DNA of 33,080 bases from the NCBI GenBank assembly GCA_031264185.1, contig JAISEL010000029.1, positions 1-33,080 of the forward strand, read 5' to 3'. This DNA is from Deltaproteobacteria bacterium (GTDB taxonomy: Bacteria; Desulfobacterota; Desulfarculia; Adiutricales; Adiutricaceae). Position 1 is the stretch's first letter. Each line of letters opens with the position of its first letter. The position numbers were made by a program, and so were the translations under genes. Of the stretch, positions 1 through 33,080 are shown one piece after another. The notes beneath the pieces were generated by a model, which made no database searches, was not told where the DNA came from, and saw nothing but the letters and a program-made list of their open reading frames with translations.

Positions 1-118
1 TCAAAAATTTATGCACTTTCTATAGTCTATTTGTAGTATGGCTAAAAAATTATTATACTGTGATCATCGATAAATAACAAGGAGCATTTGATCTATCATA
101 ATTATCCGCCGGGTTAAT
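1..118. mobile_element. MITE-like element copy A (truncated by window start)
   Basis: An AT-rich non-coding element. Positions 1-68 closely match, in inverted orientation, positions 11803-11869, and the match continues to the terminal repeat at 94-118 (core ATAATTATCCGCCGGG). The other end lies outside the window. The same terminal repeat bounds copy B (11752-11932) and a short element at 17462-17560. No transposase is encoded, so it is best read as a non-autonomous element. Confidence 0.7.
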
Positions 119-544
119 AGATCACTGAAATCTTGAAAGCAAATTAGAATCAGAAACCTTCGATGGAGTAATACAATTATAACGATCATTCTTATTCGAA
201 TTTTTCTAACGTGCATGAAAGTTCTTCCACATAAGACTAATCCAGCTTCTTCCCGTCGGTTCGTCCGGTTCCGAATCCAACAACGAATCACGACATAAAC
301 CTTTTTATCATACCAAAATAACCAGGTAAATTCAACGAACAGTTAGATTATTTTCTATAAATTTAATGTATATTTTTACCGATTGTATTTTTTCAATAAG
401 TTGATAATTTTGTTCGGCACTAAAAAAACGTAAATTTATTATTTATACTATTTTGATATTACTTCAAGGTATCTTTATAATAAAAATAAGCTCTTTTATG
501 TTGATATTAAACCCAATGCCGACTTGAGGACTGTTAAAGTTGTG
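119..544. other. AT-rich intergenic stretch, no gene seen
   Basis: No convincing coding frame. The open frames here are short and run through the repeat element or AT-rich DNA without a ribosome binding site or recognisable motifs. Confidence 0.5.
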
Positions 545-1660
545 CTAACATAAGAGTCGCCCTGGGTGTCAATCTGTTCAGGGGCTGTTCATCAACGCAG
601 TACTCCATGCAACTGTGACGGCCGCTGGAGGCGACAGCACAAAGGGGCTTGGCCGGGTGAATCGGATAAATTCTAAGCCAGCTGTTAAACTTGGGCCGCT
701 CACGATAAACTTCACAAGGCTCGTTGTTCCCAGGGAAAATCAGACCGAAGCCGCGCCTATCGCCTATTCAGGCTGCGGGGCTGGCGGCATAGGATTTTGC
801 GCGGAGGTGTGTATTGGCCTTTTGGGGGCCTCCGGCTCTAAGCGGAGCCTTAAGTGGGATTTCAGGCGGTCACATTCAAAAGCGATTAATTGCGGAACCT
901 CTCTTTCGGATTCCACCGTACAGCGACTCAGCGACCCGGTCTGAATTGTGAATGGGGGCTTCCATCAATGTTCCGCCATCTGGCGTCAGCTGTCGGGCTA
1001 CCTTCAAAGCCGTCTGCGTATTCGTGTTGCCCTGACGGAGCAATTTACCCTGTATGTTATCGTCTGCTGCTCACCGATTGCCTCAGTGACCTTGACCTTC
1101 GCGGCGTCGAGGGAAAAAGTTCGTTCCTGCCAGAGTGCCGGCGGTTCGGTTTTTCCAGGTGTGTCCAACCGGATTTTCGGGAATGGCCGAATGAGCGTGG
1201 AGATAAGAGTGTAAAAAACTCCAATTTGGTTAAATATAAAATTATATTTGTTTGCTTTCAAGAGCGGTTGAGCGGCTTGCACGCATTGCTGATTAAGATC
1301 CATATCTTGATATTGCTGAGTAAATATGCAGATTGGGCTTTAGGGCAGCAGATTTGGATTTTTTACGGCCTCATTTTTATGAAGTCAGACAATCCGCGCC
1401 GCAATTCTCCCCGATCAAGGGTGTGACCTCACCCAGATGGCCACCACGCCGGGCTTCCCAATGACCTTGGCCTTAAAATCTGCTTATGTATTACGTGCGT
1501 TTTGGGCTCTAAATTCATCCGACATTGGCCCCCAATATTGCCCGACTGTCAGCGGCGCAGCATGGTCAACGTGCTCACCTCTGGCAGTGCCGAGCCTGAA
1601 TGCGGCCGGTTGTGGGGCCGGATAAAATACTTCAATGGCAAATAGGTCCGCAGCCCACGC
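545..1660 (-). pseudogene. Decayed minus-strand gene fragments, family not recognised
   Basis: Several minus-strand frames read like protein but are broken by stops and frameshifts. From about 1625 down to 1480 the frame reads PAPQPAAFRLGTARGEHVDH and continues to a stop after ...FRAQNARNT; just beyond it, in another frame, comes DFKAKVIGKPGVVAIW. Between about 1200 and 900 there is ...LWQERTFSLDAAKVKVTEAI, then after a shift LLRQGNTNTQTALKVARQL and on to a stop near 890. The composition is soluble-protein-like and could be phage or adhesin debris, but I cannot assign a family. Overlapping plus-strand frames (615-944, 890-1426) have no ribosome binding site and are treated as shadows. Confidence 0.35.
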
Positions 1661-1927
1661 TGCGGACTGTACTGACAGTGCATTTATATAATCATATGAT
1701 TTGATTTACATTTGTTGGCCCATCTGGTCCTCTTTACAAAAATTAACATTTAGATGATTGTAATTCGGCGCTTGTCAATATATTATTAAAGTGGTACGTC
1801 GGTCGGCCGTCCGCACGAAAGCTGGGCGCGTGTCTCAAGCTATTCGTTCCAAACGGCGGCTCCCATACGCTTCAGCGTATTATAGAAGCACTTTTTAGGC
1901 TAGGAATAATCAAACTGCGGATAGACA
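1661..1927. other. Intergenic region upstream of the phosphatase gene
   Basis: AT-rich to mixed sequence with no gene. It should hold the promoter of the plus-strand gene set starting at 1928, but no clear -35/-10 pair was identified. Confidence 0.4.
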
Positions 1928-2596
1928 ATGACTTTATGTAGTTCCTGCAGCATTACATGTGACTTTGACGGAACAGTTACGCCAGCAGACACCACCGATT
2001 TGATTTTGGCGCGTTTTGCCTTGCCTCAATGGGAGGAGGTTGAAGCGCAATGGGTATCCGGCCAGATAAGCTCCCGCGAATGCATGCACCGTCAGGTTGG
2101 CCTGTTGAGAGCGGATGAAAAATCGCTGAACGCCTTGATAGATGAAATTCCTCTTACTGATGGGTTTGAGAAATTTATGCTGTTTGCTGAAAAACACGAT
2201 CTTCGACCGCGTATAGTCAGTGATGGCCTTGACTATGTTATTCGCCGGGTTTTGTCCAATCATGGTTTCTCGGAAATTCCGGTGATAGCCAACCGCCTGA
2301 TGCTGACCGGTGACGGCTTTGATTTGGAGTTCCCCCACAGCAGTTCGGCCTGCGGCTCCGGGGTCTGCAAGTGCGCCGCCGTGGCGGCGGAGAGCGGCCG
2401 CCGGACAATTTTAATAGGTGACGGCCGGTCGGACATCTGTCTGTCCGACCAGACCGACCTGGTTATGGCCAGGCAAGGGATGCCCCTCGAAAGCCACTGT
2501 CGGGAAAAGGGACGGCCTTATAAAAGCTTTAGCAATTTTTTCGATATCATAACTCTTTTTGAGGACGGACTGACTGAACCAAGTTTACGGGCTTGA
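1928..2596 (+). CDS. HAD-IB family phosphatase (MtnX-like)
   Basis: A 222-residue HAD-superfamily phosphatase. Motif I is CDFDGT (nucleophile D12, acid/base D14), motif II is the serine in IVSDG (about S98), the motif III lysine is K148 in GVCKCA, and motif IV is GDGRSD (164-169). The layout matches the small single-domain HAD-IB group that includes MtnX and SerB-like enzymes, which hydrolyse small phosphomonoesters in the cytoplasm. No other methionine-salvage genes are present, so an MtnX role is not supported. Next to an aminotransferase, it more likely dephosphorylates a pathway intermediate (inference). The ATG at 1928 lacks a strong ribosome binding site, but motif I follows directly, so little can be missing. 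The aminotransferase gene starts 63 bp downstream. Confidence 0.85.
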   Translation: MTLCSSCSITCDFDGTVTPADTTDLILARFALPQWEEVEAQWVSGQISSRECMHRQVGLLRADEKSLNALIDEIPLTDGFEKFMLFAEKHDLRPRIVSDGLDYVIRRVLSNHGFSEIPVIANRLMLTGDGFDLEFPHSSSACGSGVCKCAAVAAESGRRTILIGDGRSDICLSDQTDLVMARQGMPLESHCREKGRPYKSFSNFFDIITLFEDGLTEPSLRA

Positions 2597-2659
2597 CCAA
2601 TACACTCGTCGTTACGCCCGGCTGCAAGCGCCATCAGCCGTCCCTTTGGAGAATAAATA

Positions 2660-4045
2660 ATGACTGCCAGCCACTATGATGAAAAGGCTCTTCTGGAAGC
2701 GGAAGCCAAATACTGCTCCTACGGCGACACGGTTCACTACCTGGACCCGCCCAAAATTTTTACCCGCTGCGAAGGTTCATTTTTATATGATGCGGCCGAC
2801 ACGCCCTATCTTGACCTTCAGATGTGGTACTCGGCGGTTAACTTCGGCTACGGCAACCAGCGCCTGAACAACGCCCTGAAGCGGCAGATAGACGCCCTGC
2901 CGCAGCTGGCCTCGCAATATCTTCACCGGGAAAAGATCGAATTGGCCACCGCCATCTGCCGCCATATGGAAGACCATAATCAGGTCAAGGGCCGGGTTCA
3001 TTTCAACGTCGGCGGCTCCCAGGCGGTGGAAGATTCCCTCAAGCTGGTGCGCAATTTCTGCGGGGGCAAAAGCTTCATGCTGGCCTTCGAGGGCGGCTAT
3101 CACGGCCGGACCCTGGGGGCCTCCTGCATTACTTCGTCCTACCGCTACCGCCGCCGCTACGGCCACTTCGGCGACCGGGGCATGTTCATTCCTTTTCCTT
3201 ACTGCTTCCGCTGCCCCTATCAGATGCGCCGCGACTCCTGCGATCTTTTCTGCGTCCGCCAGTTTGAACGTCTGTTTGAGACGGAGTATTACGGTCTGTG
3301 GGACCCCAAGGCCCAAGACGCGGAATATGCGGCCTTGTACGCTGAGTGCGTTCAGGGCACCGGCGGCTACGTCATCCCGCCGGAGGGCTATTTCCCGGCC
3401 TTGAAGCGTGTCTTGGAAGAGCATAAAATACTTCTGGTGGATGATGAAATCCAGATGGGTTTCTACCGCACCGGCAAATTTTGGGGTATTGAAAATTTTG
3501 CCGTCACCCCGGACGTACTGGTTTTCGGGAAGGCCATGACCAACGGGCTGAACCCTCTGGCCGGCCTGTGGGCCAGGGAGGACATGATCAAACCCGAAAT
3601 ATTCCCCTGCGGCTCCACCCACTCGACCTTCGCCAGCAATCCCCTGGGCGCGGCTGTGGCTCTGGAAACTATCCGGATGCTTCAGGAAATCGACTATGAG
3701 ACCAAAGTCAAAGAGAGCGGCAGCTATTTTTTGGAAGGGCTGAAAGAGCTGAAGAAGAAATACGCCATCATCGGTGACGTGGACGGGCTTGGTCTGGCTT
3801 TGCGGGCCGAAATCTGCGCCGACGACGGCTTCACTCCTGACAAGGCCATGATGGACCGCATTGTGGATGAGGGTATCCGGGGCGACATAGAAGTGGACGG
3901 CCGCAAATACGGTCTGGTGCTGGATATCGGCGGCTATTATAAAAATGTCATCACTTTCGCCCCGTCCCTGGAGATCACCAGGGCGGAGACTGATCTTGGC
4001 TTCCGCCTGCTGGATGAGGTTCTGCGGCGGGTGACCAAAAAATAG
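2660..4045 (+). CDS. PLP-dependent class III aminotransferase with a four-cysteine insert
   Basis: A 461-residue fold-type I, class III (ornithine/GABA/acetylornithine-type) aminotransferase. Visible hallmarks are GGSQAVEDSLKL (near 118-129), EGGYHGRTLG (PLP-phosphate region), the VDDEIQMGF motif (Asp that binds the PLP ring nitrogen) and FGKAMTNGLNPLAG, where K291 should form the Schiff base. Residues 180-200 carry PYCFRCPYQMRRDSCDLFC, four cysteines (182, 185, 194, 198) that look like a structural metal or iron-sulfur site and are absent from most class III enzymes. A GGAGA ribosome binding site precedes the ATG. The amino donor and keto substrate cannot be read from sequence; ornithine, lysine, GABA or another omega-amine are possible. 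Likely co-transcribed with the genes on either side. Confidence 0.9.
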   Translation: MTASHYDEKALLEAEAKYCSYGDTVHYLDPPKIFTRCEGSFLYDAADTPYLDLQMWYSAVNFGYGNQRLNNALKRQIDALPQLASQYLHREKIELATAICRHMEDHNQVKGRVHFNVGGSQAVEDSLKLVRNFCGGKSFMLAFEGGYHGRTLGASCITSSYRYRRRYGHFGDRGMFIPFPYCFRCPYQMRRDSCDLFCVRQFERLFETEYYGLWDPKAQDAEYAALYAECVQGTGGYVIPPEGYFPALKRVLEEHKILLVDDEIQMGFYRTGKFWGIENFAVTPDVLVFGKAMTNGLNPLAGLWAREDMIKPEIFPCGSTHSTFASNPLGAAVALETIRMLQEIDYETKVKESGSYFLEGLKELKKKYAIIGDVDGLGLALRAEICADDGFTPDKAMMDRIVDEGIRGDIEVDGRKYGLVLDIGGYYKNVITFAPSLEITRAETDLGFRLLDEVLRRVTKK

Positions 4046-4055
4046 AGGATTATAC

Positions 4056-5039
4056 ATGGACGAACTGGCTAAACTGGGGCCCGTGTTCCCAGGCGGCCCC
4101 ATCGGCGTTCTTCTTATACACGGCCTGACCGGCACGCCTGCGGAACTGTCGGCTATTGCCAAGGATTTGAACCGTTATGGCTTCACTGTGCTCTGCCCCC
4201 TTCTGGCCGGGCATTGCCGATCGGAGGCTGAACTGCTGAAAACCGGCTGGCGGGACTGGTACGCAAGCGTCGAGACGGCCTGGCAGGCTTTTTCCCGGCA
4301 GTCGGAGGCCGTCTTTGTGGGTGGTATATCGGCCGGGGCTGTTCTGAGCTTGTATCTGGCCCAAAGACACCCCGGCCAGGTTCGGGGCCTGGGCCTTTAT
4401 TCCACCACTCTGCGCTGGGACGGCTGGAGCATACCCAAGTTCAGCTTTCTGCTGCCGCTGGTGCTGCGGCTGCCGGTCATCGGCAAACGATACCGCTTTG
4501 AGGAGAACTATCCCTACGGCCTGAAAAACGAAAAATTACGGGAAAGGGTTCATTCTCAAATGATGAGAGGCGACCCTTCGTCAGCCGGTTTCTCCGGGAC
4601 TCCCGGCCGCTCCCTGCTGGAGCTGTGGCGGCTGGTGAATCTGATGAAGGCCGGCCTGGCCGGCCAGCAACCCCCGGCCCTTTTGGTTCACGCCAGGGAC
4701 GATGATATCGCCAGCATTCGCAATGCCTTGTATATCAAGGAGCATATCGGAGGGCCGAGCCGTCTGGTGGCTCTGGAGTCGAGCTATCACATGATAACCA
4801 TCGACCAGGAGCGCAAAAAAGTCGGATTTGAATCGGCCAGATGGTTTTTTGAGCAATTGACTGATGCTGAAAAAAAGAAGCTGGCCGCATCGGCCAAAAA
4901 CCCGGAACTGATTGCGGCTCTGAGCGAGGCCGGAGATTTTAGGGAAAAACCCCGTTCCGAACTTCTGAAAGGACTGTCCAAGCGCAAGCATTGGCTCCGG
5001 GGAGGCCGGGGACCGGCCGCCGGTTGCCTATCCTCCTAA
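4056..5039 (+). CDS. Alpha/beta-fold hydrolase (carboxylesterase / monoacylglycerol lipase-like)
   Basis: A 327-residue serine hydrolase. The oxyanion-hole HG is in LLIHGLTGTP (22-23), the nucleophile elbow is GGISAG (S92), the acid is within ARDDD (about 215-217) and the catalytic His is in SSYHMIT (H245). No signal peptide is visible, so it is probably cytoplasmic. The pattern resembles bacterial carboxylesterase Est30 and monoacylglycerol lipases, which cleave short acyl esters or amides. An AGAGGA site precedes the ATG, 10 bp after the aminotransferase stop, so the two are surely co-transcribed. The C-terminal 60 residues are charged and GC-rich and extend beyond the usual 250-residue core. 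Substrate unknown. Confidence 0.85.
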   Translation: MDELAKLGPVFPGGPIGVLLIHGLTGTPAELSAIAKDLNRYGFTVLCPLLAGHCRSEAELLKTGWRDWYASVETAWQAFSRQSEAVFVGGISAGAVLSLYLAQRHPGQVRGLGLYSTTLRWDGWSIPKFSFLLPLVLRLPVIGKRYRFEENYPYGLKNEKLRERVHSQMMRGDPSSAGFSGTPGRSLLELWRLVNLMKAGLAGQQPPALLVHARDDDIASIRNALYIKEHIGGPSRLVALESSYHMITIDQERKKVGFESARWFFEQLTDAEKKKLAASAKNPELIAALSEAGDFREKPRSELLKGLSKRKHWLRGGRGPAAGCLSS

Positions 5040-5068
5040 AAAACAGAGCGGCCCCGTCGGGGCCGCTC
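5034..5068 (-). terminator. Intrinsic-terminator-shaped hairpin reading on the minus strand
   Basis: A perfect 10-bp stem (GAGCGGCCCC / GGGGCCGCTC, 5046-5068) with a 3-nt loop. Read on the minus strand it is followed by TGTTTTTT; on the plus strand no T-run follows. It lies between two plus-strand genes, so it would stop antisense transcripts coming from the convergent minus operon. Confidence 0.6.
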
Positions 5069-5107
5069 CCGGGTACAGCCAGCGCCTTAATCATCCGTGG
5101 TTGCATC

Positions 5108-5470
5108 ATGAGTTTACTGGCTTTTACGATCTGGATGGCCAACATCAGCCTCGACACCGCCGGGCAGCTGTCCTTCAAAGCCGCCGCCGTCAACAGTTCC
5201 GCTTACTCCGGCCTGGCCCACTGGCGGGACATGGTCCGGCGTCTGTGGATATGGATGGGGGTGGCTTTTTATATCGGAGAGTTCGTCTGCTGGGTGTCCT
5301 TCCTGTCGCTGGTGCCCTTGTCGGTGGGAGTGATGCTGGCCTCGATCAACATTGTGGTCATTATGGTGGCCGGCCGTTTGCTGTTCGGGGAGCGACTTAC
5401 CGGCTGGCGGGTGGCCGGCATGCTCCTGATCACGGCCGGGGTGGCCATTGTAGGCCTGGGCGGGTTATGA
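5108..5470 (+). CDS. Small DMT/SMR-type membrane protein, subunit 1 of a pair
   Basis: A 120-residue, four-transmembrane-helix protein of the EamA/SMR (drug/metabolite transporter) superfamily. The first helix holds the family-like SLDTAGQLSFKAA motif, with D16 where EmrE has its key membrane glutamate and K24 at the helix end. The last helices (IVVIMVAGRLLFGERLTGWR, then AGMLLITAGVAIVG) match the usual SMR C-terminal half. The ATG at 5108 is chosen because the first helix starts there; an upstream in-frame ATG at 4991 would add a hydrophilic leader overlapping the hydrolase gene. It overlaps the next gene by ATGA, as expected for a heteromeric pair such as ArnE/ArnF or EbrA/EbrB. Likely an inner-membrane exporter or flippase half. 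Confidence 0.75.
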   Translation: MSLLAFTIWMANISLDTAGQLSFKAAAVNSSAYSGLAHWRDMVRRLWIWMGVAFYIGEFVCWVSFLSLVPLSVGVMLASINIVVIMVAGRLLFGERLTGWRVAGMLLITAGVAIVGLGGL

Positions 5471-5853
5471 GCCGCAGATTTTACATCATCGGCTTTCTGG
5501 TGCTGATGTTCTTTGACACCATCACCCAAATAAGCATGAAATTTGCCGGGAACACTGCCCTGCCCATGAAACTGAACCTGGACTGGGGGCTTCGGGTGCT
5601 GAAGACCGCCTGGATTTATCTGGCTCTGGGCGGCTATCTGGGCTCCTTCGTCACCTGGATGACCTTATTGAAGCACGCTCCGGTCGGCCCCTCCTTCGCC
5701 GCCTCCCATATGGAGATCATCAGCGTTACCCTTTTGTCCATATGGCTCTTCCACGAACCACTGACCTCCTTAAAAGCCGTCGGCGGTCTTTTGATTCTGC
5801 TGGGAGTCATGTGTCTGGCCAAGGATCAGAAACCTAAGGGCGGCGCGGCCTGA
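5467..5853 (+). CDS. Small DMT/SMR-type membrane protein, subunit 2 of a pair
   Basis: A 128-residue protein of four hydrophobic helices, paralogous to its upstream partner. The first helix carries FFDTITQISMKFAG, again with an Asp (D17) in the membrane and a Lys (K25) at the same spacing. The C-terminal half has IWLFHEPLTSLKAVGG, typical of EamA/SMR proteins (conserved Glu-Pro, then Gly-rich helix). Translation is coupled to subunit 1 through the ATGA overlap. Together the pair would form an eight-helix transporter, by analogy with ArnE/ArnF, which flip aminated lipid-linked sugars; the cargo here is unknown. The gene ends 8 bp before the convergent gene, with no terminator between. Confidence 0.75.
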   Translation: MSRRFYIIGFLVLMFFDTITQISMKFAGNTALPMKLNLDWGLRVLKTAWIYLALGGYLGSFVTWMTLLKHAPVGPSFAASHMEIISVTLLSIWLFHEPLTSLKAVGGLLILLGVMCLAKDQKPKGGAA

Positions 5854-5861
5854 GAGAGAAG

Positions 5862-6740
5862 TCAATGCCCGGCCTTTTTCAGCAGGGCCAGTATTTCCAG
5901 ATTAATTTTCCGCTGTTCGGCCTGCCAGATCTCAAGCTTCCTAGGGTCGGGCATTTCAAGTCCGTCTAGCCGAATCAGAAATCTTTTGAACCATCCCCGG
6001 TACTCATAAGCCGATACCTCGCCGGTGACGTCGGCTCCGGCCAGGCGGCCGGAGAGGGCCATAATCAGCGCCTCCAGATGCCGCTTATCCCACACTCCCT
6101 GGTCCCAGTTGGTTTTCACCGTTTCCGGGCCGAAGACGTCCTTGTCGATGGAGAGATAAACCCGCCGGAAGCGGCCGGCCTCCACGCAAAATGAATCCAT
6201 CAGCTCATCGGCCGTCTCAAAGGAGCGGCAGCTTTGGCCGCGCCTCAGCAGATTCAGCCAGGCTGCCTTCTGGCCGACGCACCAGTAGGTCAGGCGTCCC
6301 GAAATCAGCGGCAGCCAATAATTTTCCCAGGCATGGGGCCAGGCGACGTCCGAAGAGGTGATGCCGATGACGTGCACATGGCCGACTCCGGGCAGAGCTG
6401 TGGCCCGGCTGACCCAGGAACCGCAGTGAACCCCAAAGGGGTAGCGCATGTTGTCGGGATGGTTGTCGCAGACCACGACTTCCAGGGGGCCTTGAGACGC
6501 GGCCAGCTTTTTTATAGGCATCAGCGACAGGTGATGATAATCGCCGCTGCCCAGAAACAGGCAGCCAGGATCAGGCGGCAGGGGCGACTCTTGCTCAAAG
6601 CGTTTAAAGGCTGACCAGGAGCAGCCGAAACGAATTTCTTCCTGTCGGCTCTTCAGGTCAATTCTTGTTTCGTCATCGCTGAGTTTGCGGACCGAGCCGT
6701 CAAAATCAAGAATAAGCGGGGGGGACGACGACCAGTTCAT
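5862..6740 (-). CDS. Arginase/ureohydrolase-fold metalloenzyme
   Basis: A 292-residue protein with a complete set of ureohydrolase metal ligands: His in GSGDYHH (69/70), the DxHxD signature in VVVCDNHPDNM (D92, H94, D96), and DxD in YLSIDKDVFGPE (D199, D201). In arginase, agmatinase and formiminoglutamase these bind two Mn ions that activate water for amidine or guanidine hydrolysis; histone-deacetylase-like relatives use a related site. The sequence around the motifs is diverged from classical arginase, so the substrate is unclear. The ATG overlaps the stop of the upstream acyltransferase gene by 4 bp (ATGA), so the two are co-translated. Confidence 0.75.
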   Translation of the reverse strand: MNWSSSPPLILDFDGSVRKLSDDETRIDLKSRQEEIRFGCSWSAFKRFEQESPLPPDPGCLFLGSGDYHHLSLMPIKKLAASQGPLEVVVCDNHPDNMRYPFGVHCGSWVSRATALPGVGHVHVIGITSSDVAWPHAWENYWLPLISGRLTYWCVGQKAAWLNLLRRGQSCRSFETADELMDSFCVEAGRFRRVYLSIDKDVFGPETVKTNWDQGVWDKRHLEALIMALSGRLAGADVTGEVSAYEYRGWFKRFLIRLDGLEMPDPRKLEIWQAEQRKINLEILALLKKAGH

Positions 6741-7801
6741 AAAGATTCCACGGTCTTTTTATCGGCCTCGAACAATCGGCGCAGGGGACGCATCACCTTT
6801 CTCAGGAACGGATTTTTTATCCGCACCAAATGGCGGGTGAAGGTGAAGTCGGCGCCCAGGGAGGCTTTGACCTCCGGATCGGTCCAGCCGGCCACGTAGA
6901 ATTTAACCCCCCGGCTCACAGCCAGTTCCAGATTGTAGAGCCAGCTGACGAAATAGAGATTAAGCTGGCGGGCCAAGGGATAGCGGAAGCCGATGTATTT
7001 GTCGATCAGCCGGTCTCCGTGGGTAAGGCAGATGTTCACGCCGACAACGGTTTTATACTGGCGGTAGATGACGGCCAGGCCGGGAGCGAAGCGGCCGCTC
7101 AGAAGCGTTTGGAAAAAATCGGCGTTCAACAGGTCGAAATGAATTTCGCTTTGCCGGAACACTTCCAGGTACATCTCATAAAATTCGGCTAAAACTGCCG
7201 GTTCTCCGAGAAGAGGGTCGCCCAGTTCCAGCGCCTCAACGGAAAGCCGGTCGGAACTTTTCATTTTGCGGCGCAAGTCTTTGCGGCGGCCGGAGGAGAG
7301 GCGGCTCAGATACTCGTCGGTGTCAGCAAAATCAATGGGGACATAGGCCAGGGCCTGCCCGCTCAATTCGAAAAAACCCCGCTCAAGTGCGGCTTCGGCC
7401 AGGCTTTGGGAGTATTCATTGTCCCTGGCGGGCAGCAGCGGAGAGTTCAGGGGCAAATCCTTGATGATGGCCAGGGAGGAGCCGCAGGCCTGGCCCAGCA
7501 TCTCTTCCGCCGCCTCAGCCGGGTTCAGATGCAGCGGCAGGGGGGCGTATTCGGTTATGGTGGTTCCCCAAAAGCAGGCCGACCAGTTGAGAACTCCGGA
7601 CCAGTATTTGAACAGGGGCGTTTTTTTAAGGCGATGCCTCATGGCGGGATCTAAAGTGGTAAGAAGGTCGAAGCCGGTCATAAACAGCGGCAGGCCCGAC
7701 GGGCTCAAGCCGGCGTCAAAGCCGGCCGGGGGATGGTCGAAAAAGAGTTGGGGATAGGAATCCGGCTCAATGAGATTGAGGTATGGCTGATGACCGGTCA
7801 T
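6737..7801 (-). CDS. GNAT-fold N-acyltransferase (FemAB/BioF2/DUF482-like)
   Basis: A 354-residue protein with the traits of the FemAB/BioF2-like double-GNAT group: a basic stretch SSGRRKDLRRKMK (about 169-181), as seen at the start of the acetyltransferase-6 domain, and later a GNAT-like core (AVIYRQYKTVVGVNICLTHG, IDKYIGFRY, NLYFVSWLYNLELAVSRG). These enzymes transfer acyl or aminoacyl groups to amines, for example in peptidoglycan bridge formation or lipid synthesis. No signal peptide is visible, and the C-terminus is basic and may touch the membrane. It starts 1 bp after the MipA stop and overlaps the arginase-fold gene, so the three form an operon. Family call is moderate; substrate unknown. 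Confidence 0.7.
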   Translation of the reverse strand: MTGHQPYLNLIEPDSYPQLFFDHPPAGFDAGLSPSGLPLFMTGFDLLTTLDPAMRHRLKKTPLFKYWSGVLNWSACFWGTTITEYAPLPLHLNPAEAAEEMLGQACGSSLAIIKDLPLNSPLLPARDNEYSQSLAEAALERGFFELSGQALAYVPIDFADTDEYLSRLSSGRRKDLRRKMKSSDRLSVEALELGDPLLGEPAVLAEFYEMYLEVFRQSEIHFDLLNADFFQTLLSGRFAPGLAVIYRQYKTVVGVNICLTHGDRLIDKYIGFRYPLARQLNLYFVSWLYNLELAVSRGVKFYVAGWTDPEVKASLGADFTFTRHLVRIKNPFLRKVMRPLRRLFEADKKTVESL

Positions 7802-7802
7802 A

Positions 7803-8555
7803 TTAAAAAGTATAGGTCAGGCCGGCGGTCAGGCTGCAGGCGTAAGATCGGCTGACCATGGGGCTGCCTTTGACCGTCCCGGGCAATGACGCCACCTCGC
7901 CATAGCAAAATACTTCCCAGTGCTCGGCTTCGCCGTCCAAAATCACGCTGATGGTCAGCCCCAGAAAGGGAGAGAAGGCTGAACCGGCCTCATAGGCCGC
8001 CAGGCCGCTCCTGAGAGACTCTTTTGGGGAGATACCGTAATAATAATCGTTATAGGAGCCGCTGGCCCAATAGGTTCCCAATTGGGGCACGAACTCAAGG
8101 GTTCCGAAATCCAGGGAGCGGATATAGGCCAGACGCCCCCGAAAGCCCTGGCTGCGGCCGGAGACGTCACCGCCCAGCGAAAGGCTGAAATGGCCGACCG
8201 GGCTGGTCCACTGGACGTCGCCGCCGACCATGAGGCCTTCGCGGCGCCTGTTCAAGCGTTTCAGGCCGGGATCGGAACTTTCTCTGCCGTCAAAATTGGT
8301 GGGATCGTAACCCAGAAATACAGCCAGTTTCAGTTCCCCGGAGCTGAAAAATTTAAGCCCGGCCGACAAGTCCCGGATATAAAACCGGTCATTTTCGAAA
8401 TCCACCAGCGGAACTGCCGACCATTGCCGATCATAGTCTTTATAGGGCGAAGTCCCGGTAGTGCAGGCCAGGCCTACGGACAGATCGGCCCCGGCTGTGG
8501 CTGGCAGCCCGGCTAAAGCTCTCCCAAGCAAAAGAAGTATCAGGCTGACTTTCAT
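7803..8555 (-). CDS. MipA/OmpV family outer-membrane protein
   Basis: A 250-residue predicted outer-membrane beta-barrel. It has an N-terminal signal peptide (LILLLLGRALAG...ATAGA), alternating hydrophobic strands, and a C-terminal strand ending in ...GLTYTF with the terminal Phe used for BAM-dependent insertion. MipA of E. coli links murein hydrolase MltA to PBP1B; OmpV homologues are channel-like barrels often induced by two-component systems. An AAGGGAG ribosome binding site sits 5 nt before the ATG. It is the first gene after the kinase (gap 96 bp) and heads the MipA-acyltransferase-arginase-fold run. An AT-rich TATAAT-like element lies in the gap, so it may also have its own promoter. 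Confidence 0.82.
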   Translation of the reverse strand: MKVSLILLLLGRALAGLPATAGADLSVGLACTTGTSPYKDYDRQWSAVPLVDFENDRFYIRDLSAGLKFFSSGELKLAVFLGYDPTNFDGRESSDPGLKRLNRRREGLMVGGDVQWTSPVGHFSLSLGGDVSGRSQGFRGRLAYIRSLDFGTLEFVPQLGTYWASGSYNDYYYGISPKESLRSGLAAYEAGSAFSPFLGLTISVILDGEAEHWEVFCYGEVASLPGTVKGSPMVSRSYACSLTAGLTYTF

Positions 8556-8651
8556 TTGCTCCCTTTGATCTTAATAAGCAGTCTGTTTCCAGGCAATTCC
8601 GTTTCAGTCACTATAATTATAAACTAATGGATGCTGCTGCGCCGCTGTATA

Positions 8652-9827
8652 CTATTCTATTCCGTTCCCTTTAGCTTGTCCGTCTTTCACCGGCAGGGTC
8701 ACCGTTACCCGCAGGCCGCCGCCTGGAGTGTCATCGGCGTTTTCCGCCCAAATACTGCCGTCAAGGATGTGGACTGCCTGCCAGACAATGGCAAGGCCCA
8801 GGCCGAAGCCGCCGCTGACCCGTTCGCGGGCTTCGTTTGTTCGGTAGAAGGGCCGGAAAATATTTTCCAGATGTTCTGATTTGACCCCAGGACCATGATC
8901 AATTACTTCCAGGGTAAGGCAATTCTCTCCGCTGCGTATCCTGGCTATTACGGCCGTTCCTGGGGCAGTGTAAATGAAGGCGTTCTTTATCAGATTATCG
9001 GTGATGCGGCGAAGAAGCTGCGGGTCAGCCCACAGGACAGCCCGCTCAGGGAGGTCGTTGACGATGGTTTTGCGTTCCTTTACCGCGTTCTGCAGGGCCT
9101 CCTGACCCGATTCCCGCACCAGCCGGCATAGATCAACGTAATCAGGGTGATACAGGCTAAGACCGTCGTCGCCCTCATTGAGGGTTCCGATGGAATTCAG
9201 GCGGGCTCTCTCCAGTAACTGCCCGACCATTTCATCCATTTTTTTCATATCCCGCCCCAAATGGGTCAGAAACTTTTGAGCCTGTTCCGGCGGCGACATG
9301 GTGATTTCCTGCTCCAATAATTCCATGGCCATTTTCATCCTGGCCAGAGGCGATCTTAGTTCATGGGACATATCCCGCAACAGTCGGCGTTCGTTCTCCA
9401 GCAGCCCGACCAGAGTGTCTGCCATTCTGTTGAAGCCGCGAGACAGTTCCCCCAATTCGTCACCCCGCCGCAGGTCGCCGCCGGAAATCCTGGTTTCCAG
9501 ATCGCCTTGAGACAGATGCTCCACAGCCGCACGCAGGCGGCTGAGGGAACGGGTGCTCACGGTACTCAAAATGAATCCGCCCCCCAGAGCCGACATGATG
9601 ATGGTGGCCAGCCAGACGACGACTTCACGCTCCACATTCGTGCCCGGCAGGTTGACCAGCGATGACAGCCACTCGGTCACCTCTTCCGAACTCTCGCCCA
9701 GAATGGTCACGGCGCCCACCAAAAGCAGGGAAAAGATGTATATCTTGGCGAACAGGGAGGCCCGGTTCCAAAAATCCAAAATATGTTTTATTGCGTTCAT
9801 CGGTTGCCCCACTTCAAGCTTGAACAT
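8652..9827 (-). CDS. Sensor histidine kinase (CpxA/EnvZ-type)
   Basis: A 391-residue inner-membrane kinase. Helix 1 is about 28-45 (KIYIFSLLLVGAVTILG), the periplasmic segment is only about 25 residues, and helix 2 is about 69-90, followed by a HAMP domain (RSLSRLRAAVEHLSQGDLE). The H-box is RDMSHELRSPLARM (H155); the N-box is NLIKNAFIY, with DHGPGV and GGFGLGLAI as G boxes. All catalytic motifs are intact. The ATG at 9827 follows GGGGAAGG; an internal ATG at 9800 also has a GGGG site. The start overlaps the regulator gene's end by 14 bp, so the two are translationally coupled. The tiny periplasmic loop suggests sensing in or near the membrane, or through a partner protein such as MipA (inference). 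Confidence 0.92.
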   Translation of the reverse strand: MFKLEVGQPMNAIKHILDFWNRASLFAKIYIFSLLLVGAVTILGESSEEVTEWLSSLVNLPGTNVEREVVVWLATIIMSALGGGFILSTVSTRSLSRLRAAVEHLSQGDLETRISGGDLRRGDELGELSRGFNRMADTLVGLLENERRLLRDMSHELRSPLARMKMAMELLEQEITMSPPEQAQKFLTHLGRDMKKMDEMVGQLLERARLNSIGTLNEGDDGLSLYHPDYVDLCRLVRESGQEALQNAVKERKTIVNDLPERAVLWADPQLLRRITDNLIKNAFIYTAPGTAVIARIRSGENCLTLEVIDHGPGVKSEHLENIFRPFYRTNEARERVSGGFGLGLAIVWQAVHILDGSIWAENADDTPGGGLRVTVTLPVKDGQAKGNGIE

Positions 9828-10530
9828 AAAGATAGCCTTCCCCGCGAATGCTTTTTAGCCGGTCAGAGCCGTTGGCCGCCGGGCCGATTTTTTTTCTAAG
9901 ACGGCTGATATGGATATCCAGGCTGCGGTCGAAGGGGCTTTCCTCCCGTCCCAAGGCTTGACGAAAAAGAGCCTCGCGGGACACTATCGCTCCGGGATTC
10001 ACCGCCAGCAGCCAGAGGATCCGGAACTCGGCCGGGGTGAGAGAAAGCGTTCGCTTCCGGCTCAAGGCCTGATAGGTTTTGGCGTTCAATTCCAAGTCAT
10101 CCAGAATTAAAATCTCGGCGTCCCGGTCGGCTTCCGACTCATGGCTGGGTTCAACGCGCCTCATCACCGCTTGAATCCTGGCCAGAAGTTCCCGTGGCTC
10201 AAAAGGTTTGCCCAGGTAGTCGTCAGCGCCCAGCTCCAGACCGGCGATTCGGTCATCCGGCTCACCCTTGGCGGTCAGCATAATGACCGGAAATGTCAGT
10301 CCGGAGGTGCGCATTTCCTTCAGCACCTGAAATCCGTCCATGATCGGCATCATCACATCCAAAATCATGAGGTCAAAGGCCGATTCAGGGCTGCGGATCA
10401 TCCTCAAGGCCGAAAGCCCGTCATACGCCTCATTAACGGAAAATCCATTGGTTGTTAAATATTCAGTCAACAATTGACAAAGATATAGATCATCGTCAAC
10501 CACAAGAATTGATCGCGTGATTTCATTCAT
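9814..10530 (-). CDS. OmpR/PhoB-family response regulator (CpxR-like)
   Basis: A 238-residue DNA-binding regulator. The receiver domain has the acidic pair (D12, D13), phospho-acceptor D58 in LMILDVMMP, the Thr in MLTAKG and K108 in GKPF. The C-terminal winged helix has LTPAEFRILWLL, RSLDIHISRLRKKIG and IRGEGYLYV. The ATG at 10530, preceded by GGGCGG, puts the start right at the receiver domain; a longer frame reaching 10626 adds 32 residues unlike the family. It is the first gene of the minus-strand run and is preceded by a good promoter with a palindrome. Likely targets are its own promoter and the MipA operon. Confidence 0.94.
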   Translation of the reverse strand: MNEITRSILVVDDDLYLCQLLTEYLTTNGFSVNEAYDGLSALRMIRSPESAFDLMILDVMMPIMDGFQVLKEMRTSGLTFPVIMLTAKGEPDDRIAGLELGADDYLGKPFEPRELLARIQAVMRRVEPSHESEADRDAEILILDDLELNAKTYQALSRKRTLSLTPAEFRILWLLAVNPGAIVSREALFRQALGREESPFDRSLDIHISRLRKKIGPAANGSDRLKSIRGEGYLYVQA

Positions 10531-10668
10531 GATTCCGCCCGAACTGCTCCAGCAGGCATGAGCATATATCTGACTGTTTTGACGTGTGTGCTGCCGGAAT
10601 GGCCGCTGCCTTGAAGAAGAAGCCAATCATTGTGCGTCCGTCGAACAACGGCTGCCTCAGTGATAACG

Positions 10669-10696
10669 ATTATACCACATCATCTTTTGATGTGAA
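10669..10696 (-). promoter_or_regulatory. Sigma70-type promoter with palindromic operator, upstream of the response regulator
   Basis: On the minus strand, TTCACA (-35, 10691-10696), a 16-bp spacer and TATAAT (-10, 10669-10674). A perfect 7-bp inverted repeat, CACATCA-N5-TGATGTG (10676-10694), fills the spacer and overlaps the -35 box, the right position for a repressor or autoregulatory site. The untranslated leader to the ATG at 10530 would be about 130 nt. Confidence 0.6.
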
Positions 10697-10774
10697 ACGT
10701 TGAGGATCGGCTTTATGTAAAATGCCCGAAACGCAATAGCCTCTGATTTTCCGGAGGTTACAAAAATTGTCAGA

Positions 10775-11195
10775 CTACTGTCGTAGAATACCTTCCAATT
10801 CCATAGCAGCCACCCGCTGAGTATCCGGGGCCAGATGGACGTAACGTTCCGTCATTTTGATGCTACTGTGGCCCATGAGCTTGCTGACTGTGCAGAGCGG
10901 TGTTCCTTTCTGCACCAGCCATGACGCAGATGTATGGCGCAGGCTTTGAATCACCACTTTCTGCCGTCGGCCGGTGGTGCCTTATAAAATCGAAAATGCG
11001 GACCGTCTTGGCGCAATCGCCTCCGCGCTGACGGAGGATCATTCCCTCGATCCCGGAGCTGGCGCAGGTATGGCGGCTGCGGGTGTTATGGTGCCTTTTG
11101 CGAAAGTGGTTCCTTCTTTGAGATTGATGTCGGCCCAGTTAAGGTCCAGGCATTCGCTGATGCGCAAGCATCCGAACAGCGGCAGCATGGTCACA
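10775..11195 (-). pseudogene. Tyrosine recombinase (phage-type integrase) remnant
   Basis: The C-terminal catalytic part of a site-specific tyrosine recombinase. On the minus strand, RISECLDLNWADINLKEG (near 11165-11105) holds the first catalytic Arg. After frameshifts the last intact frame (10957-10775) gives SLRHTSASWLVQKGTPL and LMGHSSIKMTERYVHLAPD, with the HxxR box, the second His and the tyrosine nucleophile. The middle (SGIEGMILRQRGGDCAKTV) is in a different frame, so at least two frameshifts break the gene, and the N-terminal DNA-binding domain is missing. It marks the left edge of a decayed island; no attachment site or tRNA was seen beside it. Confidence 0.82.
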
Positions 11196-11229
11196 TCATG
11201 CGAACAAGAATTTGTTTGTGAGTGACAAA

Positions 11230-11680
11230 CAGAAAGTAATGGAGACAGAGAACTATGATAGGAAATTTGTTCTCAAAACAAATTTTGCAGTACCGGCATC
11301 AGAAACAGCCCTTAAATATAAGCAACTTTTGCCGGTAGAGACCATATTCAGAACATCAGAATCAACACTTCATACACGACCAGTACATCACCAATGTGGT
11401 GATGAAGCAATACGCGGCCGAATCTGGTGCAGTGTTTGGGGCTCTTCTTCTGCGTAAGACCCTAATGGACGCTATGGGAAAAGATCTAAAATAAGGTTGG
11501 GTTCAGTTGTTCCGTTAGAGCGGAAGGATCTCGTAAACGATCTGGAAATGCTGGCATACTCGAAAATCTAGATCAAAGAGACGTCTTTTGAGCTGCGCTC
11601 AGAAGCCAGTCCAGACGCGAAAAGAGCTTTCCGGCTCTTGGGATGAAGCTGCCGGATCACATTAAAGTTGGCAGAATAAA
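11230..11680 (+). pseudogene. IS4/IS1634-type transposase, C-terminal remnant
   Basis: Fragments match the C-terminal end of IS1634-group DDE transposases: NYDRKFVLKTNFAVPASETA, then LKYKQLLPVETIFRTSESTL, THRPVHHQC-like text, DEAIRG, LLLRKTLMDAMGKDLK in a second frame, then DLVNDLEMLAY and AFRLLG/MKLPDHIKV. In the family the Glu of the DDE triad lies in the VExxFR motif, here VETIFR. Stops and at least two frameshifts break the frame; the N-terminal two thirds are absent. Confidence 0.7.
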
Positions 11681-11751
11681 ATCCGAAAAAAGCTTTAAAT
11701 ACAACAAGGCGCTGTGAATAAAAAAACTTTATTTTTCTTATTTTTAATAAT

Positions 11752-11932
11752 ATTAACCTAGCGGATAATTATGATATATCAAATACTCATTATTGTTTAT
11801 AGATGATCACGGTATAATAATTCTTTAGCCATACTACAAATTGATTATATAAATTACATAATTTTTGAGTATACTAAAGACTGAAGAAACAAAGGATAAA
11901 CTCTTTTATCATAATTATCCGCCGGGGTAATA
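11752..11932. mobile_element. MITE-like element copy B
   Basis: About 181 bp, AT-rich, bounded by imperfect inverted repeats of about 25 bp: 11752-11776 (ATTAACCTAGCGGATAATTA...) and 11907-11931 (...ATAATTATCCGCCGGGGTAAT). The interior, inverted, matches copy A at 1-118. It has no coding capacity. The ends carry TA-type flanks, as expected for IS630/Tc1-like mobilisation. Confidence 0.75.
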
Positions 11933-12350
11933 TGTCAGATTTTTTAAGATGTTGTCCAAAATTTATATTTGTGGTCAGAAAAACCTTACGGGAATTACAG
12001 CTAATGTTCATGGAGAATTAAGAATAAAAAAAATTGCCTTATATCAGGAAAAATATTTACATTGCATAATGGATCCACGACTAAGGCAGTCAGCAGTGCA
12101 GTCACTCAGCACCAAACCCATATGTATACGTTAGAAACGAGAGCGCAAGTTCTAATCCGCTTGCTGGCTAAGGAATCAATCTGCGCAATTTCGCTCTACA
12201 TTTTAGAGAGTCAAAAAATGCAAAAATATGTAGATATTCAGGACCTTTATCCCGACTCAACAATTTTTCCGCCCTTCTGACCGGATAATTACTAGTGAGA
12301 GTGACATTCGATAAGCTCTCGATAGTGTCAGATTCGTTTGTCACAATTTC
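11933..12350. other. AT-rich stretch between MITE copy B and the paralog array
   Basis: Two overlapping plus-strand frames of 61-72 codons (11949-12134, 12062-12280) have no recognisable motif and no ribosome binding site. I see no supported gene. Confidence 0.4.
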
Positions 12351-12549
12351 TCATATGCAAATGAGCCGACCGCTGGCACCGCTGACCGCGCACAATTTGG
12401 CCTCCGGTGGCAGGGCATTCGTATCCAGTTCGGGGCTGAAGCGGGTCGGATAATCAGGCTGGCCTTGGGCCTCGGCCGGTAGCTTTATGCTCAGTCTGGA
12501 CAGGATGACCAGGGCGGCTGATAGAAAAGGGCCGGATGAAATGCTCTTA
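12351..12549 (-). pseudogene. Fifth member of the secreted paralog array, N-terminal fragment
   Basis: Directly after the stop of the fourth array gene, a minus-strand frame reads a signal-like hydrophobic stretch (FLSAALVILSRLSIKLPAEA) and then PELDTNALPPEAKLCAVSGASG, which aligns with the GLxLPPEAxVYAVGGYxG region at the mature N-terminus of the array proteins. It stops at 12351, about 60 residues in. No ATG is in place, although a GGGAG site lies upstream. Best read as a truncated fifth copy whose 3' part was lost to the adjoining mobile-element zone. Confidence 0.6.
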
Positions 12550-12561
12550 TGCCCGTCTCCC

Positions 12562-13698
12562 TTATTTTTTGCCCGGTCGGCCGGGAGAGCTGGTGAGTTC
12601 CGTGCCGTCGGCCATAAAAAGGATTCTGGTTTGTTTGTCCAGCGGACCGGCCGGGCGATCCAGTCCGGGGGGTACGAAAAAATTGTACGTCAAGTTACCG
12701 GACAGTTTCAGGCGATCGGGGATGACAAAGTCGTGACTGACCACCAGGAAGCCCTTTATCAAATACCCGACTCCGCCGCTGCCGTCGGTGTTGTCAAAAG
12801 CCACCGGTATGGTTCGTCCCTCGGCCTTGGCCTTGATTTTTTCCCGTTCAAAGGCGGCCCGCCGCCATTGACGCAGTTCGACCCAGGTGGCCGGTTTGAT
12901 CAGGCCCCGCCGCATGGCTTCGGTCAGCCCGGCTTCGCCCTCGGGAAAACTGGACGGGGTTTTGAAGTCACCATAGCCAACGTTGCGGCTGGTCATGATT
13001 TTTACGCCGGTGTCAAGAGTCCGACCGACCACAGCCAGACCGTTCCTGCCCCGGATCAGGTCCTTGAGTTCCCGGCCGAACAGGCGGAGGGACACTTCGT
13101 TCAACAGGGCCAGGTTGTCCGGCCGACCGGAGACGTCAAAGGGGCCGCAGAAAACGCTCCGGCTGGGTTCGCCGCCCCAGCCGCCCATGACCACCGGCAC
13201 TTTCGGCGGTAGGCCCGAGACGGCCTGGCGGTAATGACCGCTCACGGCCACGGCCAGAATTTCGGTGCCCTCGGTCCAGCCGATCTGCCAGACGTTGGGT
13301 TCAGCGGCCCCCAGAATCAGGGCCACCGGAGTCTGGGGTGAGTTGACCGCTACCTTGATTCTGGTCGGGTCCAGGCCCTGATCGTGGTCTATGTTCCAGC
13401 CTAAGGGGCGCCCGCCTTGGGCGCCCACGGCATAGACCTCGGTTTCAGGTGGCAGAGACAGGCCGGGAAAGAAACAGCTTTCCGGCAGCCGGGCCGCTTC
13501 GGCGGTAACCGGGCGGGCTTTGGTTTCCGCGCCCAGATAGCCGGGACCGGCCAGCCCGCCGCATACCAGAATCATAATTGCAGCCATAAAAATATGTAAA
13601 GGTGAGGGAGCCATTAAGTCCGGGCCCGGTCGAACCGCCCGGACCTCACTGCCGCTGCGGCGGAGTCTGACCCATCCTGGGTATTGTCGCGAGGTCAT
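12562..13698 (-). CDS. Secreted paralog array protein 4, unknown function
   Basis: 378 residues. A leader of about 28 residues precedes a signal-like helix (HIFMAAIMILVCGGLAGPGYLGA). The shared core follows: GLSLPPETEVYAVGAQGGRPLGW, IKVAVNSPQTPVALILGAAEPNVWQIGWTEGTEILAVAVSGHY, SGLPPKVPV. It ends with the shared C-terminal YLIKGFLVVSHDFVIPDRLK...FFVPPG block. The ATG at 13698 has AAAGGTG upstream; an internal ATG at 13614 sits closer to the hydrophobic helix and could be the true start. It lies 4 bp after the stop of array gene 3. The core has no enzyme motif that I recognise. Likely periplasmic or surface-exposed. Confidence 0.8.
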   Translation of the reverse strand: MTSRQYPGWVRLRRSGSEVRAVRPGPDLMAPSPLHIFMAAIMILVCGGLAGPGYLGAETKARPVTAEAARLPESCFFPGLSLPPETEVYAVGAQGGRPLGWNIDHDQGLDPTRIKVAVNSPQTPVALILGAAEPNVWQIGWTEGTEILAVAVSGHYRQAVSGLPPKVPVVMGGWGGEPSRSVFCGPFDVSGRPDNLALLNEVSLRLFGRELKDLIRGRNGLAVVGRTLDTGVKIMTSRNVGYGDFKTPSSFPEGEAGLTEAMRRGLIKPATWVELRQWRRAAFEREKIKAKAEGRTIPVAFDNTDGSGGVGYLIKGFLVVSHDFVIPDRLKLSGNLTYNFFVPPGLDRPAGPLDKQTRILFMADGTELTSSPGRPGKK

Positions 13699-13702
13699 AG
13701 GG

Positions 13703-14815
13703 TCACCTTTCGTCCGGGTGTGGCCCTAGGGACCGCCCGTCTTCCATGAATCTGAACTGGCTGTGGCCCAGGTCGCCCTGGGGCAGGGGAACTCCGGGCG
13801 GCAGCAGGAAGAAGGCTGAATTGCCTCCGTACAGCCCGTTGGGCAAAACAAAATCAGGGCTGAGCACCACATAGGTCTGGTGCAGGGGCTGATCGCCGGA
13901 GCCCCGCATTTCCGGCGGCGGGGGGATCAGCTTCTCCGGCAGACCCTCGGCCAGGGCGGCCGCTCTTTCCCGCTCGGCTTTGGCCAGCTGCCACTGGTGC
14001 TGATCCCGGACCAGAGCCGGGCGGATGAGCCCGGCGGCAACGGCCTGGTTTAAACCAAATTTCCCCGGCAGCGGGCCGCTTAATTGAAAATCCTCTGGAC
14101 GCCAGGGCGCGGCGCTGACCCAGGGCCGGCTGGTCGGGGGCTCGGGGCCTATGTGGACCAGCCCTTTTTCAGTCGGCACCACTGTCTCCGGCGCCCGGCC
14201 GAACAGGGTGCGGGACAGGTCGGCGAAATCAGCCGGGTTTTTTTTGGCGAGGGCGCTGACGTAAAAGTGGGCGCCGGGTTGTTTCTGGTCATAACTGCTG
14301 ATCAGCATCGGAGTTCGCGGCGGCAGCCCGGAGACGAACTGGCTGTGATAGCCGCTCACCATGACCCCCAGGATGCGGGTGCCCTCGGTCCATTCGATCC
14401 GCCAGACCGTCGGCTCGTAAGTCCCCAGCATCAGCAGCACCGGCCGCTCGGGGGAATTGACCGCCACTTTGATCAGGTGGCCTTCATGCCCGCTGATGCG
14501 GTCGAGGGGCCAGCCCAGCTCTTGCCCGCCGTAGACGCTGACCGCATAGACCACGGCATCCTCGGGCAGTTCGGCAATGTTAAGGCCGGGCAGAGCGCAG
14601 ACGCCGGGCGTTTGCCGGTCAAAAAATTCCATCTCCACCAGACCGGGGGGGAGGGGGGCTTCAGTCCGGGCAGCATCTTTGTCCAGGACGGCGGCTTCGG
14701 TTCGGGGGGCCGGTTCATCAGGCCGGGGCCCGTCTTTGCTCCACATCAGGATCAACAGAGGCATACCGAGCAGGGCCACAATTCCCAGCACTAGATATTT
14801 TTTCCACTCTTTCAT
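13703..14815 (-). CDS. Membrane-anchored paralog array protein 3, unknown function
   Basis: 370 residues. The N-terminus KKYLVLGIVALLGMPLLILMW is an uncleaved-looking transmembrane anchor, followed by a charged Pro/Ala/Glu-rich linker of about 60 residues, then the family core (GLNIAELPEDAVVYAVSVYG, VNSPERPVLLMLGTYEPTVW, SGYHSQFVSGLPPRTPMLIS) and the C-terminal SPDFVLPNGLYGGNSAFFLLPPG block. The start at 14815 has a GAGGG site and follows the preceding stop by 10 bp; a longer frame to 14893 would read into the upstream gene. This copy has lost two of the three cysteines found in copies 1 and 2. Co-transcribed with its neighbours. Confidence 0.8.
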   Translation of the reverse strand: MKEWKKYLVLGIVALLGMPLLILMWSKDGPRPDEPAPRTEAAVLDKDAARTEAPLPPGLVEMEFFDRQTPGVCALPGLNIAELPEDAVVYAVSVYGGQELGWPLDRISGHEGHLIKVAVNSPERPVLLMLGTYEPTVWRIEWTEGTRILGVMVSGYHSQFVSGLPPRTPMLISSYDQKQPGAHFYVSALAKKNPADFADLSRTLFGRAPETVVPTEKGLVHIGPEPPTSRPWVSAAPWRPEDFQLSGPLPGKFGLNQAVAAGLIRPALVRDQHQWQLAKAERERAAALAEGLPEKLIPPPPEMRGSGDQPLHQTYVVLSPDFVLPNGLYGGNSAFFLLPPGVPLPQGDLGHSQFRFMEDGRSLGPHPDER

Positions 14816-14825
14816 ATAAACGCCC

Positions 14826-15857
14826 TCACTGCCCGGGGCCCAGGCTGCGGCCGTTTTCCAGGAACAGAATGCGGCAGTGACCCATCGGCCCACGGGGCAC
14901 GGGCATCCCGGGGGGGATGAAAAAAGTGGCCGAATGAGCCCCGGTCAGGCCTTCGGGGAGGAAGAATTCGGAACTGGTCACCAGATAAGCATTGTGCCGG
15001 ACCAGACCGCCGGAATAGTCCTTCGGCGCAATGAGGTTTTCCGGCACGCCGTTGGCCCGGGCCTGCCGCTTTTCCTCCTCCAGGCGGACCTTGGCCCACT
15101 GGCTGAACTCCGTGCTGGAGGCCGGCTTGATCTGGCCCTGGCGGATGGCCTCTCGCAGGGCGTCCGAGCCATTCAGGGCCATGGGGGCGGGGCTGTTCTT
15201 TTCCCGATCCAAGGGAGTGGCGGTCACGCTGAAATCGCCCGGGCTCAAGGCCCTGGCCGTGTAATATTTGTCGCCGGTCTGCGGCCCGATCAGGGCCTGA
15301 CCTTTTTCAGCCTGGGACATATCACCAAGGTCCCGGCCGAAAAGATGCTGGGACAGGCTGTTGAGCACCTTGATTTCCTGAAGGTCGTTTCTGACCTTAA
15401 AACGGGCGCAGGGGCCACCCTGGTCGTAGCTGCCCACCAGCAGCTGGGTTTCCGGCGGCAGCCCGGATACGAACTGACTGTGGTAGCCGCTGACGATCAC
15501 CGCCAGGATTTGGGTGCCCCTGGTCCAGCCGATCTGCCAGACGTTGGGTTCGTAGGCCCCCAGCATCAATATGACCGGGGCTTGCGGGGAATTGACTCCC
15601 ACCTTGATCGAAGTGGCCCGGTGACCGCTGCGGTCAATGGTCCAGCCCAGGGGCTCCCCATTGTAGCCGCCGACCGCATAGACCCTGGCATTGTCCGGGA
15701 TGGCCAGGCCGGGAAAGCCGCAGCCCTGGGGTGCCTGGGGTGTCCGGTCGAACTCCATTTCCACCAGGCCGGAGGTGTCGGCCACGGCCGACGGACTCAG
15801 GTTCAGCAACACGGACAGTAAAAAGGCCGGAATGATCAAGGCTGTTTTTTTCCCCAT
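14826..15857 (-). CDS. Secreted paralog array protein 2, unknown function
   Basis: 343 residues with a clean signal peptide (ALIIPAFLLSVLLNLSPSAVA, likely cut after AVA). The core reads GLAIPDNARVYAVGGYNGEPLGW, IKVGVNSPQAPVILMLGAYEPNVWQIGWTRGTQILAVIVSGYHSQFVSGLPPETQLLVGSYDQ; a helical charged middle (EEEKRQARANGVPENLI) and a C-terminal SSEFFLPEGLTGAHSATFFIPPG block follow. Three cysteines (QGCGFPG, GGPCARF, GHCRIL) fall at the same places as in array protein 1. The ATG at 15857 has a GGAGATGG site. No domain that I can name. Probably periplasmic. Confidence 0.82.
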   Translation of the reverse strand: MGKKTALIIPAFLLSVLLNLSPSAVADTSGLVEMEFDRTPQAPQGCGFPGLAIPDNARVYAVGGYNGEPLGWTIDRSGHRATSIKVGVNSPQAPVILMLGAYEPNVWQIGWTRGTQILAVIVSGYHSQFVSGLPPETQLLVGSYDQGGPCARFKVRNDLQEIKVLNSLSQHLFGRDLGDMSQAEKGQALIGPQTGDKYYTARALSPGDFSVTATPLDREKNSPAPMALNGSDALREAIRQGQIKPASSTEFSQWAKVRLEEEKRQARANGVPENLIAPKDYSGGLVRHNAYLVTSSEFFLPEGLTGAHSATFFIPPGMPVPRGPMGHCRILFLENGRSLGPGQ

Positions 15858-15997
15858 AAACCATCTCCGTTTTTCAAAGCCAAGCTTGGGCCATGCTCCG
15901 CCGAAGCGGCGGCTCGGTCAGCCGGGCTTGGTAGCAGCCTCATTTTAATTCATCAGTAACTTCAAAGTTTTAGGGGCGGTCCTGAACCTGGCCGTGC

Positions 15998-16987
15998 TCA
16001 GTCGCGAATCACCACCATGCAGTTGGACCGGCCGCTCCGTTCCGGCGCTTTTTGACCGGCAGGCACCAGAAAGGTGATGGCCGGCTGGCTGTTGAGCCCA
16101 CCTGGTATGACGAAGTCCTGGCTCAGGACCATATAGGCCTCATAGACGAAAACAGCGGCCGTCGGATTAGACAGGCGAATCATTTGCTGGGGATAGTCGG
16201 AGCCCTGCCTGGTGTTCGGCGCTTCCCCTGACCCGCTGTTACGACGGGTCTTCGGCGCTTTTTCTGACTGCTGGCGCCAGATGTGATGCTCAGTGGCCGT
16301 GGCCGGGCGGATAAGCCCTTTGGCCCTGGCCTCTTCCAGGCCGGCCAGACCGTCAAGCGGGATTCCGGCCTTGACTGTGCTTTCCCGGGACAGATCTTGG
16401 GCCGTCAGAAGTTTTTGCCCGGCCGAAAGCGGACGGCCGAGGGTGACCTGACCCTTGGCCGCAGGTTGGGCGGCTTCCAGGTCCCGGCCGAACATGGCTC
16501 TGGCGAAATCATTGATCGTCATTATTATTTGCAGGGTCGGGTCAAAATAGAAATAGCCGCAAGGGCCCTTGTCCTGGAAAGTGCTGATCAGCACCGGCAC
16601 GCCCTGGCTGAGCCCGGAGACCTTTTGGGTGTGATACCCGGCGGCCACGACCGCCAGAATTTCAGTGCCCTCGGTCCAGCCGATCTGCCAGACGTTGGGC
16701 TCATAAGCGCCCAGAATCAACGCTACCGGGGCTTCGGGGGAATTGACGGCCACCCTGATATAGGTCGAAGCGTGCCCCGAATTCTCAATACTCCAGCCCA
16801 GGGACTCCCCCTTGTAACCTCCGGCTGCGTAGACCCTGGCCTCCGGCGGCAGCCTGAGCCCAGGAAATGAGCAGCCGGTTGAGTCCGGCTCCGGCCCGGC
16901 GGCCAGTGAGGCGGGGAATGCGGCCGCCGGAATCAGTGCGGCCATGGCGGCTAAAAGGACCAGACTCCGGTTAAGCCAATAATTCAT
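15998..16987 (-). CDS. Secreted paralog array protein 1, unknown function
   Basis: 329 residues; first gene of the array in transcription order. Signal peptide SLVLLAAMAALIPAAAFPAS. Core: GLRLPPEARVYAAGGYKGESLGW, VAVNSPEAPVALILGAYEPNVWQIGWTEGTEILAVVAAGYH, then a diverged middle with a polar insert (RRNSGSGEAPNTRQGSDYPQ) and the C-terminal SQDFVIPGGLNSQPAITFLVPAG block. The ATG at 16987 has a GAGG site and places the signal peptide at the N-terminus; a longer frame to 17101 adds a leader unlike the family. A 140-bp gap with a GC-rich inverted repeat (15899-15913) separates it from array gene 2, so expression of the rest may differ. Confidence 0.82.
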   Translation of the reverse strand: MNYWLNRSLVLLAAMAALIPAAAFPASLAAGPEPDSTGCSFPGLRLPPEARVYAAGGYKGESLGWSIENSGHASTYIRVAVNSPEAPVALILGAYEPNVWQIGWTEGTEILAVVAAGYHTQKVSGLSQGVPVLISTFQDKGPCGYFYFDPTLQIIMTINDFARAMFGRDLEAAQPAAKGQVTLGRPLSAGQKLLTAQDLSRESTVKAGIPLDGLAGLEEARAKGLIRPATATEHHIWRQQSEKAPKTRRNSGSGEAPNTRQGSDYPQQMIRLSNPTAAVFVYEAYMVLSQDFVIPGGLNSQPAITFLVPAGQKAPERSGRSNCMVVIRD

Positions 16988-16999
16988 GCCAAACCTCGG

Positions 17000-17461
17000 T
17001 TTATAGTGCCCTGCGGGCGAGTTTTCTTTTTGCACAACTTGAATAAATGTACCTAAAAAAAAGCCTGAACACAAGCTGGATTCAGTGCAAGGGTGTACCA
17101 AAAAAAGGCAGTAAAATCTGGTTTCTATAAAATTTTCCTGTTAAGTCCTATTTATGAATAAACAGTCTAATTTTTCTTTTAAAATTTGCTATTAGAATGT
17201 AATATATGAATAATGAACGAATAACAATTTTTTACTTTTATAGTATCGAAGTATCGCTTTTCGGCATCTATATTTCAAAGCCCGCTCTTCGCTTTTGCCA
17301 TCAAAGTGACAATGTGCTGATCATTAAAAGAACTCGTCTCATTCACCAAGTGGACAATTTCCAGCATAACCGACACGGTTATTTTGCAGGGAAGGTCAGC
17401 AATACCGAAAGCTTCATCAAGGAGGAAACAATATTCTGTTTCTTTTGCTGATAATTTTTTT
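17000..17461. other. AT-rich region upstream of the paralog array
   Basis: No supported gene. A plus-strand frame at 17206-17451 (81 codons) has no motif, and a minus-strand frame across the same span is broken. On the minus strand near 17085-17050 there is a weak CTGAA/TTCAG stem followed by eight Ts, which could be a leader terminator or the end of older transcripts. No clear promoter was found. Confidence 0.35.
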
Positions 17462-17560
17462 CATTATTACCCCGGCGGATAATTATGATAATCTATTTCT
17501 TCATTGATTTTACCTTATGATGATTTGTTTGTATAAAAATTATCCGCCGGGGTAATAATG
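17462..17560. mobile_element. Short element bounded by the same terminal inverted repeats (99 bp)
   Basis: CATTATTACCCCGGCGGATA at the left end and its inverted match ending at 17560 give near-perfect terminal repeats of about 25 bp around a 50-bp AT-rich centre unlike copies A and B. The right repeat directly precedes the IS630-type transposase remnant, so it may be that element's left end rather than part of a separate MITE. Confidence 0.6.
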
Positions 17561-17566
17561 GCTGGC

Positions 17567-18378
17567 CAGTCCCCAAAAAAGCTGGCAGGTCATTATGGTC
17601 CGAGAGAAAACTATTTTCTGAACAAGAGGCCGTCATTAGGGATATCCTCATAAGCAGATGCCAACTGAAGTAGGCATTAACTATTCGGCGCAGCAGCGCA
17701 AGGTAATTTTTGAGCTCATTAAGAAAAAGTTTAGTATTGACATAGCTGTCGCCGCTGTTGGTAAATATATGAAATTATGGGGTTTCCAAAGCAAAAGCCG
17801 TTATAAAAATCTCACGAACAGGACCCCGAAAAAGAGGCACAATGGCTTGAAGACTTTATGGAGGAATACACAAGAGAGCAATAAGAAGATAAGGTCGGTA
17901 TATATTTTGTTGATGAAACTGGCGTAAAGTCAGAAAATTCAAGCCTTTATTACTACGCTCCTAAGGGAAAACACCAACCGTAACGGTCACAGGAAAGCGT
18001 ATTGCTCTGAACATCATTTTATCTGTTTTTGTTGTTGGAAAAATGCTTTGATCGAAATCATTGGAATCTATGAAAATATATTAATTTATCAGTTTTATGA
18101 GGTAGCGTATCAACAGATCTTCAAGAAAAATTTTTCTTGCAGTCGACAGCCTTAGAGCCAATCATTCAAAAAATGTTACTGCGTGCCTAAAAGAACATCA
18201 TGACAGAATTGAGATTTTTTATCTGTCTCCATATTCACCAGAATTAAACTATGATGAATATCTAAACAATATATTAAAAGGTGAGCTGCGCAAGTTCCCT
18301 CAACATTATGAACCGGATGATCTTAATGCAAATATCCACAAAATCCTCATGAAAGTGCAGAAAGACTCACAAAAATGA
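17567..18378 (+). pseudogene. IS630-family transposase pseudogene
   Basis: Broken frames match IS630/Tc1-type transposases in order: KLFSEQEAVIRDILIS, then NYSAQQRKVIFELIKKKFSI with VGKYMKLWGFQ (helix-turn-helix region), QDPEKEAQWLEDFMEEYTRE, IYFVDETGVKSENS (first Asp of the DDE set), YYYAPKGK, TGKRIALNIILSV, IFLAVDSLRANHSKNV (second Asp) and SPYSPELNYDEYLNN (third acidic residue). At least three frameshifts and an in-frame stop interrupt it, and about 60 codons between the first two Asp regions are scrambled or missing. The left TIR is at 17532-17560; no matching right TIR was found before recG. Confidence 0.85.
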
Positions 18379-18599
18379 TAAATATATATGACCACGAAAA
18401 AGTTGGTTATGCCAATGGGTATTAGCTTAAATTCCTGCAATGTTACGCAGTACGAAACTCTAAGAGAATTAGCTCAAAACCTGATTTTCAGAATTTCATG
18501 CCGTGGTAATAGTATAGCAAAATAAAGAAATTTATGCTTAGTAAAATGACATGAAATATCTATGCAAGTTATATCAATATTATAGCTTATTTCTCCGTT

Positions 18600-18624
18600 C
18601 CAGCCTGGACCATTACAGGCTCCC
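18600..18624 (-). terminator. Hairpin after recG
   Basis: A perfect 6-bp stem AGCCTG/CAGGCT (about 18603-18622) lies just past the recG stop in the direction of transcription. No T-run follows, so it is at best a weak terminator or an mRNA 3'-end stabiliser. Confidence 0.3.
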
Positions 18625-18627
18625 TCT

Positions 18628-20868
18628 TCAGCTGGGGGACGGTTGATCAGATTCCGGCAGTACAGACAATTCTTTAGCCAGAGCCGCCAGCCTCTTTTCC
18701 AAATCCGGCCACTTATGAAGTTGGGTCAGCAGATCTTCGGCCAGTTTTAAGGCTTTGGGCAAATAGGCCAGATCCCCTGGCAGTTGCACAAACTTGAATG
18801 CCGGCCAGCCTGACTGCTTAAGGCCCAGTTCTTCTCCAGGACCGCGGAGGGTTAAATCCATCTCCGCCAGCTTAAATCCGTCCGGCTCCTGGGCTAAGGC
18901 GTTTAATCTGGCCAGAGCTTTTTGGCCTGACTGGGGTGACGATAAAACCAGAAAAAGACCCTGCCCTCCGCCCCGTCCGATCCTGCCCCTTAACTGGTGG
19001 AGTTGGGACAGTCCGAAATTATCGGCCCCTTCCACCAGCATCAAATTGGCCCCCGGCACATCGACCCCGACTTCAATGACCGTGGTGGCTACCAGCACAT
19101 CCAGCAGGCCGGCCTTAAAATCGGCCATAACTTTCTGGCGATGGGCCAGATCCTGACGTCCGTGGAGCAGACCGTATCTAAGCTCCGGGTTCAGCTCTTT
19201 TAAGGTCGCTTCAATGGTCATTAAATCCCGGCCCGGTTTGGATTTTTTGGACGTTTCCCCTGGCAGACCGTAAAAAAGACTGTCAGCCTCGGCCCGGCCG
19301 GGAAATCCGGCGGTTTCCGGAAGCGGCAGTTCGGCCAAATTATCCGGCCCGCCCAAAAAGTTTGGGTCCTCCGGCTCATCGGTCCCTATTCTGGGACAGA
19401 CGATAAAGCCCCGTTCACCCCGGCGGACAAAATTTAAAAATTGCCGGTAAGCCTCCAAGTGAGCGGATCCGTCCAAAATCACAGTCTTGGTAACTTGCCG
19501 GCCCGGCACGGTGCCTTTTATAATACTGATGTCCAGATCTCCGTAAAGTATCTGGGCCAGGGATCTGGGAATGGGAGTGGCGCTCATGGACATAAGCTCT
19601 AGTCCGGGGGCTTTGCGGGTTAAAGCCAGGCGCTGGCGGACTCCGAAACGTTGCTGCTCATCAATGACGGCCAGCCCCAAATCCTTAAATTTAACCGTAT
19701 CCGATAAAAGGGACTGGGTCCCGATGATCAGATTGATCCGGCCGTCAGACAGGGCCTCTAAAACTTCTCTTCTTTCTTTGGCGGTCAGACTGGCCGAAAG
19801 GTAAGCTGAAGTGTATCCCATTTTTTGGATAATAGGGCCTAAAAATTCCAGATGCTGCCTGCCAAGCAGATCGGTCGGCGCCAGGTAGGCCGCCTGACGT
19901 CCCTGAGCCAGAATTAAAGATGCCACATAACCGGCTACCGCTGTTTTGCCGGAACCCACCTCCCCTTGCAAAAGGCGGTTTAAAGGGAAATCCGAGGCTA
20001 AATCCCTTGCAAACTCCTCCGAGACCCTTAATTGCTCCGGTGTGGGGGCAAAGGGCAGGTGCTGCCAGAACTTTTCGCCGGCCGAGAGATCTAAAGCTTT
20101 TTTCCGGACAGTTCGGCTCAACTGGCGCCGGTTTTTTTCCGAGACAATCAAAAGACGCCAGAACATTAGTTCATAAGTTGAAAGACGCCGGTAGGCCCGG
20201 CTGCCTTTGGGATGGGGCAGGGGTCCGGGGTTGGGCGGGGGATCGTGGATAATCCTGAGCAGCTCCAGAGGATCGGGCAGGTCATGCTCCAAGGTCCACT
20301 CCGGCGGCAGGACCGGCGGCGACTGAGGTATCTCGGCCACTATTTCGGCCATGACTCTTTTGAAGACAGTTAAGGGCACTCCGGGGTAGATGCGGTAAAC
20401 CGGCTTTACGCCTAAAAAATTGGCTGCGGCCTCTTCGGCCAGGCTTATTTCCGGATGAGTCAGGGACGGCTGGCTTCTGTAGCTGTCTTTAAAAACGATC
20501 TTGCCGGAAATGACCAGAGTTTGACCGGTGCTTATGAATTGGCTCAGATAAGGGATGCCGTAAAACCACCATAAAGTGGCCGCACAGCTTCCGTCTTCCA
20601 CCTCGGCCCTGAACCAGGGGCGGCCTTTTTGGGAAGTGCCTTTGAATGTTCCGGTGACCCGGGCGACAAAAACAATTTCTTTCTGATCTTCGGCCTGGCC
20701 TAAAGATGTGATCTCCCGCCGATCCCGGTAGGCGGCCGGAGGAACTAAAAGCAGATCAAGGGAACTTAAAAAGCCGTATTTAGCCAGAACTTGAAGGCGT
20801 GTGCGCCCCAGACCGGCTCTTTTGGATAGAGGGTAAAGTAATGAGGACTCGGGGGGCCAGGGAATCAT
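18628..20868 (-). CDS. recG: ATP-dependent DNA helicase RecG
   Basis: A 746-residue superfamily 2 helicase that reverses stalled replication forks and branch-migrates Holliday junctions. Residues 60-150 form the OB wedge domain. Helicase motifs: Walker A GEVGSGKT (302-309), Walker B AVIDEQQRFGV (402-410), motif III SMSATPIPRSLA, then VATTVIEVGVDVPGA and QLHQLRGRIGRG. Two oddities: the usual RecG box DEQHRFGV reads DEQQRFGV, and an insert of about 50 residues (around DEPEDPNFLGG...PGRAEAD) sits before GLLHGRQ. The ATG overlaps the pbpC stop (ATGA), so the two are translationally coupled. Last gene of the minus-strand run. Confidence 0.97.
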   Translation of the reverse strand: MIPWPPESSLLYPLSKRAGLGRTRLQVLAKYGFLSSLDLLLVPPAAYRDRREITSLGQAEDQKEIVFVARVTGTFKGTSQKGRPWFRAEVEDGSCAATLWWFYGIPYLSQFISTGQTLVISGKIVFKDSYRSQPSLTHPEISLAEEAAANFLGVKPVYRIYPGVPLTVFKRVMAEIVAEIPQSPPVLPPEWTLEHDLPDPLELLRIIHDPPPNPGPLPHPKGSRAYRRLSTYELMFWRLLIVSEKNRRQLSRTVRKKALDLSAGEKFWQHLPFAPTPEQLRVSEEFARDLASDFPLNRLLQGEVGSGKTAVAGYVASLILAQGRQAAYLAPTDLLGRQHLEFLGPIIQKMGYTSAYLSASLTAKERREVLEALSDGRINLIIGTQSLLSDTVKFKDLGLAVIDEQQRFGVRQRLALTRKAPGLELMSMSATPIPRSLAQILYGDLDISIIKGTVPGRQVTKTVILDGSAHLEAYRQFLNFVRRGERGFIVCPRIGTDEPEDPNFLGGPDNLAELPLPETAGFPGRAEADSLFYGLPGETSKKSKPGRDLMTIEATLKELNPELRYGLLHGRQDLAHRQKVMADFKAGLLDVLVATTVIEVGVDVPGANLMLVEGADNFGLSQLHQLRGRIGRGGGQGLFLVLSSPQSGQKALARLNALAQEPDGFKLAEMDLTLRGPGEELGLKQSGWPAFKFVQLPGDLAYLPKALKLAEDLLTQLHKWPDLEKRLAALAKELSVLPESDQPSPS

Positions 20869-23198
20869 TTGACTAAAAATCTGGCCTCGGCTCTGGCCAC
20901 GGTCTGCTCGTCTCTCTGCCCCAGTACGGTCAGGTGCTTTTGGCCTTTGGACAGTGGAATTAAAACAGAGTTAACAGCTGTTCCGGTCTTGGATCGGGCG
21001 ATTTCCCGGTCGTCTAAAAGCCAAATAAGTTCGCTTATATTATCTCCCAGCCTGACCCGGGCCGTCAGATTTTGATAAGCGGCGGGCAGTCCCGGATCCA
21101 AAGCGTAGATTTCATTATCCAAAGGTGAAAGGAGGGTCAGGGTTTCGGCCGGAGCCGAGGGGTTTTCCATCAGGCGGTGGTCGCACTCTTTAGGCAGAGG
21201 CCATCTTTCCAGGAAAAATTCCTCTGCTGCGTTGGGGCAGTCTGGACCCAGTAAAAGGCCGCTGATCGGACAGATGCGGGCTGAAATGAGTCCGGGCGGT
21301 CTTTTTATTGGAATGGGCTCGGAGAGTTCGGCCATAGAGTCAGCAATTTGGCGCCATAGAGTTCCGGCTCCGACCACTCCCGAGACTTCAGCCATGGGGG
21401 CGGCCTGGAAATTCCCGGCCCAGACGCCGATGACAAACCGGTCGGTAAATCCTAAACACCAGTTGTCTTTAAAATTCTGACTGGTGCCGGTTTTAACGGA
21501 GGCCGGGTAGGGGGTGGCTAAAATGCCACGGCGCCCGAACCCTAAAACCCGGGCCTGATCGTCGGCCAATATCTGACCCACGAGCCAGGTCGAAGCCGGA
21601 TCAGTTACAGGACCTAAATCGGGCGATTTCTGGCCTTTATGAAAAACAGGCAGTCCGTGGCGGCCCAAAAGAGCTAAAGTAGCGTAGGCGTTGGTTAAGG
21701 CCAATAAACTGACTTCCCCGTTGCCGATAGCCAGCCCCAGACCGTAATAGTCACTTTCCTGGGACAGGGAAATTAACCCCTGTTTTCTTAAATGGCTTAA
21801 GACCGCTTCCGGACTCAGTAGTTTGACCAGATTTATGGCCGGGATATTCAAGGAACTGGCCAGAGATGCCCGGGCCGAGACTTGTCCGTGGTACTGCTGA
21901 CTGTAGTTCTGAGGACTGAAGGCTCCGGTCGGGCCGATAAAACTGACCGGTTGATCGGCCAGTATTGTGCCGGCCGTGATGGTGCCCTGACTTAAAGCCA
22001 GTTGATATATAAAGGGCTTTAGAGCCGAACCGGGCTGACGGAGAGCCAGAACCCCGTCGTTCTGCCCTTCGGTGGGATCGTAAAAATCGGCCGACCCGAC
22101 CCAGGCCAGAATCTCCCGTTCCGGCAGGCTCATGACCACCACAGCGGCCTGGCGTAAGCCCTGGCTTTTATGGTTCCGGACAGTATCGGTCACCAGTTTT
22201 TCCACTTGCCTCTGGATTTTCAGATCCAAAGTCGTGACTATGGTGTCTGGGCCGGGTTCCGGCGAGTCGGAGGCGGTAACCAGAGAAGCCGGGACAGGTT
22301 TGGCCAATGGATCTCCGCCGGATGTGACCGCAGGAACTTCGGGTGTCAGGTCGGCGGCATTTTGAATATAGTTTAAAAAATGGGGGGCCAAATATGGCCG
22401 TCTGTTCGCTTCTAAAGTCAGGCTTTCGGTCAGGGCCCGCTTATAGGCCGGTCCGTCCAAATAGCCATGATCTTTCATGGCCTTCAAGATCCTTTTTTGG
22501 CGCTCTAAAAGCCTCGTCATCCGCCCCGGATCGGGATTTTTTGGCAATGAAGCTAAAAAAGCCGCCTCGGCCGGAGACACCTGGGAAATATCTTTATTGA
22601 ATAAATCCCTGGCAGCCGTGGCCAGCCCCCATTTTAAAGGGCTTATGGGCACGGAATTCAAATAGGCCGCTAAGATCTCTTCTTTACTGTGCTGGCGTTC
22701 AATAACCAGGGCCAGAAATATTTCTTTAAATTTGCGCTTAAATGTGCGGGGTCCCGGGGTCAGTCTCTGGGTCAGGCGGGCTAATTGCATGGTCAGGGTG
22801 GAGCCGCCGAACCGGAAACTTCTATTCCTGATGTTTTTATAAGAAGATCTGATTAAAGCCAGGGGATTGATTCCGTGATGGGAAAAAAACAGGCGGTCTT
22901 CAGCCGCCAGAACGGCCTGAATTAAATGGGGGCTGAAACGGTCCAGAGGCCGGCTCTCCCGGTAACCCCAGGAGGCCGGAATTTTAGTTAAAATTTCCCC
23001 CCGGCGGTCGGTAAAACTCAAGGTTTCCGGAAATGGGTCTTTTAAGGGATCAGGGTAAAGAGCCAGAAAAGCCCACAGCAAAGAGGCCGGGAGAAAAGGC
23101 CAAAGGAGCAGCCTAATTACTATTTTCCGGCCGTAACTTTTCCCGGTCTTCCTCAGGCCGCAGCCCGGATTACTATTTTTTTGTCCTGGGGCAGACAT
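20865..23198 (-). CDS. pbpC: Penicillin-binding protein 1C (bifunctional peptidoglycan synthase)
   Basis: 777 residues: an N-terminal membrane anchor (VIRLLLWPFLPASLLWAFLAL), a GT51 glycosyltransferase with catalytic E100 in AAEDRLFFSHHG and the GGSTLTMQLAR motif, a transpeptidase with SxxK in PGSALKPF (S391/K394), SxN in SSLN (449-451) and KTG at 569-571 (VKTGTSQNFKDNW), then the C-terminal domain typical of PbpC. All catalytic residues are present, so it should polymerise and cross-link murein in the periplasm. The ATG at 23198 lies inside fabD (46-bp overlap) with a poor ribosome binding site; a non-ATG start slightly downstream is possible. Coupled to recG. Confidence 0.95.
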   Translation of the reverse strand: MSAPGQKNSNPGCGLRKTGKSYGRKIVIRLLLWPFLPASLLWAFLALYPDPLKDPFPETLSFTDRRGEILTKIPASWGYRESRPLDRFSPHLIQAVLAAEDRLFFSHHGINPLALIRSSYKNIRNRSFRFGGSTLTMQLARLTQRLTPGPRTFKRKFKEIFLALVIERQHSKEEILAAYLNSVPISPLKWGLATAARDLFNKDISQVSPAEAAFLASLPKNPDPGRMTRLLERQKRILKAMKDHGYLDGPAYKRALTESLTLEANRRPYLAPHFLNYIQNAADLTPEVPAVTSGGDPLAKPVPASLVTASDSPEPGPDTIVTTLDLKIQRQVEKLVTDTVRNHKSQGLRQAAVVVMSLPEREILAWVGSADFYDPTEGQNDGVLALRQPGSALKPFIYQLALSQGTITAGTILADQPVSFIGPTGAFSPQNYSQQYHGQVSARASLASSLNIPAINLVKLLSPEAVLSHLRKQGLISLSQESDYYGLGLAIGNGEVSLLALTNAYATLALLGRHGLPVFHKGQKSPDLGPVTDPASTWLVGQILADDQARVLGFGRRGILATPYPASVKTGTSQNFKDNWCLGFTDRFVIGVWAGNFQAAPMAEVSGVVGAGTLWRQIADSMAELSEPIPIKRPPGLISARICPISGLLLGPDCPNAAEEFFLERWPLPKECDHRLMENPSAPAETLTLLSPLDNEIYALDPGLPAAYQNLTARVRLGDNISELIWLLDDREIARSKTGTAVNSVLIPLSKGQKHLTVLGQRDEQTVARAEARFLVK

Positions 23199-24052
23199 TT
23201 TTTAACCAAAGTTCCCACGTACAGTTTCGGCCAGCATTCTACCATTTCATCCAAAGCCAGGGAGCCTAAGGTGGCTGACGTTTTAGTCCACAGGACCGGG
23301 GCAGTCATCTGCTGGCCTAAAAGCTGCTTTAACCGGCCCGGGTCTGACTCCGTCTCTCCGGTAGCGTTGGAAATTACCGGGAAACGGGGTTTTCGGAAAT
23401 CCACTTCATTCAGTATTTCGGTCATTTCCAGGGCCGCTTCGTTCATCAAAGGGCTGTGGAAAGCCCCAGAGACCGGCAGCACTACAGCCCGGCCGTTTTT
23501 CTTTTCCGCGAATCTGACCACGGCCGAGACAGCCTTGGCCTCCCCGGAAACCACGGTCTGGACCGGGGTATTGTAATTGGCTGTAACCACCGTGCCGACC
23601 GAAGAAGCCAGATCGCACAGGCCGTCAACTTCTTTTTCTGACAGGTTCAACACGGCGGCCATGGCCCCGGGTTTTTGGTCAGCTGCCCTCTGCATAATTT
23701 TAGCCCTGGCCGTGACCAGAGTCAGGGCTTCTTTTTCCGAAAAGACCCCGGCTAAACACAGAGCCCCGTACTCGCCCAAAGAATGACCGCAGGCCAAAGA
23801 AGGATTTAAGCCTTCCCGGACCATGATCTTAGCAATGGCCAAAGAGACGGTTAATATAGCCGGCTGGAGGTTTTCGGTCCGGTTGAGTTCGGCGGCCGGT
23901 CCGTTCAGGACAATGGATTTCAGGTCTAGGCCGGCGATGTCTTCGGCTAAGGAGAAAAGGTCCTCCATTTCCGGTCCCCGGTCCATAAATTCCCGTCCCT
24001 GGCCGACAAACTGGCCGCCCTGCCCGGGAAAAAGAAAAGCGCATCCGCCCAT
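23153..24052 (-). CDS. fabD: Malonyl-CoA:ACP transacylase
   Basis: 299 residues. Loads malonyl groups onto acyl carrier protein for type II fatty-acid synthesis in the cytoplasm. Markers: FLFPGQGGQ at the N-terminus, nucleophile S91 in GHSLGEYGAL, the malonate-binding Arg (R116 in VTARAKIMQ) and H199 in SGAFHSPLM. Length fits FabD (about 300-310). An AAAGGTG site precedes the ATG, 24 bp after acn. No other fab genes are nearby, so it is separated from the usual fab cluster. Its 3' end overlaps pbpC by 46 bp. Confidence 0.95.
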   Translation of the reverse strand: MGGCAFLFPGQGGQFVGQGREFMDRGPEMEDLFSLAEDIAGLDLKSIVLNGPAAELNRTENLQPAILTVSLAIAKIMVREGLNPSLACGHSLGEYGALCLAGVFSEKEALTLVTARAKIMQRAADQKPGAMAAVLNLSEKEVDGLCDLASSVGTVVTANYNTPVQTVVSGEAKAVSAVVRFAEKKNGRAVVLPVSGAFHSPLMNEAALEMTEILNEVDFRKPRFPVISNATGETESDPGRLKQLLGQQMTAPVLWTKTSATLGSLALDEMVECWPKLYVGTLVKKCLPQDKKIVIRAAA

Positions 24053-24076
24053 ATTACACCTTTAAGAAAACTATGT

Positions 24077-26008
24077 TTAACGGGTTTGAGCCATCTGAGC
24101 CAGAAGACCACCTTGGGCCAGCATCTCAATCTGCCGTTCGGAGACCATAAGTTTAACCGGAATATTCCGGCCAGTGGTTAGGTTTTTGACAGTCAGGGTT
24201 ATCTCCGGGGCTAATTGTTCCGGAATAGTTACGGACAGTTTATGTCCCTTCTCCAAAGCCTTAAGGTCCTCGGGGTTATTGAGCTCCAAAGGCAGGAGGC
24301 CGAAATTGCAGAGATTGGCTTTATGGATCCGGGCAAAACTTACGGCAATGACTCCGGCTAAGCCCAGGTAGCGGGGGGCCAGGGCGGCGTGCTCCCGGCT
24401 GGACCCCTGACCGTAATTAAGGCCGGCCACCACGAAACCGGGAGTTTTTTTCTGCCTTTCCGGGTAAGTGGGGTCAATGTTATGGAAGATATATTTTGAA
24501 ATTGCCGGAATATTGGCCCGCAAAGCCAGTATATGGGCGCCGGCAGGCAGAATATCGTCGGTGGTCACGTTATCGCCCAGTGCCAGCATCACTTCACCGT
24601 CTATGGACTTAGGGAGAGAAGCAAATCTGGGTAAAGGGGCGATATTGGGTCCCCGGATGATGGTCAAGGCTTCCGATTCCGGTCCGGCCGGGGCCGGGGG
24701 GATGACCAGAGAAAGGTCAGTGGAGAAACGGTCCGGCAGACTTATATTAATTGGTCCGGAAATTTCCCGGGGATCAGTTATGACCCCTTTTAAAGCCGAA
24801 ACAGCAGCCGTTTCCGGGCTGACTAAATACAGACTGGCCGAAGGTGTGCCGCTGCGGCCGGGAAAATTGCGGTTGGACGTTCTTAAGGAGACTCCGTCGG
24901 TTGGGGGGGCCTGGCCTACGCCGTTGCAGAAACCGCAGGCCACTTCCATCAGTCGGGCCCCGCTGGCAATAAAATCGGCTAAAGCGCCCCGCCTGGCCAG
25001 TTCTTCATAGACTTGCCTCGAACCTGGAGCGATGACCAGACTCAGGTGGGGGGGGACGGTCCGGCCCCGGAGGATCTCGGCCACGCTCAGTAAATCGGCC
25101 AGAGAAGAATTGGTGCATGAACCTATGGCCACCTGGTCGACTTTTGTTCCGGCCACCTGAGCCACTTCTTTGACATTGCCCGGGGAATGGGGACAGGCGG
25201 CCAGAGGCTTTAAACTGCTTAAATCTATGGACATATATCCGTCGTAGGCGGCGGCGGGCTCGGCGGCCAAAGGCACAAAGTCAGCCGGACGGCCTTGCCG
25301 TTCCAGAAAGCTGCGGGTTAAATCGTCGGAAGGGAAAACGGCGGTAATGGCCCCGGTTTCAATGCTCATATTTGCCACTGTGGCCCGTTCGGTTACGGTC
25401 AGATCGGCTAAGGCCGGGCCGTAAAATTCCAAAATCTTGCCCCGGCCGCCGGCCACGCCCAACTGCTTTAAAATCTCTAAAGCCAGATCTTTGGCCCGGA
25501 CCATATGACCGAATGAGCCGGTCAGCTCAATGCCCAAAATCTCCGGCATGGGCAGAAAAAAAGGATAGCCGCCCATAGCCACAGCCACATCCAGACCGCC
25601 CGCTCCGATGGCCAGTTCCCCGACCGCTCCGCCGGTAGTCGTATGACTGTCGGCCCCTAAAAGAGTATCACCGGGCCGGCTGAAAGATTCCAAATTAACC
25701 TGATGGCAGATGCCGTTACCGGCTTTGGAGTAGTAAAGACCGAACTTTTTGGCCGCTGAGGCTAAAAAAGCGTGGTCATCAGCGTTCTCGAAACCGACCT
25801 GCAAAATATTGTGATCCGTGTAGACCAAGGATTTTCTGGTGGCTACCCGGGGAAATTCCAGGGCTTCGAACTGAAGCATGGCCATCTGGCCGGTGGCGTC
25901 GTGGACCAGAGTCTGGTCGATTTTAAGGCCGATTTCCCGGCCCGGAACCATTTCTCCGCTGGCTAAATGGCGTTCGATTATTTGTCTGGTCAGATTGAGG
26001 TTTGTCAT
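24077..26008 (-). CDS. acn: Aconitate hydratase (short, 643-residue type)
   Basis: Interconverts citrate and isocitrate in the TCA cycle. The [4Fe-4S] ligands are C298 in IGSCTNSS and C358/C361 in ACGFCNG. Other hallmarks are LLGADSHTTTGG (117-127) and the C-terminal swivel motif GLNYGQGSSREHAA. At 643 residues it is shorter than AcnA or AcnB (about 850-900) and matches the compact aconitase type known from deltaproteobacteria and some other bacteria. An 'EGAG'-type ribosome site (CCGGAGAGCGG) precedes the ATG. It follows icd after a 356-bp gap, giving a two-gene TCA pair. Confidence 0.95.
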   Translation of the reverse strand: MTNLNLTRQIIERHLASGEMVPGREIGLKIDQTLVHDATGQMAMLQFEALEFPRVATRKSLVYTDHNILQVGFENADDHAFLASAAKKFGLYYSKAGNGICHQVNLESFSRPGDTLLGADSHTTTGGAVGELAIGAGGLDVAVAMGGYPFFLPMPEILGIELTGSFGHMVRAKDLALEILKQLGVAGGRGKILEFYGPALADLTVTERATVANMSIETGAITAVFPSDDLTRSFLERQGRPADFVPLAAEPAAAYDGYMSIDLSSLKPLAACPHSPGNVKEVAQVAGTKVDQVAIGSCTNSSLADLLSVAEILRGRTVPPHLSLVIAPGSRQVYEELARRGALADFIASGARLMEVACGFCNGVGQAPPTDGVSLRTSNRNFPGRSGTPSASLYLVSPETAAVSALKGVITDPREISGPINISLPDRFSTDLSLVIPPAPAGPESEALTIIRGPNIAPLPRFASLPKSIDGEVMLALGDNVTTDDILPAGAHILALRANIPAISKYIFHNIDPTYPERQKKTPGFVVAGLNYGQGSSREHAALAPRYLGLAGVIAVSFARIHKANLCNFGLLPLELNNPEDLKALEKGHKLSVTIPEQLAPEITLTVKNLTTGRNIPVKLMVSERQIEMLAQGGLLAQMAQTR

Positions 26009-26364
26009 CCGCTCTCCGGCGTAGAAACCCCGGCCGTAAGACCGGGGAGGAAAAGCCGCCTCCTTAAGTTTAGGTTAAATTAGAAACGAAATATCCGCAT
26101 CCGTCAGCTCTCTGAATCAGGCGGCCGTATTTACGGGCAAAGTAGACCGGCCCGAACGCCTTTGCCCGTCAAATGAACCGGATGTCCGGACGCCCCCGTC
26201 CTTGGTGAATTCCGGCCGGCCTTTCGGCATATCAGCCCGGGCCGTGTCTCCGGGTCGGAACCGAAAAACGCTTCTGGTCCCCGGCCGGCAGCCTCTGGTC
26301 CAGCCGTAACTTTTCGGTCAGAGCTGCTGATAGGAAATTAGTTTTTGGTCAATCGGGCAATAAG
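26009..26364 (-). other. Hairpin-rich gap between icd and acn
   Basis: 356 bp with no coding frame. Inverted repeats: ACGGGCAAA/TTTGCCCGT (26133-26169, 9 bp perfect, 19-nt loop), CCGGA-TG-TCCGG (26178-26189) and CCCCGGCC/GACCGGGG (26027-26046, one mismatch), the last just upstream of the acn ribosome site. It could be a 5' leader of acn, an RNA-processing region, or a small RNA; no known riboswitch was recognised. Confidence 0.4.
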
Positions 26365-27561
26365 CTACTTCAGCCGGCTTAGAACCGCTTGGCCGAAGGC
26401 CGAGCATTTGACCGGTTTTTGGTCAGCCTGACGGGCCAGATCGTAAGTTAAAAAGCCTTCCCGGATGGCTCTGGCCACGGCCTGCCGAACGGACTGGGCG
26501 GCTGCGGGCCAGCCCAGATAGTCAAACATCATAGCTCCGGACAGGATTAAAGAAGAGGGATTAACTTCATCTTGCCCGGCGTGTTTCGGGGCCGTACCGT
26601 GGGTGGACTCAAAAACTCCCCGGCCAAAGCCTAAGTTGCAGCCCGGAGCCACCCCCAGGCCGCCGATCTGGGCGGCTAGGGCATCGGATAGGTAGTCGCC
26701 GTTTAGATTGGGCATGGCCAGAACAGAGTACTCGCCGGGTCTCAGGAGCGTCTGCATGAACATGTTGTCGGCCAGGCAGTCTTTAATGATCAGACGTTTT
26801 TCCTGAGCTGTCTTGTCAGCCTGAGCCAGAGGGACGGTTTTTTGGCCGTACTCTCGGGCGGCCAGTTCGTAGCCCCACTGCCTAAAGGCTCCTTCGGTAA
26901 ATTTCATGATATTGCCTTTGTGGACCAAAGTCAGACTGGGGCGGTTATCCTTTAAAGCCCAGTCAACGGCCAGCTTAATAAGGCGTTCGGAGGCTTTTTG
27001 GCTGATCGGTTTCAGGCCCACTGCCGATTCGGGACTTATTTCAGTTCCCATTTCTTCGTTTAGGTAGGCAATAATTTTTTGGGCTTCGGCGCTTTTGGCC
27101 GGCCATTCGTAGCCTGCGTAGACGTCTTCGGTATTTTCCCGGAAGATTATCATGTCCAAAAGTTCCGGATTTTTAACCGGACTGGGTACACCGGGTATAT
27201 ATTTTATTGGCCTTACACAGGCGAAAAGATCGAGTTCCTGGCGGATGGCCACGTTTAAGCTGCGGATACCGCCGCCGACGGGCGTGCCCAGAGGGCCTTT
27301 AATGCCCACCCGGAAGTGCTTTAAAGCTTCCATGGTCTCCGTAGGCAGGGGAGAGCCGTTTCTTTTAACCGCTTCTTCTCCGGCAAAAGCCTCGTGCCAC
27401 TTAAGGCCGCAGCCGTGAATCCGGGCCGCTTCTTCCAAAACAGGTCCGGCCGCTCGCCAGATGTCCGGCCCAACTCCGTCCCCTATAATTTTAACTACAG
27501 TGGCCGTTGGAGGAACAATTAAAGTTCCGTTTTCAAAAGTTATGCGGTCTGTTTCAGTCAT
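26365..27561 (-). CDS. icd: Isocitrate dehydrogenase (NADP-type)
   Basis: 398 residues. Oxidatively decarboxylates isocitrate to 2-oxoglutarate. The substrate loop IRSLNVAIRQELDLFACVRP matches E. coli Icd (the Ser in SLN is the regulatory phosphorylation site there). RENTEDVYAGYEW, NLNGDYLSDALAAQIGG and HGTAPKHAGQDEVNPSSLILSG are the family metal- and coenzyme-binding segments. Where E. coli has Lys-Tyr for NADP binding, this protein has Lys-His in APKHAG, so NADP preference is likely but not certain. It starts 22 bp after cobS and precedes acn. Confidence 0.95.
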   Translation of the reverse strand: MTETDRITFENGTLIVPPTATVVKIIGDGVGPDIWRAAGPVLEEAARIHGCGLKWHEAFAGEEAVKRNGSPLPTETMEALKHFRVGIKGPLGTPVGGGIRSLNVAIRQELDLFACVRPIKYIPGVPSPVKNPELLDMIIFRENTEDVYAGYEWPAKSAEAQKIIAYLNEEMGTEISPESAVGLKPISQKASERLIKLAVDWALKDNRPSLTLVHKGNIMKFTEGAFRQWGYELAAREYGQKTVPLAQADKTAQEKRLIIKDCLADNMFMQTLLRPGEYSVLAMPNLNGDYLSDALAAQIGGLGVAPGCNLGFGRGVFESTHGTAPKHAGQDEVNPSSLILSGAMMFDYLGWPAAAQSVRQAVARAIREGFLTYDLARQADQKPVKCSAFGQAVLSRLK

Positions 27562-27583
27562 AATGAATCCGTCAGTTCAGCTG

Positions 27584-28336
27584 TTAAAAACAAGAGCCCA
27601 GGGCCAGGAAAAACCCTAAGCTTAAAATTTCGCCCAGTTCCACTGTGGCCCCCAGAAGATCACCGGTTACCCCCCCCAAGGCCCGGGTCCAGACTTTATT
27701 TAAAACAAAGCCGACCAGAAGAGCCCATAGGACCGTAACTAAAGAGAGCCAGCCGCCAAAAATACTTAGGACGACAGAGGTTAAAACAGCCAGACGCATC
27801 TCATCTCGGCCGGAGCCGTCCACCAGATTCAGGGACAGGCCGCCGGAGGGCCGGGCGTACCGTGATGAGCAGGCTACGACCGCCGCCGACAGACGTCCCC
27901 ACAAAGGCACCAGAATGAAAGCGGTCAAGGCCAGGGGAGTGGCCATAACCGTAGCGTACAGGCTTATCTTCAGGAGCAGATCTAAAACTATAGCCGTGAC
28001 TCCGAAGGTGCCCAGATGGCAGTCCTTAAAAATCTGGAGTTTTTCCAGAACAGATCGGTGGGACAGAAGGGCGTCGGCCGAGTCAGCCAGGCCGTCTAAA
28101 TGAAAACCTCTGGTTAGGACCAAAAGGCCGGTCACCACCAGAATGGCTTTGAGGGAATCCGGCAGATTCAAGGCTCCCAATATAAGCCATAAAAGCGCGG
28201 AAATCAAGCCGGCTACCAGGCCAACTAAAGGAAAACAGCCTGGCATTCGGGCCAGATTTTGAGAGTTAAATTCAGCCCCGGCTTGGCCGGGCAGGATAGT
28301 CAAAAAGGCCAGAGTCTGGCGGAAAAGGCGATACAT
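27584..28336 (-). CDS. cobS: Adenosylcobinamide-GDP ribazoletransferase (cobalamin synthase)
   Basis: 250 residues, polytopic inner-membrane enzyme that joins adenosylcobinamide-GDP with alpha-ribazole in the last steps of vitamin B12 assembly. The conserved acidic motif RGFHLDGLADSADAL (76-90) and several hydrophobic helices (e.g. PLVGLVAGLISALLWLILGA) identify it. Length is normal. No other cob genes are in the window; it heads the minus-strand run into icd. No B12 riboswitch was evident upstream. Confidence 0.93.
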   Translation of the reverse strand: MYRLFRQTLAFLTILPGQAGAEFNSQNLARMPGCFPLVGLVAGLISALLWLILGALNLPDSLKAILVVTGLLVLTRGFHLDGLADSADALLSHRSVLEKLQIFKDCHLGTFGVTAIVLDLLLKISLYATVMATPLALTAFILVPLWGRLSAAVVACSSRYARPSGGLSLNLVDGSGRDEMRLAVLTSVVLSIFGGWLSLVTVLWALLVGFVLNKVWTRALGGVTGDLLGATVELGEILSLGFFLALGSCF

Positions 28337-28764
28337 TGTAGTTTTTCCTAAAAGTTTTAAGGCAGCCGGCCGGGCCGCAGGCAGTTCCCGTTAAACTTGT
28401 CCCAATATATCATTTTTTCTCTTCTCAACCAAAACAGACTGAATGCTGCCGGAAAAATGGTCTAAAAGCGAACAAATGAAGTTGACGGTCCGGGTCTGCC
28501 GGATCTGGGCAGGCCGGAGAAGATTTTTTTCTTTTCCTATAAAAAAGACTTGAATTTCTCATGATGTTAAGGTAAGAAGATTTTTTAAGGCCGCAGGAAC
28601 TTGAAAACAGGCCTTAAAATTTAATTCAGCCTTTATCACCGGCTCAGGCCGGCAAACATATTGACCAGGAAATTTCGCCTGGGGACTTGAGTCGCCGAAC
28701 AGGGGTTTTCTGGAAGTTACCCGCTGAAAGCTACCTTAAGCGGGAGTGGCAAGGAGGCTTATTT
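28337..28764. other. Divergent intergenic region between cobS and the H-protein-like gene
   Basis: No gene supported. Plus-strand TTGAAT near 28551 followed by AT-rich sequence may be the promoter for the gene at 28765, and TATATT near 28410 on the minus strand may serve cobS; both are weak. An in-frame TTG at 28687 exists but has no ribosome binding site. Confidence 0.35.
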
Positions 28765-28767
28765 TTG
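28751..28767 (+). promoter_or_regulatory. Ribosome binding site that decides a TTG start
   Basis: AAGGAGG at 28751-28757, then 7 nt and TTG at 28765-28767. It supports the shorter, GcvH-aligned start over the upstream in-frame TTG at 28687. Confidence 0.75.
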
Positions 28768-29274
28768 GACCTGAACAAGCTAAAATATTCTCCGGAATTG
28801 GTCTGGGTGTATCTGGAAGACAACCATCAGGCCATCATCGGGTTGACCGAAGAAGCCTTGAGGGATTACACGGAATTAACTAAGATCCGTTTGCCGGCGG
28901 AGGGGGAGGAGTTAGTCAAGGATGACATCTTAGGGCATGTTTTTGCCGGCCGGGGCCGGGGGTTGAAAATTATTTCCCCTTTGTCCGGCGAAATTCTGGC
29001 GGTCAACGAGGATTTGATGGATGCCCCTGAAACTATTTTGGAGGATCCTTACGAAGAAGGCTGGCTGGTCCGGCAGAGTGTCCTTAATCTGCCGGAATTT
29101 GACGATTTGATGACTCGTTACGAATATGAAGATTTTGTGGATGAGGAACTTGATGTCGATGATGAAGATATTTACTCCGACGACGACGATGAATACGATG
29201 AGGAAGAAGAGTACGACGAGGAAGAAGACGACGATGACGATTATTTCGACAGCGACGACGATGACGAATACTGA
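28765..29274 (+). CDS. H-protein-like lipoyl-domain protein lacking the lipoyl lysine, with acidic tail
   Basis: 169 residues from a TTG start at 28765, chosen because a perfect AAGGAGG lies 7 nt upstream and the protein then begins MDLNKLKYSPELVWVYLED, just like GcvH. It keeps the H-protein fold pattern (IIGLTEEAL, IRLPAEGEEL, IISPLSGEILAVNE, PYEEGWL). In GcvH a lysine near residue 64 in an ExVK motif carries lipoate; here the aligned stretch is AGRGRGLK with Gly at that place, so it probably cannot be lipoylated. Residues 125-169 are almost all Asp/Glu with spaced Tyr. No gcvT or gcvP is near. Role unknown; perhaps a scaffold or metal- or protein-binding relative. A strong terminator follows. 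Confidence 0.75.
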   Translation: MDLNKLKYSPELVWVYLEDNHQAIIGLTEEALRDYTELTKIRLPAEGEELVKDDILGHVFAGRGRGLKIISPLSGEILAVNEDLMDAPETILEDPYEEGWLVRQSVLNLPEFDDLMTRYEYEDFVDEELDVDDEDIYSDDDDEYDEEEEYDEEEDDDDDYFDSDDDDEY

Positions 29275-29327
29275 GCTGACAAAATAGCCGGCTGGCCTTC
29301 CTCAACGGGTGAATAAGCAGACTATTT

Positions 29328-29361
29328 AAGGCTTTTGGACATTCGATCCAAAAGCCTTTTT
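29328..29361 (+). terminator. Intrinsic terminator of the H-protein-like gene
   Basis: AAGGCTTTTGGA (29328-29339), a 7-nt loop and TCCAAAAGCCTT followed by more Ts (to 29361): a perfect 12-bp stem with a U-tract. It also has an A-rich flank and could work in both directions. Confidence 0.85.
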
Positions 29362-29750
29362 ATGTTTCAATTGATGATTTTTGTTTGATTAAGAACAGAG
29401 CTTTAATCCGGATATTTTAGTATAAATACGCAAGGCAGTTGGCATAAGGCGGAGTTTTGCGGGATTTAAGGCCAACGTAATGCCCGGACTGACATTTTTG
29501 ACCGGCTGAGACACTGCGGGCCGTATTTAATAATTAATGGCGGCTTTTACGTCCGAAAGATCGTAACGTATAATTGCTGCAGAAAACAGAAGGGCTTATA
29601 ATTCCAAATGTTTGTGGCCAGTGTTTTCCGGGGCAGAAGCTTTTCTGGAATTACAATGCATCCAGAGACGATGATCCAGACCAGACCACCAGGATTTTCC
29701 GGGGCCTCAGGCGCCGCTTGTCTTTCATCAAATTTCAGAAAAGCCGATCT
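29362..29750. other. Intergenic region, no gene seen
   Basis: No supported gene. The last 180 bp are open in the same frame as the pseudogene that follows and may hold further unrecognisable remnant. Confidence 0.4.
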
Positions 29751-29751
29751 C

Positions 29752-30523
29752 CGCCGCCTGTAGCCTTTACCGATTTTTTTCATTCCGGATACCTGACCAC
29801 CGATAAAAAAATCTTCACCCAGTCGAAATCCTAAACTCCTGGCGGAGAGCCTGTAAAAGAAGCCAGCCGCGCCTTTAGGTTTCCGAACGCCGAAGCGGCG
29901 GACGGCTGTGATAATTTATTGAAGGCAGCTTTCGGCGGATCGAAGTGCGGGGCATTTGCCGGCAGGACTTCTGTTTTTCCGGACGCCGTGGATGACCTGG
30001 ATTCCGGGGCCGTCATCGAGAGGCTCACCAATGCGCTGTCCGCTGTTTCTTTTTACCAGCATACGCCGGATGAGTCGTTTTATCACGTCATCCTTCAAGG
30101 CTGCCCGGTTTCAGGAGGGCTTAAATTGCCGGCTGAACTGGCCTGAGCTGTGGGACTCCCTGACATAATTGTCGAACGCTCAGGAGAGAGGTGTCTTATA
30201 ATTGAGGTCAAATGCCTGGAAAAAGAAGAGAGCCGTACTGAATCTGACCTGAAAAAAGAACTGGCCAAAGCTTCTAAAGAAGCCTTTAAGCAGATAGTCA
30301 AAAATGACTGCGCCGGACCGGTCAGGGGCAGGGCCGAAGAGATCTCCGGCCTTTCCGCAGCCGTGTACGACCGAAAAGATGTCAGAGCCGGTTTTGTGAC
30401 CGAAGATCTCATGAAACCACGGCCGACCCGGTGAAGCCGGAAGTCTTTTTCGGCGGGTTTGAAAAAGTTTTACCGCCTGTTGAACCTGCTATGTTTTTCG
30501 ATCGCGAGACGATTGAAGCTTGA
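29752..30523 (+). pseudogene. AAA-ATPase/PDDEXK_9 family protein, C-terminal half, remnant 1
   Basis: One plus-strand frame with two in-frame stops (TAA 29832, TGA 30144) and one late frameshift encodes, in order, FFHSGYLTTDKKIFTQS, FRFPNAEAADG, SFYQHTPDESFYHVILQG, then LPDIIVERSGERCLIIEVKC, the PD-(D/E)XK nuclease core (D...IEVK), and EAFKQIVKNDCAGPV. After the shift it reads PVKPEVFFGGFEKVLPPVEP to a stop at 30521. Proteins of this family pair an N-terminal AAA-ATPase-like domain with this nuclease-like domain and are strongly multiplied in gut and symbiotic bacteria; function unproven. The ATPase half is missing here. Confidence 0.75.
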
Positions 30524-30667
30524 GATGGTTCGCTAGCCCCGGTTAGTGTCTTGAACAAATATTATTACTTCGGAAATAAAAAAACAGCATAAGAATTTCA
30601 AGCTGGATTTATCCGGAATTTATGCGGTATGCCGGCTGAGCGGCGTTCTGGCCTAACAGTATCTTTA

Positions 30668-30840
30668 ACCGGTTAGGCTCTGCAGACAATCAAAGAAAAA
30701 GAATATGGTAAGCCGTATCGGCAATCCGGTCAGAAAGCGGTCAAAATCGTGGTCGGAGTTTTCCTTAAAGGTCAGGCGAAGGCTATATTTGAAGAGGGAA
30801 AAGAGCCAGGAAAATCCGTATCCAGACGTAAACCGACCAG
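30668..30840 (+). pseudogene. AAA-ATPase/PDDEXK_9 family protein, C-terminal remnant 2
   Basis: About 50 codons read ALQTIKEKEYGKPYRQSGQK, then VKIVVGVFLKGQAKAIFEEG, the usual last helix and strand of the PDDEXK_9 domain. It is a second, separate copy, since remnant 1 already has its own version of this segment (KQIVKNDCAGPVRG). The frame stays open beyond but loses similarity. Confidence 0.65.
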
Positions 30841-31245
30841 AAAGGTTAGGCGGCACCCGAATTTTCAGACGGCTTCTGTCTTATTTAAGGCTCCCCAAGG
30901 GTCATTAGCCGGTTTCAGCTCTCTATGTCACCGCTCGGTATATATCCGTCAGCGCCGTGACACCGTCCGCCTCCAGAAATTCTTTCTTGGCGGGGAAGTC
31001 ATAGAGTTTCATTTCTTCTTTATCCAACACCTCAGTGAGCCTTAGATGCTCGGATCAATCTGAGATGTCTTTATCCCTTAAGCAAATCTTTGGCGTTGCA
31101 GGGCACCTGGGGAGTGTATTGAGAGGCCAGGAGCTTTGTCAGGTCAGACCGCCACGGAAACCCCGGCGCAACTTTCCGTAAATTACGCGGACTTGTTAAA
31201 CTGCCAGAAGCTGTTCCGGCCGGACAAGCGCAGGTAAACTGCGCC
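30841..31245. other. Degraded region downstream of ssb
   Basis: No intact gene. A short minus-strand frame (about 31045-30925) reads LTEVLDKEEMKLYDFPAKKE and ends VTALTDIYRAVT before a stop; it looks like protein but I cannot name it. Another minus-strand scrap (about 31190-31090) reads VAPGFPWRSDLTKLLASQYT. A GCGCAG/CTGCGC stem (31217-31233) just past the ssb stop may be its terminator, without a good T-run. Confidence 0.35.
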
Positions 31246-31250
31246 TTCAG

Positions 31251-31739
31251 TTAAAAAGGCAGATCCGAGTCTTTTGCCAGGCCTTCCGGTTCTTCAATGG
31301 GAAAGTCATCAGGAATGGCCATGGCCGGTTTAGGGGCCTCCGGTTGTTTGGCCAATTCCGGGGGCGGAGCGGCGGGTTCGGGGCGGACGGCGGCTTTTGG
31401 CTGGCCATAGCCGGAGCTGTCGGCTTTGGGGGACAGCATTACCATGTTGTTGCCGAAAATTTCGGTCGTATAGCGTTTGATTTTATTCTGGTCTTCCCAG
31501 TTTCTGGTCCTAAGGCGGCCTTCTATATAGACCTGGCTGCCTTTGTGCAGATACTCTTTGGCTACCTCGGCTAAACGGTCAAAAAGGACAATGCGGTGCC
31601 ACTCCACGTGTTCCTCGTTATTCCACTTTTCGGTAGTGGCCATGTTAAAAGTGGTTACGCTCTTGCCTGACTGAGCGGTCCGCATTTCCGGGTCCTTGCC
31701 GAGATTGCCGATTAAGATGACCTTATTCACGCCTGCCAT
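31251..31739 (-). CDS. ssb: Single-stranded DNA-binding protein
   Basis: 162 residues. The OB-fold begins at once: [61 protein letters not shown] Pro/Ala-rich flexible linker follows, and the acidic tip KDSDLPF keeps the terminal Pro-Phe that docks RecG, RecQ, PriA and other partners. The start at 31739 has a GGGGAAA site; a frame to 31769 adds 10 residues outside the family. It has an AT-rich upstream region and stands alone. Confidence 0.96.
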
Positions 31740-32029
31740 AGAATTTCCCCTTAGAAGCTGAATTGGCAAATTAATATCAGCATTTTAATAAATTAATCTA
31801 AAAACACTTATTATTAATCCTTTTAAACTGGCCGAAGCTTAAATTATGGGCTTAACATACCACAGAGGGGGCCGGTTTGTCCAACCTTGATCTTGAGTCC
31901 CATAATCTTTTCAGCCAGGCCATGTTTGCGGTATAATACGACGTATGGTCAGCCGCATTTTCGTCAAGGGCATTACCGCTTCCGATTTACCAAAATCTTA
32001 AACAGCCAGTGATTTGAGAGGTCGCCGCC
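31740..32029. other. Divergent intergenic region with a plus-strand promoter candidate
   Basis: No gene. TATAAT at 31932-31937 with TTTTCA at 31908-31913 (18-bp spacer) could drive the plus-strand AAA-ATPase remnant. The AT-rich part next to ssb probably holds the ssb promoter, but no clear hexamers were picked. Confidence 0.4.
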
Positions 32030-33080
32030 ATGGCTGATCTAAAAAATATACCTACCGGGTCGCCGGTTTCCCAGCAATTCGCCGTGAAGGCCATCTTTAC
32101 GCCGACAAGCCCCAACTTCTCCGCCAGCTGGTCAAAACTTACACACCCTATTTCCTGTCACGGCCCCGGCGGTTCGGCAAATCCCTCCCGGTAAGCACCC
32201 TGAAGGCTGTCCTTAAATGTGGAGATGGCAACAGGAAGCTGTTATAGGGGCTGTGGATCCACGGCCATTCTGACTATGACTGGACGCCTAATCCGGTTAT
32301 TCACCTTAGTCTAAACGCGCTCTCGACCGGTAGCGCCACTTCGTTTAATCAAGATTTGCTTGATACTTTAAAAACTATCGCCGATGAAGAGAATATTGTT
32401 ACCAATCGGCGCCTCACCGGCAGTTTTTTCCGATCCCTCATTTCCAGGCTTTATAGTAAGTACGGCCGGAAAGTTGCGGTACTTACTGACGAGTGCGATT
32501 GGCCTGTTCCGGAGGGAATTACCAGTATCCGTCTGGCTGAAAAAATACGAAAGACTTTGAGAAAGTTCTGCAATGTACTGAAAGCCGCCGGGGAGCAGTG
32601 AGGTTTTACCTTCATCACCGGGGTGACCAAATTTTCGAAAGCCTCCGTCTGCTGGTTTACCGTGGAGGAATTCGATTCCCTGTTCTCCGATCGGCTGCCG
32701 CAGGCTCTGGCCGAGACCAAACCCATGGGCATCATTGATAAAGAGGCTGCAGAGGCGGATTTAAGAGACAGGATCCTGGACTGGTACGACGGCTGTACCC
32801 GGGACGGCCGAACCCGGGTCCTGAACCCCTGGCCGGTCCTTAATTTTTTTGACACTTCCAAATTTTCGGAATACTGGTACGCTTCCGGCGGCGCCTCTTT
32901 TTCGGCTGACCTCATTAAAGACCGCCAAATTGATTTGGCCTCCTTCAGCAGCTGCGGTTTACTGACTGACGGACTGAACGCCATAGATGCCGGAACCAAG
33001 TGCAGCTCTAAGGCCTTATTGTTTCAGGCCGGCTGTCTGACCGTTGACCGGATTTTGATTACAGGAGGGGGAAATAAGTT
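32030..33080 (+). pseudogene. AAA-ATPase/PDDEXK_9 family protein, N-terminal part, remnant 3 (runs off the window)
   Basis: Begins MADLKNIPTG after an AGAGG site. A one-base deletion near 32059 shifts into AGFPAIRREGHLYADKPQLL and on to the Walker A-like SRPRRFGKSLPVSTL. In the same frame come an in-frame TAG (32245), GLWIHGHSDYDWTPNPVIHL, the Walker B-like VAVLTDECDWPVPEGI, an in-frame TGA (32599), TFITGVTKFSKASVCWFTVE, ILDWYDGCTRDGRTRVLNPW and ALLFQAGCLTVDRILITGGG at the window end. The order matches the AAA-ATPase-like domain of the family. With three lesions it cannot make the full protein; the nuclease half lies beyond 33080. Confidence 0.8.

Follow-up and report, generated by a model that had tools for sequence, protein, structure and literature searches.

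The window, a 33,080-nucleotide stretch of DNA from a delta-proteobacterium, contains at 12351-16987, on the minus strand, four intact paralogous genes in tandem and a truncated, start-less fifth copy. We propose, with a probability of roughly one half, that this array encodes four exported binding proteins, each joining two domains: a module that resembles a domain of betaglycan (TGFBR3) and endoglin (CD105) called the orphan domain (OD), and a second, C-terminal domain. Reading the open reading frames gave the following layout.

15998-16987, minus strand: c4, predicted exported paralog with a signal peptide, an OD-like core and a C-terminal domain
14826-15857, minus strand: c3, predicted exported paralog with a signal peptide; the copy used for the structure model
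13703-14815, minus strand: c2, paralog with an N-terminal membrane anchor
12562-13698, minus strand: c1, paralog with a signal-peptide-like segment
12351-12561, minus strand: remnant of a fifth copy, without an in-frame start and truncated about 18 residues past the beginning of the core

All four genes are long and uninterrupted, have ribosome-binding sites and are spaced as in an operon; 10 nt separate the stop of c3 from the start of c2 and 4 nt the stop of c2 from the start of c1. Both c4 and c2 start with ATG, preceded by GAGG and GAGGG, respectively. An alternative longer TTG frame of c4 reaches 17101, and a longer c2 frame would overlap c3. The c2 protein lacks the second conserved Cys. 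The fifth copy has no in-frame start codon and is therefore a remnant, retaining a signal-peptide-like stretch and LPPEAKLCAVSGASGRLI before a stop. No further copies were found elsewhere in the 4.4-Mb genome. The frames and their alignment bear out the original prediction of four exported paralogs and a truncated fifth in tandem, and each motif that it named is found in the four copies.

Judged by eye, c3 and c4 carry classical Sec signal peptides, that of c3 probably cleaved after AVA. The signal-peptide-like segment of c1 is preceded by a long n-region, and c2 has a hydrophobic anchor with no obvious cleavage site. No second hydrophobic segment was seen in the window proteins. The varied N-terminal targeting described in the original prediction is thus present, with three copies of the signal-peptide type and c2 anchored.

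Computation resolves each unit into two parts, an N-terminal core of ~140 residues and a C-terminal part of ~110 residues.

16436-16867, minus strand: OD-like core of c4 (profile A6, E 1.6e-48; the profile includes c4)
15285-15716, minus strand: OD-like core of c3 (profile A6; betaglycan OD match with Z 9.2)
14162-14569, minus strand: OD-like core of c2 (profile A6, E 4.8e-35)
13057-13470, minus strand: OD-like core of c1 (profile A6, E 3.7e-29)
16001-16438, minus strand: C-terminal equivalent in c4 of the c3 domain
14829-15287, minus strand: C-terminal domain and linker of c3, with the DFxxPxGL...FFxPPG block; fold not recognised
13706-14149, minus strand: C-terminal equivalent in c2
12565-13026, minus strand: C-terminal equivalent in c1

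The core had initially been left without a characterised domain, and at the level of sequence families this stands: c1-c4 gave no match in Pfam, NCBIfam or PHROGs and nothing at E<=0.1 among the anti-phage defence models of PADLOC, and Pfam and NCBIfam models cover neither domain in the proteins scanned. Matches by phmmer to designed SAKe chains arose because the string YAVGGY repeats in those chains, and a kelch propeller was rejected. The units share one YAVGGYxG string with the designed propellers but differ from kelch proteins in having a single, incomplete motif in each unit, no match to Pfam kelch models and a model that is sandwich-like rather than a propeller.

At the level of predicted fold the core does match a described domain, the description extending to the fold and not to the function of the bacterial form. 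The match to a well-described domain of known function that was to count against the original prediction was thus obtained only in part. Structure prediction had been suggested for all four copies. One of the four, c3, was modelled with a mean pLDDT of 74.7 on the basis of a shallow, 7-row alignment, and in a blind fold search of the PDB the top matches of this model were all ODs of betaglycan or endoglin. The predicted c3 core aligned with the betaglycan OD with a VIA-align Z of 9.2 and an rmsd of 3.0 over 117 residues. As a group, the betaglycan and endoglin ODs scored Z 7.0-9.2 over 115-118 residues (OD2 in 9b9f, 6mzp and 9fdy; OD1 in 7lbg), and the next unrelated fold scored Z 2.6. Agreement spans the whole half-domain of the model, from the first strand through the last helix and strand, at 11-13% identity to betaglycan in the structural alignment. 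The prediction is thus of an OD-like core, a relative of the betaglycan and endoglin domain. A shared fold is not proof of a shared function.

The C-terminal ~110 residues (DFVxPxGL...FFxPPG) were modelled with confidence. They form a separate domain, alpha/beta in our proposal, a point missed in the original prediction, which had named the block. Searched alone against the PDB with Foldseek and VIA-align, the c3 C-terminal domain had no match, which does not by itself make its fold a new one.

Faint similarity in sequence points to the same animal domain. A profile of 14 bacterial cores searched against all PDB sequences gave three matches at E<=10, all betaglycan ODs with E about 0.02 (hmmsearch E 0.019). 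An earlier nine-core profile had placed betaglycan third (E 0.31), and a profile of 12 cores, chosen slightly differently, placed it below unrelated chains (E 0.49). Profile-profile comparison became much clearer as the core set was enlarged: the first nine-core comparison was no more than suggestive (E 0.0026, with at least 1 of 299 decoys scoring higher), and with hhalign the enlarged set reached a probability of 75% and a pairwise E of 2.6e-5, a score attained by none of 400 decoys. In the reverse direction, an HMM of animal ODs placed bacterial members first among 676 ORFs with 26.0 bits, compared with a maximum of 7.2 bits among 13,520 shuffled ORFs; HMMs of OD1 or OD2 alone ranked the bacterial members less clearly. 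Confident similarity is confined to about 21-25 columns around a W-containing motif, which falls on corresponding strands of the two OD halves. The resemblance in sequence to betaglycan thus appears faint but specific.

We infer that the bacterial core and the animal OD are probably homologous. Convergence, by which the core would be an unrelated bacterial beta-sandwich with a chance W strand motif, albeit still part of an exported protein, seems unlikely. Beta-sandwiches easily resemble one another, the confident alignment covers about 21 columns and other core sets match betaglycan more weakly; however, a structural and a sequence-based search of the whole PDB, both blind, converged on one domain, the next fold lies far lower in Z, and the W motif occupies equivalent strands of both OD halves.

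The window proteins resemble betaglycan and endoglin in the predicted fold of the core, in the strand motif PxVLxLgSyePvvWqI, in their predicted extracellular location and in tandem multiplication. They differ in being bacterial and in the make-up of the unit, where a single OD-like domain precedes a C-terminal domain unrelated to it. They also lack a zona pellucida domain (no Pfam match) and a C-terminal transmembrane segment. With one core per protein, the OD1-OD2 pairing through paired antiparallel strands is absent. The 'orphan' in the name of the animal domain reflects an absence of known relatives, and no report of a bacterial homolog was found in a non-exhaustive coverage of the betaglycan and endoglin literature outside preprints. 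If true, a bacterial family with the OD fold and a common motif would give this domain an evolutionary context, provide simple single-domain versions to study and allow a test of whether a key module of animal growth-factor co-receptors passed from bacteria to animals or the other way. A bolder reading, which we consider doubtful, is that the ligand-binding OD of the TGF-beta/BMP co-receptors of animals belongs, as a single branch, to a more ancient family of exported modules also found in bacteria, with horizontal transfer in either direction, and that the bacterial arrays bind protein ligands, possibly those of animal hosts.

In animals the OD binds ligands (PMC11865472, PMC12824264). Its bacterial counterpart would be a remote homolog, a portable extracellular module that may well capture a ligand, either protein or glycan. 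Each window protein would combine the OD fold at its N-terminus with the alpha/beta domain of unrecognised fold at its C-terminus, and would be periplasmic, held at the surface or released. Tandem duplication would have yielded four versions of a common scaffold with different loops and a different display, a signal peptide preceding three of them and the fourth being anchored in the membrane.

Homologs elsewhere place the module in several predicted exported architectures. A 961-aa protein of the related strain Smac51 (CP026657.1) contains three two-domain units in one polypeptide, and single-copy homologs of the unit occur in G496, G489 and G474. These proteins are predicted to be exported, as in the window, and are 28-39% identical to c3; they differ from the window in having three fused units or a lone gene rather than four separate genes. 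The module, joined to a second domain without a recognised fold, has been multiplied in two ways, as separate genes or within one long protein. The fused units of Smac51 may provide multivalency, and its cores are kept apart by C-terminal domains, unlike the paired ODs of betaglycan and endoglin. The core also occurs in other exported proteins without the C-terminal domain, and the contexts of core or unit include export signals, LprI, ankyrin and repeats within single proteins. In G598, G609 and G474, repeated cores have another domain between them; by eye this looked PA14-like, which Pfam and PDB searches did not support. In genome contigs, a single protein query found no match and a profile query found only Smac51. 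Plasmid and phage tblastn searches gave no match, and a viral-scan match (L026) was a coiled-coil false match. No conserved neighbour gene was found. The search for the tandem arrangement in relatives, suggested at the outset, gave the three-unit Smac51 protein and no array in six sister species.

LprI lysozyme inhibitors (PF07007) are likewise exported and are fusion partners of the unit (G537) and the core (G474), which raises a narrower role in envelope protection: in the periplasm or at the surface, the units would, like LprI, counter lysozyme or other proteins that attack the wall. This role would be one particular form of ligand capture and seems unlikely. In G537, LprI is fused N-terminally to a full two-domain unit (E 4.5e-16), in G474 it comes before the core, and a penicillin-binding protein gene lies upstream in the window. 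However, the core itself is not LprI, an LprI domain is absent from c1-c4 and from most homologs, and the penicillin-binding protein-recG pair is kept in sister species without the array.

The four copies are homologous over their full length at 34-45% identity in a codon alignment. Separate comparisons of c3 with the other copies gave 40-44% identity and, in another search, E 1e-63 to 1e-74. At the DNA level, blocks of 219 nt and 92 nt each recur four times at a spacing of 1114-1151 nt. The most conserved stretch, YEPNVWQIGWTxGTxILAVxVSGYH, averages 73% identity among copies, and large stretches of the middle and of the C-terminal part have 22-48%. NG86 estimates between copies were dN 0.53-0.77 and dS 0.93-1.76, a ratio of about 0.4-0.7, these being whole-copy averages with dS near saturation. 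Conservation is highest at second codon positions and lowest at third positions. The pattern between copies is purifying, with an average dN/dS below 1.

The original prediction suggested a diversifying periplasmic or surface system. Read as antigenic or receptor diversification, with selection or recombination diversifying an array at the surface, this agrees with the tandem copies, divergent middles, varied targeting and island-like setting, but as a statement about selection it is not supported by the average dN/dS or by the codon-position pattern, with third positions least conserved. Moreover, the copies are 34-45% identical, which argues against recent conversion or shuffling and suggests that they are old and divergent. 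We therefore regard diversification as improbable.

The array has a higher GC content and lies between decayed mobile elements that had earlier been overlooked.

17561-18500, plus strand: broken IS630-like transposase in several frames (motifs by eye)
17462-17560, no strand assigned: MITE-like element flanking the array, with the same inverted ends as the element at 11750-11933
11750-11933, no strand assigned: MITE-like element flanking the array on its opposite side, with inverted ends of the IS630 type
10778-11200, minus strand: C-terminal portion of a tyrosine recombinase, broken (LRHTSASWLVQKG...MGHSSIKMTERYVH; motifs by eye)

The array is probably an island. That it is functionless, decaying island DNA is highly improbable: the transposase, the recombinase and the fifth copy are all broken and the array was not found in sister species, but the purifying pattern among the copies and their four long, intact, operon-like frames with ribosome-binding sites argue otherwise.

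The window is the entire contig 41 of a 4.4-Mb genome and carries four intact paralogs, c1 to c4, and the remnant of a fifth; no extra copies were found elsewhere in this genome.

Genes of the array
15998-16987, minus strand: c4, intact ORF, first in transcription order
14826-15857, minus strand: c3, intact ORF, second in transcription order
13703-14815, minus strand: c2, intact ORF, third in transcription order
12562-13698, minus strand: c1, intact ORF, last in transcription order
12351-12561, minus strand: remnant of the fifth copy, with no in-frame start codon and its core cut after about 18 residues

With gaps of 140 nt (c4-c3), 10 nt (c3-c2) and 4 nt (c2-c1), the genes c3, c2 and c1 at least resemble a single operon. 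The copies share 34-45% pairwise identity, and their similarity to c3 is far beyond chance (E 1e-63 to 1e-74). Conservation is highest (73%) in the stretch YEPNVWQIGWTxGTxILAVxVSGYH and falls to 22% at places in the middle of the copies.

Each unit consists of an N-terminal core and a C-terminal domain. Using an alignment of seven units, we modeled c3 with AlphaFold2. The resulting model was usable, with a mean pLDDT of 74.7; within the core, most 10-residue blocks scored 70-89. Every top Foldseek match of this model in the PDB was the orphan domain (OD) of the animal co-receptors betaglycan or endoglin. VIA-align gave Z scores of 9.2, 8.9, 8.9, 8.5 and 7.9 for betaglycan and 7.2 and 7.0 for endoglin, with the next-ranked match at only 2.6. 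The aligned ranges were complete OD half-domains, OD2 in 9b9f, 6mzp and 9fdy and OD1 in 7lbg.

Sequence profiles provided evidence independent of the structure search. A profile of 14 cores had three matches at E<=10 among all PDB sequences, all of them betaglycan (E 0.019, 0.019 and 0.026), and it aligned PvvLvLgsyepvvWqi with betaglycan KPIVFLLNSPQPLVWHLK (OD1) and NLVLILKCKKSVNWVIK (OD2). The result was weaker with a profile from another set of 12 cores, which found betaglycan at E 0.49 only. hhalign, given 19 cores on one side and seven OD sequences on the other, yielded a probability of 75%, a pairwise E of 2.6e-5 and a score of 34.5, and none of 400 column-shuffled decoys scored above 18.05; the maximum-accuracy alignment ran end to end over 112 columns, only about 21 of them confident. 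When an animal OD HMM, with query sequences confirmed letter by letter against PDB chains, was searched over 676 ORFs, bacterial members came top (26.0 bits; best shuffled ORF 7.2 bits, n=13,520) and made up seven of the eight top-ranked ORFs. By eye, the domain ends are also alike (betaglycan VTSFTELKIARNIYIK; LSSFQGSYKANHFNIS in the relative from genome G598). From the model and these profiles we conclude that the core is a predicted OD-like domain, and we put the probability that it is homologous to the animal OD at about three in four.

The C-terminal region is ordered as helix, strand, helix and then strands bearing DFxxPxGLxG...FFxPPG. Modeled alone, its 10-residue blocks from residue 41 had pLDDT values mostly of 86-95, lower at residues 81-100, and the model had no PDB match at useful scores. 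Neither the core nor this domain was matched by Pfam or NCBIfam models in the proteins scanned, and no description of bacterial relatives of the OD turned up in a non-exhaustive literature search. The fold of the core appears to be a known one, now in bacteria, with the partner domain and the architecture as the probable novelty.

As a complete two-domain protein the unit has a rare and patchy distribution. Searches of six other species of the genus, some with incomplete genomes, did not detect it. Within the family, Smac51 (CP026657.1) encodes a 961-aa exported protein of three consecutive units, and G011 has a C-terminal fragment located at the end of a contig. A different class of the phylum carries the unit as single exported proteins of 325-337 aa (G496, G489, G474) and behind an LprI domain (G537). 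The four window copies cluster in a tree (support 82/93), as do Smac51 repeats 2 and 3 (98/98), and window and Smac51 units separate in 96% of bootstrap trees, which fits separate expansions. The core alone is found C-terminally in a lipoprotein-like protein of 627 aa (G325), close to the N-terminus of another of 446 aa (G076), in an anchored protein of 262 aa (G598), and in two or three copies in proteins of 819 and 1207 aa (G609, G598). In the latter exported proteins (1207 aa, L047:3582-7205; 819 aa, L048:1465-3924) it alternates with a second repeated domain of ~120 aa (AFYYD...FHGIxAxxFxAYWVG...GxHKIE) that had no Pfam or PDB match. In another G474 protein (L032:70-1887), the OD-like core comes after ankyrin repeats and LprI, and the chain also has an unnamed domain. 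Matches occur in about 1% of the genomes sampled in the phylum (4/394 in one search, 3/395 in another).

Export signals were assigned by eye. c3 and c4 carry textbook signal peptides, c1 has a long n-region followed by a hydrophobic segment, and c2 begins with a hydrophobic anchor. Two cysteines (CxFPGL, GPCxxF) are present in c1, c3, c4 and most homologs, the second being missing from c2; the pair would fit a disulfide of an exported protein. The OD of betaglycan and endoglin holds TGF-beta or BMP ligands for signalling receptors (PMC11865472; PMC12824264). Besides being multiplied, the bacterial module occurs together with export signals, anchors, LprI and other repeated domains. On the simplest reading it would capture ligands outside the cytoplasm, and copy number may provide avidity or a choice of ligands. 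The original suggestion of a diversifying system, read as diversifying selection, is disfavored by averaged dN/dS below 1 between copies (dN 0.53-0.77, dS 0.93-1.76), although dS is near saturation and these are averages, not single sites.

The array has a GC content of 62-65%, most surrounding coding sequence 52-59%, and two bordering belts 37-41%. The belts also contain a broken IS630-like transposase, a broken tyrosine recombinase and repeats with shared inverted ends.

MITE-like sequences
92-117: element with IS630-type inverted ends
11750-11933: repeat in a belt bordering the array, shared inverted ends
17462-17560: repeat in a belt bordering the array, shared inverted ends

The penicillin-binding protein-recG pair is common to sister species, and nothing of the array was found downstream of it there where the sequence was readable. 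The GC contrast, mobile-element belts and array-free sister loci suggest that the array is probably an acquired island. Short MITE-like elements with IS630-type inverted ends (TTACCCCGGCGGATAATTATGATAAA) number four in the window, with 0 expected by chance. In one sister genome (G001; L057, L058), recG is matched on three contigs, once in full and twice in part, which may reflect a mixed assembly. Downstream of the array (7803-10626), a gene for a MipA-family outer-membrane protein adjoins histidine kinase and response regulator genes on the same strand, and this two-component pair has relatives at different loci in two sister species.
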